Shown piece after piece: positions 1 to 64,000 of a stretch of DNA of 64,000 bases (the stretch's first letter is position 1; each line of letters opens with the position of its first letter). This stretch comes from Robertkochia flava. Lineage in GTDB: Bacteria; Bacteroidota; Bacteroidia; Flavobacteriales; Flavobacteriaceae. The notes beneath the pieces were generated by a model. The model worked only from the letters and a program-made list of their open reading frames with translations, made no database searches and was not told where the DNA came from. The translations under genes and the position numbers were made by a program. Where the stretch lies: contig NZ_JAINZT010000005.1 of NCBI RefSeq assembly GCF_020166515.1, positions 62,001 through 126,000 of the forward strand, written 5' to 3'.

Positions 1-107
1 TATTTTACCCGGTCCCAGTCGCGTTCCCATTTTTTTCTCCACGTGAAAGGGCGCCCGCATACGATACAGACCTTTTCGGGTAAATCCATTTTAGATTTTT
101 TTTTCAT
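1..107 (-). CDS. DUF2256 domain protein, partial (C-terminus beyond window)
   Basis: The reverse strand reads a small basic protein with CxxC (VCIVCGRP) followed by [15 protein letters not shown], which is the signature of the DUF2256 family, small proteins with a probable zinc-binding Cys cluster and no known function. The second half of the cluster lies beyond base 1. Two in-frame ATGs are possible, at 107 ([10 protein letters not shown]) and at 89 (MDLP). I prefer 107 because flavobacterial relatives usually begin with a short Lys-rich stretch. The terminator hairpin of the upstream gene lies only 8 bases before this start. Confidence 0.8.
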
Positions 108-110
108 AAG

Positions 111-135
111 AAAAAGGACCGGGTGAACCGGTCCT
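111..135 (-). terminator. Rho-independent terminator of the 80-residue protein gene
   Basis: A perfect 8-bp stem (AGGACCGG/CCGGTCCT, 115-135) with a 5-base loop is followed on the minus strand by five T residues (111-115). It lies 48 bases after the stop of the gene at 183-425 and directly before the start of the DUF2256 gene. Confidence 0.8.
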
Positions 136-182
136 CTAAGATAATATTTGTTTAACTGTTTAATAGTTAATATTAAACAAAA

Positions 183-425
183 TTATTGTGGAATCATTTT
201 TTGGATGCGCTCCTCATATTGATTTATGGCTTCGCGAACCATGTCTACATTATCTGATGCCCGCTGATGCGCATCCTCCATAACTTTCTCAAGTTTGGGA
301 TCAGGGTGTTGGAACAGATCGGTGATGACGTGGTTGATTTTGTCGATACTGCTCTCCTGGGTGTTCTTAATGTCTTCCAGTTTTGAAAGGATCTTTCGCA
401 TCCTTTCAAGTTTAGCTTCGTCCAT
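183..425 (-). CDS. Hypothetical small coiled-coil protein, 80 aa
   Basis: I do not recognise this family. The protein is highly charged, almost certainly helical, and has no Cys, signal peptide or membrane segment. Heptad-like spacing (LERMRKILSKLEDI, later VDMVREAINQYEERI) suggests two amphipathic helices forming a helical hairpin or coiled coil. The ATG start is followed by an uninterrupted frame to TAA, and a strong terminator lies 48 bases downstream, which supports a real transcribed gene. It is divergent from kmo across a 220-base gap. Confidence 0.6.
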   Translation of the reverse strand: MDEAKLERMRKILSKLEDIKNTQESSIDKINHVITDLFQHPDPKLEKVMEDAHQRASDNVDMVREAINQYEERIQKMIPQ

Positions 426-600
426 AATATTTCGGTTTTTGGATTCCCTATAAGATACAATAAATTACTAAATAGTTATTATTTAAGTGTTTATGCGGGG
501 TGTCGAGCGGCATAGCAAGGGGAATCTTAGAAAGTAAAAACTAACTTGTTCCTGCATCAGGGTTTATGAGATCAGCAGGGAATAACCCATTATAATTTGT

Positions 601-608
601 TAACTTTG
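601..608 (+). promoter_or_regulatory. -7 promoter box of kmo
   Basis: TAACTTTG is a perfect match to the Bacteroidota -7 box TAnnTTTG, 38 bases before the kmo ATG. I see no clear TTTG-like -33 element. Transcription should begin around 612-615, just before the hairpin at 617-630. Confidence 0.55.
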
Positions 609-616
609 TAAGAGAA

Positions 617-639
617 CCCGCTATAGCGGGAATTTTTTT
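617..639 (+). promoter_or_regulatory. Terminator-like hairpin in the kmo leader
   Basis: CCCGC-TATA-GCGGG (617-630) is followed by AA and seven T residues (633-639), and the kmo ATG is at 647. No plus-strand gene upstream needs a terminator here: the neighbour at 183-425 points the other way. The structure may act as an attenuator or as a stabilising 5' hairpin; the sequence cannot decide. Confidence 0.5.
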
Positions 640-646
640 ATTTATT

Positions 647-1993
647 ATGCAAACGCCCAAAAATATTGCTGTAATCGGCAGTGGTTTAGTAGGGAGCCTT
701 TTGGCGATCTATTTGAAGAAAAGAGGTCATTCTGTAGATGTTTATGACCGAAGGTCCGATATCAGGCAAACCGAATTTTCAGGAAGATCTATCAATCTTG
801 CTATGTCTACCCGGGGCTGGAGTGCCCTTGGTAATGTAGGTATTGAAGAAGAGATTCGAAAATTGGGGATTCCTATGGATAAAAGGGCGATACATCCAAT
901 GGAGGGGGAGATGTATTTCCAGTATTACGGAAAGGAAGGGGAGGCCATCTATTCGATCTCCCGGGGCGTGCTCAATAAAAAGATGATCGATCTGGCAGAA
1001 GCCTCCGGGGCCCGGTTTCTCTTCAATTCCAAAGTTTGGGATGTGGAGCTGCCAAAAGCCACCATATATCTTGGCGAACAGGAAAATGAACCCTGGACCC
1101 CGGTCCCTTATGACCACGTTTTTGGTGCCGATGGTGCCTTTTCGCGGGTACGTCATAAAATGCAGCGCCGCAGTCTCTTTAACTACAGTCAGCAGTTTTT
1201 GGAGGCCGGATATAAAGAATTAACCATCCCGGCAAATCCCGACGGCAGCCATAAGCTGGAGAAGAATTCCCTTCACATATGGCCAAGGGGGAAATTCATG
1301 CTGATCGCCCTTCCCAATCTCGACGGTTCTTTTACCTGTACGCTGTTCATGCCGCTTGAAGGAGAAAACTCCTTTGCAGCGCTGAAGGATGAGAGTACCG
1401 TAGAAGCCTTTTTCAGTCATTACTTTTCCGATGTCAGGGATGAGATCCAGAACCTGAAGCACTACTTCTTTAAAAATCCTACCAGTACGCTGGTTACCAT
1501 AAAGTGTTTCCCGTGGACCTACTGGGATAAGGTGGCACTTGTGGGCGATTCTGCCCATGCCATTGTTCCGTTTTACGGTCAGGGCATGAATGCGGGGTTT
1601 GAAGATATCACCTTATTGAATGATCTCATGAATGTGCATGAGGATGATTGGGAAACCATCTTTAAACGCTATGAAGAAATTCGTAAACCCAATGCTGATG
1701 CCATTGCGGAACTTAGTCTCAGCAATTTTATGGAGATGAGTTCCAAAACGGCAGATACGGATTTTCTCTTAAGAAAAAAGATCGAGAAGTGGTTTTCTGA
1801 GAAGTATCCCAACAAGTGGATTCCATTATACTCCAGGGTTACCTTCAGCACAAAACCCTATGCTGAGGCTCTCGAAGAAGACAGGCAGCAGCAGCGAATC
1901 ATGGATGAGGTCATGAAGATGGAAGGAATTCATGAACACTGGAATTCCAGGGACGTTGAACAAAGAATTCTTGAGCTTCTCGAAGCGCAATAA
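647..1993 (+). CDS. kmo: Kynurenine 3-monooxygenase
   Basis: This is a FAD-dependent aromatic hydroxylase that converts L-kynurenine to 3-hydroxykynurenine with NADPH and O2, a step in tryptophan degradation toward quinolinate/NAD or 3-hydroxyanthranilate. The Rossmann FAD motif GSGLVG is at residues 11-16. The second FAD motif GDSAHAIVPFYGQGMNAGFED is near residue 300, and its FYGQGMNAG form is characteristic of KMO among flavin monooxygenases. Length (448 aa) matches the family. No kynureninase or tryptophan 2,3-dioxygenase gene lies next to it, so the rest of the pathway must be elsewhere. The leader carries a -7 box and a terminator-like hairpin. Confidence 0.92.
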   Translation: MQTPKNIAVIGSGLVGSLLAIYLKKRGHSVDVYDRRSDIRQTEFSGRSINLAMSTRGWSALGNVGIEEEIRKLGIPMDKRAIHPMEGEMYFQYYGKEGEAIYSISRGVLNKKMIDLAEASGARFLFNSKVWDVELPKATIYLGEQENEPWTPVPYDHVFGADGAFSRVRHKMQRRSLFNYSQQFLEAGYKELTIPANPDGSHKLEKNSLHIWPRGKFMLIALPNLDGSFTCTLFMPLEGENSFAALKDESTVEAFFSHYFSDVRDEIQNLKHYFFKNPTSTLVTIKCFPWTYWDKVALVGDSAHAIVPFYGQGMNAGFEDITLLNDLMNVHEDDWETIFKRYEEIRKPNADAIAELSLSNFMEMSSKTADTDFLLRKKIEKWFSEKYPNKWIPLYSRVTFSTKPYAEALEEDRQQQRIMDEVMKMEGIHEHWNSRDVEQRILELLEAQ

Positions 1994-2223
1994 CCTTCTT
2001 ACTCCCCGGTTGTCTCTATTGGTGTTTCCAGGCCAGAGGCCATATCCACTTGAATGTTGTGAACATTATGCTACACCTTAAGTATTTTAAAATCACAATT
2101 GTAAGATATTGATAATCAATTAGTTGTTGGTATTTTCTGCAAAGTTGTTATATCTTTAAGGCATGGTTGGTGCTTTCCCCTTTAGCTGCAACCGCTAATA
2201 CCGATATTAAAATACGATCAACA

Positions 2224-3057
2224 ATGAAACTAAAAAATCATCTTAAGTGTAGCCTGGCAGTCTTGTTATTTCTGAGTTTAACTGCATTCGATCTTTCTCC
2301 CGAACCTGCAAGGCCAATTACCTCCGCAGAAAATTTCATATGGCATGACCTGGTAACCCCGGATTTGGATAGCTCCATGGCGTTTTATTCCGCTGTCTTC
2401 GGATGGACTTTTAAGGATGTGGAAGTTAAGGGATTACGGCTGGCTACCATATATTCCGGAGATATGCGAATTGGGGGCGTCATAGAGGTGCCGGGGGCAA
2501 ATTCCGCGGTATGGATCAAGGCAATCCTGGTGGATAACCTGAAGAAACGTGTTGATATTGTGCAAAAGAGTGGCGGAAGGGTCGTTTTACCTCCTGCTGA
2601 AATTCCCGGACGGGGCACCCAGGTAATTATGGAGGGGGCTGATGGAGAAGAATTTTCATTTATAGGAAATGCCGATGCCGGGTTTGCTGCAGGAATGGTA
2701 ACAGGGAATAATCACTGGTTATGGTCTGAATTATGGGCAGATTCCCCGGAATCTTCACAATCCTTTTATGAGGCGGTATTTGGCGTGAATACAGAAAGTA
2801 CAAGCGCTAATGAGAAACCCTATTGGGTGTTTCATTCCGGGGATACCAAGCTGGCGGGAATGATACAGAATCCGATCACCAACGAGGGTACACAATGGGT
2901 GCCTTATGTACAGTCAGAAGATCCTCCGGGTTCCATCGCAAAGGCAAAAGAGGAGGGCGCTTTTATCGTACTGGAACCCGCTGCTGAGGTAAGAAACGGC
3001 AATGTTGGGATATTCCAGGATCCACAGGGGGCTATGGTTTGTGTACAGAAAAGGTAA
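2224..3057 (+). CDS. Exported VOC (glyoxalase-fold) protein with two domains, 277 aa
   Basis: Two tandem vicinal-oxygen-chelate modules are visible, the first starting at IWHDLVTPDLDSSMAFYSAVFGW and the second at WLWSELWADSPESSQSFYEAVFG. Each ends with the usual glycine-rich or D-P-Q-G strand (FQDPQGAMVCVQ at the C-terminus). I start the gene at the ATG that gives MKLKNHLKCSLAVLLFLSL, a good Sec signal peptide, rather than at the frame-open codon at 2167. A near-match -7 box, TATCTTTA, is at 2151-2158. VOC proteins include glyoxalases, dioxygenases and resistance proteins; the substrate here is unknown. Export of a VOC protein is less usual than a cytoplasmic location. Confidence 0.8.
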   Translation: MKLKNHLKCSLAVLLFLSLTAFDLSPEPARPITSAENFIWHDLVTPDLDSSMAFYSAVFGWTFKDVEVKGLRLATIYSGDMRIGGVIEVPGANSAVWIKAILVDNLKKRVDIVQKSGGRVVLPPAEIPGRGTQVIMEGADGEEFSFIGNADAGFAAGMVTGNNHWLWSELWADSPESSQSFYEAVFGVNTESTSANEKPYWVFHSGDTKLAGMIQNPITNEGTQWVPYVQSEDPPGSIAKAKEEGAFIVLEPAAEVRNGNVGIFQDPQGAMVCVQKR

Positions 3058-3081
3058 AAGGAAATTTAAATAGGTAAGAAA

Positions 3082-3264
3082 ATGAAAAAATTGAGATATC
3101 TGATAGCTGTTGTTTTTGTTCTGATGTTAATTGGTGCAGGTTTTGCTGGCTGCGGGAATGCAAGGTGGGGAACCAGTGCCGGGGTCGATGTGGTTTGGGG
3201 CCCGGGGGGGCCAAGGGTGCAGCCCAACATCAGTATGGGAGTTTATAACGGAGGTAGGTGGTAA
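3082..3264 (+). CDS. Small putative lipoprotein, 60 aa
   Basis: The N-terminus (MKKLRYLIAVVFVLMLIGAGFAGC) is a signal peptide ending in FAGC, which resembles a lipobox with the lipidated Cys at residue 24. The mature part of about 37 residues is rich in Gly, Trp and Asn (VVWGPGGPRV, GVYNGGRW). Such short Gly-rich exported proteins are common in Gram-negative bacteria and have no known function. It begins 24 bases after the VOC gene and is probably cotranscribed with it. Confidence 0.6.
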   Translation: MKKLRYLIAVVFVLMLIGAGFAGCGNARWGTSAGVDVVWGPGGPRVQPNISMGVYNGGRW

Positions 3265-3285
3265 ATTACCGTACACTTTAATGAA

Positions 3286-5128
3286 CTACCTGTATCCGGC
3301 TGCCTGAAGAGAAAACAATTCGGCATACAGAGATTTGTTCTTCATGAGTGCTTCATGCGTGCCGGTTTCCAGGATCCGCCCGTGTTTTAGCACCAAAATA
3401 CGATCTGCCATTCGTACCGTACTAAAACGGTGAGAAATGATGATGCTCGTTTTACCCCGGGTAAGTTCCATAAAGCGTTGAAATACCTCAAACTCGGCCT
3501 TGGCATCCAGGGCCGAAGTAGGTTCGTCCAGAATAAGCATATCTGCATCCTTCATGTATGCGCGGGCCAGGGCTATTTTTTGCCATTGTCCGCCCGAGAG
3601 TTCAATTCCTTTTTTAAAGCGTTTGCCCAGTTGTTGCTCAAATCCGTGTTCCAGTTCTTCCACAACTTCCGAGGCCAGGCTAAGTCGTGCCGCCTCCGTT
3701 ATTTTATCCAGGTCATCGAGTGCTTCGATCTTGCCAACGGCTATATTTTCTTTGACCGTAAATTCATAACGGAAGAAATCCTGAAAAATCACCCCAAACA
3801 TCTTCTGATACGCCACCCGGTCGAAGGTACTGATATCGGTCCCGTCCAGGAGGATGCGTCCTGATGATGGCTCATAAAACCGGAGTAACAGCTTGATGAG
3901 GGTGGTTTTTCCCGCACCGTTTTCACCCACAAATGCCATTTTTTCACCAGCCATTAATTTAAAACTGATATTGTCCAGTACCTTCTGGTTGCTTCCGGGA
4001 TAGGCAAAAGACACATTTTCAAACACGAATCCGTCGGTAATCCCTTTAGGAAGTTTGCTGGTATCAGGGGAGGTCTCTTTAGGTTTCAGATCGGTAAAGT
4101 CGAAATAGTCTTTCAGGTATAACGCACTTTCTGCTATTCTGGTAAGCCGGAAGAAAAAAGCCTGAAGGTTATTTCTCAGGCGGTTAAACGCACCACTTAA
4201 AAAGGTGAGTTCTCCAAGGGTGAGGACCCCGTTAAGCACCCTGGTAATAATAAGTACATAAGCTGCATAATAGGAGAGGGTCCCTAAAAGATTAAAAAAC
4301 ACCTGCATATGCTGTGCGCTTAATGGCAAGTTTTTTATTCAGGTTGTAATATTCATCAGATAATCTTTTAAAGCGGTCGGCGATGAAACCTGTCAATCCG
4401 AATAGTTTGATCTCCCGGGCCGTTTTGTCGTTGGCCCCTATATAACGAAGGTAGTCCAGTTCCCTGCGTTCTGTGGTCCAGCTGCGGGCCAGGGAATAGG
4501 AGGTGGCACTAAAATGGATCTCATTGATAAAGGAAGGTATGATGCTAACGATAAGAAGGGCAATGAGCCAGGGCTCAAAATAGATGAGACCGGCGATAAG
4601 GGAGACCATACTTACCAGGCTTTGAAATTGTCCCAGGATATTAGATAACAGGTTGACCCTGCTGCTGGTTTGGGTTCGGGCCCTTTCCAGTTTATCGTAA
4701 AAATCCGGGTCTTCCAGCTCACTGATCCCGATCTCACTGGTTTTTTTTATGATCCTGATGGAAGAGGCGTTCGCGTAAAGATCGCCCAATAGCCCGTCGG
4801 TAAGGGTGATTGCCCTGTTCACCAGGTCGGCAAACAATACGATAGCAAATTCAAGAGCTACATATTTCCAGAGCAGGTCTGTCGATGGGGAGGTGTTGTT
4901 CATCTGGGTAACGATCTCGTCAATGATGAGCTTCCCGGTCCATAAAATAGCTACGGGGGAGAATGCGTTTATGAGCCGGGCGGTAAAGTTGAGGAGAAAC
5001 ATCCTGCTGTGATGCTCCCAGATCTCCTTAAAAAACCGGGGAATGAAGCGGAAGGCCGAAAAGGAAGCCCGAAAGGAGGGCTTGCCGGCATTCAGGTCTT
5101 TTATGGATTTAAGGTTGTGTCTGGCCAA
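3286..5128 (-). pseudogene. ABC exporter (fused permease-ATPase), frameshifted
   Basis: Two overlapping frames together encode one ABC half-transporter of roughly 600 aa. The 5' part (5128-4292) carries the transmembrane domain, with membrane segments such as LVSMVSLIAGLIYF. The 3' part (down to 3286) carries the last membrane helices and the nucleotide-binding domain: Walker A GENGAGKTT, signature LSGGQ, Walker B MLILDEPTSALD and the switch HisH. The frame changes at a run of six A (4294-4299; six T in the gene). Removing one T joins the frames smoothly as AYAGVF-NLLGTLSYY. At the junction the codons are GTT TTT TAA, so a +1 slip on TTT-T would also join them. It is unclear whether this is a true pseudogene, an indel error or recoding. 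The likely role, if intact, is export of a lipid, peptide or drug. Confidence 0.85.
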
Positions 5129-5138
5129 GGGAGTCGGT

Positions 5139-5555
5139 TTAATTCTTTTTACTCATCTCCTGTTTTCGCATAGGCATGCTGTCAATACGGTCATAAACCA
5201 CTCCCGGAGAAGTGATTTTCTCCTCTTTAAGTTTAACGCTGCCATCCTTCCCGACCAGGATAACTCCGGAATACCGGGGAGAAATACTGAAATGGGTTCT
5301 CCAAACCCCGGCAGAGGCGGTCGTTGCTGTATTGCCGATCCAGACCTTATCTCCCGACAATGTAATGATCAGGAGGTCCCTGTCTGTGTTGGCTTCCGGC
5401 GCTTTAGAAAATAACTGGTAGTGCTCTGAAATACCGGGAGGTTCATGATTTGGGGTGACAATTATCAGTAAGCGATTTTTCCACCGGAACTGCTCCGGAG
5501 TAAATTCCTGTGTCAATGTGGTGCTCAATAGTATCAGAACCAGAGAAATGCTCAT
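5139..5555 (-). CDS. DUF4174 domain-containing protein, 138 aa
   Basis: The family is recognised by FRWKNRLLIIVTP near the N-terminus, the central strand YSGVILVGKDGSVKLKEE, and the C-terminal IDSMPMRKQEM. The fold resembles a thioredoxin-like or periredoxin-like domain, but no redox CxxC is present and the function is unknown. A short hydrophobic N-terminus (MSISLVLILLSTTLTQ) looks like a signal peptide, so it is probably exported. It lies 10 bases upstream of the broken ABC exporter and may share its transcript. Confidence 0.8.
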   Translation of the reverse strand: MSISLVLILLSTTLTQEFTPEQFRWKNRLLIIVTPNHEPPGISEHYQLFSKAPEANTDRDLLIITLSGDKVWIGNTATTASAGVWRTHFSISPRYSGVILVGKDGSVKLKEEKITSPGVVYDRIDSMPMRKQEMSKKN

Positions 5556-5623
5556 GAGGAAATTCTTGTGCGATTCTGTAATTTACGAATTAAGGCAGAA
5601 TTACAACTGTAACAGCAATGCAA

Positions 5624-5650
5624 AAAAAGACCGCCGAGGGCAGTCTTTTT
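5624..5650 (-). terminator. Terminator of the type III PKS operon
   Basis: An imperfect hairpin AAAAAGACcGCC-GAG-GGCaGTCTTTTT lies about 90 bases after the last gene of the operon. On the minus transcript the one mismatch becomes a G-U pair, and the stem is followed by seven T, so it fits a terminator for the minus-strand operon. Confidence 0.75.
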
Positions 5651-5741
5651 ATGAATCTATGGTGAATTTTTAAAAGGGATCAAAAAATTAAATCGGATCA
5701 ATCTTTAACTAATATGTGAATATTAGGTCGTGATTCAACCA

Positions 5742-6284
5742 TCAGCTTATTGCAAAGGCTCCATAGCTGCCGTGATGGGTCAGGCTTACATAGCGATGTT
5801 CTTCTCCATTGCTCAAGGCCGGGATGCCCAATGTATTCTTATTAAGCTGGTAAGCACCTCCTGCATATTTCAACAATCTTGTTGTTAGTTCTTCACTTTG
5901 GGCCTTTTGACCGGGTCCCTTGAATTTTACGATTACAGAACTCAATTTTTTTTTATCCAGGTGCGCCTCAGAAATCACATATGCTGAGGTAACCCTAGTT
6001 TGAACATGACATTGAAAATTCTTGAATTTTGCAGTTGCGGAATTCTTATCCAGGGTACATTCGAATCCTTTGGGATTATAAAAACGGGCAGGGTACATTT
6101 GGGTGTGCAGTTTGTAGGAAGCTTCTTTTATACTCCATAATCGCCAAACCATAATAAAAGGGTTTTTGGCATCCCTGATATAACTTTGCTCTAATTCTGT
6201 AAAAAGCTTATCCAGGAATCTTGCCCGTTGCCAGTTAGAAGCATGCCGCGCTTCGTTAAGATCAACAATATCATTCCCCACCAT
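5742..6284 (-). CDS. 4'-phosphopantetheinyl transferase (AcpS/Sfp superfamily)
   Basis: The enzyme transfers 4'-phosphopantetheine from CoA to the Ser of an acyl carrier protein. The Mg/CoA-binding motif GNDIVDL is at residues 3-9 and the second motif WSIKEASYK at 50-58, with the catalytic-type Glu of KEA present. At 180 aa it is between single-domain AcpS (about 120) and Sfp (about 230). The start ATG overlaps the stop of the ACP gene by one base (TGATG), which points to translational coupling; a TTG just before it is the only alternative. As the last gene of the operon it most likely activates the operon's own ACP. Housekeeping AcpS is presumably elsewhere. Confidence 0.85.
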   Translation of the reverse strand: MVGNDIVDLNEARHASNWQRARFLDKLFTELEQSYIRDAKNPFIMVWRLWSIKEASYKLHTQMYPARFYNPKGFECTLDKNSATAKFKNFQCHVQTRVTSAYVISEAHLDKKKLSSVIVKFKGPGQKAQSEELTTRLLKYAGGAYQLNKNTLGIPALSNGEEHRYVSLTHHGSYGAFAIS

Positions 6285-6535
6285 CAAATGCCAAGTTTTA
6301 CAGCAATTATTTCCATGGCAGATTTTACGTCTAGCATTTGTTCCATGTCCTCATTTTCCAAACGGATATCAAATTCATCCTCAATATCCAATATGATATC
6401 CACAAGGTTTGCCGAGTTTACTTTGAGATCTTTGACGAAATCTGTGTCTTCGGACAAGTTTTTGAAAGCTTCTTCATCTTGAACATATGGTTCAATCAGT
6501 GGTTTTAATTTGGTGATCAATTGTTCCTTTGTCAT
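6284..6535 (-). CDS. Acyl carrier protein
   Basis: An 83-residue acidic helical protein. The prosthetic-group site lies in DLKVNSANLVDI, with Ser41 as the expected attachment point; the usual D-S-L of fatty-acid ACPs is replaced by N-S-A. The following helix II (LVDIILDIEDEFDI) is typical of carrier proteins. It sits 15 bases after the ketosynthase gene and overlaps the phosphopantetheinyl transferase gene. It is probably a pathway-dedicated carrier on which the chain for the type III PKS is built or tailored. Confidence 0.88.
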   Translation of the reverse strand: MTKEQLITKLKPLIEPYVQDEEAFKNLSEDTDFVKDLKVNSANLVDIILDIEDEFDIRLENEDMEQMLDVKSAMEIIAVKLGI

Positions 6536-6550
6536 ATTTTTTATGGTAAG

Positions 6551-7837
6551 TTACGCTATAAATCGCTTAAATAAAACACATGCATTGACATCTCCAAACC
6601 CGAAACTGGCCTTGGCAATAACCTCAATATCCCGATTAATTGCCTGCTGGGGTACCCTTGAAACATCGATGAGTTTCTTAATATCTTCGTGCAGATCTTC
6701 ACAATTCGCATTTGGAGCGATAAATTGCTCCTGTAGTTGCAGGATACTGGCTACACATTCAATTGATCCTGCAGCGGCCAGGCAATGGCCAACCAATGAT
6801 TTTGTAGAATTTACCAGGGGAAAGTCCTGGTGTTTTCTTCCCAGTGCCCTGGTCCAGTTTTCAATTTCCAAAGCGTCTTTAGATGTGGCTGTAAGATGAC
6901 CATTGATAGCATCCACCTCATTCGGGTTTATTTTAGAGTTTTTTAAGGCATTTTTAATACATCGCTGTACAGCTATTGGATTCGGCGCAGTCAGGCTGCC
7001 TCCCTGGCGTTGTCCGCCAGCATTAATGTCACCCCCTAATACCTCCGCATAAACAGTTGCACCACGTTCCATTGCAGATTTCAAGGATTCCAATACCAGG
7101 GCACCTGCACCGCTTCCGGGTACGAAACCTGAGGCAGACGCACTCATGGGTCGCGATCCTTTTTCCGGGTCATCATTGTGCTTGTAGGTCATTACCCGCA
7201 TAGCATCAAAACCTCCCCAAACATAGGGGCCATGATCACTACAGCTGCCCACCAGCATCCGTTTTGCGTTTCCGCTCCTGATTCTGTCATATCCCATCAA
7301 AATAGCTTCCGTACCGGTTGTACATGCCGATGAATTTGTGGTGACCTGATTTCCCAACCCGAGCATACCGCTTAAATAAGCGCTGATACCGCTGGTCATG
7401 GTTTGGAGGACTACCGTACTCCCCAGGCGCCTTACCTCGCCACCATCGAGTTTGTATATCGCTTCCCGGAATTTTTCAACACCCGACGTCCCTGCTCCAA
7501 AAATGAGCCCGGTATTATAATCCGGTTCACTATCGGGATCTGTTTCAAATCCCGCGTCCTTCCAGGCATCTATACCGGCAATGCATCCATACAATATCCC
7601 GGAACTGTTAAATCCTCTCAGTTGTAAATCTGTAAAGTATTGAGATTGCAATTCATGGGGAAGGTTTGGAACCCCTCCTATTTGACAGGAAAAATTGAGG
7701 TCTTTCAATTTTTGATGAAATGTGATTCCCGAGGTCCCATTTTGCAGCGCTTTGGTGAACTCAGGAATCCCAACACCATTGGGTGCAACTACTCCCATAC
7801 CTGTTACGACGACTCTTTTGTTTATATTATTTTCCAT
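6551..7837 (-). CDS. Beta-ketoacyl-ACP synthase (KAS II-like)
   Basis: A thiolase-fold elongating ketosynthase of 428 aa. The decarboxylating Claisen triad is intact: Cys172 in SSACTTG, His314 in INGHLTATSKD and His351 in STKSLVGH, with Lys346. The usual NAHGTGT around the first His has become NGHLTAT, so the enzyme is divergent from housekeeping FabF. It presumably extends acyl chains on the adjacent ACP with malonyl units. No malonyl transferase is encoded nearby, so FabD would have to be borrowed. Confidence 0.88.
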   Translation of the reverse strand: MENNINKRVVVTGMGVVAPNGVGIPEFTKALQNGTSGITFHQKLKDLNFSCQIGGVPNLPHELQSQYFTDLQLRGFNSSGILYGCIAGIDAWKDAGFETDPDSEPDYNTGLIFGAGTSGVEKFREAIYKLDGGEVRRLGSTVVLQTMTSGISAYLSGMLGLGNQVTTNSSACTTGTEAILMGYDRIRSGNAKRMLVGSCSDHGPYVWGGFDAMRVMTYKHNDDPEKGSRPMSASASGFVPGSGAGALVLESLKSAMERGATVYAEVLGGDINAGGQRQGGSLTAPNPIAVQRCIKNALKNSKINPNEVDAINGHLTATSKDALEIENWTRALGRKHQDFPLVNSTKSLVGHCLAAAGSIECVASILQLQEQFIAPNANCEDLHEDIKKLIDVSRVPQQAINRDIEVIAKASFGFGDVNACVLFKRFIA

Positions 7838-7894
7838 CAGCGTTGGGAATTTATCTGTTTAAAATACCGGTGATTGTCTGTTTTTAGAGATCCT

Positions 7895-8332
7895 TCAGGC
7901 CTTAAGCATTCCGGAAATTATTCCTCTTGCCACCAGGTCTCCATCTTCTGTAAGCATTTTTACCTTACATTTTAATTTATTAAAGCGGAACACTTCTTTT
8001 TCTGAATACACAGTTACTTTTTGACCGGGGAACACCGGTAAATAAAAATCCATTTGATGTGAGGTCAAGGCGATTTGTGTGCTTAGATCTTTCTTTAACT
8101 CATCTTTCATCAGGTAAATTCCAAGACACACCAAGCCAATCTGTGCCATGCATTCGGTAAGGATAACACCGGGGGTAACAGGATTGTTTTTAAAATGCCC
8201 TTGGTAAAAGTATTCATCCCTCCTGAATGTGTAGTGCCCTTCAATGGCATCTTCAGTTATCATCCCGATATCGTCAACAAACAAAAAAGGTCTTTGATAA
8301 GGTAATAATGCTATGATATCAGATGCTTTCAT
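7895..8332 (-). CDS. 3-hydroxyacyl-ACP dehydratase (FabZ-like hotdog fold)
   Basis: The protein has the FabZ architecture: LLPYQRPFLFVD at the N-terminus and the catalytic segment GHFKNNPVTPGVILTECMAQ, giving catalytic His46 and Glu60. Length is 145 aa, typical of FabZ. It would dehydrate 3-hydroxyacyl-ACP to trans-2-enoyl-ACP. It lies 57 bases before the ketosynthase gene and begins 1 base after the stop of the reductase gene, so it is firmly part of the operon. Confidence 0.88.
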   Translation of the reverse strand: MKASDIIALLPYQRPFLFVDDIGMITEDAIEGHYTFRRDEYFYQGHFKNNPVTPGVILTECMAQIGLVCLGIYLMKDELKKDLSTQIALTSHQMDFYLPVFPGQKVTVYSEKEVFRFNKLKCKVKMLTEDGDLVARGIISGMLKA

Positions 8333-8333
8333 A

Positions 8334-9128
8334 TTAAATTAGGTGTTCCCCGCCATCAACAGGAATTACCGTACCTGTGATCCAGGAGGCCTCGTCCTTT
8401 GAAAGTAAGTACACCGCGTTTGAAACGTCCTCCGGTGTGGTCAGGCGTTTATTTGGATTTCGTTTTAAAGTATGCTTGATAATCTTTTCGCTTCCGGGAA
8501 TCATTCTTAAAGAGGCAGTGTCTGTTACTCCTGCCTGAATACAGTTTGCCTTGATTCCATAGGGAGCAAACTCGTATGCCAGATTTCGGGTAATAGCCTC
8601 CAGTGTAACTTTGGCCGCCGAAACCGCCGCATATCCATTCCAGACCCTGGAAGTTCCTTCGCTGGTAAAACTTAATATCCGTGCATCGTCTGCAAACAAA
8701 TTTGCTTCAAAAATTGATTTGGCCCAGTCGTACAAACTAATTCCCATGGATGCTATGGTCAGGACAAAGTCCTGGTGTTGCAGAACTTCTTTTTCGTCGG
8801 AAACCATGGATTTCAGGTTGCCTTTGGCCAAACTATGGACCATGGTACGTATTTTTTGATCCCCCCCTAAGATCGATTGCAATTCCTGAACAATAGCCTC
8901 TCTTTTCTCTACCTTAAATGCATCACTGTTGAATGCCTTGAATTTTACACCCTCTTGCTCTATGCGATTAAATTCTTTTAATATGGCTTCTTCCTGAATT
9001 CTGGGATTTCGGTGTACGATACAAATATTCATGCCATGCCTGGCCAATTTTTTGGCAGTTGCCAAACCCAGGCCACTGCTGCCGCCAAGTATCAAGGCCC
9101 AATAATTTTTATCTTTGAATTCTTTCAT
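8334..9128 (-). CDS. Enoyl-ACP reductase-like SDR (FabI/FabL type)
   Basis: A short-chain dehydrogenase of 264 aa with nucleotide motif GGSSGLG (15-21). Three traits favour an enoyl reductase over a ketoreductase: the HSLAKG segment (compare HSIAFA of FabI), the catalytic Tyr166-x6-Lys173 spacing (YAAVSAAK) instead of the Y-x3-K of FabG, and the flanking sequence VTLEAITRNLAYE, close to FabL. The C-terminal ITGTVIPVDGG is normal for the family. It should saturate the enoyl-ACP made by the neighbouring dehydratase. A ketoreductase is missing from the operon, so a housekeeping FabG would be needed. Confidence 0.8.
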   Translation of the reverse strand: MKEFKDKNYWALILGGSSGLGLATAKKLARHGMNICIVHRNPRIQEEAILKEFNRIEQEGVKFKAFNSDAFKVEKREAIVQELQSILGGDQKIRTMVHSLAKGNLKSMVSDEKEVLQHQDFVLTIASMGISLYDWAKSIFEANLFADDARILSFTSEGTSRVWNGYAAVSAAKVTLEAITRNLAYEFAPYGIKANCIQAGVTDTASLRMIPGSEKIIKHTLKRNPNKRLTTPEDVSNAVYLLSKDEASWITGTVIPVDGGEHLI

Positions 9129-9129
9129 C

Positions 9130-10182
9130 TTACCACTCTAATAGTATGCTCTGGGCGGAAAAACCCGGTCCAAAACTTAGCATTATTCCTTTATCTCCCT
9201 TTGGCAGCTTTTTGTCCATAAACCTTTCCATAACATATAATACCGTGGCACTGCTCATATTCCCATACAGCCGTAAAACTTCTTTTGTATCATTGATGTT
9301 CTTGCCTAAAGCACCAAATAAATCCTCTACTGTCTGTAAAATTTTCTTTCCTCCGGGATGAAAAATCAAATGATCAATATCTTCAATAGTCAGATCATTG
9401 TTCTCAAGAAAGGGATAAATAATATTAGGAAAGTGATCGGCTATGGTCTGAGGAACCGATGGGTCTAAGATCATCTGCAATCCTGTATTCCTTAATTTAA
9501 ATCCCATCATATGTTCCGCATCATAGAAGTGATACATGGCTTCATCCCTGATCTCCGGGCCAACCTCATCCTGGTAAGACGAAAGAATTACGCTTGCGCA
9601 CCCATCACCAAAAATCGCCGCACTTACAATGTTGGCCATCGAATAATCGTCCAGCTGAAATGTTGCAGTGGGTGACTCGACAGCAATAACAGCAGCCCTT
9701 TTGTTGGGATTGGCCTTCAAAAAGTTTTTTGCATACAAGATGCCGGAGATCCCTGCTGCACATCCCATTTCGGTCACCGGCAATCGAACAATATCCTGCT
9801 TTAACTTTAAACGATTGATCAGATAAGCGTCCAGGGACGGAATCATGATACCCGTGCAGCTAACTGTTATGATATAGTCCAGGTCTGCCGGAGCCAAATG
9901 CGCCTTGTACAAAGCCTTCATTAAGCTGTTTTCTGCCAGTTTTATGGCTTCGTGGGCGTAAAGGTTATTTTTTTCTTCGAATGAAGTTCTTAAGAACACC
10001 TCTTCAGCATCCATAATGGAATAACGCCTGTCAACCGCTGCGTTCTCGAAAATCTTAAGGACTTTGCGCTTAAAACGTTCTTCCTGCCCCTCGAGCCAGA
10101 ATTCTACAAAGGGTAAAATATCCTTGGTTTCTCTTGTATATTTTGGAAGCTGCTTTGCAACCGATGTTATTTTTACTGCCAT
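9130..10182 (-). CDS. Type III polyketide synthase (chalcone/stilbene synthase family)
   Basis: The 350-residue protein has the complete Cys-His-Asn triad of type III PKS: Cys141 in TEMGCAAG, His275 in IFHPGG and Asn308 in YGNMSSATV. The C-terminal GPGFSAQSILL matches the GFGPG loop region. These enzymes extend an acyl starter with malonyl-CoA and cyclise it to resorcinols, pyrones or chromones. The next genes encode an acyl-chain-building set, so the likely starter is an ACP-bound fatty acyl chain and the product an alkylated aromatic or pyrone. The gene begins 73 bases after the methyltransferase gene and is followed after 1 base by the reductase. Confidence 0.9.
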   Translation of the reverse strand: MAVKITSVAKQLPKYTRETKDILPFVEFWLEGQEERFKRKVLKIFENAAVDRRYSIMDAEEVFLRTSFEEKNNLYAHEAIKLAENSLMKALYKAHLAPADLDYIITVSCTGIMIPSLDAYLINRLKLKQDIVRLPVTEMGCAAGISGILYAKNFLKANPNKRAAVIAVESPTATFQLDDYSMANIVSAAIFGDGCASVILSSYQDEVGPEIRDEAMYHFYDAEHMMGFKLRNTGLQMILDPSVPQTIADHFPNIIYPFLENNDLTIEDIDHLIFHPGGKKILQTVEDLFGALGKNINDTKEVLRLYGNMSSATVLYVMERFMDKKLPKGDKGIMLSFGPGFSAQSILLEW

Positions 10183-10254
10183 TCAGGATTTAATTAGCCA
10201 TTGGTAGCGGAATGCCCATTTCCAACAAATTTTAGATTCAAGATTCAGTTGCTT

Positions 10255-10893
10255 TTAAATGTTTTCCAACTCACGACGCTTGAATCCTCTTAAAATAGAG
10301 GTCAAACCATCCTGTACGATCATAGGGTTTGAAATCACCAGGCCCAACAGTTTAAACAATCCGTAGGCTACTTTATTTCGATGTAAATCATTGATAACGA
10401 TGCCCAGGCCTGCCTTCGAGGTCAATGTTTGTAAAAGTGAATGGATTTCTTCCTGATTCAAATGATGGAGAAACAAGGTGGAAAGCACAATATCGTATTT
10501 GAAGGTTTGGAATTCCTCGGAAAAAACATCCAGGTTCTTGAATGAAACTTCACCATAATCTTCGGAAAGCTCTAAGGCATAGCTAATGGCGTCCTGGTTG
10601 GCATCAATGCCGATCAGATTAAAAGAATACTTATGTTTTCTGCCATATTCAGCAACCAGTCTTAACATATTCCCATGACCACAACCTAAATCTATGATGG
10701 TATAGGTTTGGTCTTTGGGCTGTCCTTTCAGTAAATAACGCAGACCATCCAGGGTTGTGGAGTTTCCCCCTAACCACCTGTTAATTGTTCCCAGTTTTTC
10801 CAGGCTGTCACGAAGTAACTCCCCTTTCATGGAAAAATCATCCATGAGTTCCGTCGAATTGCTTCTGCTTGTAGTATCTGCAAATAACCTCAT
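10255..10893 (-). CDS. SAM-dependent methyltransferase (class I)
   Basis: Motif I IIDLGCGHGNM (67-76) binds S-adenosylmethionine. Further class I features are LIGIDANQDAI (motif II) and DIVLSTLFLHHL (motif IV). Length is 212 aa. It follows the flavoprotein gene with a one-base overlap (stop and start share base 10893). In the well-known srsABC operon of Streptomyces griseus a methyltransferase and a flavoprotein act on a type III PKS product; by analogy this enzyme would O- or C-methylate the aromatic ring. The substrate is inferred only. Confidence 0.85.
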   Translation of the reverse strand: MRLFADTTSRSNSTELMDDFSMKGELLRDSLEKLGTINRWLGGNSTTLDGLRYLLKGQPKDQTYTIIDLGCGHGNMLRLVAEYGRKHKYSFNLIGIDANQDAISYALELSEDYGEVSFKNLDVFSEEFQTFKYDIVLSTLFLHHLNQEEIHSLLQTLTSKAGLGIVINDLHRNKVAYGLFKLLGLVISNPMIVQDGLTSILRGFKRRELENI

Positions 10894-12023
10894 TAAGCTT
10901 TCATAGGTTTTCCATGTGTCATTCTAATTATCAAGGGAACCAAAAAGGGCACATATCTTAAAATTACAAGTAATTTTGGTGCCAACCAATCCTGACTGAA
11001 TAAATAGGCGATCACACGACCTGTTTTTAACCTCAGCCTGAACGTATTATTCCAGGTTTTGGCATACTGTCGTTCCAATTCTGCTCTTGTATTTATTTTC
11101 TTATGATGATAGTCAATAATCAGATCTGATGCCAATTGAGCACTTCTTATGGCCATTGCCATGCCATTTCCACAAAGCGGATGAATCATTCCCGCCGAAT
11201 CACCGCACATAATCATATGGTTTTCAATTGGATTTTTCGGCAAAAAGGAAATTTGACTGATGACCAATGGATTATCAAATTCAGGAATGGAATTGAGGAA
11301 AATTTTCTTTAAGGCAAGATTTTTGAAAATAATTTCATTTTGAAACGCGTCGATATCCTTATAGTTCTTAAATGCCTTATAGTTGGTTATGTAGCACAGA
11401 TTAATTTGGCCGTTCTCAACTTTGGATACCCCGCAATACCCCCCTTTAAAATTGTGAAGGGCCACCTTGTTTTCAGGAAAATTACCGGATACATGAACCT
11501 TTATACCCAGGTATGGCGATTTCTGCGCAATGAAAGAACGCTGTAACTTAAGATCTAAATTAGATCTTTTCCCAAAGGCCCCGATGACCACTTTAGCATC
11601 GAAGTTTTGATTGGATTTGGTATGCACTTGAAAAGAATCATTTTCAAACACTACATCGTTCACAGTATCCTTCTCTACGCAAACCCCTTGCCTCAATGCT
11701 AATTGGTAGAGCTGGAAATCCATTTCATATCGGCTCATTCCAAATCCGCCAAGGGGTAATTCAGCCTTAATGGTCTTGTTGTTATGAGTGGTCAGCTCAA
11801 AATGGGTGATGCGTTGGGCACCAAATTTAAATGGGTCGAACCCTAACTGGTTTAAATACGGTAATACTTCATTAGATATATATTCACCACAGACCTTGTG
11901 TTTGGGATAATTGTTTTTTTCAATAAGAAGTACCTTGAAATTATACTTTCCCAAATGAATGGCACACGTTAACCCGGCCAGTCCTCCTCCAATAATTATC
12001 ACTTCAAATCGTTTACTTGTCAT
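10893..12023 (-). CDS. FAD-dependent oxidoreductase (GGR/monooxygenase-like)
   Basis: First gene of the operon, 376 aa. The FAD-binding motif IIGGGLAGL is at 10-18, followed by the loop PKHKVCGEYIS, which is typical of the geranylgeranyl-reductase-like group, and later the second FAD motif MCGDSAGMIHPLCGNGMAMA. The family includes prenyl and acyl-chain reductases and aromatic hydroxylases. In the context of a type III PKS and a methyltransferase, ring hydroxylation toward a quinol or quinone is the most attractive role, but double-bond reduction is also possible. A near -7 box, CAACTTTG (minus strand, plus coordinates 12035-12042), lies 12 bases before the start. Confidence 0.8.
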   Translation of the reverse strand: MTSKRFEVIIIGGGLAGLTCAIHLGKYNFKVLLIEKNNYPKHKVCGEYISNEVLPYLNQLGFDPFKFGAQRITHFELTTHNNKTIKAELPLGGFGMSRYEMDFQLYQLALRQGVCVEKDTVNDVVFENDSFQVHTKSNQNFDAKVVIGAFGKRSNLDLKLQRSFIAQKSPYLGIKVHVSGNFPENKVALHNFKGGYCGVSKVENGQINLCYITNYKAFKNYKDIDAFQNEIIFKNLALKKIFLNSIPEFDNPLVISQISFLPKNPIENHMIMCGDSAGMIHPLCGNGMAMAIRSAQLASDLIIDYHHKKINTRAELERQYAKTWNNTFRLRLKTGRVIAYLFSQDWLAPKLLVILRYVPFLVPLIIRMTHGKPMKA

Positions 12024-12477
12024 TTACAATTGTTCAAAGTTGACCATACCGATTTAAAAGTTTTCATCTTAAAAAAATATCTTCCCTGAAATGGGAATCA
12101 AGTGGATGATGGTTAAGTTAGAAGTTATTTTGTAAACATCTGTGCTTTATCAGGCATATTTGTTTAATGCATCTTCTAAATTTTATAGTCAAGTTAAACC
12201 TTACCTGAATTTTGATCATATGGATTACACTTCCCAAAGGGGGCGTGTGTTTTTTGGATACTGTAAGATGCAGGAAACCGTGCCCTGAGTCTTTCCATAT
12301 CTGATGGAAAGGCATACCTGATGCTTCCGTTTTTTCTGAAACAGCAGTTACGCTTACTTTTTTGAACACAGACATTCAAGCCAGGTCAGGGTGAGCAATA
12401 CAGCTATCGGTATCAGGTAGCCTCTGAATTACAATGAGGGAAAGTTATAGGGGAGGGGAGGGTGATATAGCAATAAA
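12024..12477. other. Intergenic region upstream of the type III PKS operon
   Basis: About 450 bases without a supportable gene. It holds the likely promoter of the PKS operon near 12035-12042. A minus-strand open frame of 85 codons (12118-12375) has no recognisable motif and an unlikely composition toward its end; I do not call it. Confidence 0.5.
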
Positions 12478-12508
12478 AAAAAAGACCGTCAGGAAGACGG
12501 TCTTTTTT
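12478..12508 (-). terminator. Rho-independent terminator after the zinc-ribbon-like gene
   Basis: A perfect 13-bp stem (AAAAAAGACCGTC and its complement) with loop AGGAA, flanked by A and T runs on both sides, 15 bases after the minus-strand stop. It is symmetrical and could work in both directions. Confidence 0.9.
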
Positions 12509-12522
12509 ATGAATTTAATTTT

Positions 12523-13302
12523 TTAGAAGGAATCAAACAACTCCTGCATTTTCTCTTTTTCTTCATCAGCAAGGGCCGGATCTACAAGAATTCGTCCGCT
12601 ATGCTCATCGATGATGATCTTTTTTCTGGAAGCGATCTCCATCTGCACCTGTGGCGGGATCGTAAAGAAGGATCCTCCTGAAGCTCCACGCTCGATGGGT
12701 ACTACAGCCAGTCCGTTCTTAACACTTTCACGGATTCTTTTATAAGCCTTAAGCAGTCGGTCCTCGATTAGTCCCTGGTATTCTTCACTCTTCCCAATAA
12801 GTGCCTTTTCCTCTTTCTCAGTTTCAGACAGGATATCGTTGAGTTCGTTCTTTTTGTGCTTCAGGTGAGAATCACGCTCGGAAACACGTTCCTTGGTCTG
12901 GGCGATAACCTCTTTCTTCTGTTCGATCTGAACTTTGAATTCCTTAATGTGTTTTTCGGCTAACTGAATTTCCAGTTCCTGGTATTCGATCTCCTTGGAA
13001 AGGGAGTTGAATTCTCTGTTATTACGAACATTCTTTTGCTGCTCGCTGTATTTTTTGATCAGCGCCTTGGCTTCTTCGATAAGGTTCTTCTTATTGGCGA
13101 TCTCGGTATGGATCTCTTCAAGATTCCCGTTCAGCTTGTCTAATCTGGTTTTAAGGCCCTCCACTTCATCTTCCAGGTCTTCCACTTCCAGGGGAAGTTC
13201 TCCTCTAACATTTCTGATTTCGTCAATCCTGGAGTCTATGAGTTGAAGGTCGTAAAGCGTCCTTAACTTTTCTTCAACGGTTACTTCTGTTTTCTTTGCC
13301 AT
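12523..13302 (-). CDS. C4-type zinc-ribbon family protein lacking its cysteines (DUF164-like)
   Basis: The protein (259 aa from the start MAKKTEV) is a long antiparallel coiled coil (about residues 5-185) followed by the ribbon domain. In other bacteria this domain holds two Cys pairs for zinc; here the corresponding segments read ERGASGGSFFTIPP and IIDEHSGRILVDP, and the whole protein has no Cys at all. The family is widely conserved and often adjacent to the Nif3-type gene, as here (5 bases downstream of it), but its role is unclear. A longer frame upstream to 13338 would overlap Nif3 and is unlikely. Confidence 0.85.
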   Translation of the reverse strand: MAKKTEVTVEEKLRTLYDLQLIDSRIDEIRNVRGELPLEVEDLEDEVEGLKTRLDKLNGNLEEIHTEIANKKNLIEEAKALIKKYSEQQKNVRNNREFNSLSKEIEYQELEIQLAEKHIKEFKVQIEQKKEVIAQTKERVSERDSHLKHKKNELNDILSETEKEEKALIGKSEEYQGLIEDRLLKAYKRIRESVKNGLAVVPIERGASGGSFFTIPPQVQMEIASRKKIIIDEHSGRILVDPALADEEKEKMQELFDSF

Positions 13303-13307
13303 ATGAA

Positions 13308-14402
13308 TTATAAATACTTGACGGGATTTGTATTGCAAACTGATAAAACGATTGCAAAATTAGGAATTTTTTTTCTAAGATGGTCAACTAAAAGATTTTT
13401 TGTAAACTGTTCCGTCTCGTAGTGTCCGGGGTCTGCCAAAAGAATTTTTCCTTCGGCACTGAAAAAGTCGTGATACTTGAGATCTCCGGTTACGTAAGCG
13501 TCTGCTCCTTCGGCTATTGCGTGTTTTATGCCAAAAGCACCGCTTCCTCCCAGCACTGCCACTTTTTTGATGGGAGTTCCCGTGAATTCGGAGTGTCGGA
13601 CACATCCGGTTTTAAATACGGTTTTTACACGCTGAAGGAATTCAGAGGCGTTCATGGCTTCGGGCAATTCCCCGGTCATACCGATCCCGATGTGCTGGTT
13701 GTTGTTTTCAAGGGTTAGAACCTCATAGGCCACTTCTTCGTAAGGATGATGTGCAAAGAGAGTTTTCAGTACTGCCGATTCGAGGTGTCGCGGGAAGGTG
13801 ATCCCGACCTGTACTTCTCTTTCGGTATGTAATTGCCCTTTTTTTCCGAATTGGGGGTCAGAGCCTTCTTCCCCTTTAAAGGTGCCGTCTCCTTCCACAT
13901 TAAAACTGCAATGACTGTAATTCCCAATATTTCCTGCTCCGGCATCAAACAGGGCTTTACGCAGGGCCTCGGCATGTTCGGCCGGAACAAAGGTGGTAAG
14001 CTTCTTTACCGTATCCTTCTGCGGAATAAGCACTTTTCTGTTTTCCAGTCCAAGAACTTCACACATCCGGGTGTTTACCCCCTGGAAGCTGTTATCAAGG
14101 GCAGTGTGAATGGCGTAAATGGCGATGTTATTCCGGATGGCTTTTAATACAACCCGCTCTACATAGGTTTTTCCGGTGATCTTTTTCAATCCCTTAAAAA
14201 TGATCGGGTGAAAACTCAGGATGAGATTGCACTTTTGTTCGATAGCCTCATCCACCACATTCTCCAGGGTATCCAGGCTTACCAGGACCCCGCTGCATTC
14301 TTGCTTTGGATCTCCTATCAGCATCCCCACGTTATCGAAATCTTCTGCATAGGGCAGTGGAGCGATCTCTTCAACCAGGTCAGTGATATCCTTAATTGTC
14401 AT
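13308..14402 (-). CDS. Nif3-like dinuclear metal-centre protein
   Basis: A Nif3/DUF34 (YqfO/YbgI-like) protein of 364 aa. Metal-binding segments are visible as the His pair of LSFHPIIFKGLKKI and AIHTALDN near the N-terminus, and GHYETEQF near the C-terminus. A middle insert of about 100 residues (from TFVPAEHAEALRKALF to EVAYEVLTLE) resembles the PII/CutA-like domain of the longer bacterial forms. Function is unsettled; members have been linked to GTP cyclohydrolase I type 2 annotation and to metal or tetrahydrofolate processes. The ATG at 14402 is chosen over a TTG at 14420 because it follows a perfect -7 box by 16 bases. Confidence 0.88.
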   Translation of the reverse strand: MTIKDITDLVEEIAPLPYAEDFDNVGMLIGDPKQECSGVLVSLDTLENVVDEAIEQKCNLILSFHPIIFKGLKKITGKTYVERVVLKAIRNNIAIYAIHTALDNSFQGVNTRMCEVLGLENRKVLIPQKDTVKKLTTFVPAEHAEALRKALFDAGAGNIGNYSHCSFNVEGDGTFKGEEGSDPQFGKKGQLHTEREVQVGITFPRHLESAVLKTLFAHHPYEEVAYEVLTLENNNQHIGIGMTGELPEAMNASEFLQRVKTVFKTGCVRHSEFTGTPIKKVAVLGGSGAFGIKHAIAEGADAYVTGDLKYHDFFSAEGKILLADPGHYETEQFTKNLLVDHLRKKIPNFAIVLSVCNTNPVKYL

Positions 14403-14417
14403 AGGCAGGTTTTTTTT

Positions 14418-14425
14418 CAAAGATA
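14418..14425 (-). promoter_or_regulatory. -7 box of the Nif3-like gene
   Basis: On the minus strand the sequence is TATCTTTG, a perfect TAnnTTTG. It faces a weaker plus-strand box TAATTTCG (14432-14439) for lpxK, so the two genes have closely packed divergent promoters. Confidence 0.6.
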
Positions 14426-14445
14426 ATTATTCTAATTTCGCTTTT

Positions 14446-15453
14446 ATGCGCACCCTGCGAAAAATACTGCTACCTTTCTCCTGGCTCTATGGTTTGGTGA
14501 TCCTGCTTCGCAATAAATGCTACGACTGGGGCTGGTTTAGCACTACATCTTATGAAATTCCTTTGATTTGTATCGGTAACCTCCGGGTTGGAGGTACGGG
14601 TAAAACCCCGATGACGGAATTTATTACCCGCATTCTTTGTAAGGAGCATCGGCTTGCCTTGCTTAGCCGGGGCTATAAACGTCAATCAGAAGGTTTTGTG
14701 ATGGCCGATGAAAACACGACAGTTCAGGAGCTGGGAGATGAGCCTTTCCAGTTTTTTCGTAAGTTTCCTGAGGTAGTTGTCGCAGTGGATGCCAACAGGA
14801 GAGAGGGGATCCGTCTCTTGCAGGAAAAGGCAGCCCCCGAAGTCATCCTGCTGGACGATGCTTTTCAGCACCGCAAAGTAAAGGCCGGCTTAAATATCCT
14901 GCTAACCGTATACGGCGACCTGTATACCGATGATGTTGTCTTGCCGGCCGGAAATCTGCGCGATACGCGGAACCAGGCATCAAGGGCCCAGGTAATCGTG
15001 GTCACTAAATGCCCTGCTCATCTCAGTGTCGCTGAAATGAAGGATGTTACGCAACAACTTGATCCCTTGCCGGGACAGGAAGTGTTCTTTGCTACCATCG
15101 ATTACGATTCCTTTTTATACAATGCCGCAGGAGCCTCCATGCCGTTATCTGACCTGCCCCCCGGGGCACCCCTGATCACCGGGATTGCCTCTCCGGGTCC
15201 TTTATTACATCATTTAAATTCCCTCGGGCTTTCATTTACACATCAGGCCTATTCCGACCATCACAATTTTGCGCCTCATGAGGTTAAAAAACTCAGCAAA
15301 CACGCTTTTCTGTTTACCACCGAGAAGGACTTCATGCGGTTGGAAGGTCAGCTCGATAACCTGTGGTACCTGCCTATACGCACAAGGCTTTTATCAAGGG
15401 AAGAGGAATTTCGGGAGTTATTAAAGAATTATGTTTCAGGATATGAAGCGTAG
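14446..15453 (+). CDS. lpxK: Tetraacyldisaccharide 4'-kinase
   Basis: LpxK phosphorylates the 4' position of the tetraacyldisaccharide 1-phosphate in lipid A synthesis at the inner membrane. The Walker A-like loop reads VGGTGKTPMTEF (about residue 50), preceded by the usual ICIGNLRVGG; the segment VILLDDAFQHRKV matches the conserved LDDGFQHR of the family. The C-terminal part has FTTEKDFMRL, close to the conserved TEKDAVR. At 335 aa from the ATG at 14446 it has the normal length; the open frame back to 14383 would overlap the divergent Nif3 start. The organism therefore makes lipid A, as expected for a Gram-negative. Confidence 0.93.
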   Translation: MRTLRKILLPFSWLYGLVILLRNKCYDWGWFSTTSYEIPLICIGNLRVGGTGKTPMTEFITRILCKEHRLALLSRGYKRQSEGFVMADENTTVQELGDEPFQFFRKFPEVVVAVDANRREGIRLLQEKAAPEVILLDDAFQHRKVKAGLNILLTVYGDLYTDDVVLPAGNLRDTRNQASRAQVIVVTKCPAHLSVAEMKDVTQQLDPLPGQEVFFATIDYDSFLYNAAGASMPLSDLPPGAPLITGIASPGPLLHHLNSLGLSFTHQAYSDHHNFAPHEVKKLSKHAFLFTTEKDFMRLEGQLDNLWYLPIRTRLLSREEEFRELLKNYVSGYEA

Positions 15454-15471
15454 TGGGATGTTCCGATCTGC

Positions 15472-17703
15472 TTAGACCCGGGCCTTGGAGTTGCTGATTA
15501 CCTTGGCTATCGTACCGTAAAAGGTTTCAGGCTTAAAGGGTTTGGTGATGATATCTGTACATCCGGCTTCGTAAAAGTCGTCTGTATTTTCATCCAGGGT
15601 TATTGCGGTAAGGGCAACAATCGGAATCTGTGTGTTGAACGTCCTGATTTTTTCTGTTGCAGCAAGGCCGCTTATCCCGGGCATGTGAATATCCATGAGG
15701 ATAAGGTCGTAGGTGTTCTTTTGGGTCATGTCAATGGCTTCATAGCCATCATTTGCGATATCGCAGGACATGCCTTTTTTGTCCAGCATTTTCTTGGTGA
15801 TCACCTGGTTGATCTTGTTATCTTCAACAACCAGGATATGCAGGTTGGCAAGAAACTCATCGATAACGGATTCGGGTGGAGGGGCTGAGGTGTCTTCCTT
15901 GATCTCCGGCTCTGCCACTGCCTCCGGGATATCAAATAAAATTTCAAAGAAAAACCGGCTTCCCTTACCCAGTTCACTCTCAAGCTTAATATCACTGTTG
16001 AAGAGTCCTAACAGGCTTTTTACAATGGTAAGGCCTAATCCGGTGCCACCGTATTTTCTGTTGATCTGTACCGAGCCCTGGGAGAAACTGTCAAATATGC
16101 TTTCCTGCATCTCCTTGGAGATTCCGATTCCTTCGTCAATGACCTCAAAATGGATCGTTTGGGTGGTGTCGGTCTTTTTTACCGGCCTGGCCTGAATGGT
16201 TACCGTGCCATCATTAGTAAACTTCAGGGCATTGCCTACCAGGTTAAGGAAAATCTGTGAAAGTTTCAGTGGGTCTCCCAGGAGTTTCTCCGGGATCTCC
16301 TTTGAAATGTCCAGCTTGATCTGGTTTTGATTCTCTTTTGCGGTCTGCTCCAGGGAGTTGGCAACATCTTCCAGGGTTTTTCTCAGATCGAATTTGTGGT
16401 GTTCCACAGCTACCTTATTGGCATCGATCTTGTTGATCTGCAGGATGTCATTAATAAAATCCAGCAGGTATTCTCCTGAAAACTTCAGGGATTTTAAGTG
16501 GGGTTTCTGACTTTCTTTCGGGTCTTCCTCCAGCAACAGGTGGGGAAGCCCCGTAACCGCATAAAGCGGAGTGCGCAACTCATGACTCACCGTGGAGAGG
16601 AACTGACTTTTGGTTTTCATAGCCTTTTCGGCCTCTTCTTTGGCCAGTTGAAGCTCCTGGTTCTTCTTGATAAGCAGTTCATTGGTCTTTACCTTGATCT
16701 GGTTATTTCTGTACAGGGAGATCGTAAGCAGAGAGATGATAATGAGCAAGGCCGAACTTAATACGGAGGTGAGCTTTGACCGGTTGGCCATTTGTGCCTG
16801 GTCTTTTACGCTCTGACTCATCTGGTCGATGGTCTGTATGTACATCTCCATATCATTCTCATGGGAAGCTTCTTCCTGAGATTTCAAGACATCGGGATTA
16901 AAATACAGGGCTATGATACTATCTACCTGCTTTAGGTGATAAAGTGCCTCCCGGTATTCGCCCTGTTCCTCCAGAAGCTTGTACGTAAGGATATGAGCGT
17001 CCTTAAGGATCTTTGGGTATTCGTTATCGGAAGCCACCAAAAGTGCATTCTTAAGCTGGTACTGCGCACTGGCCAGGTTATCTTCATCCAGGAAGATATC
17101 AGCCATATTCAGGTAGGCTTTGGCCCTGAGGTATTCGTCTTCGTATCCGTGATCATTCTGCATGACCTTGCTGAAATAGATCTTTGACCTCGGATAGTCA
17201 TTGAGTTCTTTATAAATTAAGGCCTTGTAATAATTAACGGTAAGTGCCGTATTTGCATCCAGCAGTTCCTTGTCTATCTGGTCAAGGATCCGGTCTGCCT
17301 GCTTCATTTTTTCCAGGGCGTCTTCGTCATTATTCTTCCTGGCCTGAACATAGGCTTCCAGGATGGTGGTCTTGGCATTCCCTTCCGGGTAGGTCTCAGC
17401 GTCTATAAAATTCGCCTTGGCCAGGCGTAAACTTAATTCCGGGCTGATGTTTTTATTGAATTCGAGGTTGAGAATGGTATTCAGGTTATACAGGTCAATG
17501 TAGATCCTGTCATCGTTCAATGCAGAAGCGAGTTTGGCGGCGCGGTTCAGGTCTTTCAGTGCGCCTTCATAATCCCCGAGATTCTTTTTGGTATAGAACT
17601 TTTGAACGATGCCCTGAAGGCTGTCCATGATCATTAAGTCGTTCTGTGCACTCATTGAAATGGGCACAAATAACAACGCTATGACCAGGGTTATAAACCG
17701 CAT
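15472..17703 (-). CDS. Hybrid sensor histidine kinase/response regulator with TPR sensor
   Basis: Domain order over 743 residues: signal peptide (1-19), periplasmic TPR-like helical repeats (about 25-270), one membrane helix (311-331), a short coiled coil (335-365), HisKA with phospho-acceptor His374 (VSHELRTPL), HATPase_c with the N box NLVGNALKF (487-495), G boxes DEGIGIS and GGTGLGL, a Pro/Glu linker, and a receiver domain with phospho-acceptor Asp671 (LMDIHMPG) and Lys721. No DNA-binding domain is attached, so the output partner is unknown. It is convergent with lpxK. Such TPR hybrid kinases are common in Bacteroidota. Confidence 0.93.
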   Translation of the reverse strand: MRFITLVIALLFVPISMSAQNDLMIMDSLQGIVQKFYTKKNLGDYEGALKDLNRAAKLASALNDDRIYIDLYNLNTILNLEFNKNISPELSLRLAKANFIDAETYPEGNAKTTILEAYVQARKNNDEDALEKMKQADRILDQIDKELLDANTALTVNYYKALIYKELNDYPRSKIYFSKVMQNDHGYEDEYLRAKAYLNMADIFLDEDNLASAQYQLKNALLVASDNEYPKILKDAHILTYKLLEEQGEYREALYHLKQVDSIIALYFNPDVLKSQEEASHENDMEMYIQTIDQMSQSVKDQAQMANRSKLTSVLSSALLIIISLLTISLYRNNQIKVKTNELLIKKNQELQLAKEEAEKAMKTKSQFLSTVSHELRTPLYAVTGLPHLLLEEDPKESQKPHLKSLKFSGEYLLDFINDILQINKIDANKVAVEHHKFDLRKTLEDVANSLEQTAKENQNQIKLDISKEIPEKLLGDPLKLSQIFLNLVGNALKFTNDGTVTIQARPVKKTDTTQTIHFEVIDEGIGISKEMQESIFDSFSQGSVQINRKYGGTGLGLTIVKSLLGLFNSDIKLESELGKGSRFFFEILFDIPEAVAEPEIKEDTSAPPPESVIDEFLANLHILVVEDNKINQVITKKMLDKKGMSCDIANDGYEAIDMTQKNTYDLILMDIHMPGISGLAATEKIRTFNTQIPIVALTAITLDENTDDFYEAGCTDIITKPFKPETFYGTIAKVISNSKARV

Positions 17704-17730
17704 AGGAGTAAGTTAAGAACCTAAATATAG

Positions 17731-18729
17731 CTATTTCTTGCTTAAGTGTTCAATTAAATCGACCAATCGATTGCTATAGCCATATTCATTATCGTACCAT
17801 CCAATGATCTTCACCATTTTCCCAATCACTGAGGTCATCTGTGCATCAAAGGTGCAGGATGCCGAAGAATGCAGAATGTCTACTGAAACGATGGGGTCTT
17901 CCGTGTAAACCAGAATCCCTTTCAGGTCGGTCTCTGCGGCCTTTTTGAAGGCGTTGTTAACCTCTTCAATGGAAGTTGGTCTTTTTACGTTAAAGGTGAT
18001 ATCGGTAAGCGAACCATCGGGTACAGGTACCCGTATACCACATCCTCCGATCACTTCATGTAATTCCGGGAAAACATGGGTGAGGGCTTTGGCAGCACCC
18101 GTTGTGGTAGGCACGATGGATTGGGCGGCAGCCCGGGCTCTTCTCAGGTCCCGGTGTGGCTGATCGTGCAGGCTCTGGTCGGTAGTGTACGAATGTATGG
18201 TGGTTATGTAAGCCTGTTCTATCCCGCAAAGGTCATTGATGACCCTGATCATGGGGGCGGCATTATTGGTGGTGCATGAAGCATTGGAAACAAGGTCTTC
18301 ATCTCCGGTGAGCATATCCTGGTTAACCCCCATAACTACCATTTTGATGTCGTCATCCTCGGGAGGTACACTCAGGATCACTTTTTTTACCCCACTTTGA
18401 AAATGCCCTTCCAGTTGTGGGCGGGTCTTAAACTTACCGGTGGCTTCGACCACAAGGTCGGTTCCCGAAGGCCAGGTAATATCCCGCGGTGTCTTTCCTG
18501 AGTAAAGCGGGATTTCTCTTCCGTTAACGATGATGGTATTATCCCTGAACCCCACAGTATCGCCAAGTACCCCATGGATACTGTCGTATTTTAAGAGGTG
18601 GCTCAGCGTTCTGGCGTCGGCAAGGTCATTGATAGCCGTTACCTCTATATAAGGGTGGTTTAACAGCAGGCGGAACAGGGTTCTTCCGATCCTTCCAAAA
18701 CCATTGATTCCTATACTGATCTTTTTCAA
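17731..18729 (-). CDS. gap: Glyceraldehyde-3-phosphate dehydrogenase, type I
   Basis: This catalyses the NAD-dependent, phosphorylating oxidation of glyceraldehyde 3-phosphate in glycolysis and the reverse in gluconeogenesis. The NAD fold begins INGFGRIGR; the catalytic Cys152 lies in SNASCTTN and His179 in TTIHSYTTDQ. WYDNEYGYSNR near the C-terminus is the standard family end. Length, 332 aa, is normal. The gene is flanked by the hybrid kinase and, after a terminator, lipA. Many Bacteroidota carry two gap genes, and whether this is the glycolytic one cannot be told here. Confidence 0.95.
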   Translation of the reverse strand: MKKISIGINGFGRIGRTLFRLLLNHPYIEVTAINDLADARTLSHLLKYDSIHGVLGDTVGFRDNTIIVNGREIPLYSGKTPRDITWPSGTDLVVEATGKFKTRPQLEGHFQSGVKKVILSVPPEDDDIKMVVMGVNQDMLTGDEDLVSNASCTTNNAAPMIRVINDLCGIEQAYITTIHSYTTDQSLHDQPHRDLRRARAAAQSIVPTTTGAAKALTHVFPELHEVIGGCGIRVPVPDGSLTDITFNVKRPTSIEEVNNAFKKAAETDLKGILVYTEDPIVSVDILHSSASCTFDAQMTSVIGKMVKIIGWYDNEYGYSNRLVDLIEHLSKK

Positions 18730-18747
18730 CTTTCGGATATTGAGGAT

Positions 18748-18771
18748 GAAAAACCCCGCCTGGGCGGGGTT
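18748..18771 (-). terminator. Terminator of lipA
   Basis: A 9-bp perfect stem AACCCCGCC-TG-GGCGGGGTT (18752-18771) is followed on the minus strand by five T. It lies 22 bases after the lipA stop and before gap. Confidence 0.85.
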
Positions 18772-18792
18772 GTGTATTTCGTTATTCTGTGA

Positions 18793-19671
18793 TTATTCAA
18801 CGTGTTTATGGGCCTTGTACGACGATCGCACCAGGGCGCCGCTTTCCACGTGGCGGAAGCCCAGGTCAAGGGCAATATCCCTGTACTTATCAAATTGATC
18901 CGGGGTAATAAAGGAATGTACCGGCAAATGTCTCTTGGAGGGTTGCAGGTACTGTCCTATGGTAACAACATCTACATTGGCTTCCCTGAGATCATGAAGC
19001 GTCTCGATAACTTCGCTTTCTTCTTCACCCAGCCCCAGCATAATTCCGGATTTTGTTCTGCGGATGCCCTGGTCTTTCAGGTATTTAAGAACGCCGAGAC
19101 TCCGGTCGTACTTTGCCTGGATGCGAACTTCCCTGGTTAGCCGCCTAACGGTTTCCATATTGTGGGAGACTACCTCGGGTGCCACTTCTACGATTCGGTC
19201 GATATTGCGTTCTACCCCCTGAAAATCGGGGATAAGTGTTTCCATCGTAGTCTCAGGATTCATCCTTCTGACTGCCTTTACGGTCTCTGCCCAGATTATG
19301 GAACCCATGTCCTTAAGGTCATCTCTGTCTACGGAGGTAAGCACAGCGTGCCTGATCTTCATGAGTTTGATAGATCGGGCCACCTTTTCCGGCTCCTGCC
19401 AGTCTACCGTTTCAGGCCGCCCGGTTTTTACCCCGCAGAAACCACAGGAACGCGTACATACGTTTCCGAGGATCATAAATGTAGCCGTACCTTCTCCCCA
19501 GCATTCTCCCATATTGGGGCAGCTTCCGGAGGTGCAAATGGTATGGAGGTTGTATTTGTCAACCAGGCCGCGAAGCTCCGTGTATTTCTTTCCTGTTGGA
19601 AGCTTTACCCGTAACCATTTCGGTTTACCTTTCTTAGGTGCAGCGACCTTTGATGCAGTTACTGTACTCAT
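18793..19671 (-). CDS. lipA: Lipoyl synthase
   Basis: A radical-SAM enzyme that inserts two sulfurs into protein-bound octanoate to make lipoate. Both iron-sulfur clusters are visible: the auxiliary cluster Cys46, Cys51, Cys57 (CTSGSCPNMGEC) and the radical-SAM CxxxCxxC at Cys72, Cys76, Cys79 (CTRSCGFC). The C-terminal Ser of RSSYKAH, an auxiliary-cluster ligand, is also there. I use the ATG giving MSTVTAS (292 aa); a TTG 21 bases upstream overlaps the -7 box and is unlikely. Downstream terminator and upstream -7 box suggest a single-gene transcript. Confidence 0.95.
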   Translation of the reverse strand: MSTVTASKVAAPKKGKPKWLRVKLPTGKKYTELRGLVDKYNLHTICTSGSCPNMGECWGEGTATFMILGNVCTRSCGFCGVKTGRPETVDWQEPEKVARSIKLMKIRHAVLTSVDRDDLKDMGSIIWAETVKAVRRMNPETTMETLIPDFQGVERNIDRIVEVAPEVVSHNMETVRRLTREVRIQAKYDRSLGVLKYLKDQGIRRTKSGIMLGLGEEESEVIETLHDLREANVDVVTIGQYLQPSKRHLPVHSFITPDQFDKYRDIALDLGFRHVESGALVRSSYKAHKHVE

Positions 19672-19689
19672 AGCAATGATTTCTTCGCG

Positions 19690-19697
19690 CAAAGATA
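19690..19697 (-). promoter_or_regulatory. -7 box of lipA
   Basis: The minus strand reads TATCTTTG, a perfect match to TAnnTTTG, 18 bases before the lipA ATG. Confidence 0.6.
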
Positions 19698-19720
19698 CAA
19701 AGTTCCTGTTAGAATTTTCC

Positions 19721-20929
19721 TTAAAGCGTTGTTATATACCAGATGCTGAAACCGGTGAGGAAAACAATACCGGACCAGCTTAGCAGGCGCAGCCATTTTC
19801 CAGGTTGGTCATTTTCCGGCATGTGTCGGGAAGTGACCAGTTTGAAATTTACGATCGCGTAGAAGGGGGCAGTAACGAAAGACAGGATGGTGGCTATGTC
19901 GATAAGGGTGGTCATCTCCGAGAGAAAAAATAACAGAATGCTGATGGTGCCCAGAGCGAGTATAATAATCCAGAAGGTAAAGTTCAGTGCGGTTTTTTTT
20001 CCGGTTAATAACTGGGTGGCCTGGGCCATAGATCTGGGCGATGCGTCCAGGGTAGTCAGGGTAGTGCTGAACATGGCGGTGAAGCCTGCAAGGGCGATGA
20101 CGATAAACGTTTGCCCTCCAAGGTTAGAAGTGTACAGGTCGATGAACTCGGATGCAAATGCACCTGCTCCGGGACTGAAGGATTTTCCCGAACCGAACAT
20201 CACCATAGCACCCAGGCTAACAAAGAACACCCCCAGTATGATGGTGCTGAAATATCCGAGATTAAAGTCCCCGAGTGCTTTTTTACTGTTGTACTGGGGC
20301 TCCAGTTTCTTTTTTTCAATTGCCCAGAGGGAGTGCCATACCGAAATATCCATGGGGGCGGGCATCCACCCCATAAATGCTATGAGAAATGCAATGGAAG
20401 CCGATTCGGTTGGGAACACCTGTCCGAAGTCCGGAACGCTGCCACCGCCGAAGGCGATGATTACCGCGGTAAGTGTACAGAGGCTAAGCAGGAGCACTAT
20501 ATATTTCATTAGCCGGTCGAGTAGTTTGTAATGGCCCAGAAGCAGGATGGCTGTACTTATAGCAGTTATAGCGATACTCCAGGTAACAGGGCTTGTGGAA
20601 ATGCCGAAAAGGTTGACGGCAAGTCCGGCGGTAACTATGGTTACGGCAGTTTGTATGGTAAACATGGTGGCCATGGTGAGTATGAAATAGGCCAGGAGTA
20701 CCCCCCTGCCCAGTCTTTGATATCCTTGAAGCAGGCTCTCGCCGGTAGCGATGGCGTAACGCGGACCGAACTGGAAAAAAGGGTATTTAAAGAGGTGGAT
20801 TACAAACAGCGCCCAGAGAAGTCCGTAGCCGTACTCGGCCCCGGCTCTGGTGGATTGCACCAGGTGAGATACCCCGATGGCAGCCCCGGCGAATAAGAGT
20901 CCCGGGCCAAGCTTTCTGAGAAATTGCAT
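19721..20929 (-). CDS. Nramp-family-like membrane transporter with non-canonical metal motifs
   Basis: About 11 hydrophobic segments over 402 aa and the N-terminal KLGPGLLFAGAAIG place it in the Nramp/APC-fold group. The first-helix motif DPGN of metal-transporting Nramps is replaced by GVSH (IGVSHLVQST), and the sixth-helix MPH motif reads MPAPMD. These are the residues that bind Mn2+/Fe2+ in true Nramps, so the substrate may not be a divalent transition metal. It lies between lipA and an ECF sigma factor with no evident pathway link. The role is uncertain although the family is clear. Confidence 0.75.
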   Translation of the reverse strand: MQFLRKLGPGLLFAGAAIGVSHLVQSTRAGAEYGYGLLWALFVIHLFKYPFFQFGPRYAIATGESLLQGYQRLGRGVLLAYFILTMATMFTIQTAVTIVTAGLAVNLFGISTSPVTWSIAITAISTAILLLGHYKLLDRLMKYIVLLLSLCTLTAVIIAFGGGSVPDFGQVFPTESASIAFLIAFMGWMPAPMDISVWHSLWAIEKKKLEPQYNSKKALGDFNLGYFSTIILGVFFVSLGAMVMFGSGKSFSPGAGAFASEFIDLYTSNLGGQTFIVIALAGFTAMFSTTLTTLDASPRSMAQATQLLTGKKTALNFTFWIIILALGTISILLFFLSEMTTLIDIATILSFVTAPFYAIVNFKLVTSRHMPENDQPGKWLRLLSWSGIVFLTGFSIWYITTL

Positions 20930-20996
20930 AAGTGGGTTAGTTTCCCGAAAAATACAGTTTTTTATGATTTGAAAGAAAAGTATTCAGCGCGGATCG

Positions 20997-21563
20997 TCAG
21001 TTTTTCTGACTAATCAATTCGGCAAGGAGTTTCCGGGCTCTCAGCAGTTTTACTTTTATGCTGTTAAGAGGTTCGTTAAGTTCATTGGCTATTTCCTGGT
21101 AGGAGCGCTCCTGAAAATACCGGAGGTTGATCACCTTTTGGTAATGCGGTTTCAGTTTTTTAATGTCTTCCAGCAGGGAAGCCAGGTTTTGTTCCTTGAT
21201 CAGCTGGTCTTCGGCAGTAGGCGTATCGTCTGCAAGGTCATACAGCCCGCTTTCCTCCTCGTGTTGCGTCTGGTGTAAAGCCCGGCTTTTTTGTTTGCGA
21301 AGCAGGTCGATATGAATATTTTTGGAAATGGTAATAAGCCAGGTTTTGAATTCATAAGACTCGTCAAAGGAATCGATCTTGTCAAAGGCCCTGGTAAAGG
21401 TGCGTATGGTGATGTCCTCCGCTTCATTCTCATCTTTGGTGCGCAGGAGCTGGAAGCTGTAGACGTTGCTCCAAAAAGTGTTTAGCAGAAAGCTAAAGGA
21501 TTTTTGGTTGCCTTTTTTTGCGTTTTGTATGTGTTCTTTAATCAGATCCGGATGGTGCTCCAC
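20997..21563 (-). CDS. ECF-type RNA polymerase sigma factor
   Basis: A 188-residue sigma-70 family member with region 2 (DENEAEDITIRTFTRAFDKIDSF and FKTWLITISKNIHIDLLRKQ) and region 4 (YQKVINLRYFQERSYQEIANELNEPLNSIKVKLLRARKLL, a helix-turn-helix). These direct polymerase to a small regulon. The start codon is GTG at 21563. No anti-sigma gene follows directly; the next minus-strand gene upstream is a small Cys-rich exported protein, so the control of this factor is not visible here. Confidence 0.9.
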   Translation of the reverse strand: MEHHPDLIKEHIQNAKKGNQKSFSFLLNTFWSNVYSFQLLRTKDENEAEDITIRTFTRAFDKIDSFDESYEFKTWLITISKNIHIDLLRKQKSRALHQTQHEEESGLYDLADDTPTAEDQLIKEQNLASLLEDIKKLKPHYQKVINLRYFQERSYQEIANELNEPLNSIKVKLLRARKLLAELISQKN

Positions 21564-21672
21564 AGGCAGAAGATGTTTGTCTCTCCTAAAGATAAGAAAA
21601 CTATGATAGTCCGGATGTTTAAATGCCGGGATTCAATGGAGAGGGATGGGAAGCTGTTCTATGAAGGGTCGA

Positions 21673-21879
21673 TCAGTTGTGTTGTGGATCGGGCTTGCGA
21701 CAGTCCTGTTCGTCAGGCATTTTTCCACAGAAACTGCAAGCTTCTCCATCTTTGTTCAAAAACGGGGATTGGCTTGCACATGTACCGGCAAATTTACCGT
21801 CTTTTTTACCCCATATTTTGATGGCAATACCTGCAAAAGCCAGGCCTAATAAAACAATGCTGATCAAAACCAGTTTCAT
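21673..21879 (-). CDS. Small Cys-rich membrane-anchored or secreted protein, 68 aa
   Basis: An N-terminal hydrophobic helix (LVLISIVLLGLAFAGIAI, residues 3-20) is followed by a short basic stretch and a tail with four Cys (GTCASQ, EACSFCGKM, EQDCRK). The CxxC and spaced Cys suggest metal binding or disulfides outside the cytoplasmic membrane. Proteins of this type occur next to various genes in Flavobacteriaceae and have no known function. It lies 109 bases upstream of the sigma factor start on the same strand. Confidence 0.65.
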   Translation of the reverse strand: MKLVLISIVLLGLAFAGIAIKIWGKKDGKFAGTCASQSPFLNKDGEACSFCGKMPDEQDCRKPDPQHN

Positions 21880-21982
21880 AGTGTCTAATTTGGTGCAAAT
21901 TTAATAAAATGTAAAGATGTAGAAGAGGGCCGGCGGCTAAATTATTTCGGATTTAACACAGTTCGTTAAGGGGTGTTAAAAA

Positions 21983-22022
21983 CATAAGGCAGTGATTTCC
22001 CGAAGGAATGCACTGCCTTATG
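21983..22022 (-). terminator. Terminator of the sigma/anti-sigma operon
   Basis: A 12-bp stem, CATAAGGCAGTG with CACTGCCTTATG, and a 16-base loop. On the minus strand it is followed by TTTTT, and it lies 19 bases after the anti-sigma stop. Confidence 0.85.
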
Positions 22023-22041
22023 AACAGATGGTAATAAACTA

Positions 22042-22845
22042 TTAATCTCTGTTAAAATCTATTTTGGCAACTTCACTGTCAATTGCGGCGAAGTCTTTAT
22101 TTGCTTTGCTTTCGATAGTAATTTTAATACTGGAAGCGTTTTCGGCCTCCAACGGTAATGACATCAGTTTAAGATCGGCCTTTTGAAGCTCGCCCAGACA
22201 TACCATTTTTCCGTTCACCTCTGCCCACATTTTAAAAACCTTTTCTTTAGGTAGGTCAGGAAGGGAAACCACATTAATGGCACTCAGCCCTTCTTTCGGG
22301 TTGATATACGCCACAGAACGGAGGTTCTTGGCACGCTCATTACCTTCGAAAATGTATTGTTTAGTATCCGGGTCGCTCAACACGGCATATTTACTCTTGA
22401 GCAATTCCAATTTTGAATTCGTCTCTACAATATCGTTTTTCAGGGTTTGCATCTGATCGACCACGGAACTCTTTTCAGTGGTCAGCATTTGATTCTGATT
22501 CCACAGGGCAACAGTGGCTGCTCCCATAAGAAACGTGCTGATGATGGCTGCGGCAAAATACCATGGCAGGGATCTTTTTCCTGAGGATGTGGTAGCGGCA
22601 TCCAGGGAGATCTCCGGGGTGGAAAGTTGTTCCCGCACAGTGTTCTTCACAGCTTCAGGAAGCGGTTTGGAAAAACTGCGGGCATATTGTTCCAGGTCAA
22701 TCTGCAGTTTGTCGTATTCCTGAGCAACCTCAGGATAGGTGTCAATAAAATGCTCGGTCTGCAGGTTTTCTTCAAAATCGGTATCACCGGTTAGGTAGCG
22801 TTCCAGCAGATCACTTTCCAAAAATAAGCGTACAGTGTCTTTCAT
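22042..22845 (-). CDS. Anti-sigma factor (RskA family)
   Basis: A 267-residue single-pass membrane protein: N-terminal cytoplasmic sigma-binding region with the LLERYLTGD segment, a membrane helix (WYFAAAIISTFLMGAATVALW, about 90-110), a short coiled coil (TEKSSVVDQMQTLKNDIVETNSKLELL), and a periplasmic RskA-type domain (AYINPKEGLSAINVVSLPDLPKEKVFKMWAEV). It starts 5 bases after the ECF sigma gene and should sequester that sigma at the membrane until a periplasmic signal releases it. Confidence 0.88.
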   Translation of the reverse strand: MKDTVRLFLESDLLERYLTGDTDFEENLQTEHFIDTYPEVAQEYDKLQIDLEQYARSFSKPLPEAVKNTVREQLSTPEISLDAATTSSGKRSLPWYFAAAIISTFLMGAATVALWNQNQMLTTEKSSVVDQMQTLKNDIVETNSKLELLKSKYAVLSDPDTKQYIFEGNERAKNLRSVAYINPKEGLSAINVVSLPDLPKEKVFKMWAEVNGKMVCLGELQKADLKLMSLPLEAENASSIKITIESKANKDFAAIDSEVAKIDFNRD

Positions 22846-22850
22846 GGTAA

Positions 22851-23417
22851 CTAATTCATCATCATACTAAATATAAAAACAACCAAGGCCGGATCGTAGA
22901 TTTTTCTAAGTTCTCTTAAACCAATCTTCAATCGTGACTTGATGGTACCGAGGGGCATATCCAGGGCCTCGCTGGCTTCCTGTTGGGTCATACCTTGAAA
23001 AAACAGTGCTTCCATGACTACCTGGTACTTCTCGTCAAGAGAGGAGAGATGCTTGCGCACGTCCAGGTGGTCGGGATTAACCGCTTCGGTCCCTAAACTA
23101 TATACGTCAGAAACTTCGATTTGGATTTCCTGATCGCTTTTTAAATTGGCACTCCGCAACTTGTCTATAGCGGTATTGCGTGTAATGCGGAAAATCCAGG
23201 TGAATAATTTGGATTTCTTCTCATTGTAGGTGTCTATTTTCTTCCAGATCTTCATCAGGCTAAGCTGCACGACATCCTTGGCCAGGTCTTCGTCTTTGGT
23301 GATTTTGTTCGCCACTCCGAAAAGGGCATCGCCATAATGATCAAAGAGCAATTCCATGCCTTTTTCATCTTTCTCCCTGAGGAGGCTTATGATATTTTGT
23401 TCAAGCAATTTGCTCAT
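22851..23417 (-). CDS. ECF-type RNA polymerase sigma factor (SigK-like)
   Basis: A 188-residue sigma factor with region 2 (DLAKDVVQLSLMKIWKKIDTYNEKKSKLFTWIFRITRNTAIDKLR) and region 4 (YQVVMEALFFQGMTQQEASEALDMPLGTIKSRLKIGLRELR). Next to an RskA-type anti-sigma gene it forms a typical SigK-RskA pair, controlled by sequestration. A perfect -7 box (23494-23501) lies 77 bases upstream, leaving a longish leader. Confidence 0.92.
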   Translation of the reverse strand: MSKLLEQNIISLLREKDEKGMELLFDHYGDALFGVANKITKDEDLAKDVVQLSLMKIWKKIDTYNEKKSKLFTWIFRITRNTAIDKLRSANLKSDQEIQIEVSDVYSLGTEAVNPDHLDVRKHLSSLDEKYQVVMEALFFQGMTQQEASEALDMPLGTIKSRLKIGLRELRKIYDPALVVFIFSMMMN

Positions 23418-23493
23418 CAGAATTGTATTTAGGTAAAAATGGGGTTCTGAATCTTGTGCTAAATAACGAAATAAAAGCGCATTAGCGTACCTG

Positions 23494-23501
23494 CAAAGGT
23501 A
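23494..23501 (-). promoter_or_regulatory. -7 box of the SigK-like operon
   Basis: The minus strand reads TACCTTTG, a perfect TAnnTTTG. It uses the housekeeping consensus, so the sigma operon does not appear to depend only on autoactivation. Confidence 0.5.
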
Positions 23502-23561
23502 TCAATTATATGTTATCTGTTGATTGTCAGCAGGGTAGGGGTTCAGTTTTTCTCTTCCTTT

Positions 23562-24578
23562 CTAGAAGATATTGACCTCTGCTTCAATGGTAATGCCGAA
23601 TTTGTTCCTGACCTGATCCTGAATGTAGCAGGACAGGTCGTAGAGCTCAGCTCCTGTAGCATTGCCATAGTTGACCAGCACGAGGGCCTGATTTTTATGT
23701 ACTCCTGCATCGCCTTTCCGATAGCCTTTTAAACCGCATTGCTCAATAAGCCAGCCTGCAGGAACCTTGATAAGGCCTGTACCTGCAGGGTAGTGTGGCA
23801 TTTCAGGATAATCTGCCTGCAGTTGTCGGAAGCGCGATTCGCCGATCACAGGATTTTTAAAAAAACTACCGCTGTTTCCAAGTTTGGCCGGATCGGGTAG
23901 TTTACTTTCTCTGATGGCGATCACCGCTTTGGAAATCTCGCGGATGCCCGGCTTGGCAATGCCTGCTTTCTCCAGTTCGGAGGAGATGGCTCCGTATCCG
24001 GTATGGAGTAGGTGGTGGGTCGTGGTGAGTTCAAATGTAACCGAGGTAATTACGTATTGATCCTTGAGGTGCCTTTTGAATACAGAATCCCTGTAACCGA
24101 AGGCACAATCCTCCAGGTAGAAAGTTTTTAGATGACCTGTGCTGATTTCCATAGCCTCACAGCTGTGAAAAACATCCTTTAACTCCACCCCGTAGGCGCC
24201 AATGTTCTGTACCGGAGCCGTACCGGTATTTCCGGGGATCAGGGAGAGATTTTCCACACCTCCAAGATCATGGGCTATGGCCCATTGAACGAATTGATGC
24301 CAGTTCTCGCCGGCTCCAACCTTTACCAGGGCGTATTGATCGTTCTTCTCGGTAATTTCAATCCCCTTCAGGCCGATATGGATCACCAGGGCTTCAATGT
24401 TCCGGGTAAGAAGCATATTGCTGCCACCACCCAGAATGAATTTTCGGGGTATATCGGCAAGCAGGGCTTTTCTCAATTCGTCTGCGGTGGTCACCGAGAC
24501 GAATTGGGAAGCCCTGACATCAATGCCGAATGTGTTGTAGGGTTTTAACGATATGTTTTTGGAATATCCTTTATCCAT
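23562..24578 (-). CDS. murB: UDP-N-acetylenolpyruvoylglucosamine reductase
   Basis: A flavoenzyme that reduces UDP-GlcNAc-enolpyruvate to UDP-MurNAc with NADPH in peptidoglycan synthesis. The FAD-binding core reads FILGGGSNMLL and the substrate region SLIPGNTGTAPVQNIGAYGVELKD; the catalytic Ser lies in GNSGSFFKNP. The 338-residue length and YGAI-type loop (FGYRDSVFK) fit the type I (E. coli-like) MurB. Its start overlaps the stop of the upstream aminotransferase gene by 8 bases, so the pair is cotranscribed. Confidence 0.95.
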   Translation of the reverse strand: MDKGYSKNISLKPYNTFGIDVRASQFVSVTTADELRKALLADIPRKFILGGGSNMLLTRNIEALVIHIGLKGIEITEKNDQYALVKVGAGENWHQFVQWAIAHDLGGVENLSLIPGNTGTAPVQNIGAYGVELKDVFHSCEAMEISTGHLKTFYLEDCAFGYRDSVFKRHLKDQYVITSVTFELTTTHHLLHTGYGAISSELEKAGIAKPGIREISKAVIAIRESKLPDPAKLGNSGSFFKNPVIGESRFRQLQADYPEMPHYPAGTGLIKVPAGWLIEQCGLKGYRKGDAGVHKNQALVLVNYGNATGAELYDLSCYIQDQVRNKFGITIEAEVNIF

Positions 24579-25761
24579 GGTATGCTTTAAGCCCCTCTTT
24601 CAGGATGCTCACTGCCTTCAGGAGGTTTTCCTTTTTAAGGACATAGGCTATTCTTACCTGGTTCTTTCCTATTCCCGGAGTGGAATAGAATCCTGCAGCA
24701 GGAGCCACCATAACGGTCTCTCCGTCTACCTGGAAGTCCTCAAGCAGCCACTGCGCAAATTTATCCGCATCTTCAATAGGGAGTTCTGCGATACAGTAAA
24801 AAGCTCCCTGGGGTTTGGCAACCTTAACTCCTTCAATGGCCGAGAGTTCTTTGATCACAAGGTCGCGGCGCTCCACATATTCGCTGATCACTTCATCAAA
24901 GTAGCTCTGGGGAGTCTCCAGGGCTGCTTCACTGGCCAACTGGGCGAAGGTTGGGGGAGAAAGGCGGGCCTGAGCAAATTTCAGGGCAGTAGCCTTCACC
25001 TGCCTGTTCCTGGAGATCATGCATCCGATGCGTGCCCCGCACATGCTGTATCTCTTGGAAACCGAGTCCACAACGATGGCGTGGTCATTGAGGTCTTCCC
25101 TTTCAAGTATAGAGACATGATCCTTGCCGTCATAGGTGAATTCGCGATAGACTTCATCGGCAATAAGGAAGAGGTCGTGTTTTTTAACAATAGCGGCCAG
25201 CTTTTCAATTTCTTCTCTGGAATACAAGTATCCCGTAGGATTCCCCGGATTACAGATCAGAATAGCTTTGGTTTTTGGAGAGATGAGCTTTTCAAACTCT
25301 TCAATAGGAGGTAGCGCAAAGTTATTTTCGATCTTGGATACCACTGGCACCACATTTACCCCTGAGGCCGTGGCAAACCCGTTGTAATTGGCGTAAAAGG
25401 GCTCAGGAATGATGACTTCATCACCGGTGTCACAGATGCTCCCCATGGTAAACATAAGGGCCTCTGACCCCCCTGTGGTGATAATGATCTCCTGTGGCTG
25501 TACATTCAGTCCCCGGGCGTTGTAATATTCGGCCAGTTTGGTTCTGTACGATTCAGAACCCTCACTGTGGCTGTAGGCCAGGATCTCGATGTCATTGTTC
25601 CTGATCGCATCCAATGCCACCTGTGGCGTCTTGATATCCGGTTGTCCGATGTTCAGGTGATAGACATGGGTCCCTCTTTTTTTGGCGGCTTCCGCATAGG
25701 GAACCAGCTTCCTGATGGGTGATTCGGGCATCGCTTGCCCTTTGGCTGAAATCTTTGGCAT
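24571..25761 (-). CDS. Pyridoxal-phosphate aminotransferase, class I/II (aspartate aminotransferase-like)
   Basis: A fold-type I PLP enzyme of 396 aa. The catalytic Lys is in VDSVSKRYSMCGARIG, the PLP-binding Tyr region in IADEVYREFTYDG, and the substrate Arg in the C-terminal NQVRIAYVL. Motifs fit subgroup I-gamma aminotransferases, which include aspartate and related enzymes; the exact amino acid is not certain. Translational overlap with murB (8 bases) indicates one transcript, although no metabolic link is obvious. Confidence 0.85.
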   Translation of the reverse strand: MPKISAKGQAMPESPIRKLVPYAEAAKKRGTHVYHLNIGQPDIKTPQVALDAIRNNDIEILAYSHSEGSESYRTKLAEYYNARGLNVQPQEIIITTGGSEALMFTMGSICDTGDEVIIPEPFYANYNGFATASGVNVVPVVSKIENNFALPPIEEFEKLISPKTKAILICNPGNPTGYLYSREEIEKLAAIVKKHDLFLIADEVYREFTYDGKDHVSILEREDLNDHAIVVDSVSKRYSMCGARIGCMISRNRQVKATALKFAQARLSPPTFAQLASEAALETPQSYFDEVISEYVERRDLVIKELSAIEGVKVAKPQGAFYCIAELPIEDADKFAQWLLEDFQVDGETVMVAPAAGFYSTPGIGKNQVRIAYVLKKENLLKAVSILKEGLKAYHG

Positions 25762-25919
25762 ATCTCACAATTTAACGGTGGCAAATTTGCGAAATATATT
25801 TTAAAAAACAGGCCGACTGTCACCCGAAATATACCCCGGTTAAAGAATGTTAAAAGACTGGTGTTAAATGCCTGAAATTATTAACTTTAAGAGAATTCAT
25901 CAATCTAATCACTTCAATT

Positions 25920-27257
25920 TTGAAATATGTCGTATTCATATGGGCATTTTTTGCACTTGCCTTGGTTCCGCTCCGGGCTCAGAACGGATACCATCTGAAG
26001 GCCGGTAAAGACTATGAAACCATCCGTTTTAAGTTTATCAACAATCTGATCATTCTCCCTATTGAGGTAAATGGGGTCGAATTGTCCTTTATTCTGGATA
26101 CCGGAGTGAGTAAGCCCATACTGTTCAATCTCACCGGGGAAGATGCTCCTGAACTCTACAATTACGAAGAAATCGAGCTTAAAGGGCTTGGAGACGGGCA
26201 ACCGGTTAAGGCGATACGTTCAAGAGGGAATACCTTCCGGATGGATGACCTTTTCAATACGAACCAGGAGCTGTATATGATTACAGACAGCAATATTAAT
26301 TTTTCTCCAAGATTGGGTTTTCCCGTACATGGCATCATAGGATATGACCTTTTGAAAAATTTTATTGTGGAAGTGAAATACAATCGCAAAAAAATTCGAT
26401 TTCACGATCCTGAGAGCTATACCTATAAACGTTGCGGGAAATGCGAAACCTACCGCCTCGATATTGTGGGTAACAAGCCGTTTATGAATGCCAGGGTAGC
26501 CTTTGGGGAAAATGAGACCAGGCCGGTCTATCTGCTGGTGGATAGCGGAAGCACAGATGCTGTGTGGCTGTTTGAAGATGAGGATCAGGGGATAGAAGTC
26601 CCGGAAAAGCATTTCGATGATTATATGGGCCGGGGGCTCAGCGGGGATGTTTACGGGAAACGATCTAAACTGAAAAGTTTTAACATTGGTAATTTTGAAC
26701 TGGAAGATGCAAAAGTCGCTTTTCCGGATTCCAGTTCGGTGCGGAATATCACTTTTAAAGGCGCGCGAAACGGAAGCCTGGGATCCGAGATTCTCAAACG
26801 GTTCAACCTGATTATTGATTATCCTTATGAACGGATCACCCTGGCTAAGAACGGGAACTTCCGGGCGCCGTTTCATTACAATATGAGTGGAATTGAACTG
26901 GAACATAACGGATTCAGGGTAGTGGCCGAATCCAGCGCCGCAGACCTTGGGAGTATATTCTAGCAAACCGCCGACGATGCGTCCGGAGGAATAACCTTCA
27001 GTACCCGTCGTGCCCTTTCACTCGAATTAAAACCAGCCCTGGAGATTGCAACCCTCAGGGAAGACAGCCCTGCCAAGGAGGTTGGACTCCAGGAAGGAGA
27101 TGTGATTCTCAGTGTTAACGGCAAAGCTACGCACCGTTACAATATTCAGGAGGTAAAGGAAATGCTCAATCAAAAGCCTGGAAAAACTCTTCACTTGGTG
27201 GTAGACAGGAACGGGTCGCAACTTAAGTTCGCCTTTAAGCTTAAAAAGGTGTTGTAA
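25920..27257 (+). pseudogene. Exported aspartyl protease-like protein with C-terminal PDZ, interrupted by in-frame TAG
   Basis: The start is a TTG giving the signal peptide MKYVVFIWAFFALALVPLRAQ. Two retropepsin-like halves carry DTG (ILDTGVSKP) and DSG (LLVDSGSTDAVW) catalytic motifs, typical of aspartyl protease family proteins in Bacteroidota. The frame reads TAG at 26961-26963, after residue 347, yet continues in the same frame for 97 more codons into an intact PDZ domain (REDSPAKEVGLQEGDVILSVNG) and a clean TAA. One base change would restore a 445-residue protein. Truncated as is, the protease part could still fold. Near -7 box TAACTTTA is at 25882-25889. Confidence 0.85.
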
Positions 27258-27345
27258 TTCATCTCCGGTCAAAGTGCTTGCCAGGTGATATTTATCATGA
27301 ATTTTTATCGGTTATTCGACTAAATTCCATGCATATTTCGCGATC

Positions 27346-29190
27346 ATGGGAATAAAAATCGTACGAAAGATAGACTCTGTTGATGAGCGGAGGTTGTATA
27401 ACGAGCACCTGCTGGCCGATATTCGGGCCCTGGAGATCATGTGCCGGGAAGGACTTATCGAAGAAGGGATTGCCCGAATTGGGGCCGAGCAGGAGTTGTG
27501 CCTTATCGATCGCAATTGGTATCCGGCTCCCATGGCCATGGAACTTCTTGAGCTGGCAGCAGAAGAAAGGTTTACCACAGAAATCACCAGGTATAATCTG
27601 GAGATCAACCTTGACCCCCTCCAACTTGGGGGGCATTGCTTTCGCTCTGTGTACAATCAGTTGAAAAGCGACCTGCACCTGCTTGAGCAAAAAGGGGCAG
27701 CGCTCGGGGTTCGAACCGTGTTAACCGGCATTCTACCAACCATAGGTCTTAAACATCTCCGGGCAGAGTATATGGCCCCAGTAGACCGGTATTACGCCCT
27801 GAATAATCTTATGAGAGAATTAAGGGGCAGGGAGTTTGACCTGCACATTAAAGGGGTCGATGAGGTGTCGCTAAAACATGATTCAGTGCTCTTTGAAGGG
27901 TGTAATACCAGCTTTCAGAGTCATTTGCAAATTGGGGCCGATGATTTTATTAAAAGTTATAACTGGGCTCAAATGATCTCCGGACCGGTATTGAGTATTT
28001 GTGCCAACTCTCCCCTGTTACTCGGGAAAGAACTGTGGGATGAAACCCGGATTGCTCTTTTTTCTCAAAGTATCGATACCCGGGCGAGTTCTTTCCAGCT
28101 CAATGAAAGAGAGTCAAGGGTGAGTTTTGGGGATCAATGGGCGCCTTCTAACGTGGCTGATCTCTTCAAGCAGGAAGTGCTGCGATTTCGGAGTCTGCTG
28201 ACTTCAGATTTTCAGGAGCCTAGCGACGATATTCTGGCCAGGGGAGAAGTTCCTGGACTTAAGGCGCTGGGATTGCATAACGGAACGATCTACCGGTGGA
28301 ACAGGGCCTGTTACGGGGTGACTAATGGGAAGCCGCATCTTCGCATTGAAAATCGCTATATCCCTGCAGGGCCAACCCTCACCGACGAGGTGGCGAATAT
28401 GGCGTTCTGGGTGGGGCTTATGAAAGGGAGGCCAGGGGCCTATGATAACCTGCATTCAACACATGATTTTAAGGATGTAAAAAATAACTTTCTTATGGCT
28501 GCCCGTTATGGGATGGGAGCCGGGTTCTATTGGGGGGGTGAGCTTATCCCTGCCGACCGATTACTGAAGGAAGAACTGCTTCCGATTGCCTATCGCGGAC
28601 TTCTGGATTCCGGAGTCGACAGGGAGGAGGTTTCCTATTTTCTGGGTGTTATTGAAAACCGTATTGACCATCAGAACGCGAGCCGATGGATGAGAAAGAG
28701 CTTTAGGGCCTTGCGAACCCAGATGAAGAAAACAGATGCCTGCAGGGCGCTTACTGCAGCAATTTATACCTACCAGCAAAGGGAGATTCCCGTTTCTGCA
28801 TGGCGTGTTCTTAAAGAAGATGTTGATATCCGGCTGGAATCGGATAAATGTGTTCACCAGTATATGAACCGCAATGTAGAAACTGCAAGGGTGGATGACA
28901 ATGCCGGATTTATAGGGCAACTCATGCTCTGGCGGGGTATTCATCATATGCCTGTTATTGATGAAAAAGGCCTGTTGAAGGGAATTGTAACTTCCACAGA
29001 TCTGGAGAAAAGGAGCGAAGACCTCAAAGAGCTTACCGTGGCTGAGATCATGAATAAGGTGGTGATAACCATTGCCCCGGACCAGAATATTCTTGAAGCC
29101 AGGGAGATGCTTTCCAGGCATAAAATAGGAAGTTTGCCAGTTGTGCAGGATGAATACCTGATAGGAATAATAACAAAGAATGATGTCTGA
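27346..29190 (+). CDS. Glutamate-cysteine ligase family 2 (GCS2)-like protein with C-terminal CBS pair
   Basis: The first 480 residues resemble GCS2 carboxylate-amine ligases: GAEQELCLID (metal/ATP-binding Glu residues), LEINLDP, and the ATP-side stretch ENRYIPAGPT. The last 115 residues are two CBS motifs (HQYMNRNVETARVDDNAGFI... and VAEIMNKVVITIAPDQNILEA...), which normally bind adenosine nucleotides and regulate activity. Total 614 aa. I infer an ATP-dependent amide-forming ligase under nucleotide control; the acid and amine are unknown. Its stop overlaps the start of the next gene by 11 bases. Confidence 0.78.
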   Translation: MGIKIVRKIDSVDERRLYNEHLLADIRALEIMCREGLIEEGIARIGAEQELCLIDRNWYPAPMAMELLELAAEERFTTEITRYNLEINLDPLQLGGHCFRSVYNQLKSDLHLLEQKGAALGVRTVLTGILPTIGLKHLRAEYMAPVDRYYALNNLMRELRGREFDLHIKGVDEVSLKHDSVLFEGCNTSFQSHLQIGADDFIKSYNWAQMISGPVLSICANSPLLLGKELWDETRIALFSQSIDTRASSFQLNERESRVSFGDQWAPSNVADLFKQEVLRFRSLLTSDFQEPSDDILARGEVPGLKALGLHNGTIYRWNRACYGVTNGKPHLRIENRYIPAGPTLTDEVANMAFWVGLMKGRPGAYDNLHSTHDFKDVKNNFLMAARYGMGAGFYWGGELIPADRLLKEELLPIAYRGLLDSGVDREEVSYFLGVIENRIDHQNASRWMRKSFRALRTQMKKTDACRALTAAIYTYQQREIPVSAWRVLKEDVDIRLESDKCVHQYMNRNVETARVDDNAGFIGQLMLWRGIHHMPVIDEKGLLKGIVTSTDLEKRSEDLKELTVAEIMNKVVITIAPDQNILEAREMLSRHKIGSLPVVQDEYLIGIITKNDV

Positions 29191-30373
29191 TACCCCATCT
29201 TCCAGGAAAAGAACAGAAATTGATGTAAGCAGGATACTCTTCGAGCATTATGCAGGTACCGAGGCCCCTTGCGTAGTTGTTTTCTGCGGTATTCATGGAA
29301 ATGAAAAGGCCGGAATAAAGGCTGTGCAGCGCATGATGCCTTTTCTGAAAAAGGGTATGCTCAAAGGGTCACTCTACGTTTTAACAGGTAATATCCCTGC
29401 ACTGATCAACGATCAGCGCTTTATTGATATGGACCTGAACCGGGTGTGGTCAAGGAACATGACTTCCCTAAACGCGGCGAAGCAAAAGCGGATTTCGGAA
29501 AACCGGGACCGCAAGGAAATCCTGGGTATCATATCCGATATCCGAAAGCAGGTCCTGGGTCCGCTGTATTTTATCGATGTGCATACCACCTCTGCTGCTT
29601 CCATTCCTTTTATAACCATCGATGATGCCCTCATCAACAGGAGATTTACCAAGGTGTTTCCGGTGCCGGTGGTTTTGGGTATCGAGGAATACCTTCATGG
29701 GGCACTTCTGAGTTTTATCAATCAGATGGGGTTTGTGAGCCTCGGCTTCGAGGCCGGTAGGCATGATGATGAACAGGCCGTTTGCAATGCGGAGAGCTTT
29801 TTATACCTCGTTCTTGACGTTGCGAAGATCGCTGTTTTGGAGGAGCGCACTCTTGCCCTGCATAAAGAACGCCTGCAGCGCTTAACCCTGGGGCGCAGGC
29901 ATTTTTATGAGGTCATTTACCGCTATGGTATTCAGGAGGGAGAACAATTCACCATGCGTCCGGGGTTCCGTAATTTTCAGCCGGTGAAAAAAGGCCGGGA
30001 ATTGGCAGAAAGCAATGGAAAGGTGATCAGAGCAGGAAAGGACAGGGTTATATTTATGCCTTTGTATCAGCAACAAGGAGAAGATGGTTTTTTCTTTGTG
30101 CGCAGAATTCCATCCTGGGTATTAGGTCTCTCGGCGCTGTTCCGGTTATTGCGTCTGGATGCAGTGCTTGCATGGTTGCCAGGGGTTTCCTGGATCGATG
30201 GGGAGAAACAGGGGCTCAGAGTTGATCTTAAAACAGCGAGCTTCATGGCTAAGTCTGTGTTTCATTTTCTGGGATACCGGGAAGTGGTGGAAGATGAGGA
30301 CCATTTGCTGGTCTATAACCGGGAACGCATTGCAAGAAAAGAACGCTACCCCCTTCGATATTCACGTCCCTGA
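29180..30373 (+). CDS. Succinylglutamate desuccinylase/aspartoacylase family protein
   Basis: A zinc carboxypeptidase-fold deacylase of 397 aa. Zinc and catalytic motifs are GIHGNEKAG (His and Glu ligands), DLNRVW and FIDVHTTS (third ligand His). Members remove acyl groups from N-acyl amino acids; some act on other amides. It overlaps the preceding ligase gene, so an amide ligase and an amide hydrolase are made from one transcript. C-terminal residues beyond about 270 are less conserved and may add a membrane-associated or accessory domain. The substrate is unknown. Confidence 0.82.
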   Translation: MMSDTPSSRKRTEIDVSRILFEHYAGTEAPCVVVFCGIHGNEKAGIKAVQRMMPFLKKGMLKGSLYVLTGNIPALINDQRFIDMDLNRVWSRNMTSLNAAKQKRISENRDRKEILGIISDIRKQVLGPLYFIDVHTTSAASIPFITIDDALINRRFTKVFPVPVVLGIEEYLHGALLSFINQMGFVSLGFEAGRHDDEQAVCNAESFLYLVLDVAKIAVLEERTLALHKERLQRLTLGRRHFYEVIYRYGIQEGEQFTMRPGFRNFQPVKKGRELAESNGKVIRAGKDRVIFMPLYQQQGEDGFFFVRRIPSWVLGLSALFRLLRLDAVLAWLPGVSWIDGEKQGLRVDLKTASFMAKSVFHFLGYREVVEDEDHLLVYNRERIARKERYPLRYSRP

Positions 30374-30510
30374 AAGAAGTCATTTTTTAATTGCGGGATG
30401 GTCCTTTGTCATTATCTTTTTTAAACGGCTTGTACCGCCCCGGGCGCTGTATATAAGAAATGAATTTTTCATTGAAAAAAGAAGTAAAAGCGCGGAAGGA
30501 GAATCCATAA

Positions 30511-30536
30511 AAAAAGGCCTGATTACTCAGGCCTTT
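30511..30536 (-). terminator. Terminator of the DUF1573 gene
   Basis: AAAGGCCTGA-TTAC-TCAGGCCTTT, a perfect 10-bp stem, followed by TTTTTTT on the minus strand. It lies 22 bases after the DUF1573 stop and between two convergent genes. Confidence 0.85.
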
Positions 30537-30557
30537 AAAATTTTACATTGAAATGGC

Positions 30558-30947
30558 TTATTTGCCAGAGTCAGGCAATACCTGGCCCTTGATCTTAAGT
30601 GGCACTTTCGGGGTGTCGGCATTCGATGTAACCATAATGGTCTTTCTGATGTGTCCTACCCTTTGAGTGTCATATTTTACCTCGATCTGCCCTGTTTGTC
30701 CGGGCATAACGGGTTCTTCCGGTTTCTTTGGAATGGTGCATCCGCAGGATGAAGTTACTTTAGAAATAATAAGAGGTGCATTTCCTGTATTGGTGAATTC
30801 GAAAACACGAACTCCATCGCTGCCACGAGCGATCTCACCGTAATCGATAACATCGCTTTTGAATTCGATCTTGGCTACTTTTTCCTGTGCTGAAACACCG
30901 AGGCAGGTGAATCCCACAAATAAAAGCATTAGTAATTTTTTCATCAT
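30558..30947 (-). CDS. Exported DUF1573 domain protein, 129 aa
   Basis: A signal peptide (MMKKLLMLLFVGFTCLGVSAQ) is followed by one Ig-like ASPM/SPD-2/Hydin-type domain, DUF1573, with the diagnostic VIDYGEIARGS, FEFTNTGNAPLIISKVTSSCGCTIP and VKYDTQRVGHIRKTI. The SSCGC pair is conserved in the family. These exported Bacteroidota proteins have no assigned function. It is transcribed divergently from valS. Confidence 0.9.
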   Translation of the reverse strand: MMKKLLMLLFVGFTCLGVSAQEKVAKIEFKSDVIDYGEIARGSDGVRVFEFTNTGNAPLIISKVTSSCGCTIPKKPEEPVMPGQTGQIEVKYDTQRVGHIRKTIMVTSNADTPKVPLKIKGQVLPDSGK

Positions 30948-31034
30948 TATAAGATTTAAGTGAAAGGTAAATGTAATTGATTTTGTACAGTCTTCAAAAT
31001 TTAATCTTTTCTTTTAAAATCCTGTTCTTATGGC

Positions 31035-31042
31035 TACTTTTG
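31035..31042 (+). promoter_or_regulatory. -7 box of valS
   Basis: TACTTTTG is a perfect TAnnTTTG, 31 bases before the valS ATG. I see no T-box or leader peptide in the short leader. Confidence 0.55.
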
Positions 31043-31073
31043 CAACTTTAATGCCAAAACTGAGTTTCTCAAG

Positions 31074-33707
31074 ATGAATATTCCTTCTAAATACGAGGCC
31101 AATACCATTGAAGGTAAATGGTATGATTACTGGATGCAGAACCGTTACTTTCGTTCGGTTCCCGATGGGAGAGATCCTTATACGATCGTAATTCCTCCGC
31201 CAAACGTTACCGGGGTGTTGCATATGGGACATATGCTTAACAATACCATACAGGATGTTCTCATCAGAAGGGCTCGTTTAAAAGGGTTTAACGCTTGCTG
31301 GGTGCCGGGCACCGATCATGCTTCCATAGCAACAGAGGCAAAGGTAGTGGCCAAACTCAAGGCCCGGGGCATTGAAAAAAGTGATCTTAGCAGGGAGGAG
31401 TTCCTGGAGCATGCCTGGGAATGGACAGAAGAGTATGGGGGGGTGATCCTGGAGCAGCTTAAAAAACTGGGGTGTTCCTGTGATTGGGACCGAACCAAAT
31501 TCACCATGGATGACGATATGTCGGCCTCGGTGATCCGGGTTTTCGTGGATCTTTACAATAAAGGCCTGATCTATAAAGGACACCGGATGGTGAACTGGGA
31601 TCCTGAGGCGAAAACCACCCTTTCTGATGAGGAGGTCATCTATGAGGAGCGTCAGGGCTTGTTGTATTACCTGGAGTATCCTATTGAAGGAAGTGACGAA
31701 AAGGTGACCATTGCCACCACCCGTCCTGAGACCATTCTCGGAGATACTGCCATTTGTATTAACCCTGAGGATGAGCGTTACCGTCACCTTAAAGGGAAGA
31801 AAGCTATAGTGCCGCTGGCAAACAGGGCGATACCGATCATCGAAGATGAATATGTGGATGTGGAGTTTGGTACCGGGTGCCTGAAGGTAACTCCTGCACA
31901 CGATGAGAACGATAAAATGCTTGGGGACAAGCACGGCCTGGAGGTTGTCGATATTTTTAACGATGATGCCACGCTGAATGCCCACGGCCTGCATTATGAA
32001 GGTTTAGACCGTTTTGCCGTGCGTAAGGCCATCTCCAAAGAACTGGAGGAAAAGGGATACCTGGTTAAAACAGAAAATCATATTAATAAAGTAGGGACCT
32101 CCGAGCGGACCAAAGCGGTCATCGAGCCGAGGTTGTCTGATCAGTGGTTCCTGAAAATGGAAGAGTTGGTAAAGCCTGCTATAAAGGCGGTGCTGGAAGA
32201 TGAAGAGATCAAACTCTTTCCAAAGAAATTTGAAAACACTTACAGGCACTGGATGGAAAACATCCGCGACTGGAATATATCCAGACAGCTGTGGTGGGGG
32301 CACCAGATCCCTGCATGGTATTACGGAGAAGGGAAAGAAGATTTTGTAGTTGCAGAACATGAGGAGGAGGCACTTGAGAAGGCCCGGAAGATAACTGGAA
32401 ATGAACATCTTTCTGCTGCCGATCTTAAACAGGAGGAAGATTCCCTGGATACCTGGTTCTCAGCCTGGTTATGGCCGATGAGTGTCTTCGGAGGTATTCT
32501 TGAGCCTGAAAATGAAGAGATAAAGTATTACTATCCGACCAACGACCTGGTTACCGGTCCGGACATCCTGTTCTTCTGGGTGGCCAGGATGATCATTGCC
32601 GGATATGAATTCAGGGGGGAGAAGCCTTTTACTAATATCTATCTCACCGGGTTGGTAAGGGACAAGCAAAGGCGTAAGATGTCTAAATCCCTCGGGAACT
32701 CTCCGGATGCCCTCGGACTCATTAAGGAGTATGGTGCAGACGGAGTTCGGGTAGGGCTTTTACTGAGTTCGGCGGCAGGTAATGACCTGTTGTTCGATGA
32801 GGCACTCTGCCAGCAGGGGAAGGGATTTGCCAATAAGATCTGGAATGCCTTCCGTTTGGTTAAGAGCTGGGAGGTTAACGATGCCCTTGAGCAACCGGAG
32901 GCTGCAGAAAGAGCCATAGCCTGGTATAAAAGTAAATTCAGCCTGACGCTTAAGAATATTGAGGATCAGTTCGACAAGTACAGGATATCTGATGCCCTGA
33001 TGGCGACCTACAAGCTTATCTGGGATGATTTCTGTTCCTGGCTTCTTGAAATGGTGAAGCCTGCATATCAGCAGCCAATAGATATTAAAACTTTTAATGA
33101 GGTCATTGCCTTGTTCGAGGATAACCTTAAAGTGCTTCATCCCTTTATGCCTTTTCTCACGGAGGAGATCTGGCAGCATATGAAGGTGAGAACTCCGGAA
33201 GAGGCGCTTATTATTTCTCCATGGCCGGAGGCTGAAGCCGGTGACGAAAAGCTTATTGCTGATTTCGAATTGGCAGCAGAAGTAATTTCCGGAATACGAA
33301 CCATCCGAAAGGAAAAGAATATAGCCTTTAAAAATGCGATCGATCTTAAGGTGCTGAATAACGAGAATGCCGGAAAGGCTCTCGATGCCATCATTCGCAA
33401 GCTTGGGAATGTAGATGCGCTTACCTATACAGATGAAAAACCGGAAGGGGCATTATCCTTCAGGGTGCGTTCCAATGAGTATTTTATACCGGTAACAGGA
33501 GCGGTGAATGTAGAGGAAGAGATCGAAAAGCTGGAAGAGGAATTAAAGTATACCGAAGGGTTCCTCAAGAGCGTACAGAAGAAACTTTCTAATGAGCGAT
33601 TTGTAAATAACGCCCCGGATCAGGTGGTGGCTATGGAGAAGAAAAAAGAGGCCGATGCCCTTGCCAAGATAGAGACGATAAAGGAGAGTCTTGCCTCCTT
33701 AAAATAG
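31074..33707 (+). CDS. valS: Valyl-tRNA synthetase
   Basis: Class I aminoacyl-tRNA synthetase, 877 aa, charging tRNA-Val. The HIGH motif appears as [14 protein letters not shown] and the KMSKS motif as [13 protein letters not shown]. Editing (CP1) domain features include [12 protein letters not shown]. The C-terminal coiled-coil arm that grips the tRNA is visible as [17 protein letters not shown] followed by [19 protein letters not shown]. Length is at the usual bacterial value. The gene stands alone, with a strong terminator behind it. Confidence 0.97.
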
Positions 33708-33743
33708 TATCCCAAACCTGCGATCCGGCAGGTTAGTTCAAAT

Positions 33744-33774
33744 AAAAAACCCACTTTAAGAAAGTGGGTTTTTT
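33744..33774 (+). terminator. Bidirectional terminator between valS and the acyl-CoA-binding protein gene
   Basis: A 14-bp perfect stem AAAAAACCCACTTT-AAG-AAAGTGGGTTTTTT. The stop codon of the minus-strand gene at 33773 overlaps its last bases, so both convergent genes probably use it. Confidence 0.9.
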
Positions 33775-34060
33775 ATTTTGTTTCCGGATGATCGGGATAG
33801 GTGTCGCTAAAATAAGTTTGCACCAGCTCAATGTATAGTTGCTTTGCCTTTTTTTCGCTGATCTGGCCCGCCTGGAACAGGGCATTGGTCTTGAAGGCAT
33901 TAATGATGGCGCGCCTGCTTCCCGGTGGCGCCTCGCTCCGGGTGGCTTTTTTATAATAGGCGTAAAGGCGTAACAAGAGATCGGCAGGCAGCGGATCGTG
34001 ATAATTGTTCATGAATTCCACCGCTTGTTCAAATTCCTTGTCAAGCTCCTTCTTTTTCAT
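33773..34060 (-). CDS. Acyl-CoA-binding protein (ACBP)
   Basis: A 95-residue helical protein of the ACBP family, which binds medium- and long-chain acyl-CoA in the cytoplasm. Family features are the N-terminal FEQAVEFMNN, LLRLYAYYKKATRSEAP (the KLYALYKQAT signature) and the terminal helix KKAKQLYIELVQTYF. The usual KWDAW segment is changed to INAFKTNALF, so acyl-CoA affinity may differ. It is last in the block LUD-cdsA-psd-ACBP and fits lipid metabolism. Confidence 0.82.
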   Translation of the reverse strand: MKKKELDKEFEQAVEFMNNYHDPLPADLLLRLYAYYKKATRSEAPPGSRRAIINAFKTNALFQAGQISEKKAKQLYIELVQTYFSDTYPDHPETK

Positions 34061-34062
34061 TC

Positions 34063-34713
34063 TTATTTACTTGCGATGATATCAATTCCGCCCTTTACTT
34101 TTTGATTAAGGCTTACATGGATCTCGGCATCGAGTGGCAGAAACAGGTCTACCCGGGAGCCGAACTTAATAAACCCGGCATCCTCTCCTTGTATAACTTG
34201 CATGCCTTCCTTTGCATAGTTTACGATACGCTTAGCCAGCGCTCCTGCGATCTGCCGGTAAAGTACTTCTCCAAAATGCGGATTCTCTACCACTATGGTT
34301 GTGCGTTCGTTTTCTTCGGAAGCCTTTGGGTGCCATGCCACCAGGTATTTTCCGGGGTGGTATTTGCTGAAATTCACCGTTCCTCCAATGGCATAGCGGG
34401 TGACGTGAACATTAACCGGCGACATAAATATGGATACCTGCATGCGCTGGTCCTTAAAATATTCCTTTTCATAAACCTCTTCGATAACCACGACCTTTCC
34501 GTCTACCGGAGCGATCACGTGGGTGTCATTAAGGGTGGCTATCCGCTTTGGGTTGCGGAAAAACTGGAGGATGGTAATCAGCAGGATCAGGAAAACTACC
34601 TGGACTGTTTTCTGTAGCCAGGGTGTGGGAATATAGAACTGTGCAAGCAGAATTCCAGCAATAACCACAAATAGCGTGGCAATGATGATTTTATATCCTT
34701 CCTTATGAAACAT
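34063..34713 (-). CDS. psd: Phosphatidylserine decarboxylase family protein
   Basis: The 216-residue proenzyme resembles the short (archaeal-type) phosphatidylserine decarboxylases, which convert phosphatidylserine to phosphatidylethanolamine. Two N-terminal membrane helices (IIIATLFVVIAGILLAQF and VQVVFLILLITIL), the conserved SPVNVHVTRYAIGG and the self-cleavage region GFIKFGSRVDLF are visible; cleavage between Gly and Ser would make the pyruvoyl group. It overlaps the upstream cdsA by 11 bases, which fits sequential steps in phospholipid synthesis. Confidence 0.92.
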   Translation of the reverse strand: MFHKEGYKIIIATLFVVIAGILLAQFYIPTPWLQKTVQVVFLILLITILQFFRNPKRIATLNDTHVIAPVDGKVVVIEEVYEKEYFKDQRMQVSIFMSPVNVHVTRYAIGGTVNFSKYHPGKYLVAWHPKASEENERTTIVVENPHFGEVLYRQIAGALAKRIVNYAKEGMQVIQGEDAGFIKFGSRVDLFLPLDAEIHVSLNQKVKGGIDIIASK

Positions 34714-35518
34714 AGTCGAAAATTTGAAGGGTTAAATAGGCGAAAGGGGCTGCGAATACCAGGCTGTCCAATCGGTCCAGCAATCCCCCGTGTCCCGGCA
34801 GGATGGCACCGCTGTCTTTTACTCCGGCCATTCGCTTAAACTTTGACTCCACAAGGTCGCCAAGGGTTCCGGCAATAACTACCACTACCGCCAGGATGGC
34901 CCATTGAAGCAAAGTTAATTCATTACTGTATAGGTATAAAAAATACGAAGCAATTATTGCAAAAATAAATCCGCCCAAAAAGCCTTCTATGGTTTTCTTA
35001 GGAGATACCCGCTCGAATAGCTTGTGTTTCCCGAAACTGCGCCCAACCAGGTAGGCAAAAGAGTCGTTTACCCAGATCAGGATGAAAATACCGATGATCA
35101 GGGATTTTGTGAAATATCCTTTGGTATAGGGAATCATGGTGAGAAAGATACATCCGCCCCCGATATACAGGAGGGAGATCATGAATTTCTGAGCATTGGA
35201 GTAACTGGGCCGATCGGTGGAATACAGCTTTTTGATCATGATCAGGTCAACAATGAGGGTTGCCGTTAGCAGGATTCCGCTAATGAGGATCCTTCTTTCC
35301 AGTCCGGCGAGAAGATAGATATGAAACCACCACAAGAGCAGGAAGGCAATGAAAATGTAATAGCCCTGAAGTCTGATGATCTTTTTAAACTCATATAAAC
35401 AGATTATTCCAAAGATCATGAAGAGAAAATCGAAGGCATCATCACTTAAAAAAACTGCGGCTAACAGTAGCAGAATGTATAAAACACCTGTAATGGTGCG
35501 CTTGAGGAGTTCTCGCAT
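34703..35518 (-). CDS. cdsA: Phosphatidate cytidylyltransferase
   Basis: An integral membrane enzyme making CDP-diacylglycerol from phosphatidate and CTP, with about seven hydrophobic helices in 271 aa. The family signature is DSGAILPGHGGLLDRLDSL near the C-terminus. It follows the LUD gene after 1 base and overlaps psd by 11 bases, forming one transcript for phospholipid head-group synthesis. Confidence 0.94.
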   Translation of the reverse strand: MRELLKRTITGVLYILLLLAAVFLSDDAFDFLFMIFGIICLYEFKKIIRLQGYYIFIAFLLLWWFHIYLLAGLERRILISGILLTATLIVDLIMIKKLYSTDRPSYSNAQKFMISLLYIGGGCIFLTMIPYTKGYFTKSLIIGIFILIWVNDSFAYLVGRSFGKHKLFERVSPKKTIEGFLGGFIFAIIASYFLYLYSNELTLLQWAILAVVVVIAGTLGDLVESKFKRMAGVKDSGAILPGHGGLLDRLDSLVFAAPFAYLTLQIFDYVS

Positions 35519-35519
35519 C

Positions 35520-36128
35520 TTATAAATCTTCCAATAAGAGCAAATATAAGTTTTTTGATGTACTCCCGTAAGACAGAAAATCTTTTTCTTCCTGGTTATT
35601 GAAATGTTTAATGGTAGTGATGTTGGTAGGGATCTGCGCCTTATTCTTTGACTTTATCCCGTGTAACCCTTCTCCTAGGTTGTCAATCAGCTGACTGGTA
35701 GTGGCAAAAACAATGAAGTTGTCGGGCAGGTCGTGCAGTTTACTTTCCTTGATCTGGTTGGAGCTGATCAGGATAGAGCCGTTGTCGGCTACGAGGTTCT
35801 CACAGCGGGTGAGAAGCAGGGTGGTTCCGTAACAGTGTTTTCTGCTGGATATATTGAACGTCCTGAATCTGGATGCCAGGGTATCATCTATACAACAAAC
35901 ATCAGCCGGAGACCAGGAATTCTCAGCGAGAATATTGTGGAAGCATTCCATGATTTCCTGCATGGAATCACAATACAGGAATTTGCCTCCGTTCTTCTTA
36001 AAATTTATGGTGAATTTCTCATCGGTTGGTAGTTGGATCTCAGGCATGAACTTACCACGCTCCCCGGCAACGGTAGTGTCCTTTTTTTTATTTTCCTTAG
36101 ATCCAAAAAGTCGTTTAAGAAAGTTCAT
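35520..36128 (-). CDS. LUD-domain protein (LutC/YkgG family)
   Basis: A 202-residue member of the LUD family, related to LutC of the lactate utilisation operon but without lutA/lutB beside it. Family features visible are ADVCCIDDTLASRF, LLLTRCENLVADNGSILISS and the C-terminal LYLLLLEDL. The N-terminus (MNFLKRLFGSKENKKK) is basic. In Flavobacteria this gene regularly precedes cdsA; its role is unknown, and a link to lactate oxidation should not be assumed. Confidence 0.82.
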   Translation of the reverse strand: MNFLKRLFGSKENKKKDTTVAGERGKFMPEIQLPTDEKFTINFKKNGGKFLYCDSMQEIMECFHNILAENSWSPADVCCIDDTLASRFRTFNISSRKHCYGTTLLLTRCENLVADNGSILISSNQIKESKLHDLPDNFIVFATTSQLIDNLGEGLHGIKSKNKAQIPTNITTIKHFNNQEEKDFLSYGSTSKNLYLLLLEDL

Positions 36129-36200
36129 TATAAATATTAGGGGAATGCAGGTTTAGCAATTATCATTTATAAAATTAAAAAATATAGGTCTATAACGTAT

Positions 36201-36235
36201 AAAAAGAGCGCAAATTTTGTATTTACGCTCTTTTT
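36201..36235 (-). terminator. Terminator of the rsfS-ftsH operon
   Basis: AAAAAGAGCG and CGCTCTTTTT form a 10-bp stem (plus inner pairs AAAT/ATTT) just 4 bases after the ftsH stop. A and T runs on both sides make it bidirectional in form. Confidence 0.8.
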
Positions 36236-36239
36236 TGTG

Positions 36240-38213
36240 TTACTCCTTTTCTTGCAGCTCTTCCTCTTTTTTCTCCGAGTCATCCTTTTTTTCAAAAGGT
36301 CGCTTCCCGAAAATTCGCTCAAGGTCGTCTTTGAAAATAACCTCCTTTTCCAGAAGGCGATCGGCAAGAGTGGTGAGCTTGTCCTTGTTTTCCTCCAGCA
36401 GCTTAATCGCTCGAAGGTATTGTTCTTCTATAATACGGGAGATCTCCTTGTCTATGATCTTCGCTGTTTCTTCACTGTATGGTTTAGAGAAGTTATAGTC
36501 TGACTGACCGGTGGAATCGTAGTAGGTGAGATTCCCGATTTGGTCATTGAGGCCATAGATGGTTACCATGGCACGGGCCTGTTTGGTTACCTTCTCCAGG
36601 TCACTCAGTGCTCCGGTAGATATTTTATCGAACATAACCTTCTCTGCAGCCCGGCCTCCCATGGTGGCACACATTTCGTCTGCCATTTGTTCGGGACGCA
36701 CGATGAGTCGTTCCTCCGGCAGGTACCAGGCGGCACCAAGGCTTTGACCGCGCGGCACAATAGTGACCTTTACCAGTGGTGCAGCATGTTCAAGCAGCCA
36801 GCTTACTGTGGCGTGACCGGCTTCGTGATAGGCTATGGTTTTCTTTTCGTCGGGAGTAATGATCTTATTTTTTTTCTCCAGTCCTCCAACAATACGGTCT
36901 ACCGCATCTAGGAAGTCTTGTTTGTCTACAGCGCTTTTACCCTTTCTCGCAGCAATCAGTGCCGCCTCGTTACATACGTTGGCGATGTCTGCCCCGGAGA
37001 AACCGGGAGTTTGCTTGGCCAGGAAATCCAGGTCCAGCGATTCAGAGGTTTTTATAGGTCGCAGGTGTACATCAAAGATTTCTTTACGCTCCCTTACGTC
37101 TGGCAGGTCTACATAGATCTGCCTGTCAAAACGACCTGCTCGCATCAGGGCCTTGTCCAGGATGTCTGCGCGGTTGGTGGCAGCCAGCACGATCACATTG
37201 GTGTTGGTGCCAAATCCGTCCATTTCGGTAAGGAGCTGGTTAAGGGTGTTTTCCCTTTCGTCGTTACTGCCTGTGAAGTTGTTTTTTCCACGGGCCCTTC
37301 CGATAGCGTCGATCTCGTCGATAAAGATGATGGCCGGGGATTTGTCTTTGGCTTGTTTGAAGAGGTCTCTTACCCTTGAGGCTCCGACACCTACGAACAT
37401 TTCAACAAAGTCTGATCCGGAAAGTGAAAAGAAAGGAACCTTTGCTTCTCCAGCCACAGCTTTGGCTAATAGTGTTTTACCGGTTCCTGGAGGGCCTACC
37501 AAAAGGGCTCCCTTAGGGATCTTACCTCCAAGGGAGGTATATTTTTCAGGGTTCTTAAGAAAATCGACGATTTCCTGAACCTCTTCTTTTGCACCTTCCA
37601 GTCCGGCTACATCTTTAAAGGTCACCTTCATATCGGTCTTTTCATCGAAGAGCCTCGCCTTCGATTTTCCGATGTTGAAGATCTGACCTCCGGCACCGCC
37701 GGTGGCACCTCCGGACATTCTGCGCATCAGGAAGATCCAGATCCCAATGATCAGGATAAAGGGCAGAAGGGTGAGTAACAGTTCCCCAAGCATGTTGGAT
37801 TCCTGGTCGAATCTCACCTCTACAGTGTCCTGCATGCTGTTGCTTTCCAGGGCCGCATTGATGGAATTCTCAAAATTCTGGGCGTCCCCGAACTTTACAG
37901 TATACGAGGGCACCTGAGATGCGCTGGGCAGCAGGGTCTGTCCCTGTGCATTCTTGTGAATATCTTTCTTAAGGGCTTCCTCAGTAAGGTAGATCTTGGC
38001 GCTTTTTGTATTGGTGATGATCTCAATTTTAGTGATGTCACCTTCTGCAAGATAGCGCTCCATCTTGGCAGGCGTAATTTCCGGAGGGGTAGACCACCCG
38101 CTTCCACCGGAAAATAACTGCATCCCAATGATGAAGAGTAATATGATCCCATAGATCCAGTAAGAACTGAACCTGGGTTTTTTCGGATTTGTATTGTTTG
38201 TTTCTTTTGCCAT
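36240..38213 (-). CDS. ftsH: ATP-dependent zinc metalloprotease FtsH
   Basis: A membrane-anchored AAA protease of 657 aa. Order: short N-terminal helix ([17 protein letters not shown]), periplasmic domain, second helix ([19 protein letters not shown]), AAA domain with Walker A GPPGTGKT, Walker [12 protein letters not shown] region RAGRFDRQI, then the M41 protease site HEAGH. A charged C-terminal tail ([16 protein letters not shown]) follows. It degrades misfolded and regulated membrane proteins, often including LpxC. It lies 24 bases after rsfS and is probably cotranscribed. Confidence 0.96.
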
Positions 38214-38237
38214 TTAAATAAGTGAAGTTAATAGGTT

Positions 38238-38606
38238 CTAACTCATAGGGACTGCGGTCATCTTTGCGTCGCCCCAAAGACCTTCGATGTCGTAATATTC
38301 GCGAATGTTTTTCTGAAATACATGAACTACCACGTTCACATAATCAATAAGTACCCATTCGGCATTGTCGGTACCTTCCACATGCCAGGGTTTGTCTTTG
38401 ATCGCGCGACTGACTGTTTTTTGGATGGAATTTACGATGGCTTTTACCTGCGTATTTGAAGTTCCGTTGCAGATTACGAAGTAATCGCAAACCGTGTTGT
38501 CTAATTCTCTTAAATCTAAAATAGTAACATCCTTTCCTTTAACCTCCTCAATCCCTTTTAAGATATATGTGATCAACTGATCTGCACTACTACTCGTTTT
38601 TACCAT
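38238..38606 (-). CDS. rsfS: Ribosome silencing factor RsfS
   Basis: A 122-residue protein of the RsfS/Iojap family that binds ribosomal protein uL14 and blocks subunit joining when nutrients are low. Family residues include VTILDLRELDNTVCDYFVICNGTSNTQVKAI, KPWHVEGTDNAEWVLIDYVNVVVHVF and YYDIEGLWGDA. It starts the rsfS-ftsH operon, a conserved order in Flavobacteria, with a perfect -7 box 19 bases before the ATG. Confidence 0.94.
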   Translation of the reverse strand: MVKTSSSADQLITYILKGIEEVKGKDVTILDLRELDNTVCDYFVICNGTSNTQVKAIVNSIQKTVSRAIKDKPWHVEGTDNAEWVLIDYVNVVVHVFQKNIREYYDIEGLWGDAKMTAVPMS

Positions 38607-38624
38607 TAAAAAAAGTTATTTTCA

Positions 38625-38632
38625 CAAAGTTA
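38625..38632 (-). promoter_or_regulatory. -7 box of rsfS-ftsH
   Basis: The minus strand reads TAACTTTG, a perfect TAnnTTTG, 18 bases before the ATG. The divergent birA gene has only a near match (TACCTTTT, around 38674). Confidence 0.6.
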
Positions 38633-38700
38633 TTATTTTTTTGAATTTTCAACTACCTCCATTAACATAAGATTACCTTTTAATAAATGTAGTATTCCGT

Positions 38701-39432
38701 ATGAATTTAATCAAACTTGATGCCATTGATTCGACCAATACGTATTTAAAACAGTTGGTCGCCCGCATTCAGCCCGCAGATTACACGGTGGTGCTGGCAG
38801 ATCACCAGACCGGTGGCAGGGGGCAGATGGGGACAGTTTGGGAGGCAGAACCGGGTAAGAACCTCACCTTTAGCCTGTATAAGAAGGTCTTGCAATTGGA
38901 AACGGATAGGCAATTTTACATTAGTATGGTCATTTCCCTGGCCGTATATGACGTGTTGCAAAGCTTTTCAATTCCCGGGGTAAAGATTAAATGGCCTAAC
39001 GACATTTTGTCAGCAAACTATAAGGTCGGGGGGATTCTTATCGAGAATATTCTTCGAAACGGAAGAATTACCGCTGCAATTATTGGAGTAGGCCTCAACC
39101 TGAACCAAACCGAATTCAAGGGGTTGGTGAGTGCATCATCCTTGAAAAAGATCACTGGAGCACATTATGTGAGGGAGGAAGTGTTGTATAAGATCACCGA
39201 TCGGGTACGATATTATGTGCCCTGGGTGGCAAATAAGGAGTTTGAAAAGATCCGTGAATTGTACGAATCCCGGCTCTTCCGGAAAGACAAGCCTTCTACC
39301 TTTAAGGATACCGAAGGAAATCTTTTTATGGGCTTTATTAAAGGGGTCGATGAAGACGGACGCCTGAAAGTACTTCTGGAAGACGAGATACTAAAAACCT
39401 TTGAATTAAAAGAAATTACCCTGCTGTATTAA
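38701..39432 (+). CDS. birA: Biotin-[acetyl-CoA-carboxylase] ligase (monofunctional)
   Basis: Attaches biotin to the biotin carboxyl carrier protein via biotinyl-AMP. The active-site loop GGRGQMGTVWEAEPGKNLTFS and KIKWPNDIL with GGILIE are visible. At 243 aa it lacks the N-terminal winged helix of E. coli BirA, so it is a ligase without DNA-binding repressor function. It is divergent from rsfS and followed by a short tandem repeat. Confidence 0.93.
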   Translation: MNLIKLDAIDSTNTYLKQLVARIQPADYTVVLADHQTGGRGQMGTVWEAEPGKNLTFSLYKKVLQLETDRQFYISMVISLAVYDVLQSFSIPGVKIKWPNDILSANYKVGGILIENILRNGRITAAIIGVGLNLNQTEFKGLVSASSLKKITGAHYVREEVLYKITDRVRYYVPWVANKEFEKIRELYESRLFRKDKPSTFKDTEGNLFMGFIKGVDEDGRLKVLLEDEILKTFELKEITLLY

Positions 39433-39505
39433 AAAAGAAAAGAGTAAAGCGTAAATACTAAAGATTAAGGCGCTTCCGTACCGGACTCCCTTTATAATCT
39501 TATTC

Positions 39506-39533
39506 TACTCTCTACTCTCTACTCTCTATTCTC
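39506..39533. repeat. Short tandem repeat, 7-bp unit TACTCTC
   Basis: Three exact copies of TACTCTC (39506-39526) followed by one variant copy, TATTCTC. It lies in the space between birA and the SRPBCC gene, just before the minus-strand stop. A role is not evident; simple repeats of this kind can vary in number between strains. Confidence 0.8.
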
Positions 39534-39540
39534 CCTCTTA

Positions 39541-39933
39541 TCAGAGTTTCGCCATATTATCAGTAAGCGTGTTAATGAAGGAGGTTATCGGTCCTTTGAT
39601 CATCATCCCCATCATTGGATTAAAGTCGCCGTCGAAAACCAGGGAGGCTTCACTGTTCCCTGATGCGGTTTCATTAATATGGGCTGTCAGGGTAAAGGGA
39701 AGCTTATCGCTGGCCGCACCCAGAACGATTTTTTCATACGGATGTTTTTCCTTTACCTTTAGTACGATCTCGGGCATGCCCTGAAGTGCGAAGAGAAATT
39801 TCTCTTCTTCCAGCACCTCAAATTTGCTTATATTTTCCGGCATGAGCTTTTCAAAGTTCTTTACATCAACCAGAAAGTTATACAGCTCTTCCTTTGATCG
39901 GTTCACCAGTTTTTTAGGAGTGTCTATTGTCAT
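39541..39933 (-). CDS. SRPBCC (START-like) family protein, 130 aa
   Basis: A small protein with the helix-grip fold pattern of the SRPBCC superfamily: N-terminal strand, the helical segment SKEELYNFLVDVKNFEKLMP, then beta strands and a long C-terminal helix (MMGMMIKGPITSFINTLTDNMA). Such domains have a hydrophobic cavity for lipid or polyketide-like ligands. The gene begins 9 bases after pyrE and is likely cotranscribed, a linkage frequent in Flavobacteria. No specific ligand can be named. Confidence 0.8.
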   Translation of the reverse strand: MTIDTPKKLVNRSKEELYNFLVDVKNFEKLMPENISKFEVLEEEKFLFALQGMPEIVLKVKEKHPYEKIVLGAASDKLPFTLTAHINETASGNSEASLVFDGDFNPMMGMMIKGPITSFINTLTDNMAKL

Positions 39934-39942
39934 CTTTTCAAT

Positions 39943-40581
39943 TTATTTCCAAGTATCCGGAGCTGTTCTCCAGTCTTGAAGTGTATGTAATTCTTTTTCG
40001 CTGATATAATTCGTGGCTACGGCCTGATCCAGAAGATGCTGATAATTACTAAGGGTGTGAAGGGTTATCTCCTGGTCCCTGAAATTGCTGTCGGCCACCT
40101 CAAAGCCATAGGTAAAGATCGCAATCATTCCCTTTACATTGACCCCGGCCTCTTTTAGGGCCTTTACCGCATTGAGGCTGCTCTTGCCTGTACTGATAAG
40201 ATCTTCCACCACTACCACGTTCTTACCCGAATCCAGGTTACCTTCGATCTGATTTCCACGTCCGTGCTTTTTAGGTTCCGGGCGCACGTATACGAAAGGA
40301 AGGTTGAGGTATTCTGCCACCAGCATTCCGATTCCAATAGCACCGGTAGCCACTCCGGCGATAGCATCAGGCGTGCCATAGAGCTCCTCTATCTGCCGGG
40401 CCATCTGTTCACGGAAGTAATTGCGAATAGGTGGGTAGGATAAAACGATGCGGTTATCGCAATAGATAGGTGATTTCCAGCCTGAAGCCCAAGTAAAAGG
40501 ATTTTTTGGATTCAACTTTATTGCCTTAATTTGCAACAAAAGTTCTGCTGTTTTTCTAGCGGTATCTTTGTTTAAAATCAT
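39943..40581 (-). CDS. pyrE: Orotate phosphoribosyltransferase
   Basis: Transfers ribose 5-phosphate from PRPP to orotate in pyrimidine synthesis. The PRPP loop is VVVVEDLISTGKSS, and FTWASGWKSPIYCDNR near the N-terminus and VYVRPEPKKHGRGNQIEG (flexible catalytic loop) are typical. Length 212 aa. Its start codon sits 8 bases from that of the divergent NUDIX gene, so the promoter has to lie inside the other gene's first codons. The only candidate box leaves almost no leader. Confidence 0.95.
   Translation of the reverse strand: MILNKDTARKTAELLLQIKAIKLNPKNPFTWASGWKSPIYCDNRIVLSYPPIRNYFREQMARQIEELYGTPDAIAGVATGAIGIGMLVAEYLNLPFVYVRPEPKKHGRGNQIEGNLDSGKNVVVVEDLISTGKSSLNAVKALKEAGVNVKGMIAIFTYGFEVADSNFRDQEITLHTLSNYQHLLDQAVATNYISEKELHTLQDWRTAPDTWK
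40563..40570 (+). promoter_or_regulatory. -7 box of the NUDIX gene
   Basis: TATCTTTG, a perfect TAnnTTTG, lies inside the first codons of the divergent pyrE. It is 18 bases before the ATG at 40589, the same spacing as at lipA and rsfS, which supports that start. Confidence 0.6.
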
Positions 40582-40585
40582 GATG

Positions 40586-40593
40586 CAAATGTA
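40586..40593 (-). promoter_or_regulatory. Possible -7 box of pyrE
   Basis: The minus strand reads TACATTTG, a perfect TAnnTTTG, but only 4 bases before the pyrE ATG. If used it would give a leaderless or near-leaderless mRNA. It overlaps the NUDIX start codon. Confidence 0.4.
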
Positions 40594-41191
40594 TGAAGTT
40601 TTTGTAAATGGTCATCGCATTTTTTTGACCTCCAGGCTTGCGAAAGAAACCGATTTTAAGCTGTTTCTCATGGATACCGTTGATATTGCTGAAGTTATAG
40701 ATCAGCTGGAAAAAGGTAAGATCAAAGCGGCCAGGATCTATCATCCGGAGGAGGCTTCTCTACTCAAAAAGTTCACTAAAAAGGTACCCCTGGTCATCGC
40801 CGCAGGAGGACTGGTGCGCAATCCTGAGGGCCAGACCCTTTTTATTTTCAGAAATGGTAAATGGGACCTGCCGAAAGGAAAGGTAGATAAAGGGGAGGCC
40901 ATACCAGATGCTGCGGTAAGGGAAGTGGAAGAGGAGACCGGGGTAAAAAAACTAAAATTAGATCACTTTCTTAAAAAGACCTACCATATCTTTCGCAGGA
41001 ACGGGGTATACAAGCTTAAAGAAACCCATTGGTACCTCATGCATTCCAAATATTCCGGAACGCTTTCTCCTCAGTGTGATGAGGGAATAGAAGTGGCTAC
41101 CTGGCTTGATGAGCAGGAGGTGTCCAAGGCCCTGGAGAATTCTTACGAGAATATTAAGAGTTTTTTTGAACAGGAGGTTATTGCCTCATAA
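40589..41191 (+). CDS. NUDIX hydrolase, 200 aa
   Basis: The Nudix box is complete: GKVDKGEAIPDAAVREVEEETGV, with the metal-binding REVEEE. An N-terminal extension of about 65 residues (YEVFVNGHRIFLTSRLAKE) precedes it. The family hydrolyses nucleoside diphosphates linked to other groups; the substrate is unknown. Three ATGs compete (40580, 40583, 40589); the spacing from the -7 box favours 40589. It ends with a 14-base convergent overlap with the M14 peptidase gene. Confidence 0.88.
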   Translation: MYEVFVNGHRIFLTSRLAKETDFKLFLMDTVDIAEVIDQLEKGKIKAARIYHPEEASLLKKFTKKVPLVIAAGGLVRNPEGQTLFIFRNGKWDLPKGKVDKGEAIPDAAVREVEEETGVKKLKLDHFLKKTYHIFRRNGVYKLKETHWYLMHSKYSGTLSPQCDEGIEVATWLDEQEVSKALENSYENIKSFFEQEVIAS

Positions 41192-42911
41192 CCCGGTATA
41201 CAGGATACTGCAGGTGGGCTTTTTCATAATTATGAGAATGTTTGTGTAACCAGTCCAGTTGCGCGTACCAGTTTTCCCTGAACTCCTTATCTGAACTGCG
41301 TTTTTTCTCAAAGGCTTGGGCAAGCTCAGGGTCGTTATCCAGTATTGCCTTGGCTTTATCCTCCCAGACATAGGGAGAGAATCCTTCCTTTTGCTGGAGA
41401 ATAGTATCAAAGAAATTCCAGTTGAAGAAAGAATCAGTAGCCTCAGGCTCCAGGGTCTCCAACAGATACCGGATACCTTCCTGCCGGAGTGGGATCAGGT
41501 AGTATAGATGAGCTTCAAAGGTTTTGGTAACCACTGATTTTTCCACTGATGTACTGTAATGGGGGTAGTGCCCTTCGTAAGCTGAGGTACGGGTCTTGTA
41601 TCCTTTGATCTTATAGGACTCTGCTTTCAGGGTCGTATCTTTTTTCAATAATTCCATTTCAATACCATTGAGTCGCAGCAATTCTGTAACCTGGTGCCAT
41701 CCCACGGGAAGCAGGTAGGCTTCAGGTACGGTCACAGTCGCTGAGGGCTCAAATTCGTCCTGATACCGGACCTCTTTTGTAAACGGTTGGTTCCGGTCAT
41801 ATTTTAACCGGTCAAGCCCGGTCACTTCGCTGGTCGTGATTTCTCCCTTGTAACCCTTAAAGTTGAGGGTCCGCCCCCTGGTGGTATCTAAGGACCAGGA
41901 GATCGGATAGTTCTCTGTTGTCATAAGGGATTCCAATCGCTGCCTCCTTACTTTTTTGATGGTCTCGTGTTGCTCTTCCGCGATGGCCAGCATGGCTTTC
42001 ATGAGTTCATAAGTGCCTTCTACCCTTGGCTTATACGGTTTAAGCATATGGGTTTCCACCATCATTCCCAGGGTGTTCCATAAAGTGGTGTATCCGGTGG
42101 AATACCTGGGAGAATCAAAAAACTGGCTGAACCCTTTTTCAGGAACTTCGTTAAACACGTTCACATAGGGGGTAATATCCCATTTGGCATCCGCCAGCTT
42201 TTTCTCCAGTTCCGGGCGCAGGGTATTGTGAAGGAACGCTCCAGTACTGCCTCCCAGTTTGTTGTGCTGAGTAAAAAGGTGGGTAAGGGTATACTGGTAA
42301 TCGGCGCCATTGCTCACATGGTTGTCAATAAAAATATCCGGATGGACCTCGTGGAAAATTTCTGCAAAGGCTCTGGCGTTTTTGGTGTCTGATTTTATAA
42401 AATCCCGGTTCAGGTCGTAATTCCTGGCGTTCCCTCTGAAGCCATACGCGACAGGACCGTTTTGGTTGGTGCGACTATGGCTGTTTCGGTTCAGAGCGCC
42501 CCCGATATTATATACCGGTATGGTGGCAATGATGGCATTTTCGGGAGCAGTTATTTTGCCTGTGGCCAGATCTCTGAAGAGCATCATCGTGGCATCGATA
42601 CCATCGGGTTCTCCCGGGTGAATGCCATTATTGATAAGCATTACCAAAGGGGCGGTTGCATCCTCCTTTCGACTAGCTGCATCGTACTTTACAAGATGCA
42701 GGGGATAACCGCTGTCGGTGAGGCCTTTTTCTTCCATACTGATTTCTTCAAAGGTATCGGCCAGTAACTGGTAATAGGCGATAACCTCCTGGTAGGTTGG
42801 TGTTTCCGTTCCGCCTGAGTTCTCAAATCGGGTGCTTAGGTCAGTGGCCTGGTTTTGAGCCTGAGTCAAAACTGTGATCATCAGAAAAAATAGCGAACAA
42901 TATGTTTTCAA
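41178..42911 (-). CDS. Exported M14-family metallopeptidase
   Basis: A zinc carboxypeptidase-like protein of 577 aa. Signal peptide MKTYCSLFFLMITVLTQAQ; the start codon is TTG. Zinc ligands are in NNGIHPGEPDG (His, Glu) and IFIDNHVSNGADYQ (His). The segment RNYDLNRDF is the family's DLNRD motif. A C-terminal region of about 250 residues is common in Bacteroidota members. It probably removes or processes C-terminal residues of peptides in the periplasm. Confidence 0.88.
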   Translation of the reverse strand: MKTYCSLFFLMITVLTQAQNQATDLSTRFENSGGTETPTYQEVIAYYQLLADTFEEISMEEKGLTDSGYPLHLVKYDAASRKEDATAPLVMLINNGIHPGEPDGIDATMMLFRDLATGKITAPENAIIATIPVYNIGGALNRNSHSRTNQNGPVAYGFRGNARNYDLNRDFIKSDTKNARAFAEIFHEVHPDIFIDNHVSNGADYQYTLTHLFTQHNKLGGSTGAFLHNTLRPELEKKLADAKWDITPYVNVFNEVPEKGFSQFFDSPRYSTGYTTLWNTLGMMVETHMLKPYKPRVEGTYELMKAMLAIAEEQHETIKKVRRQRLESLMTTENYPISWSLDTTRGRTLNFKGYKGEITTSEVTGLDRLKYDRNQPFTKEVRYQDEFEPSATVTVPEAYLLPVGWHQVTELLRLNGIEMELLKKDTTLKAESYKIKGYKTRTSAYEGHYPHYSTSVEKSVVTKTFEAHLYYLIPLRQEGIRYLLETLEPEATDSFFNWNFFDTILQQKEGFSPYVWEDKAKAILDNDPELAQAFEKKRSSDKEFRENWYAQLDWLHKHSHNYEKAHLQYPVYRVMRQ

Positions 42912-43079
42912 AGTAATGCGATTTCTGTGGGTTTGGATTCAAAAGTAGCCATTTTAAGACATATGAGAGGGGGTGAAATTCTATAGATTCCTGTCTGTTA
43001 AATTGAGGTGTATTGCACACTGTTGGTTTTCAGGGCGGTATCTCCTTGGGGAAATCCTTGTGCATCTAAAAAAATGAAG

Positions 43080-43087
43080 TAGTTTTG
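43080..43087 (+). promoter_or_regulatory. -7 box of the SulP transporter gene
   Basis: TAGTTTTG, a perfect TAnnTTTG, 22 bases before the ATG. Confidence 0.55.
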
Positions 43088-43109
43088 CAGGCTCAAAATT
43101 CAGGCATCA

Positions 43110-44702
43110 ATGACAGAGTTTATCAGAAAGCGGGCGGCTAACGCCAAGGATGATATTTTTAGTGGATTAACAGTGGCTCTAGCCCTTATTCCTGAGGCAG
43201 TAGCATTTGCCTTTGTGGCGGGAGTTCCGCCCTTGGTGGGACTTTATGCTGCATTCATGATCGGTTTGATCACGTCTGTCTTTGGTGGAAGGCCCGGCAT
43301 GATCTCGGGAGCTACCGGAGCGCTGGCTGTGGTTATGGTAACCCTTGTAGCGCAGGGAAATGCCATGGGCGCAGAAGGAGAGAACCTGGGGTTGTACTAC
43401 CTTTTCGCCACCGTGATTCTAATGGGGATCATCCAAATGCTGGCCGGAATCTTTAAGCTGGGAAAATTTGTGAGACTCATTCCGCATCCGGTAATGATGG
43501 GGTTTGTTAATGGTCTTGCCATCGTTATATTTCTGTCTCAATTAGGTATGTTTAAACATGTGGTAAACGGAGACCGGGTCTGGATGCAGGGAGCCGACCT
43601 TTGGATGATGCTGGGCCTTGTGGGGCTTACCATGCTCATCATGTGGGGGCTGCCTAAGCTCAATAAGAAATTACCGGAGGCTCTTCTCGCTATTCTCGTG
43701 GTATCGGCCATCGTGATCTTCGGGAAACTCGATGTGGCTACCGTTGGTTCCTTTATTCGTGACGGAGGAGGAGAAGGACTCAAGGGAGGCCTGCCACAGT
43801 TCCAGGCGGATATCTTCAGTAAGGTGCCCATGAACATGGAAACCCTCAGATTTATTGGTCCTTATGCGGTTATTCTGGCAGCTATCGGATTGATAGAATC
43901 GCTGATGACCCTGAATCTTGTTGACGAACTTACCGAGACCCGCGGGAACTCCAACCGGGAATGTATGGCCCAGGGAGGAGCGAACATCATCACCGGACTT
44001 TTTGGAGGTATGGGTGGTTGTGCCATGATCGGACAGTCTATTATCAACATCAAAGGAGGTGGGCGCACCCGGCTTTCCGGGGTGGTAGCCGCGGTGACAC
44101 TCTTGTTTTTTATCCTGTTTGCAAGCGGGCTCATTGAACAAGTACCTATTGCCGCTTTGGTAGGGGTGATGTTTATGGTGGTTATCGGAACTTTTGCCTG
44201 GAGTAGCTTCAGGATACTCAATAAGATCCCTAAAAGCGATGCTATCGTACTTATCGCGGTTTCCTCGCTTACCGTGTTCTTTGATCTTGCCATAGCCGTT
44301 ATCGCAGGGGTGATCATTTCTGCCCTGGTTTTTGCCTGGGAAAATGCAAAGCGTATCCGTGCCAGGAAGTACCTTCGTGAGGACGGTACCAAGGTTTATG
44401 AGATATGGGGGCCGCTGTTCTTTGGAAGTATTCAGGCCTTTAATAATAAATTTGATGTAAAGAATGATCCTGACCATGTGGAGATCGATTTTATCGAATC
44501 CAAGGTGGCCGACCATTCTGCCCTGGAGGCCCTGTTCAACCTGGTTGAAAAATACGAGGCGCTGGGCAAGAAGGTGAGGATAAAACACCTCAGTGAAGAA
44601 TGTCAGCGATTAATGATCAAGGCTTCACCAAAGTTAGCCCAGGTTATCGAGGAGGATGTGGATGATCCGCGTTACCACGTCATGGCCAATGTCATGAAAT
44701 AG
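43110..44702 (+). CDS. SulP-family inorganic anion transporter with STAS domain
   Basis: A membrane protein of 530 aa with about 12-14 helices of the SulP (SLC26-like) fold, which move sulfate, bicarbonate or similar anions. Typical segments are GLTVALALIPEAVAFAFVAGVPPLVGLYAAF and FGGRPGMISGATGALAVVMVTLVA. A STAS domain closes the protein (KVYEIWGPLFFGSIQAF ... VEIDFIESKVADHSALEAL). The anion cannot be fixed from sequence. No carbonic anhydrase or sulfate-assimilation gene is adjacent. Confidence 0.92.
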   Translation: MTEFIRKRAANAKDDIFSGLTVALALIPEAVAFAFVAGVPPLVGLYAAFMIGLITSVFGGRPGMISGATGALAVVMVTLVAQGNAMGAEGENLGLYYLFATVILMGIIQMLAGIFKLGKFVRLIPHPVMMGFVNGLAIVIFLSQLGMFKHVVNGDRVWMQGADLWMMLGLVGLTMLIMWGLPKLNKKLPEALLAILVVSAIVIFGKLDVATVGSFIRDGGGEGLKGGLPQFQADIFSKVPMNMETLRFIGPYAVILAAIGLIESLMTLNLVDELTETRGNSNRECMAQGGANIITGLFGGMGGCAMIGQSIINIKGGGRTRLSGVVAAVTLLFFILFASGLIEQVPIAALVGVMFMVVIGTFAWSSFRILNKIPKSDAIVLIAVSSLTVFFDLAIAVIAGVIISALVFAWENAKRIRARKYLREDGTKVYEIWGPLFFGSIQAFNNKFDVKNDPDHVEIDFIESKVADHSALEALFNLVEKYEALGKKVRIKHLSEECQRLMIKASPKLAQVIEEDVDDPRYHVMANVMK

Positions 44703-44710
44703 CAAAATAT

Positions 44711-44738
44711 AAAGGCTGCCCGAAAGGCAGCCTTTTTT
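44711..44738 (+). terminator. Terminator of the SulP gene
   Basis: AAAGGCTGCC-CGAAA-GGCAGCCTTT with a total of six T after the stem core, 8 bases after the stop. Confidence 0.92.
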
Positions 44739-44752
44739 GTTTCTAGTAGCTC

Positions 44753-45211
44753 TTATTCTTTCCAGCGCACGGTATCGGGCACCAGGCCGGTGTAATCCCC
44801 TCCGTTTCGAATGACATCTCTTACAATGGAGGAGGAAATGTAGCTTTTTCCCGAAGAGGTCAGCAGAAATACTGTTTCGATCTCGCTGAGCTTACGGTTG
44901 GTATGGGCGATGGCCTTTTCGAATTCAAAATCTGCCGGATTTCTCAATCCGCGCAGAATGAATTCTGCATCAACGGCTTTACAAAAATCTACCGTTAATC
45001 CCTGGTAGGTCATGACCCTGATCCGCTTTTCATGGGCGAAAGCCTCTTCCACGAATCGTTTGCGTTCCTCGAGAGAAAACATATATTTTTTCTCGGCGTT
45101 GATACCTATGGCAATGATGAGTTCATCAAAGAGGGTAACCCCCCGGGTGATGATGTCATAATGTCCAAGAGTGATCGGGTCAAAGGATCCCGGGAATATG
45201 GCTCGTCGCAT
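44753..45211 (-). CDS. coaD: Phosphopantetheine adenylyltransferase
   Basis: The fourth step of CoA synthesis: 4'-phosphopantetheine plus ATP gives dephospho-CoA. The nucleotidyl-transferase motif is GSFDPITLGHYDII (T-x-x-H type), with LRGLRNPADFEFEKAIAHTNRKL and the C-terminal SSSIVRDVIRNGGD (ISSSxVRE-like). Length 152 aa, standard. It is followed (on the minus strand) by no further gene; ddl lies 41 bases upstream and may be cotranscribed. Confidence 0.95.
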   Translation of the reverse strand: MRRAIFPGSFDPITLGHYDIITRGVTLFDELIIAIGINAEKKYMFSLEERKRFVEEAFAHEKRIRVMTYQGLTVDFCKAVDAEFILRGLRNPADFEFEKAIAHTNRKLSEIETVFLLTSSGKSYISSSIVRDVIRNGGDYTGLVPDTVRWKE

Positions 45212-45252
45212 ATGTTCAGATCGATTTTTCTTAAAGATAACAAATTTAAAGG

Positions 45253-46233
45253 CTATCCCCGAAGGGCCTCTTCGATAGCACTTTCAAAAAGATCGCTGAG
45301 GCTGATCCCTTCCACCCTGGCTTGTTGAGGGAGAATGCTTTCCCGGGTGAGTCCCGGAACGGTATTTATCTCCAACAGGTGCGGTTCTCCGTTTACGAAA
45401 ATAAACTCGCTGCGGCTGAAGCCTTTCATCCGGAGAATCCGGTAAACACGCTCTGCCACCTCTTTTACGCGGGCCTCTTCCTCATGGCTGATCCTGGCAG
45501 GAGTGATCTCCTGGGATTTTCCTTGGTATTTTGCCTCGTAATCAAAGAAATCATTTTCTGTAACGATCTCTGTTACGGGCATTACTTTAACTTCTCCCCG
45601 ATAGGTAATAACTCCTACTGAAACTTCTGTGCCTTCCAGAAATGACTCGATCAGGATCTCGTCGTCTTCCCTGAAGGAGACTTCGATAGCCTTGAGCAGA
45701 TCGTTCTTATCCGATACCTTTGAGATCCCGAAACTGGACCCTGCCTTGTTGGCCTTAACAAAACATGGTAAGCCCACTTTCTCAATGATAGCTTCTGTAT
45801 CTATAGGGTCTCCCAGGTTGAGGTAATAATACCCGGCGGTTTTGATGCCATAGGATCGCAGTACCGAGAGGCAATCTCTTTTGTTATAGGTAAGGGCAGA
45901 CTGATACATACCGCAGGATGTTTGCGGAATGCCCAGTAATTCCAGGTAGGCCTGGATGTAACCGTTCTCCCCGGGACTGCCGTGAATGGCATTGAAAATA
46001 CAGTCAAAGGTGATCTTTTCACCCTCCGCATTCAGGGAAAAATCGGAGCGGTCAATGTCGAGTTCTGTTCCGTCTTCAAGAAATCCGGTCCACTTGTCCT
46101 TTAGCAGGTGTAAAGGAAATACCCGGTAGTGCTCCTTATTGAGGGTATCGCAGACCACTTGTCCGCTCTTCAGGGAGATTTGGAATTCTGAAGTGTATCC
46201 CCCCATGATCACCCCAATGTTCTTTTTGGTCAT
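45253..46233 (-). CDS. ddl: D-alanine-D-alanine ligase
   Basis: An ATP-grasp enzyme that joins two D-Ala for peptidoglycan. Motifs: MGGYTSEFQISLKSG (N-terminal HExSxxS-type segment), AIHGSPGENGYIQAYLELLGIPQTSC, LPCFVKANKAGSSFGISKV (ATP lysine) and FVNGEPHLLEINTVPGLTRESILPQQA (metal-binding Glu/Asn). Length 326 aa. A perfect -7 box lies 29 bases before the ATG. Confidence 0.95.
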   Translation of the reverse strand: MTKKNIGVIMGGYTSEFQISLKSGQVVCDTLNKEHYRVFPLHLLKDKWTGFLEDGTELDIDRSDFSLNAEGEKITFDCIFNAIHGSPGENGYIQAYLELLGIPQTSCGMYQSALTYNKRDCLSVLRSYGIKTAGYYYLNLGDPIDTEAIIEKVGLPCFVKANKAGSSFGISKVSDKNDLLKAIEVSFREDDEILIESFLEGTEVSVGVITYRGEVKVMPVTEIVTENDFFDYEAKYQGKSQEITPARISHEEEARVKEVAERVYRILRMKGFSRSEFIFVNGEPHLLEINTVPGLTRESILPQQARVEGISLSDLFESAIEEALRG

Positions 46234-46261
46234 ATACCGATTTTATGTTTTATTCGTTATT

Positions 46262-46269
46262 CAAATGTA
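46262..46269 (-). promoter_or_regulatory. -7 box of ddl-coaD
   Basis: The minus strand reads TACATTTG, a perfect TAnnTTTG. Confidence 0.55.
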
Positions 46270-46350
46270 TTATTAATTGCACAATATTTAAAAACCCGAT
46301 GTACGGTAATTCTCAAAAAATTTGCACCCCTGAGATGGAGCGGGTTTTTA

Positions 46351-46358
46351 TATCTTTG
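46351..46358 (+). promoter_or_regulatory. -7 box of the PASTA-RluD operon
   Basis: TATCTTTG, a perfect TAnnTTTG, 17 bases before the ATG. Upstream, AAAAACCCG (46290-46298) and CGGGTTTTT (46341-46349) could pair around a 42-base loop between the two divergent promoters; its meaning is unclear. Confidence 0.6.
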
Positions 46359-46375
46359 CCAAATAAATTTTATGC

Positions 46376-46948
46376 ATGAACCTATTTAAATTTCTATTTA
46401 GTAAGACCTTCTTAAAACAAATTGTAATTGCTGTGATTGTTCTGGTAGCCCTGGCCTTTGGAGTAATGCAGTACCTGAAAAGCACTACCAATCACGGGGA
46501 ATTTGTACTGGTGCCCGACCTGTCTAAAAAAACCATAAGGGAAGTGAATGATATTCTGGGCGACGCCGGTTTGCGAAGTGTGATCCTGGATTCTACAAAC
46601 TTTAATCCTGATTACCCCAGGTTTTCGGTTATCGAACAGAATCCCGCCCCCAATAAGCAGGTAAAGCAAGGCAGAAAGATCTACCTGACCCTGAATCCCT
46701 CAGGCTACCGAAAGGTGAGTGTGCCCAATGTGATTCAGAAAACAAAAAGAAATGCAGAATCCATGCTCAAGGCCGTTGGCCTGGAGTTGGACCGGATAGA
46801 ATATATCAATGAGTTAGGTAAGGATATGGTCTATTATGTGGAGTTTGAAGGTAAGCGGATCAATCCCGGAACGCAATTGCCTAAAACCACCAAACTGGTA
46901 CTGGTGTGTGGAAACGGTAACAAAGAGGGAGTAAAGGTTAATAATTAG
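46376..46948 (+). CDS. Membrane protein with PASTA domains, 190 aa
   Basis: One N-terminal membrane helix (QIVIAVIVLVALAFGVMQYL, about 15-35) followed by two to three PASTA modules: VLVPDLSKKTIREVNDILGDAGLRS, then VSVPNVIQKTKRNAESMLKAVGLEL. PASTA domains bind peptidoglycan fragments, so the protein probably senses or contacts the cell wall. No kinase domain is attached, unlike PknB-type proteins. It is followed after 2 bases by the pseudouridine synthase gene, a conserved Bacteroidota pair. Confidence 0.9.
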   Translation: MNLFKFLFSKTFLKQIVIAVIVLVALAFGVMQYLKSTTNHGEFVLVPDLSKKTIREVNDILGDAGLRSVILDSTNFNPDYPRFSVIEQNPAPNKQVKQGRKIYLTLNPSGYRKVSVPNVIQKTKRNAESMLKAVGLELDRIEYINELGKDMVYYVEFEGKRINPGTQLPKTTKLVLVCGNGNKEGVKVNN

Positions 46949-46950
46949 AT

Positions 46951-47985
46951 ATGGCATTAACAGATCAGACAGACGACCTGAATCAGGATGATGAATTGTA
47001 TGAACATTACAGTTTTACAGCAGGGAAAGGGCAGGAGCCCTTACGCGTGGACAAATTCCTGATGAATTTCATAGAGAATGCCACCCGTAATAAGATACAG
47101 CAGGCCGCAAAGAATGGAAATATCTATGTGAATGGAGAAGCGGTCAAATCGAATTATAAGGTGAAGGCATTTGATGTGGTAAAGGTGCTGTTTGAACATC
47201 CTCCCCATGAATACCTCCTGACCCCCGAAGATATCCCCCTGGATATTGTTTATGAGGACGACAGTTTGTTGGTCATCAATAAGCCTGCTGGAATGGTGGT
47301 TCACCCCGGTCACGGAAATTATTCAGGGACCCTGATCAATGCGTTGATTTTTCACTTCAACAACCTCCCGATGAACAGTAATGAACGCCCGGGTCTTGTG
47401 CATCGTATCGACAAGGATACCAGTGGTTTGCTGGTGGTGGCGAAAACGGAACATGCGCTGAATCATCTCTCCAAACAGTTTTTTGACAAGACCAGCGAAC
47501 GCGAATATGTGGCTTTGGTTTGGGGCAATATAGAGGAAGAGGAAGGTACGGTCGAAGGACATATCGGCAGGCATCCCAAGAACAGGCTTCAAATGGCCGT
47601 TTTTCCTGATGGAGATCAGGGGAAAGAGGCCGTAACCCACTATAAGGTTTTGGAAAGGCTGGGGTACGTTACCCTGGTGTCTTGCAAACTCGAAACCGGG
47701 CGTACCCACCAGATCAGGGTACACATGAAATACGCAGGACATACCCTGTTTAATGATGAGCGGTACGGGGGAGAGAAGATTCTAAAGGGAACCACTTTTA
47801 CCAAGTACAAGCAATTCGTTGAAAATTGTTTTAAGGTACTGCCGCGTCAGGCCTTACATGCTAAAACCCTTGGGTTCGAGCATCCTGAGACCGGCGAATT
47901 TATGAGCTTCAGTTCTGAAATTCCGGAAGACATGAGCCAGGCTATTGAAAAGTGGCGCAATTACGCCAAACATCGCGATGCCTGA
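46951..47985 (+). CDS. RluA-family pseudouridine synthase (RluD-like)
   Basis: Makes pseudouridine in rRNA. An N-terminal S4 RNA-binding domain (LRVDKFLMNFIENATRNKIQQAAKNGNIYVNG) is followed by the catalytic domain with the catalytic Asp in HRIDKDTSGLLVVAKT. Other family motifs are VINKPAGMVVHPG and TGRTHQIRVHM. At 344 aa it fits RluD, which modifies helix 69 of 23S rRNA, but the exact sites cannot be told from sequence. Confidence 0.93.
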   Translation: MALTDQTDDLNQDDELYEHYSFTAGKGQEPLRVDKFLMNFIENATRNKIQQAAKNGNIYVNGEAVKSNYKVKAFDVVKVLFEHPPHEYLLTPEDIPLDIVYEDDSLLVINKPAGMVVHPGHGNYSGTLINALIFHFNNLPMNSNERPGLVHRIDKDTSGLLVVAKTEHALNHLSKQFFDKTSEREYVALVWGNIEEEEGTVEGHIGRHPKNRLQMAVFPDGDQGKEAVTHYKVLERLGYVTLVSCKLETGRTHQIRVHMKYAGHTLFNDERYGGEKILKGTTFTKYKQFVENCFKVLPRQALHAKTLGFEHPETGEFMSFSSEIPEDMSQAIEKWRNYAKHRDA

Positions 47986-48065
47986 TAGGTAAGCATTATG
48001 CCTGAATAGAAAATAGATGTTTTCGTCATTTTTCAGCCCGAAGGGTAAATTGTACTTTTATACTG

Positions 48066-48719
48066 ATGAAGATCAGTGAACTCACTTTATTTACCAAAAA
48101 CCTGGAACAGCAAAAGCAGTTTTACGGGGGTGTAATGGGCCTTCCATTTCTGGAGGGATCGGCCACCCATGTGAGGTATAAGGCAGGTTGGTCTGATCTG
48201 ATTTTTTCACAATCAGAGATTTGTAACCCGGTTCATTTTGCCTTCCTTATCCCGGGAAACAGCTTTAAACAGGCCCATGCCTTTCTATCAGAAAGAGTGG
48301 ACCACCTGCCATATGAAGGACATGACATCATTGATTTCCCCAATTGGAACGCCAAGTCACAGTATTTTTATGATCCCGATCGCAACATAGTGGAGTTCAT
48401 AGCCCGGAGGGATGTGAAAGGAACCCTGCATGGCGATTTTTCACCTGAGAAGATTACCGGGATTGGAGAAGTCGGATTGCCGGCTTCAGACATGGAGGGC
48501 TTATATGAAAAGCTTAATACCCTTGGGCCAATTGCCAAATACAGCGGAGATTTCATGCGATTTGGCTCGGCAGGAGATCCGGAGGGACTTTTTATCCTGG
48601 CCAACCCCGATCAGAAAACGTGGTTTCCAACAGGGGACAAGGTTTTGCCGGCGCATCTGAGGGTTAGGGGCGATCTTAACTTTGAATATCACGATCAAGA
48701 AATAACCGAAATAAAATAA
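48066..48719 (+). CDS. VOC (glyoxalase-fold) protein, 217 aa
   Basis: Cytoplasmic, without signal peptide. The first module starts ISELTLFTKNLEQQKQFYGGVMGLPF and ends with YFYDPDRNIVEFIAR, the usual D-P-D-x-N-x-x-E metal segment. The second half (GEVGLPASDMEGLYEKLN) is a degenerate second module. The family covers dioxygenases and glyoxalases; the reaction is unknown. It is followed after 6 bases by yaaA. Confidence 0.8.
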   Translation: MKISELTLFTKNLEQQKQFYGGVMGLPFLEGSATHVRYKAGWSDLIFSQSEICNPVHFAFLIPGNSFKQAHAFLSERVDHLPYEGHDIIDFPNWNAKSQYFYDPDRNIVEFIARRDVKGTLHGDFSPEKITGIGEVGLPASDMEGLYEKLNTLGPIAKYSGDFMRFGSAGDPEGLFILANPDQKTWFPTGDKVLPAHLRVRGDLNFEYHDQEITEIK

Positions 48720-48725
48720 CAGTTT

Positions 48726-49487
48726 ATGAAGATGGTAATATCCCCGGCTAAATCGCTGGACTATGAATCTGAAATCCCGGTAAAAAAAACGACTCAACCT
48801 GTATTTGATAAGGAGGCAGAACAATTAAATAAAGCCTTGAGAAAGAAGTCCCCTGCTCAATTATCAGAGTTGATGGGTATCTCAGATCAACTGGCGCAGT
48901 TAAATTGGGAGCGCAACCAGGCCTTCGAGCTTCCCTTTACAGACAAGAATTCCCGTCAGGCGGTCTATGCTTTTAACGGGGATGTGTATACCGGTCTGGA
49001 TGCCTATACGATTTCCGAAGATAAGATCGAGACCCTTCAGGAACGCCTTCGCATCCTAAGCGGACTCTATGGTGTTTTGAAGCCGCTGGATCTTATGCAG
49101 CCATATCGATTGGAAATGGGAACCTCCTTCGGAGTAAACGGCAGTAAAAATCTCTATGACTTCTGGAAGAAAAAGGTAACGGCTAAACTCAATGAAGAAC
49201 TGAGAGAAGACGAACTGTTCGTTAACCTTGCCAGTAATGAATATTTTAAGGCAGTTGATAAAAAAGCACTTAAGGTGCCTGTGATCACCCCGGCCTTCAA
49301 GGATTGGAAAAATGACAAATTAAAGGTGATCAGTTTTTTCGCAAAAAAAGCCCGTGGGGCAATGGTTCGCTATATTATCGATAATGATGTAGATACCCTG
49401 GAAAAACTGAAAGGGTTTAACTGGGATGGGTATCGTTACAGTAAAGAATACACAAAGAAGGAGCATGAACCTGTGTTTGTGCGCTAA
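48726..49487 (+). CDS. yaaA: Peroxide stress protein YaaA
   Basis: A 253-residue member of the YaaA/DUF328 family, which in E. coli limits intracellular free iron and protects DNA during peroxide stress. Family features: [65 protein letters not shown] and [17 protein letters not shown]. It is probably cotranscribed with the VOC gene before it. Confidence 0.94.
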
Positions 49488-49827
49488 TTTATGTTGTTAA
49501 CCTCCCTGGCTGCAGAACGGTTCAGGATAACCTCATACCCCTTCTGGCAGCACATGGGTGCCGACCCCCGTCCTGCCAGGAGGCCGATTGCGATTAATTG
49601 TTTTCAGGCTTTCCATCTGCCATACGAACCCTCCCGGACCGGGAGCCAGGAGACTTTTCCCGGTCTTAGGGTATCATCACCTCAGCCCGACCTGATAATG
49701 GGATCGCCATCTGAAATGGAGATCATAAGATTGTAAAAAGAGGGGGGTGTCCGGTGTCATCCAGCCCCGGGATAGCGGAAATAGAGGTGGTCCATGGCTT
49801 TCTTCCGGGGCCGACAGAGCGGGGTGC
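49488..49827. other. Intergenic region without a recognisable gene
   Basis: About 340 bases, GC-rich in places, with several small inverted repeats such as CTCCCGG-AC-CGGGAG near 49640-49655. An 81-codon plus-strand frame (49491-49736) and fragments on the other strand show no family motif. It might be a decayed gene or a structured RNA; I see no SRP RNA, RNase P RNA or tmRNA signature. Confidence 0.4.
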
Positions 49828-49956
49828 TTATTTCTTGGTGTCCACACTAAGCTGTTCCTCGACAGGCCGACGCTTTTTGATCTTTCTTCTTCGCCTTACC
49901 CCGTAAGTTCCACGGTTTATTTTTCCACGTTTCGTTTTAACATCACCTTTACCCAT
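49828..49956 (-). CDS. 30S ribosomal protein THX, 42 aa
   Basis: A very short, strongly basic frame: MGKGDVKTKRGKINRGTYGV followed by a run of Arg and Lys (RRRRKIKKRR) and an acidic end (VDTKK). The start GKGD-x-K-T-x-RGK and TYG/SYG-x-RR pattern identify THX, a small subunit protein of Bacteroidota and Thermus that sits in the head of the 30S. It stands alone between two plus-strand genes and is easily missed because of its size. Confidence 0.88.
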   Translation of the reverse strand: MGKGDVKTKRGKINRGTYGVRRRRKIKKRRPVEEQLSVDTKK

Positions 49957-50012
49957 ATATTGTTTGTTTTTGGTTTATCCTTAAAGTTAATTATTTTAGA
50001 ATTTCAAGTCAA

Positions 50013-50693
50013 ATGGCATTCCGGCATACACATCCATACCAACCCTTTCTGCCTTCCGGGGCAGACCGCCTTATTGTTGGTACTCTGCCTCCCCCGAGAT
50101 TTACAACCCGGGAATTACTGCCGGATGATGTAGACTTTTGTTATGGCAGCCGCGATGGCCTGTTATGGCCGGTGCTCGAAAGAGTTTTCAATACCCGTCT
50201 GACCTATGCATCAACCGAAAAGGCGGTGGAAGAACGAAAGAGCTTGCTTACCAGCAATGGCATCGGAGTTTATGATATGGTGGAATGCGCCATCAGAGAA
50301 AAAATTGATGCTTCCGATATCGGGATGCAATCTGCGGAGCTTCGAAACCTGGCAGGGGCCCTGAAACACCTTAAGCAGGTCAAAGCCTTACTGTTTACAG
50401 GTGGGAATTCCAAAAATGGTCCTGAGTACTTCTTCAGGCAGCAGCTTCGCACGCTCGGAATACCTATGAACACGATAGCCAATGAAGTTCCAAGAATTCA
50501 CAGGGTGGAGATCGGTGGCAGGGTCATTCATACCGTTTCTTTGACGGCGCCCAGTGGTTCTGCCAACAGGGCCATCGGTGCAATGCAATCCTATAAAATG
50601 AAGAAGGGAAAGGATCCGGGATTCACCACCCTGGATTTCCGGGTACAGCAGTATACACCGTACTTTACAACCCGGTTTTGGGAGGATCTATAA
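50013..50693 (+). CDS. Uracil-DNA glycosylase family protein
   Basis: A 226-residue member of the UDG superfamily that also includes Mug/TDG-like proteins. The motif-1 region reads RLIVGTLPPPRF (G-x-x-P), and the protein continues with DFCYGSRDGLLWPVLERVF and a motif-2-like SLTAPSGSANRAIG near the C-terminus. It would remove uracil or other damaged bases from DNA; specificity is unknown. Confidence 0.82.
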   Translation: MAFRHTHPYQPFLPSGADRLIVGTLPPPRFTTRELLPDDVDFCYGSRDGLLWPVLERVFNTRLTYASTEKAVEERKSLLTSNGIGVYDMVECAIREKIDASDIGMQSAELRNLAGALKHLKQVKALLFTGGNSKNGPEYFFRQQLRTLGIPMNTIANEVPRIHRVEIGGRVIHTVSLTAPSGSANRAIGAMQSYKMKKGKDPGFTTLDFRVQQYTPYFTTRFWEDL

Positions 50694-50694
50694 A

Positions 50695-50725
50695 AAAACC
50701 TCTGAAATCCTATTCCAGAGGTTTT
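50695..50725 (-). terminator. Terminator between the glycosylase and the 46-residue gene
   Basis: AAAACCTCTG and CAGAGGTTTT form a 10-bp stem with an 11-base loop. On the minus strand it is followed by seven T. It ends about 30 bases after the stop of the 46-residue gene and can also serve the plus-strand glycosylase gene. Confidence 0.82.
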
Positions 50726-50755
50726 AAAAAAGTGCTTACCGTGTAGGTGCGGTAA

Positions 50756-50896
50756 TTACTTCTTATTTTGTTGCTTTCTAATAGTTTTCTCGTCGATATC
50801 AAAATCGTTCAGGTCTGCATTGGTTTTACCTGTTGGATTTGTAGGGTTGGTTTGTTCCTTTTTTCTTTTCCATTTCTTATCGCTAATCTCTCCCAT
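50756..50896 (-). CDS. Small hypothetical protein, 46 aa
   Basis: A short hydrophilic frame starting MGEISDKKWKRKKEQTNPT and ending DFDIDEKTIRKQQNKK, with no Cys, no hydrophobic segment and no known motif. Support comes from ATG start, clean TAA and a terminator just behind it. The protein is likely disordered. I do not recognise the family. Confidence 0.55.
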   Translation of the reverse strand: MGEISDKKWKRKKEQTNPTNPTGKTNADLNDFDIDEKTIRKQQNKK

Positions 50897-50963
50897 AATA
50901 TCTTTGTTTTTACTGATTCACTATAAGATACACATCAGAAGGTGAATTCTTCTTAAAATTGAT

Positions 50964-52466
50964 TTAAATTCCTGTTAAATCACTGGAAAACAAAGCCTCA
51001 TACAGGTGTAGTCCGTAATTGATACGTTCCAGGCTCAGGTTCTCATTGGGGCTGTGCTGATTGTTATCCGGATTCACCAGTGGGACGATAATAGCAGGAA
51101 TTTTCAGGGTATTGATAAAGGGGGAGATAGGAACGGTGCCTCCCATGATACGAATATTTACGGGCTCTTCCTTAAAAGCAGTTCTCAATGTGTTTTGCAG
51201 CCACAGCGCCTCCTTGCTATTCATAGCGGTTCGAAATGCCTCTGTGACCGATCCTTCTTCGAATCGCACGATATTGGGGTGTGCCATTCGGATTTCTTTT
51301 GAAGGTTCTTCCGCGGTAATATAGTATCCCTGATCTTGCAGGAAGGTGCGGATCAGATCTTTCTGGCGCTGCCCTGGTGTTTCCGGCACAAGTCTGAGGT
51401 CGAGCTCGGCCACGGCCTTTTCCGGAACAATAGTTCTTGCCTCGCTTCCGGTCCATGCGCTCTGGAGTCCGCGAACATTCAGGGAGGGAAACTGAAGTGA
51501 TTCCTGGTAACTGGAACCTACTGCTTCGGGGACAGCGATTTGCTGCCGTTCTTTCAGAAGTTCTGTATTTTCGGGTACAGCAGCAAGTGCTGCTTTGATA
51601 TCCGGGCTTAGGGTAATACCATCATGATACCCGGGCACCAGGACCTTGCCATTTTCATCTTTGAAAGCACTGAGCATGCGAGATAGGGTAAAGGCGGGGT
51701 TGGGGGCATAATTGCCAAAGTGCCCGCTGTGCTGGGGTTTTACCGGACCATAGGTGGTTAGTTTGAGGGTGGTGATGCCCCTGCAGCCATAAACTAAGGT
51801 AGGTTTGCCCGAGGGGTGTACAGGACCGTCATTTATGATAAGCAAATCTGCTTCAAAAAGTTCCCGGTATTTTTCAACAGCCCCGGGCAGGGGTTTGCTG
51901 GATTTTTCTTCTTCCCCATCCAGGATCACCTTGATATTAAACCCGGGGGTTTGTCCGCTGGCTACGAACTGGTCATAGGCATTGAGGAACATGACAATAG
52001 GACCTTTATCGTCTGAGACCGAGCGTCCGAAGATGCGCCAGTTGAGATCGAGTTCATTATTAAGTGCATTCTCGTCTATGGCGTTCCATTGTTCTCCGTT
52101 TTTTTCTTTCAGTACTACATTGTACGGGTTGGTCTGATCCCATTTCGACGGATCTGTTGCCTGGCCGTCAAAATGCATGTAAAAGAGTACGGTCGGACGA
52201 TCTTCCTTGATTTTTCCGGAGGCAAAGAAAAGGGGAACATTAGAAGTGGGAAGTTCCATGATGCTGAATCCTCTTCTGACAAAAGCTTTTTTCAGCCAGA
52301 TGATATTATCCTTCATGTCATCAAGCTGCTCTGCATCATTGGGGATGGCAACAAAATTTTTTATCTCCCTGACCGTGTTAACGATGGCAGGGTGAATGTC
52401 CTGGGCTATGAGCATGTTGCCCATTCCAAGAAAAAGCAAGAGGCTTAAGGGAAGTAGATTTTTCAT
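50964..52466 (-). CDS. Exported M20-family metallopeptidase
   Basis: A 500-residue peptidase with a signal peptide (MKNLLPLSLLLFLGMGNMLIAQ). Zinc and catalytic residues occur in VLFYMHFDGQ (H-x-D), RSVSDDKGP (Asp bridge), LDGEEEKSS (Glu pair) and the C-terminal NNQHSPNENL. It fits dipeptidase-like M20 enzymes with a central dimerisation domain. It sits next to the trp operon but has a separate function, and the 22-base gap to trpA leaves open a shared transcript. Confidence 0.9.
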   Translation of the reverse strand: MKNLLPLSLLLFLGMGNMLIAQDIHPAIVNTVREIKNFVAIPNDAEQLDDMKDNIIWLKKAFVRRGFSIMELPTSNVPLFFASGKIKEDRPTVLFYMHFDGQATDPSKWDQTNPYNVVLKEKNGEQWNAIDENALNNELDLNWRIFGRSVSDDKGPIVMFLNAYDQFVASGQTPGFNIKVILDGEEEKSSKPLPGAVEKYRELFEADLLIINDGPVHPSGKPTLVYGCRGITTLKLTTYGPVKPQHSGHFGNYAPNPAFTLSRMLSAFKDENGKVLVPGYHDGITLSPDIKAALAAVPENTELLKERQQIAVPEAVGSSYQESLQFPSLNVRGLQSAWTGSEARTIVPEKAVAELDLRLVPETPGQRQKDLIRTFLQDQGYYITAEEPSKEIRMAHPNIVRFEEGSVTEAFRTAMNSKEALWLQNTLRTAFKEEPVNIRIMGGTVPISPFINTLKIPAIIVPLVNPDNNQHSPNENLSLERINYGLHLYEALFSSDLTGI

Positions 52467-52488
52467 GGTCTGTAATTTTGGTTAAAAA

Positions 52489-53268
52489 TTAGAGAATTTT
52501 CTTCACTTGTCGGATACCATCAACAAATTCTCCAATTCCCTTTATGCCTTTTTTCGTTAGCTGGCGAATAAATGCCGACCCAATAATGGCACCTTTAGCA
52601 AACTCAGTAGCCTGTTTGAAGGTTTCACCATTGCTGATGCCGAAACCAACGATCCTTGGGTTTCTCAGATTCAGGGCGTCGATTCGTTTGAAATAGCCTT
52701 GTTCCTGCGCTCCGAAACCGGAATTAGATCCTGTAACGGAAGCCGAGCTCACCATGTAAATAAAGGCATTGGATACTTCGTCGATATAGCGAACCCTGGA
52801 CTCCGGGGTTTGCGGAGTGATCAGAAAGATATTGGCCAATCCGTATTTTTCAAATGTGGCCATGTATTCTTTTTGATAGACATCCACAGGCAGGTCGGGT
52901 ATAATGAGCCCATCGATTCCCGCTTTGGCACATTGAGCGCAAAATTCTTCTACTCCGTACTGAAGTATTGGGTTAAAATACCCCATAATGATAAGGGGGA
53001 TGGAGATATCTTCCCGCACCGCTTTTAACTGTTCAAACAGTACAGCCGTAGTCATGCCGTTCTTTAACGCCTGAACCGAGCTTTCCTGGATGGTCGGCCC
53101 ATCGGCCAGGGGATCGCTGAAGGGAAGGCCGATCTCGATCATGTCGACTCCGCTTTCCTGAAGTGCTTTTATAATGGGGAGGGTATCGTGAAGACCGGGA
53201 TACCCCGCAGTAAAGTAAATGGAGAGGATATCGTCTTTTTCCTGAAGTTTTTTATTGATCCTGTTCAT
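52489..53268 (-). CDS. trpA: Tryptophan synthase alpha subunit
   Basis: Splits indole-3-glycerol phosphate to indole and glyceraldehyde 3-phosphate and passes indole through a tunnel to TrpB. The catalytic Glu is in MIEIGLPFSDPLADGP, and the catalytic Asp in LIIPDLPVD. 259 aa. Last gene of the operon, 5 bases after trpB. Confidence 0.96.
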   Translation of the reverse strand: MNRINKKLQEKDDILSIYFTAGYPGLHDTLPIIKALQESGVDMIEIGLPFSDPLADGPTIQESSVQALKNGMTTAVLFEQLKAVREDISIPLIIMGYFNPILQYGVEEFCAQCAKAGIDGLIIPDLPVDVYQKEYMATFEKYGLANIFLITPQTPESRVRYIDEVSNAFIYMVSSASVTGSNSGFGAQEQGYFKRIDALNLRNPRIVGFGISNGETFKQATEFAKGAIIGSAFIRQLTKKGIKGIGEFVDGIRQVKKIL

Positions 53269-53273
53269 GGGTA

Positions 53274-54455
53274 TTAGAGTTTAAAATGATCGATATATGT
53301 ATTGAGGTCTTTATCGCCTCTTCCGGAGAGATTGATCACTACGATCTCGTCTTTCCGGAAGGGTCTTTTTTCGGGAATGGCCAGGGCATGGGCGGTTTCT
53401 ATAGCCGGGATGATACCTTCGAGCTGGGCGAGTTCGAGTCCTGCCTTCATGGCATCGTCGTCTGTTATGGAAATAAATTCCGCACGTCGGGATGCGTAGA
53501 GGTGGGCATGCATGGGGCCTACCCCCGGGTAATCCAGTCCTGCAGATATGGAATACGGCTCTGTGATCTGTCCGTCTTCGGTTTGCATCAAAAGGGTTTT
53601 ACAACCGTGAATGATCCCTTTTTTGCCCAGGGCCGAGGTCGCTGCACTATGTCCGCTTTCGATACCTTTTCCGGCTGCTTCCACCGCGATGATGTTTACC
53701 TGTTCATTGTCCAGAAAATGGTAGAAGGCTCCTGCAGCATTACTTCCGCCTCCGATACAGGCTACGATATGATCGGGTGCATTCCGGCCTTCCTTTTCCT
53801 GAAGTTGTTTTTGTATTTCTTCCGAGATCACGCTTTGAAAACGGGTAACCATATCCGGGTAAGGGTGAGGTCCGATGGCCGAACCGATGATATAATGTGT
53901 ATTCACGGGATTATTGATCCAGTCGCGGATTGCCTCGTTGGTGGCATCCTTGAGGGTTCTGCTTCCTGAGCGGGCCGGTCTGACCTCGGCTCCGAGCATT
54001 TTCATCCGGGCTACATTGGGGGCCTGTCGGGCAATATCAATTTCTCCCATATAGACCACGCACTGCATTCCCATCAGGGCGCATACAGTAGCCGTGGCCA
54101 CCCCGTGCTGCCCGGCGCCGGTCTCCGCAATAATACGCTGCTTGCCCAGTCTTTTAGCCAGCAGGATCTGGCCGATGGTATTGTTTACCTTATGTGCTCC
54201 TGTATGATTCAGGTCTTCCCGCTTGAGGTAAAACTTAGCCCCGTAGCGCTCCGAAAGGCGTTTTGCAAAATAAAGGGGCGTTGGGCGCCCTACATAATCG
54301 CGCAGCAAGCTTTCAAATTCTTCTTTAAAGGAGGCTTCACTGGTGATGTCCAGGTATTGGTTGCGTAATTCCTCAACGTTGGGATACAGCATTTCCGGAA
54401 TATAGGCCCCGCCAAATTCTCCGTAATATCCGTTCTGATCTACATGATATTTCAT
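53274..54455 (-). CDS. trpB: Tryptophan synthase beta subunit
   Basis: PLP enzyme joining indole and serine to tryptophan. The PLP-binding Lys is in [11 protein letters not shown], the phosphate-binding loop in [15 protein letters not shown]. 393 aa, standard length. Its start overlaps the trpF stop by 4 bases (ATGA). Confidence 0.97.
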
Positions 54456-55120
54456 TCTTGAGTATTTTTTTGTTTGAGGTTTCCCTCTACGAGTTGCGTG
54501 TTGAATTCTTTAATCAGCCTGGTGTCCTTTAGTCCAGGGCGTATTTCAAACCTGCTGTTCAGGTCGATCCCCGCACAGCGTGCCCCCCATGGGGAGGCTA
54601 AAAATGTAATTATGGCCCCGGCATCCTCGGGACCAATCCCGCCGCTTAAAAGAAAGGGGGTGTCAGCCGAATAGTCCTTCAGAATACTCCAGTCAAACTG
54701 TTCTCCATTGCCTCCTCTGTTGCGGCCCCTGGTGTCGAAAAGGAAGAGGTCTGTAACCCCTTTGTAACCGGAAATCGGAGACAGGTCTTCTTTTGCGGCG
54801 ACCGGAAGTGCCTTGATGATCCTGGGGCTTAGGTCTTTTTCCTCGAGCGCACTTTTAAGGGATTGGCAATACTCCGGAGTTTCTTCTCCGTGAAGCTGGA
54901 TATAGGAGAGGTCGTAGGTTTCAGCCTTGTCGGTGACCTCACTAATACTGCTGTTCACGAATACCCCGGCCAGGGCCATGTTCGATGGAAGTTGAGGAAG
55001 TTCTCCGTTAAAGTACCGCGGGGATTTTTTGTAAAAGATCAACCCCATGACCGTGGTCCCGGTCGCTGCCAGGTCCAACATGTTTTTGGGGTCTCTCATG
55101 CCGCACACCTTTCGTATCAT
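54452..55120 (-). CDS. trpF: Phosphoribosylanthranilate isomerase
   Basis: Converts phosphoribosylanthranilate to the ribulose form. TIM-barrel enzyme with the catalytic Cys in [10 protein letters not shown] and Asp in [11 protein letters not shown]. At 222 aa it is separate from TrpC, unlike the fused enzyme of E. coli. It overlaps both trpC (4 bases) and trpB (4 bases). Confidence 0.94.
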
Positions 55121-55920
55121 AGGGATATCTTTTTCAGGGATTCAATAAACTGACGGGCAAAAATACCCGGATTTCCCGTACGCATAAAATATTCTCCAAC
55201 CAGGAATCCCTTATATCCAAAGGGACGGAGTTCGGCAATGATCTCCTCATTGGAAATACCGCTTTCAGATACCTTCACAAATTGATCCGGGATATCCTTA
55301 GCCAGGGTTTTACTGGTGTCTGTGGAAACTTCAAAATTTTGAAGATTCCTGTTATTTACCCCAACCATATGACAATGATCATTGAGGTGGGTGTGAAGTT
55401 CTTCCCTGTTGTGCACTTCCAGGAGAACCTCCAATCCCAGATCGTTGGCCAGTAAGGCTAATTCCTTGGTGGTTTCAGGCCGCAGTGCAGCTGCAATTAG
55501 GAGAATCGTATCGGCCCCGTAGGCTTTGGCCTCGAAAACCTGGTAGGGGTCGATGGTAAAGTCTTTACGGAGCAAGGGCAGATCACAGGAGGCTCTGGCC
55601 AGTAAAAGATCATCCAGGGAACCTCCAAAATATTTTCCGTCGGTTAGCACAGACATCCCGCAAACCCCGGCATCCTGGTAGCCTTTAGCTACCTCTTCTA
55701 CTGTCAGGGACTGGTTGATGACCTCCCGGGAAGGAGACCGGCGTTTGTGTTCTGCAATGATACCCGTATCGCTTTCCCTGAGCCTGGAGCTCATCGAAAG
55801 GGGAGTCCTGTTAAAAAGAACAGAGGCTTTGAGTTGGGTTTCGGGTATCAGGCTGCTTTTCAGGGCAACCTCCCTTTTTTTATCCATAATGATCTTTTGA
55901 AGGATGTTGGGTGTTTCCAT
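55117..55920 (-). CDS. trpC: Indole-3-glycerol phosphate synthase
   Basis: Cyclises the ribulose form to indole-3-glycerol phosphate. The catalytic region reads IIAEHKRRSPSR (K near residue 57), LLRKDFTIDPYQVFEAKAYGAD and VGVNNRNLQNFEV. 267 aa. Second phosphate-binding loop around GEYFMRTGNPG. Overlaps trpF by 4 bases. Confidence 0.95.
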   Translation of the reverse strand: METPNILQKIIMDKKREVALKSSLIPETQLKASVLFNRTPLSMSSRLRESDTGIIAEHKRRSPSREVINQSLTVEEVAKGYQDAGVCGMSVLTDGKYFGGSLDDLLLARASCDLPLLRKDFTIDPYQVFEAKAYGADTILLIAAALRPETTKELALLANDLGLEVLLEVHNREELHTHLNDHCHMVGVNNRNLQNFEVSTDTSKTLAKDIPDQFVKVSESGISNEEIIAELRPFGYKGFLVGEYFMRTGNPGIFARQFIESLKKISL

Positions 55921-55931
55921 CAGGTATGGTT

Positions 55932-56924
55932 TTATTCGCTTAGGGTTTGTAGTTTTTTAAATCGTTCCAGGGCTTGCCCCGATTGCAGGGAAGTAAAGGC
56001 CATTTCCCGGGTGTTATCCAGGTCTTTGCCTGTTGCCGTGGCAATGGCAATGGAAGCATTGGCACATACTACTGCATTTTGAGCCTCAGTTCCCTTGCCG
56101 TTGAGAACGTTTAGGAAGATCTCTGCGTTGGCCTCTATGGTGCTTCCACCGGCAATTTCCTTCGGATGCAGGGTCCGAAGTCCCAGGTCTTCCGCCTGTA
56201 ATACCTGCTCCTTATGGTTGCCTATGATTTTGGCAGGTCCTGTCAGGGATACCTCGTCATAACCATCCAGGGCATGGAGTATCGTATAGTTCTTATCGGT
56301 ATTCTGATAAAGATAACCATAAAGTCTGGCAAGTTCCAGGTTAAATACCCCTACCATCTGATTTTTAGGAAAGGCAGGGTTAACCATAGGCCCAAGCATA
56401 TTGAAAAAGGTTTTCACCGCCAGCTCCCTCCTTATAGGGGCCACTTCTTTCATGGCCGGGTGAAATAAAGGAGCATGGAGAATACAAATACCCGCTTCAT
56501 CCAGGGACCTCCTCAGGAAATCCCCGTCATTGGAAAACCTGATCCCGAGAGATTCCAGGACATTGCTGGACCCGCAGGTAGAGGAAACACCGTAATTTCC
56601 ATGCTTGCTCACCGGTATCCCTGCTCCGGCTGTCACAAAGGATGCCAGGGTGGAAATGTTGAAGGTGTCTTTACCATCTCCTCCGGTTCCGCAAAGATCA
56701 ATGGTTTCATATCCGTTCATATCTACGGCTATGCAAAGCTCTAACAGGGCATCCCGGAATCCTTCGAGTTCTTCGATGGTGATGTTTCGCATCATGTATA
56801 CCGTGAGAAACGCTGCGATCTGGCTGGCGTTATAGTTGCCGTGAGAGATATTTATTAACACATTCCGGGCTTCTTCCCTGGAAATGGTTTCGTGATTGAT
56901 TAACCTGTTAAGAATCTTTTTCAT
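55932..56924 (-). CDS. trpD: Anthranilate phosphoribosyltransferase
   Basis: Joins anthranilate and PRPP. The PRPP/magnesium motif CGTGGDGKDTFNIST and GNYGVSSTCGSSNVLESLG are visible, plus a Mg-binding DGYDEVSLTGP. 330 aa, without a fused TrpG domain. It lies 11 bases before trpC and 5 bases after trpG. Confidence 0.96.
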   Translation of the reverse strand: MKKILNRLINHETISREEARNVLINISHGNYNASQIAAFLTVYMMRNITIEELEGFRDALLELCIAVDMNGYETIDLCGTGGDGKDTFNISTLASFVTAGAGIPVSKHGNYGVSSTCGSSNVLESLGIRFSNDGDFLRRSLDEAGICILHAPLFHPAMKEVAPIRRELAVKTFFNMLGPMVNPAFPKNQMVGVFNLELARLYGYLYQNTDKNYTILHALDGYDEVSLTGPAKIIGNHKEQVLQAEDLGLRTLHPKEIAGGSTIEANAEIFLNVLNGKGTEAQNAVVCANASIAIATATGKDLDNTREMAFTSLQSGQALERFKKLQTLSE

Positions 56925-56929
56925 TCGAA

Positions 56930-57490
56930 TTAAATATGGATCCAGTTTTCGAGAATTTTTTTGCCCATTGGCGTAAGTACCGATTCCGGGTGGTACTGAA
57001 CCCCGCGTACATCCAGGGTTTTATGCCGGAGTGACATGATCTGTCCGTTGGCGTCTACAGCGGTGGCCATAAGTTCGTCGGGGAGTTCCCGGTCTACTAC
57101 CCAACTGTGGTATCTTCCTACCTCCAGGGTTTTGGGTAAGTCTTTGTAAATAGGGTCTTCTGCAATGATCTCTACAGGAGTGGAAACCCCGTGATACACC
57201 TTTTCGATATTGTTGATCCTGCCGCCGAACACTTCCCCTATGGCCTGTTGCCCCAGGCAAACGCCCAGAATGCTGTGGGTTGGGGCATATTGTCTGATGA
57301 TCGCCTTTAGTAATCCGGCCTCGTCCGGGATGCCCGGGCCTGGGGATAGCAGCACCTTGTGAAAAGGGGCAACCTCCTCCAGGTGTAGCTGATCATTGCG
57401 TTTTACCGTAACCTCACACCCCAGGTCTTCCAGGTAGTGCACCAGGTTGTAGGTGAAACTGTCGTAATTGTCTATAACTAATACTTTCAT
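56930..57490 (-). CDS. trpG: Anthranilate synthase component II (glutamine amidotransferase)
   Basis: Supplies ammonia from glutamine to TrpE. The class I amidotransferase triad is present: Cys in LGVCLGQQAIGEVFGG, His and Glu in GVQYHPESVLTP. 186 aa. In organisms with only one such protein it may also serve aminodeoxychorismate synthase for folate; its place in the trp operon argues for anthranilate as the main role. Confidence 0.95.
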   Translation of the reverse strand: MKVLVIDNYDSFTYNLVHYLEDLGCEVTVKRNDQLHLEEVAPFHKVLLSPGPGIPDEAGLLKAIIRQYAPTHSILGVCLGQQAIGEVFGGRINNIEKVYHGVSTPVEIIAEDPIYKDLPKTLEVGRYHSWVVDRELPDELMATAVDANGQIMSLRHKTLDVRGVQYHPESVLTPMGKKILENWIHI

Positions 57491-57509
57491 AATGCTTTCC
57501 AGATTATTT

Positions 57510-58913
57510 TCATAGGTTTCCGGCTAACTCCAGGGCGGTGGTCAGTGCGCCGAGTTTGTTGTAGGTTTCCTGTAATTCGGTCTCAGGGTCAGAAGCTGCG
57601 ACCAGCCCGGCTCCTGCCTGGTAATAAAGATGGTGATCCTTGCTCAGGAAGGTTCTTATCATGATGGCGTGGTTGAAATTGCCGTTAAAATCCATAAAGC
57701 CGATGGCTCCCCCGTAATAATTTCGGTTGCCGGGTTCGTACCGGTCAATAAGTTGCATGGCCATATGTTTGGGGGCACCGCTCAGGGTTCCGGCCGGAAA
57801 GGTGTCTGCAACCATCTGCATGGTGGAGATCTCCGGTTTTTTCTTTGCCACCACCTTGGAAACCAGGTGGATGACGTGGGAGAAAAACTGAATTTCCCTG
57901 TTGGTCTTTACCTCGACACTGTTGCCGTTTCGGCTCAGGTCGTTGCGGGCCAGATCGACCAGCATTACATGTTCGCTGTTCTCTTTTTCGTCGTCTGCAA
58001 GGTCCCGGGCCAGTCGGGCATCTTCCTCGTCATTTCCCGTTCTCCTGAAGGTGCCTGCTATAGGGTGGATCTCGGCAATGTTGTCCTTAATGACTAATTG
58101 GGATTCCGGAGAACTGCCGAAGATCCGGAAGTTCCCGTAATCAAAAAAGAACAGGTAAGGGGAGGGATTTACGGAGCGCAGGGCGCGGTATACATTGAAC
58201 TCGTCTCCTTTGAACTTCTGGCTGAACCTTCTGGAGAGCACCAGCTGGAAAACATCCCCACGAGCGCAATGCTGACGGGCTTTTTGAACCAATTCTTTAT
58301 AGGCCTCATCAGAAAGAGGGGAAGAAGGGGGACCTTCAGTTGAAAACTCATAAGAGGCAAAGTTTCTTGATTTCAGTAACTGGTCGATCTCTTCAAGGTT
58401 GTTTTCCTGCTCGTAATCATGAGAAAATATGAAGGCCTCATTTTTGAAATGGTTTATGGCAATGATGTTTCTGTAAACTGCATAGTAGAGGTCCGGGATC
58501 TCCAGTCGATCATTTTTTACACTGATCTCTATGTCTTCGAAATACTGTACCGCGTCATAGGCAATATATCCAAATAAACCGTTGTTAATAAACTTGAACG
58601 GGTTGGAATCGGTCTTGAAATTACCGGTGAATTCCTCGATGAGCGCGGGGAGCAGGGTCTTATCCTTTCCCAGATCCTTCTCGGTGGTTTGACCATCCGG
58701 AAATTCCGCCCGGAACACACCCTGATCTACCCGGAGGTGTGCAATGGGGTTAAAACAGATATACGAAAAGCTGTTGTCATTGGCATGGTAATCGCTGGAC
58801 TCCAGTAAAATACTGTTCGGATAGCGGTCTCTTATCTTGAGATAGATACTCACAGGGGTAATCGTGTCTGCGAGGATCTTTTTATAAGTGGTTTTTAAAC
58901 GGAAAGGCTTCAT
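57510..58913 (-). CDS. trpE: Anthranilate synthase component I
   Basis: Makes anthranilate from chorismate and ammonia. The tryptophan feedback site motif appears as ILLESSDYHANDNSFSYICFNP; the chorismate-binding part has HPIAGTFRRTGNDEEDARLA, EHVMLVDLARNDL and DTFPAGTLSGAPKHMAM. 467 aa. First structural gene of the operon; it starts 42 bases after the attenuator terminator, so its expression should depend on read-through there. Confidence 0.96.
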   Translation of the reverse strand: MKPFRLKTTYKKILADTITPVSIYLKIRDRYPNSILLESSDYHANDNSFSYICFNPIAHLRVDQGVFRAEFPDGQTTEKDLGKDKTLLPALIEEFTGNFKTDSNPFKFINNGLFGYIAYDAVQYFEDIEISVKNDRLEIPDLYYAVYRNIIAINHFKNEAFIFSHDYEQENNLEEIDQLLKSRNFASYEFSTEGPPSSPLSDEAYKELVQKARQHCARGDVFQLVLSRRFSQKFKGDEFNVYRALRSVNPSPYLFFFDYGNFRIFGSSPESQLVIKDNIAEIHPIAGTFRRTGNDEEDARLARDLADDEKENSEHVMLVDLARNDLSRNGNSVEVKTNREIQFFSHVIHLVSKVVAKKKPEISTMQMVADTFPAGTLSGAPKHMAMQLIDRYEPGNRNYYGGAIGFMDFNGNFNHAIMIRTFLSKDHHLYYQAGAGLVAASDPETELQETYNKLGALTTALELAGNL

Positions 58914-58955
58914 GGTTTAAACTCATATTTAGGTGAACTATTGAATTTGTCTGGC

Positions 58956-58989
58956 AAAAAAAAAGCCTGTCGTGATCGACAGGCTTTTT
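58956..58989 (-). terminator. Attenuator terminator of the trp operon
   Basis: On the minus strand AAAAAGCCTGTCG-ATCA-CGACAGGCTTTTT forms a perfect 13-bp stem followed by more T (nine in total), a strong intrinsic terminator between the leader peptide and trpE. The last loop and arm bases (UCACGAC in RNA, plus coordinates 58969-58975) can instead pair with GUCGUGA at the end of the leader peptide gene (59019-59025), which would open the terminator. Confidence 0.88.
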
Positions 58990-59018
58990 GAAAAAATATT
59001 TTCATACAGCAGTGTTTC

Positions 59019-59075
59019 TCACGACGTTTGACGTAAGGAGTTCCACCACCAGTTATGTGCTTTGTTTCTAAACAT
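59019..59075 (-). CDS. trpL: trp leader peptide, 18 aa
   Basis: A short frame reads MFRNKAHNWWWNSLRQTS and stops at TGA; residues 9-11 are three consecutive Trp codons (59051-59043). Its position before a terminator and the trpEGDCFBA genes makes it a leader peptide for transcription attenuation. The stop codon lies inside the antiterminator strand GTCGTGA: a ribosome that reaches the stop hides it and lets the terminator form, whereas one stalled at the Trp codons leaves it free. Confidence 0.85.
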   Translation of the reverse strand: MFRNKAHNWWWNSLRQTS

Positions 59076-59147
59076 GGGATAAATATAAAACCCATTATTT
59101 AATTATCATAGTTTTAATAAAAAAATAACACCGGGAAATGGTGAAAT

Positions 59148-59176
59148 AAAAAAGCCCCGGAGTGTTTCCGGGACTT
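59148..59176 (-). terminator. Terminator of the YceI gene
   Basis: AAGCCCCGGA and TCCGGGACTT form a stem with one mismatch, followed on the minus strand by TTTTTT, 25 bases after the stop. Confidence 0.8.
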
Positions 59177-59200
59177 CTCATCATTGCCAATCCTGTAGTA

Positions 59201-59773
59201 TTAGAATTGCAGGTCTACTACAAGATCAAATTCGTCGTAAATGGTCTTGTCTCCAAGATTGTCAAAGAAAGATCCGGATCCGTATCGAACATCGTATTCG
59301 GCGCGGTCTATCTTCAGGTTAGCTGTGGCTTTGTTACCGTAAATGGACATGGTGAAGGTTACCGGGTTGGTTTTGTCTTTAACGGTTAGGTTACCGGTTA
59401 CCTCATATGCATTTTTGCCGCTGCTTTTTACATCGGTGATTTCGAGGGTTGCGGTAGGGTACTTTTCCACCCCGAAGAAATCATCCGATTTAAGATGTCC
59501 TTCCAGCTTTTGCTTGTACTCTCCGCTGAGATCAGTTGATATGATGGAAGACATGTCAACAACAAAGTTTCCTCCGGTCAGGGTTTCCCCGTCAAATTCC
59601 AGTTTTCCACTCACCAGGTCAACGGTACCTTCATGAGACCCTGTTACCTTATAACCTTTCCAGGTTACGGTACTCTCTTCGGTGTTCACGGTTTTCTCTT
59701 CAATCGGGGTGGTAAAGGCAACCGCAGTACCAACAACGGTAAGCACAAGTAATGATTTTAAAAACTTTTTCAT
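59201..59773 (-). CDS. Exported YceI-family protein
   Basis: A 190-residue lipocalin-like periplasmic protein. Signal peptide (MKKFLKSLLVLTVVGTAVAF), then TVTWKGYKVTGSHEGTVDLVSGKLEFDGETL, HLKSDDFFGVEKYPTATLEITD and the C-terminal IYDEFDLVVDLQF. The YceI fold carries an isoprenoid-like or other apolar ligand in a beta barrel; the ligand here is unknown. It is just upstream (on the transcript) of its own terminator and looks like a single-gene unit. Confidence 0.92.
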   Translation of the reverse strand: MKKFLKSLLVLTVVGTAVAFTTPIEEKTVNTEESTVTWKGYKVTGSHEGTVDLVSGKLEFDGETLTGGNFVVDMSSIISTDLSGEYKQKLEGHLKSDDFFGVEKYPTATLEITDVKSSGKNAYEVTGNLTVKDKTNPVTFTMSIYGNKATANLKIDRAEYDVRYGSGSFFDNLGDKTIYDEFDLVVDLQF

Positions 59774-59796
59774 GAGATGAATTTTAGTGTAAATAT

Positions 59797-60429
59797 TTAA
59801 ATGGTTTCGAATAATTCCTTTTCAGATTTTCTCACTTTGGCGTAATGCTGGGTATCATCCTCTTCTGAACGGTACCCTACGGTAGCGATTACTGCAGTAC
59901 TCCATCCTTTTCCGGTTAATCCAAGGATCTGGTCAAACTGGTCGACCTCAAATCCTTCCATAGGACAGGCGTCGATCTCCAGGTGTGCAGCTGCAGAAAG
60001 CATATTCCCCAAGGCGATGTACGCCTGCCTGGCGGTCCATGCCGATTTCCGGGCTTCCGGAAGGGGAGTGATTTTAGATTTCATGAAATCTCCGTATCCG
60101 GCCAGATCCTCCTTCTTCAGTCCTCTGGTCTCAACAACATTGTTGATGTAGGCATCGATCTGCTGATCTCCGAAATTGGTGTCGTGAGCGAACACAATGA
60201 GTTGGGATGCATCTGTGATCTGAGGTTGGTCCCAGGCTGCAGGACGTAGTTTTTTCCTTAACTCCGGATCTTCAATGATCAGCACCTTATAAGGCTGCAA
60301 ACCATAAGAGGAAGCAGAAAGCCGGATGGCTTCCTTCAGCGTTTCCAGTTTTTCTTTCTCCAGTTTTTTCGCTGGGTCGAATTTTTTGGTGGCATAACGC
60401 CATTGTAATTTTTCGATGTAATTATTCAT
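59797..60429 (-). CDS. NAD(P)H-dependent nitroreductase-family oxidoreductase
   Basis: A 210-residue FMN-dependent nitroreductase-fold protein. Features are the N-terminal YIEKLQWRYATKKFDPAKKL, LSASSYGLQPYKVLIIED, and ALGNMLSAAAHLEIDACPMEGFE (G-x-x-x-N-x-x-x-A). Similar proteins reduce quinones and nitro compounds. A MarR-family gene lies 49 bases upstream, and the gap contains a palindromic operator, so the gene is probably inducible by a compound sensed by that regulator. Confidence 0.9.
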   Translation of the reverse strand: MNNYIEKLQWRYATKKFDPAKKLEKEKLETLKEAIRLSASSYGLQPYKVLIIEDPELRKKLRPAAWDQPQITDASQLIVFAHDTNFGDQQIDAYINNVVETRGLKKEDLAGYGDFMKSKITPLPEARKSAWTARQAYIALGNMLSAAAHLEIDACPMEGFEVDQFDQILGLTGKGWSTAVIATVGYRSEEDDTQHYAKVRKSEKELFETI

Positions 60430-60447
60430 AACGCGGTGTTTTTAATT

Positions 60448-60461
60448 GTTGTATATACAAC
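60448..60461. promoter_or_regulatory. Probable MarR operator in front of the nitroreductase gene
   Basis: GTTGTATATACAAC is a perfect 14-base palindrome containing TTGTA-TA-TACAA, the same core as the site in the marR promoter at 60944. It ends 18 bases before the nitroreductase ATG. Confidence 0.65.
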
Positions 60462-60478
60462 TGTTGTGCTAAATTTTT

Positions 60479-60928
60479 TTATCCCCTTACTTTCTCCAAA
60501 AGGTCATTCAGAGAATTTATATCGTCTTCACTTAACCGGGAAATGGCTTTTTGATTCATTTCATCCATAGGGGCATCTATTTCAGATAACAGTGCTAAAC
60601 CTTTCTGTGTAATACTGATCTCAACCTTTCTCCTGTTTTCGGCACAGATAATTCTGCTTGCAAGGCCTTTTTCTATAAGCTTGTCTACCAAACGGGTGGT
60701 GTTACTCATCTTATTCACCATGCGGTCCTGAATGGTGGAGAGATTCGCCGGTTTTCCCTTCTGACCTCTTAATATGCGTAAAACGTTGAATTGGGGAAGA
60801 CTCAATCCAAAAGGCTTCAGTACCTCAGCGCTTTGTTCGCTAAGCAGGTTGGCGGTAAAGATGATGTTGATTACCGTTTTCCTTGCCGGTGGCATCGAAG
60901 TGGATTGTATGATTTCCTCTATCTTCAT
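60479..60928 (-). CDS. MarR-family transcriptional regulator
   Basis: A 149-residue winged-helix repressor type. The DNA-binding region reads LPQFNVLRILRG, PANLSTIQDRMVNKMSNTTRLVDKLIEKGLASRI, and the wing CAENRRKVEISITQKGLALLSEI. No Cys of the OhrR redox type is placed at the usual N-terminal position, so it is more likely ligand-responsive. It precedes the nitroreductase gene on the same strand, and both have a TTGTAnnTACAA palindrome in front. Confidence 0.9.
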   Translation of the reverse strand: MKIEEIIQSTSMPPARKTVINIIFTANLLSEQSAEVLKPFGLSLPQFNVLRILRGQKGKPANLSTIQDRMVNKMSNTTRLVDKLIEKGLASRIICAENRRKVEISITQKGLALLSEIDAPMDEMNQKAISRLSEDDINSLNDLLEKVRG

Positions 60929-60943
60929 TTTTGTTTATACAAC

Positions 60944-60959
60944 ATTTGTAGGTACAAAT
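60944..60959. promoter_or_regulatory. Probable MarR operator overlapping the marR promoter
   Basis: ATTTGTA-GG-TACAAAT is a perfect palindrome with 7-base arms. It overlaps the -7 box TATATTTG (60955-60962, minus strand) of the marR gene, so bound repressor would block transcription of its own gene. Confidence 0.65.
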
Positions 60960-60962
60960 ATA
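60955..60962 (-). promoter_or_regulatory. -7 box of the marR-nitroreductase unit
   Basis: The minus strand reads TATATTTG, a perfect TAnnTTTG, 26 bases before the ATG. Confidence 0.55.
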
Positions 60963-61068
60963 TAAAACCAAATGAGAATGACCATCTTTTGATGCTTAAA
61001 AAAAAGTTAAAGGGAGGAGCAGCAGTAAAAGGTTGGTTAATTTTAGCTGTCGTAAAATGGAAATAACA

Positions 61069-61635
61069 ATGAAGCTGATTTATCAGGTATGGATTATGGG
61101 GTTGATCCTTCTCGGTTCCTGTGCATTACACGCTCAGGTGAGTGGGGAGGTTTCCGGAAGTTCCTCCACCCTCGAAATGGAGGCAGCTCCCAGGGGAATG
61201 CTTACAGGAGAGCAGGTGAGCATTCCGGTGTACGATTTCGAAGGACTGGAAGGTTTGCTCAATCGTTCAGACGACAAGGTATATGTGGTTAACTTTTGGG
61301 CAACCTGGTGCAAGCCCTGCGTTGAAGAGCTCCCTTATTTTGAAGCGCTGCATACGAAGTATGCGACAAAAGACGTGGAAGTAGTGCTGGTGAGCCTGGA
61401 TTTTCCGTCCAGGGCAGAAAAGGTTTTGATTCCATTTGTTGAAAAAAGAGGACTGAAAAGTACTGTGTTGCTTCTGGATGATCCCAAACAAAACACCTGG
61501 ATACCCAGGGTAAGTCCATCCTGGTCCGGAGCTATTCCGGCCACGGTGATTTTTAGCCGGGATAAAAGGGAATTCTATGAGAAATCATTTACTTTTAAAG
61601 AGCTTGAAACGGCAGTAACGAGTTTCATGAATTAA
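61069..61635 (+). CDS. Exported thioredoxin-fold protein (TlpA/ResA-like), 188 aa
   Basis: A signal peptide with possible lipobox (MKLIYQVWIMGLILLGSCALHAQ) precedes a thioredoxin domain with the active site WATWCKPCVEELPYF (CxxC) and the cis-Pro region IPATVIFSRD. It should act as a periplasmic disulfide reductant or carrier. I start at the ATG before KLIYQ; another ATG 12 bases upstream would extend it by MEIT. It is followed after 11 bases by a second thioredoxin-fold gene. Confidence 0.87.
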   Translation: MKLIYQVWIMGLILLGSCALHAQVSGEVSGSSSTLEMEAAPRGMLTGEQVSIPVYDFEGLEGLLNRSDDKVYVVNFWATWCKPCVEELPYFEALHTKYATKDVEVVLVSLDFPSRAEKVLIPFVEKRGLKSTVLLLDDPKQNTWIPRVSPSWSGAIPATVIFSRDKREFYEKSFTFKELETAVTSFMN

Positions 61636-61646
61636 TATAACCAATT

Positions 61647-62261
61647 ATGAAAATAACAAGAATCCTTTTATTTATAGGTCTTATTGCGGTATGTTCTTCC
61701 TTTGCAGGGCTTGACCTGTTTAGCGACGGTTACAAAGTTGGCGATGTGGCCACCGATTTTAAATTGAAGAACGTTGACGGATCTATGGTGTCCCTTGCAG
61801 ACTATACGGATGCAAAGGGTTTTCTGGTGGTGTTTACCTGTAATACCTGCCCCTATGCGGTGGCCTATGAAGATCGCATTATAGCGCTTCATGAAAAATA
61901 TAAGCAAAAGGGCGTTCCGGTTATCGCTATCAATCCGAATAACCCTAAGGTACAACCCATGGATAGTTTTGAAGAAATGAAAAAGAGAGCTGCGGAAAAG
62001 GGCTTCTCTTTTCCCTACCTCCTGGATGAGGGGCAACAGATCTTTCCCCAATACGGAGCTAAAAGAACTCCCCACTGTTTTCTGCTGGAAAAGACAGACC
62101 GGGGGAATGTGGTAAGATATATCGGGGCTATAGACGATAATTATCAGGATGCCTCAGCCGTAGAGACCACCTATGTGGAGAATGCCATTAATGCGATGTT
62201 ATCCGGGGAGGAGATCAGTGTTAAAAATACCAAGGCCATAGGTTGTACTATTAAGGTCTGA
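61647..62261 (+). CDS. Exported thioredoxin-family (redoxin) protein, 204 aa
   Basis: A signal peptide (MKITRILLFIGLIAVCSSFA) is followed by an AhpC/TSA-like redoxin domain with VFTCNTCPYAVAYEDRI, a C-x-x-C, and YLLDEGQQIFPQYGAKRTPHCFLLEK. These proteins are common in Bacteroidota and usually paired with TlpA-type proteins. The redox partner and target are unknown. Confidence 0.87.
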   Translation: MKITRILLFIGLIAVCSSFAGLDLFSDGYKVGDVATDFKLKNVDGSMVSLADYTDAKGFLVVFTCNTCPYAVAYEDRIIALHEKYKQKGVPVIAINPNNPKVQPMDSFEEMKKRAAEKGFSFPYLLDEGQQIFPQYGAKRTPHCFLLEKTDRGNVVRYIGAIDDNYQDASAVETTYVENAINAMLSGEEISVKNTKAIGCTIKV

Positions 62262-62279
62262 CAGAAATAAAGAATTGCT

Positions 62280-62287
62280 TAAATTTG
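62280..62287 (+). promoter_or_regulatory. -7 box of the rhodanese gene
   Basis: TAAATTTG is a perfect TAnnTTTG, followed at once by a 9-bp hairpin (62289-62314). Confidence 0.4.
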
Positions 62288-62288
62288 C

Positions 62289-62314
62289 GATCCGGGCCTT
62301 TTAAAGCCCGGATC
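62289..62314 (+). terminator. Hairpin after the redoxin gene
   Basis: GATCCGGGC and GCCCGGATC form a perfect 9-bp stem with an 8-base loop, followed by TATTTATTT. It probably ends the two-gene thioredoxin unit; if the -7 box just before it is used, it would also lie in the rhodanese leader. Confidence 0.6.
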
Positions 62315-62348
62315 TATTTATTTAAAATCATAAAAAGGTCGTATAAAT

Positions 62349-62663
62349 ATGGCAGATTTAACTCAGGAGCAATGGGTAGCTCAATTAAAAGAAGATGATA
62401 AGGCAGTTATTCTTGATGTGCGTACGGCGGCGGAAGTTGCTGAAGGTATCATTCCTAATGCCCTGCACCTGGATATATACAAGGGTCAGGAATTTATCGA
62501 TGAGATCGAAAAACTGGATAAGAATAAGAACTATTACGTGTATTGCAGATCGGGAAATCGCAGTGGACAGGCCTGCTCAATTATGAACCAACTGGGTTTT
62601 AACAACGCCTACAACCTGGTGGGTGGTATGCTGGAATGGCAAGGCGAGGTTGCTGCAAAGTGA
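62349..62663 (+). CDS. Rhodanese-like domain protein, 104 aa
   Basis: A single rhodanese domain with the active-site loop YYVYCRSGNRSGQA (Cys nucleophile), and AVILDVRTAAEVAEGIIPNALHLDI (N-terminal CH2A-like motif). It transfers sulfane sulfur from thiosulfate or persulfides in the cytoplasm. No signal peptide. It follows the thioredoxin pair, which fits thiol or sulfur chemistry, although a shared pathway is not shown. Confidence 0.92.
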   Translation: MADLTQEQWVAQLKEDDKAVILDVRTAAEVAEGIIPNALHLDIYKGQEFIDEIEKLDKNKNYYVYCRSGNRSGQACSIMNQLGFNNAYNLVGGMLEWQGEVAAK

Positions 62664-62700
62664 TCTGACTTAATTTATTGATATACAGTAAAATAATATG

Positions 62701-62737
62701 CAAAACCCTGTGATTATTACGGGGATTTTGTATTTTT
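62701..62737 (+). terminator. Likely terminator of the rhodanese gene
   Basis: CAAAACCC pairs with GGGATTTTG (one bulged A) around a loop of about 13 bases, followed by TATTTTT. Confidence 0.5.
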
Positions 62738-62758
62738 AGAGAAAATATTCTAAATCTG

Positions 62759-64000
62759 TTGAAGGAAGATTTTCTCCATTATCTGTGGCTTGCATCCAAA
62801 CTGTCTCCGGGTGCGCTGTATACTTCAAATGGCGACTTTATTGTAGTCAGGGATGCCGGCACGCATAATACCAATGCGGGACCTGATTTTCTCAATGCAA
62901 CACTTCTTATAGGAGATACGCTATGGTCCGGGCATGTCGAAATGCATCTTCGTTCTTCCCTTTGGTTTGAGCACAGGCATCACAAGGATGAAAACTATCA
63001 GAATGTGATCCTTCATGTAGTCTGGGAGCACGACAAGGAGGTGTATTATCCTTCAGGAGGAAGCATCCCGGTTCTTGTCCTGAGCGATATTACCCCTAAA
63101 AGATTTCTTAGGAATTACCAAAACCTTTCCAGGATTAGAAGTCAGTTCCTGAACTGTTCCGGTCAGCATGAGGCATTTGATCCGGCGTCCTGGAAAGACT
63201 GGCTTAATACCCTGTGCATGCAACGCTTGAAGGGCAGGGAGACAGCCCTTTTCAATGTTAGTCCCGATTGTTCGGGGCATTGGGAGGAGTTGTTGTTAAG
63301 GAGTGTATTCAGGTACATGGGGGCTCAGGTTAACGGGGAGGCTTTTTACAGCATTGCGGCCTCCATTGGTATTGATCGTATTCGAAGGATCCGGGCTGCA
63401 GGCGAGGATCTGGAGGTCATTTTTCACGGCATGGCGGGTCTTTTCAGGCAGAAGCAGGGCGACTCATTCTACCTGGGCCGAAAACGGGAATTTCGGTATT
63501 TGTCAAGAAAGTACAACCTCGATCCAGGTACGGTAATAACCCCGGTTTTTTTCAGGTTGCGTCCTTCCGGGTTTCCTACGGTCAGGCTTTCCCAACTGGC
63601 TGTCCTGTACGGTCAGGAGGGGTCTGTTTTTTCCAGGATCCTGGATTGTGAAACCCTGCGGGATATGCGGGAAGTTTTCTCGGTAAGGGCTCATAAATAC
63701 TGGGATGTTCATTATTCCTACAGTTCCGGGGTTACGCCTGCCGTACCCAAGAAAATATCAAAGGAAAGAACAGATCTGGTTTTGATAAACGCAGTGTTGC
63801 CCCTGGTTTATGCTTTTAAAACAAATCGGGGTGCGGATGTGGGCGGCAGGATCCTTGACATGTTTTCACACATACCGGCGGAAAAGAACAGGATTATCCA
63901 ATTATTCCGGCAGGAGGGGATTAACCCGGGGCATGCCGGGGAGTCTCAGGGGTTACTGGAGCTCTACGGGAGGTACTGTTCCAGGAATAAGTGCCTGGAA
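62759..64000 (+). CDS. DUF2851 family protein, partial (C-terminus beyond window)
   Basis: An open frame of 414 codons runs to the end of the window without a stop. It begins with TTG giving LKEDFLHYLWLASKLSPGAL (Met at initiation), and shows the DUF2851 features DAGTHNTNAGPDFLNATLLIG, WSGHVEMHLRSSLWFEHRHH and VILHVVWEHDKEV, which recall a DNA-sulfur-modification-like or restriction-endonuclease-like core (D and E-x-K-like residues). Function is unknown. No ATG upstream in frame looks better. Full-length members are about 420-430 aa, so only a few residues are missing. Confidence 0.85.
   Translation, partial: MKEDFLHYLWLASKLSPGALYTSNGDFIVVRDAGTHNTNAGPDFLNATLLIGDTLWSGHVEMHLRSSLWFEHRHHKDENYQNVILHVVWEHDKEVYYPSGGSIPVLVLSDITPKRFLRNYQNLSRIRSQFLNCSGQHEAFDPASWKDWLNTLCMQRLKGRETALFNVSPDCSGHWEELLLRSVFRYMGAQVNGEAFYSIAASIGIDRIRRIRAAGEDLEVIFHGMAGLFRQKQGDSFYLGRKREFRYLSRKYNLDPGTVITPVFFRLRPSGFPTVRLSQLAVLYGQEGSVFSRILDCETLRDMREVFSVRAHKYWDVHYSYSSGVTPAVPKKISKERTDLVLINAVLPLVYAFKTNRGADVGGRILDMFSHIPAEKNRIIQLFRQEGINPGHAGESQGLLELYGRYCSRNKCLE

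Follow-up and report, generated by a model that had tools for sequence, protein, structure and literature searches.

The window, a stretch of 64,000 nucleotides from the flavobacterium Robertkochia flava, carries an operon of eight colinear genes on its minus strand (Table 1). A sequence-only reading had proposed this extent, strand and gene order, all of which were confirmed from the coordinates of the open reading frames. Neighbouring genes overlap by up to 4 nt or lie up to 72 nt apart, and stop and start codons overlap at the flavoprotein/methyltransferase (TAATG) and ACP/PPTase (TGATG) junctions. The terminator that had been proposed to end the operon was borne out by fold and DNA as a hairpin with a U-run; the consensus terminator scan did not have this hairpin among its calls. 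A scan for sigma-70-like promoters gave 25 matches vs 24.0 in shuffles, which is no excess, and the exact Bacteroidetes promoter pattern TTTG-N17-23-TAnnTTTG was absent upstream of the flavoprotein gene. The operon lies in a larger segment without counterpart in a same-genus genome, where the flanks of this segment are only 86 nt apart. Among plasmids, 163 records matched the type III PKS, none of them at 60% identity or above.

Table 1. Genes, hairpins and the lineage-variable segment at the locus (window coordinates).
Feature	Position	Strand	Basis and remarks
Flavoprotein (FAD-dependent oxidoreductase, flavoprotein monooxygenase fold)	10893..12023	-	putative ring hydroxylase; TIGR02032 match and AlphaFold model
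Methyltransferase (MT), class I SAM-dependent	10255..10893	-	putative ring methylation; Methyltransf_31/25, PRK06202
Type III PKS, distinct subfamily	9130..10182	-	Cys141, His275, Asn308; Pfam, alignment and fold
Enoyl reductase (ER), FabL/FabI-type SDR enoyl-ACP reductase	8334..9128	-	Y166-x6-K173
Dehydratase (DH), FabZ/FabA-like hot-dog	7895..8332	-	His46, Glu60
Ketosynthase (KS), KAS II-like, cassette lineage	6551..7837	-	Cys172, His314, His351; GHLTAT motif
Acyl carrier protein (ACP)	6284..6535	-	phosphopantetheine Ser41, N-S-A context
4'-Phosphopantetheinyl transferase (PPT/PPTase)	5742..6287	-	WSIKEASYK motif; alternative start possible at ATG 6284
Hairpin with U-run, 3' end of operon	about 5625..5651	-	fold and DNA
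Terminator-like hairpin between CdsZ gene and operon	12478..12508	-	consensus terminator scan
Segment with ABC transporter genes, DUF4174 gene and operon	3263..12519	.	without match in same-genus genome

Pfam and NCBIfam upheld the family names previously given to the eight proteins, with none of the NCBIfam matches listed for them (the best 25 for ER and flavoprotein) reaching its curated cut-off. The eight-gene operon is common to many marine flavobacteria: its type III PKS is encoded at 55% identity or more in 103 of 299 sampled genomes of the Flavobacteriaceae. We compared 115 distinct loci that were picked by their PKS, counting a match only if it lay on the same strand and no more than 8 kb away. 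Scattering of the genes in relatives had been named as an observation that would refute the proposal. We found instead the order flavoprotein-MT-PKS-(ER)-DH-KS-ACP-(PPT) in 115/115 loci, and because this order is identical throughout, chance is excluded as the origin of the association. Flavoprotein and MT accompany the PKS in all 115 loci, KS and ACP in 113, DH in 112, ER in 94 and PPT in 86; the most frequent absences are those of ER (not found in 21) and PPT (not found in 29). At two loci, L044 and L080, the search up to 8 kb from the PKS revealed no KS, ACP or DH. In a sample of 395 genomes of the phylum, the same 33 genomes have the PKS (at least 66% identity) and the KS (at least 60%). 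The catalytic residues had been called intact, and this holds in the window and wherever the respective gene was found: Cys141/His275/Asn308 are kept in all 115 PKSs, Cys172/His314/His351 in all 113 KSs, His46/Glu60 in all 112 DHs and Tyr166/Lys173 in all 94 ERs. The literature searched held neither a reported product nor a description of the eight-gene operon. A gene for a fused, BCKDH-like E1 dehydrogenase neighbours the operon in 30/115 loci. We rejected it as a supplier of branched starters: two genes intervene, and it marks a single chromosomal location.

Both the Cys-His-Asn triad and the chalcone synthase fold identify the operon PKS as a type III PKS. Its nearest solved relative, by sequence as well as by fold, is the alkylpyrone synthase Pks11 (Z 39.9), followed among the folds by CylI (Z 38.8; about 26% identity), which was solved with a resorcinol product. 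The best NCBIfam match is DpgA, 3,5-dihydroxyphenylacetyl-CoA synthase, at 173.7 bits (cut-off 425), while the DarB model NF053539 scores 26.2 bits, far under its cut-off of 550. Residues Cys205 and Ala209, which line the tunnel of Pks18 (PMC6274091), correspond in an alignment made by eye to Pro171 and Phe175, so that the tunnel is not obviously open in the operon PKS. The same source describes the Trp281 switch of ArsB, a Gly in ArsC; the 60 listed sequence matches of the PKS did not include ArsC. A basic pair at positions 279/280, after the catalytic His, was considered as an ACP-docking signature. It is no evidence of ACP use because it is also found in comparison PKSs without the acyl-chain genes, both positions being basic in 9/14 type III PKSs of the UbiA-type group and 5/12 of the ICMT group.

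The MT matches Methyltransf_31/25 in Pfam and PRK06202 in NCBIfam (117.8 bits, cut-off 243), and ICMT is absent among its Pfam matches. The flavoprotein scores 109.6 bits on TIGR02032 (cut-off 158.8), and its AlphaFold model has a pLDDT of 82.2. Flavin halogenases and aromatic hydroxylases make up its best folds, with Z from 35.7 to about 31 in the best 50 rows; the geranylgeranyl-reductase-like chain 3oz2 is among its Foldseek matches and absent from these 50 Z-ranked rows. Halogenases top this list with hydroxylases within a few Z, and WxWxIP, a motif of flavin-dependent tryptophan-type halogenases, occurs in 0/115 aligned flavoprotein segments. We also searched other Bacteroidota genomes, chosen for having an MT next to their type III PKS, for relatives of this pair. 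In these one-way searches the genome-wide best match of the MT adjoins a type III PKS in 14/14 genomes, and that of the flavoprotein does so in all 12 genomes with a match. A UbiA-family gene is present in 10 of these 14 loci; UbiA normally acts on an aromatic ring. Median identities to the loci are 31.5% for MT, 39.9% for flavoprotein and 27.5% for type III PKS, and no description of such loci was found in the literature searched. They thus share with the operon a related MT and flavoprotein but have a different type III PKS, and mostly a UbiA gene replaces the acyl-chain genes. A partial query of 150 residues gave no UbiA homologue in the genome of R. flava, a search in which an empty answer shows nothing.

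The five genes ER-DH-KS-ACP-PPT constitute a separate cassette with a KS lineage of its own, recognisable by a GHLT motif, that is also found outside the operon. The operon itself shows the defining traits, namely a KS that falls in the single group, the GHLT motif and colinear neighbours. The nearest solved structure of the ER is FabL (3oic), and the Y-x6-K spacing is present. At locus L256 the five genes stand in the same order and diverge from genes for DarB (634.8 bits against a cut-off of 550), DarG and DarH, and at L257 they are again in this order, divergent from homologues of the L256 Dar genes. The presumed DarA of L256 (12052-12954) has no Pfam or NCBIfam match and was named by eye alone. 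Part of the cassette also occurs between GNAT-like and GT2 genes. In a quick tree that carries a long-branch warning, all 26 KSs from the cassette fall into a single group (SH-aLRT 100), apart from the host's own FabF and from 14 KSs of clusters surrounding DarB. The operon KS is 33-35% identical to its own FabF. A flexirubin polyene origin of the cassette found no support: the operon KS is 23-32% identical to the KSs of five DarB clusters. No ketoreductase was recognised and ER is missing from 21/115 loci; the cassette alone therefore does not build a saturated chain. The earlier proposal that ACP, KS, DH and ER act as suppliers to a ring-forming enzyme gained independent support from the position of the cassette next to DarB, DarG and DarH, and the interpretation given in the sequence-only reading stands in part.

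We give a probability of about one half to the following reading. An acyl-ACP tail would come from the cassette and a ring of the alkylresorcinol type from the PKS, and this ring would be methylated by the MT and hydroxylated by the flavoprotein. Judging from motifs, the PPTase would activate the ACP, on which KS, DH and ER could extend a chain with the help of a ketoreductase of primary metabolism. The PKS would then take the acyl group from the ACP, add malonyl-CoA units and close the ring, and the tailoring pair would turn this into a methylated alkyl-hydroquinone or quinone-like lipid. The operon is predicted to yield a lipid in which a small oxygenated ring bears a fatty tail.

How does this compare with known systems? 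Streptomyces srsABC, which the sequence-only reading had offered as a partial parallel, combines a type III PKS, a methyltransferase and a flavoprotein, and is not known to have acyl-chain genes. It proved a poor match, SrsB being an ICMT-type methyltransferase, a family other than the soluble class I MT of the operon, which has no ICMT match. ArsA and ArsD of Azotobacter are multidomain synthases, and no multidomain FAS of this kind was present next to the operon PKS. Azotobacter arsABCD resembles our proposal in that carrier-bound fatty chains reach a type III PKS, and acyl-ACP is a substrate of ArsB/ArsC and of Gcs (PMC6274091); in Azotobacter the chain sits on the ACP domain of the fatty-acid synthase ArsA, whereas here KS, DH, ER and ACP are discrete and joined by MT and flavoprotein. 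Likewise, CylI of cylindrocyclophane biosynthesis is fed carrier-bound chains (PMC8086630), but these are made by type I PKSs. The closest described three-gene logic, as far as the extracts of PMC8086630 and PMC10896814 used here go, is that of cyanobacterial hidABC, which yields hierridin B, and of related operons of Planctomycetota, whose PKSs gave alkylresorcinols in C. glutamicum. Each has one MT, one FAD oxidoreductase and one type III PKS, a trio found in a single operon at 115/115 of our loci. In contrast, these three-gene operons, compared by description only, are described in the extracts without KS, DH, ER, ACP or PPTase. Dialkylresorcinol/flexirubin clusters (DarA/DarB, DarG, DarH) share the adjoining cassette at L256 and L257, and both pathways would give an alkylated resorcinol; there, however, the ring comes from DarB/DarA and not from a type III PKS, and five flavobacterial DarB clusters have other KSs.

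That the nearest structure, Pks11, makes pyrones is counted against our preferred reading. The chain could be handed to the PKS in the same direction and the ring close as an alkyl-alpha-pyrone that MT and flavoprotein decorate. The closer of two comparison groups of PKSs in the phylum (median 30.9% identity) also adjoins ICMT-type methyltransferases, an arrangement of the BpsA/BpsB pyrone operons. We nevertheless regard a pyrone as unlikely: the tailoring pair is common to mostly UbiA-bearing loci, the next fold match CylI makes a resorcinol, and so does DarB, the other ring partner of the cassette (PMC3992019). Still less probable is that the ring comes first, the PKS making an aromatic thioester as starter, which the ACP would take up and KS, DH and ER would elongate as in aryl polyenes. 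DpgA as best NCBIfam match fits this, and loci without ER would yield a polyene, but the DpgA score is far under its cut-off, Pfam and NCBIfam recognised no aryl-CoA ligase or ammonia-lyase among the eight proteins, the cassette KS groups apart from the KSs surrounding DarB, and a supplier of chains explains the two further contexts of the cassette more simply.

Equally improbable, in our view, is an operon shared for regulation only, with general fatty acids being adjusted by the cassette and ordinary acyl-CoA serving the PKS. PKSs of similar general type from Planctomycetota and cyanobacteria are described without a cassette in the extracts of PMC10896814 and PMC8086630, and L044 and L080 would agree with it. 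Against this stand the association in 113/115 loci and in the same 33/395 genomes, the dedicated ACP with its unusual N-S-A site, a PPTase in 86/115 loci and the recurrence of the cassette next to another ring maker. The idea of an accessory role for the operon in making flexirubin draws on DarB being found above cut-off in 29/103 PKS-positive vs 23/196 other genomes of the family (Fisher p 0.0006, kinship ignored) and on the Dar genes beside the cassette in two other genomes. It is nearly refuted because carriers without DarB exist: 74/103 PKS-positive genomes have no DarB above cut-off, including that of R. flava, which had no DarB match at E 1e-40, and the KSs of five flavobacterial DarB clusters belong to other groups. 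A mutual exclusion of operon and flexirubin was not seen in these counts.

The gene comparisons show the operon to be a mosaic: a tailoring pair common to other, mostly UbiA-bearing PKS loci, a cassette that recurs at dialkylresorcinol clusters, and a PKS that forms its own subfamily. This mosaic is a new observation, and the operon is a variant of hidABC-like type III PKS operons. A more tentative thought, which we hold to be rather doubtful, is that the product is a lipoquinone with a purpose-built fatty tail in place of an isoprenoid, the tail module having been swapped and the head-group tailoring pair kept. The pair would then have been joined to a UbiA prenyltransferase in one lineage and to a portable ACP cassette in another, and roughly one in three genomes sampled from the family would have a membrane redox or barrier component of this kind. 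If the acyl-ACP route is true, the operon offers a testable discrete type II route into a type III PKS, and the GHLT ketosynthase of a movable acyl-tail cassette could serve as a sequence tag for finding tail-bearing lipids elsewhere. The operon could then also account for many of the type III PKS clusters that are frequent in surveys of Flavobacteriaceae genomes, where these make up 10.74% of clusters (PMC10734526) or 0.39 per marine strain (PMC7440613).

The sequence-only reading had described a minus-strand operon in which a flavoprotein, a methyltransferase (MT) and a type III PKS are followed by an enoyl reductase (ER), a dehydratase (DH), a KAS II-like ketosynthase (KS), an acyl carrier protein (ACP) and a phosphopantetheinyl transferase (PPT). 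All eight ORFs are present where it placed them, and the family assignments of all eight proteins agree with it. Two gene junctions are stop/start overlaps (TAATG and TGATG), the remaining gaps do not exceed 72 nt, and the terminator at the operon end was recovered as a hairpin with a U-run 3' of the PPT gene. No ketoreductase was recognised in the operon; the ER is not counted as one because its best NCBIfam match is FabL and its active-site spacing is Y-x6-K.

Coordinates of the operon and of associated features
Feature	Sequence	Position	Remark
Eight-gene operon	window	5742-12023	minus strand
Hairpin between CdsZ gene and operon	window	12478-12508	
ABC transporter genes and DUF4174 gene	window	3286-5555	in segment without match in G223
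Kynurenine 3-monooxygenase-type flavoprotein gene	window	647-1993	by eye
DH-KS-ACP set between GNAT-like and GT2 gene	L258	6824-11188	
DH-KS-ACP and ER set between GNAT-like and GT2 gene	L259	8596-13745	
DH-KS-ACP set between GNAT-like and GT2 gene	L260	7605-11855	
Fused E1 dehydrogenase gene, example	L088	3072-5078	upstream of operon
MMPL-family transporter gene, example	L042	2404-4653	downstream of operon

The operon-type PKS occurs at 55% identity or more in 103 of 299 Flavobacteriaceae genomes (in two pieces in G150), the remaining matches among those listed reaching at most 33%. In a sample of the phylum it was found at 66% or more in 33 of 395 genomes, with the other listed matches at 36% or below. 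Three of these 33 carriers (G536, G375 and G428) lie outside the family, suggesting transfer. Among the best 80 of at least 573 encoding stretches, named carriers include Winogradskyella, Polaribacter, Tenacibaculum, Psychroserpens, Gelidibacter, Lacinutrix and Flagellimonas; four of the 80 come from metagenome bins assigned to Cytophagales, Cyclobacteriaceae or Saprospiraceae (74-80%), for which binning errors are possible.

Conserved synteny in relatives had been proposed as a check. We started from 143 loci (60 family, 80 named and three outside the family); 142 had a PKS of at least 50% identity (L094 was dropped), 123 had enough flank and 115 remained after removal of identical PKS DNA. 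One gene order was found throughout (115/115), counting same-strand matches up to 8 kb from the PKS. Flavoprotein and MT genes were present in 115 loci each, KS and ACP in 113, DH in 112, ER in 94 and PPT in 86; PKS presence is by construction as it was used to choose the loci, which besides the named ones cover no more than 59 of the 103 carriers in the family. In L044 and L080 the 8 kb scanned around the PKS contained no match to KS, ACP or DH; L044 has a partial DH match elsewhere on its contig, and L089 lacked a DH match with KS and ACP present. ER presence requires 12 changes on an operon tree (FastTree), and branches with good support make 10 of these necessary. The catalytic residues named beforehand are invariant in the PKS (Cys141, His275, Asn308; 115/115 loci) and in every gene found for KS (Cys172, His314, His351; 113/113), DH (His46, Glu60; 112/112) and ER (Tyr166, Lys173; 94/94). 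The ACP serine, Ser41, is likewise constant (113/113), with Asn before it in every protein and Ala after it in 111; ACP serines usually lie in a D-S-L context. Apparently broken genes were seen in otherwise colinear operons, namely the flavoprotein in L128 and flavoprotein and PKS in L093.

The ER-DH-KS-ACP-PPT cassette is also found without this PKS. At E 1e-75 the operon KS matched in 38 of 395 genomes: all 33 that have the PKS, at 60-100%, plus five more at 46-52%. Loci L256 and L257 retain the intact cassette order, divergent from a dialkylresorcinol set. L256 exceeds the cut-offs for DarB (634.8; 550), DarG (197.8; 170) and DarH (453.7; 300), and its presumed DarA matched no model; the L257 genes were assigned solely by blastp against those of L256. 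L258-L260 carry the cassette without PPT, and with ER in L259 only, in what would be a third use of it, with a GNAT-like and a GT2 gene on either side (both neighbours checked individually for L259). In a KS tree that carries a long-branch warning, all 26 cassette KSs formed one group (SH-aLRT 100, stem 2.87), separate from the FabF of the genome itself and from 14 KSs that belong to five flavobacterial gene clusters surrounding DarB. The motif GHLT is present in 113/113 operon KSs and 5/5 other cassette KSs, and the 15 comparators have HGT or HAT. The ACP site N-S-A-N is common to the operon, L256 and L257; L259 has N-S-M and L258 and L260 have D-S-F. The cassette is partnered in one context with DarB, which makes a resorcinol, in another with a type III PKS, and in the third with GNAT-like and glycosyltransferase genes; acyl-chain supply would be their common denominator.

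The other module is the MT and flavoprotein pair, predicted to tailor the head group. MT and flavoprotein genes also lie next to a different type III PKS, 22-32% identical to the operon PKS (median 27.5%), in 14 genomes; these belong to other families, 11 within the class and three more distant. The operon MT has its genome-wide best match at the PKS locus in 14/14; an MT next to the PKS was how these genomes were picked, and what the search adds is the absence of any better match elsewhere in them. The flavoprotein does so in all 12 genomes with a match, G360 and G433 giving none at 1e-10, and its median identity between groups (39.9%) is equal to that inside the comparison group (40.2%). The operon PKSs are set apart from the comparison PKSs by a stem of 2.43 changes per column, in quick trees that carry long-branch warnings. 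Most simply, a single tailoring pair would have been joined to type III PKSs from two different subfamilies. In another comparison group (median 30.9%) the PKS adjoins ICMT-type methyltransferases, at 13 loci according to clustering, two of which were checked by Pfam. A UbiA-family gene accompanies 10 of the 14 PKS/MT/flavoprotein loci (L222-L227 and L231-L234; one by Pfam, the rest by clustering), which possibly represent an unreported prenylated-polyketide quinone pathway.

Gene content, conservation and sharing of modules are observed features of the operon. In the proposed pathway, acyl-ACP would be transferred to the PKS, which would close a resorcinol ring, and methylation and hydroxylation would follow. 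Type III PKSs accepting acyl-ACP are known (Gcs, SCO7671, ArsB/ArsC; PMC6274091). Our PKS model (pLDDT 83.8, 24-row alignment) has Pks11 as its closest fold (Z 39.9, rmsd 2.5, 336 aligned), followed by CylI (Z 38.8, rmsd 2.7, 340 aligned), with many others, including Gcs, at Z 36-37. For the flavoprotein model (pLDDT 82.2) the best structural matches are flavin halogenases (Z 35.7), with 3-hydroxybenzoate 6-hydroxylase at Z 33.3; WxWxIP occurs in 0/115 aligned flavoprotein segments, and we therefore read the protein, with less than certainty, as a hydroxylase. Hierridin B, whose ring is hydroxylated and O-methylated, fits this reading; for the Gimesia enzyme C-methylation was inferred and the role of the oxidoreductase left open by the authors (both PMC10896814). 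A second MT gene, 31-33% identical to the operon MT, lies between ACP and PPT in L115 and L126 and after PPT in L174, hinting at a doubly methylated product there. An MMPL-family transporter gene downstream on the same strand in 20/115 loci fits lipid export. A BCKDH-like fused E1 dehydrogenase gene is found at one location type in 30/115 loci, separated from the operon by two small genes, lipoprotein-like by eye.

Genome surveys have counted flavobacterial type III PKS clusters (PMC10734526, PMC7440613 and PMC9323603). Among the titles and abstract openings listed (partial coverage, few subscription papers), none reports this set of genes or a product from it. Type III PKS, MT and oxidoreductase together are of a known kind; the variation on it lies in the mosaic make-up and in an ACP cassette of discrete proteins.

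In G223, the only same-genus genome sampled, flanks 69-73% identical to those of the window are joined, over 86 nt and a hairpin, where window 3263-12519 would sit. The absent segment comprises operon, DUF4174 gene and ABC transporter, and this two-genome comparison is compatible with gain or loss. The G+C content is 41.6% for the operon and 45.7% for the window. The kynurenine 3-monooxygenase-type flavoprotein in the table is unrelated to the operon.
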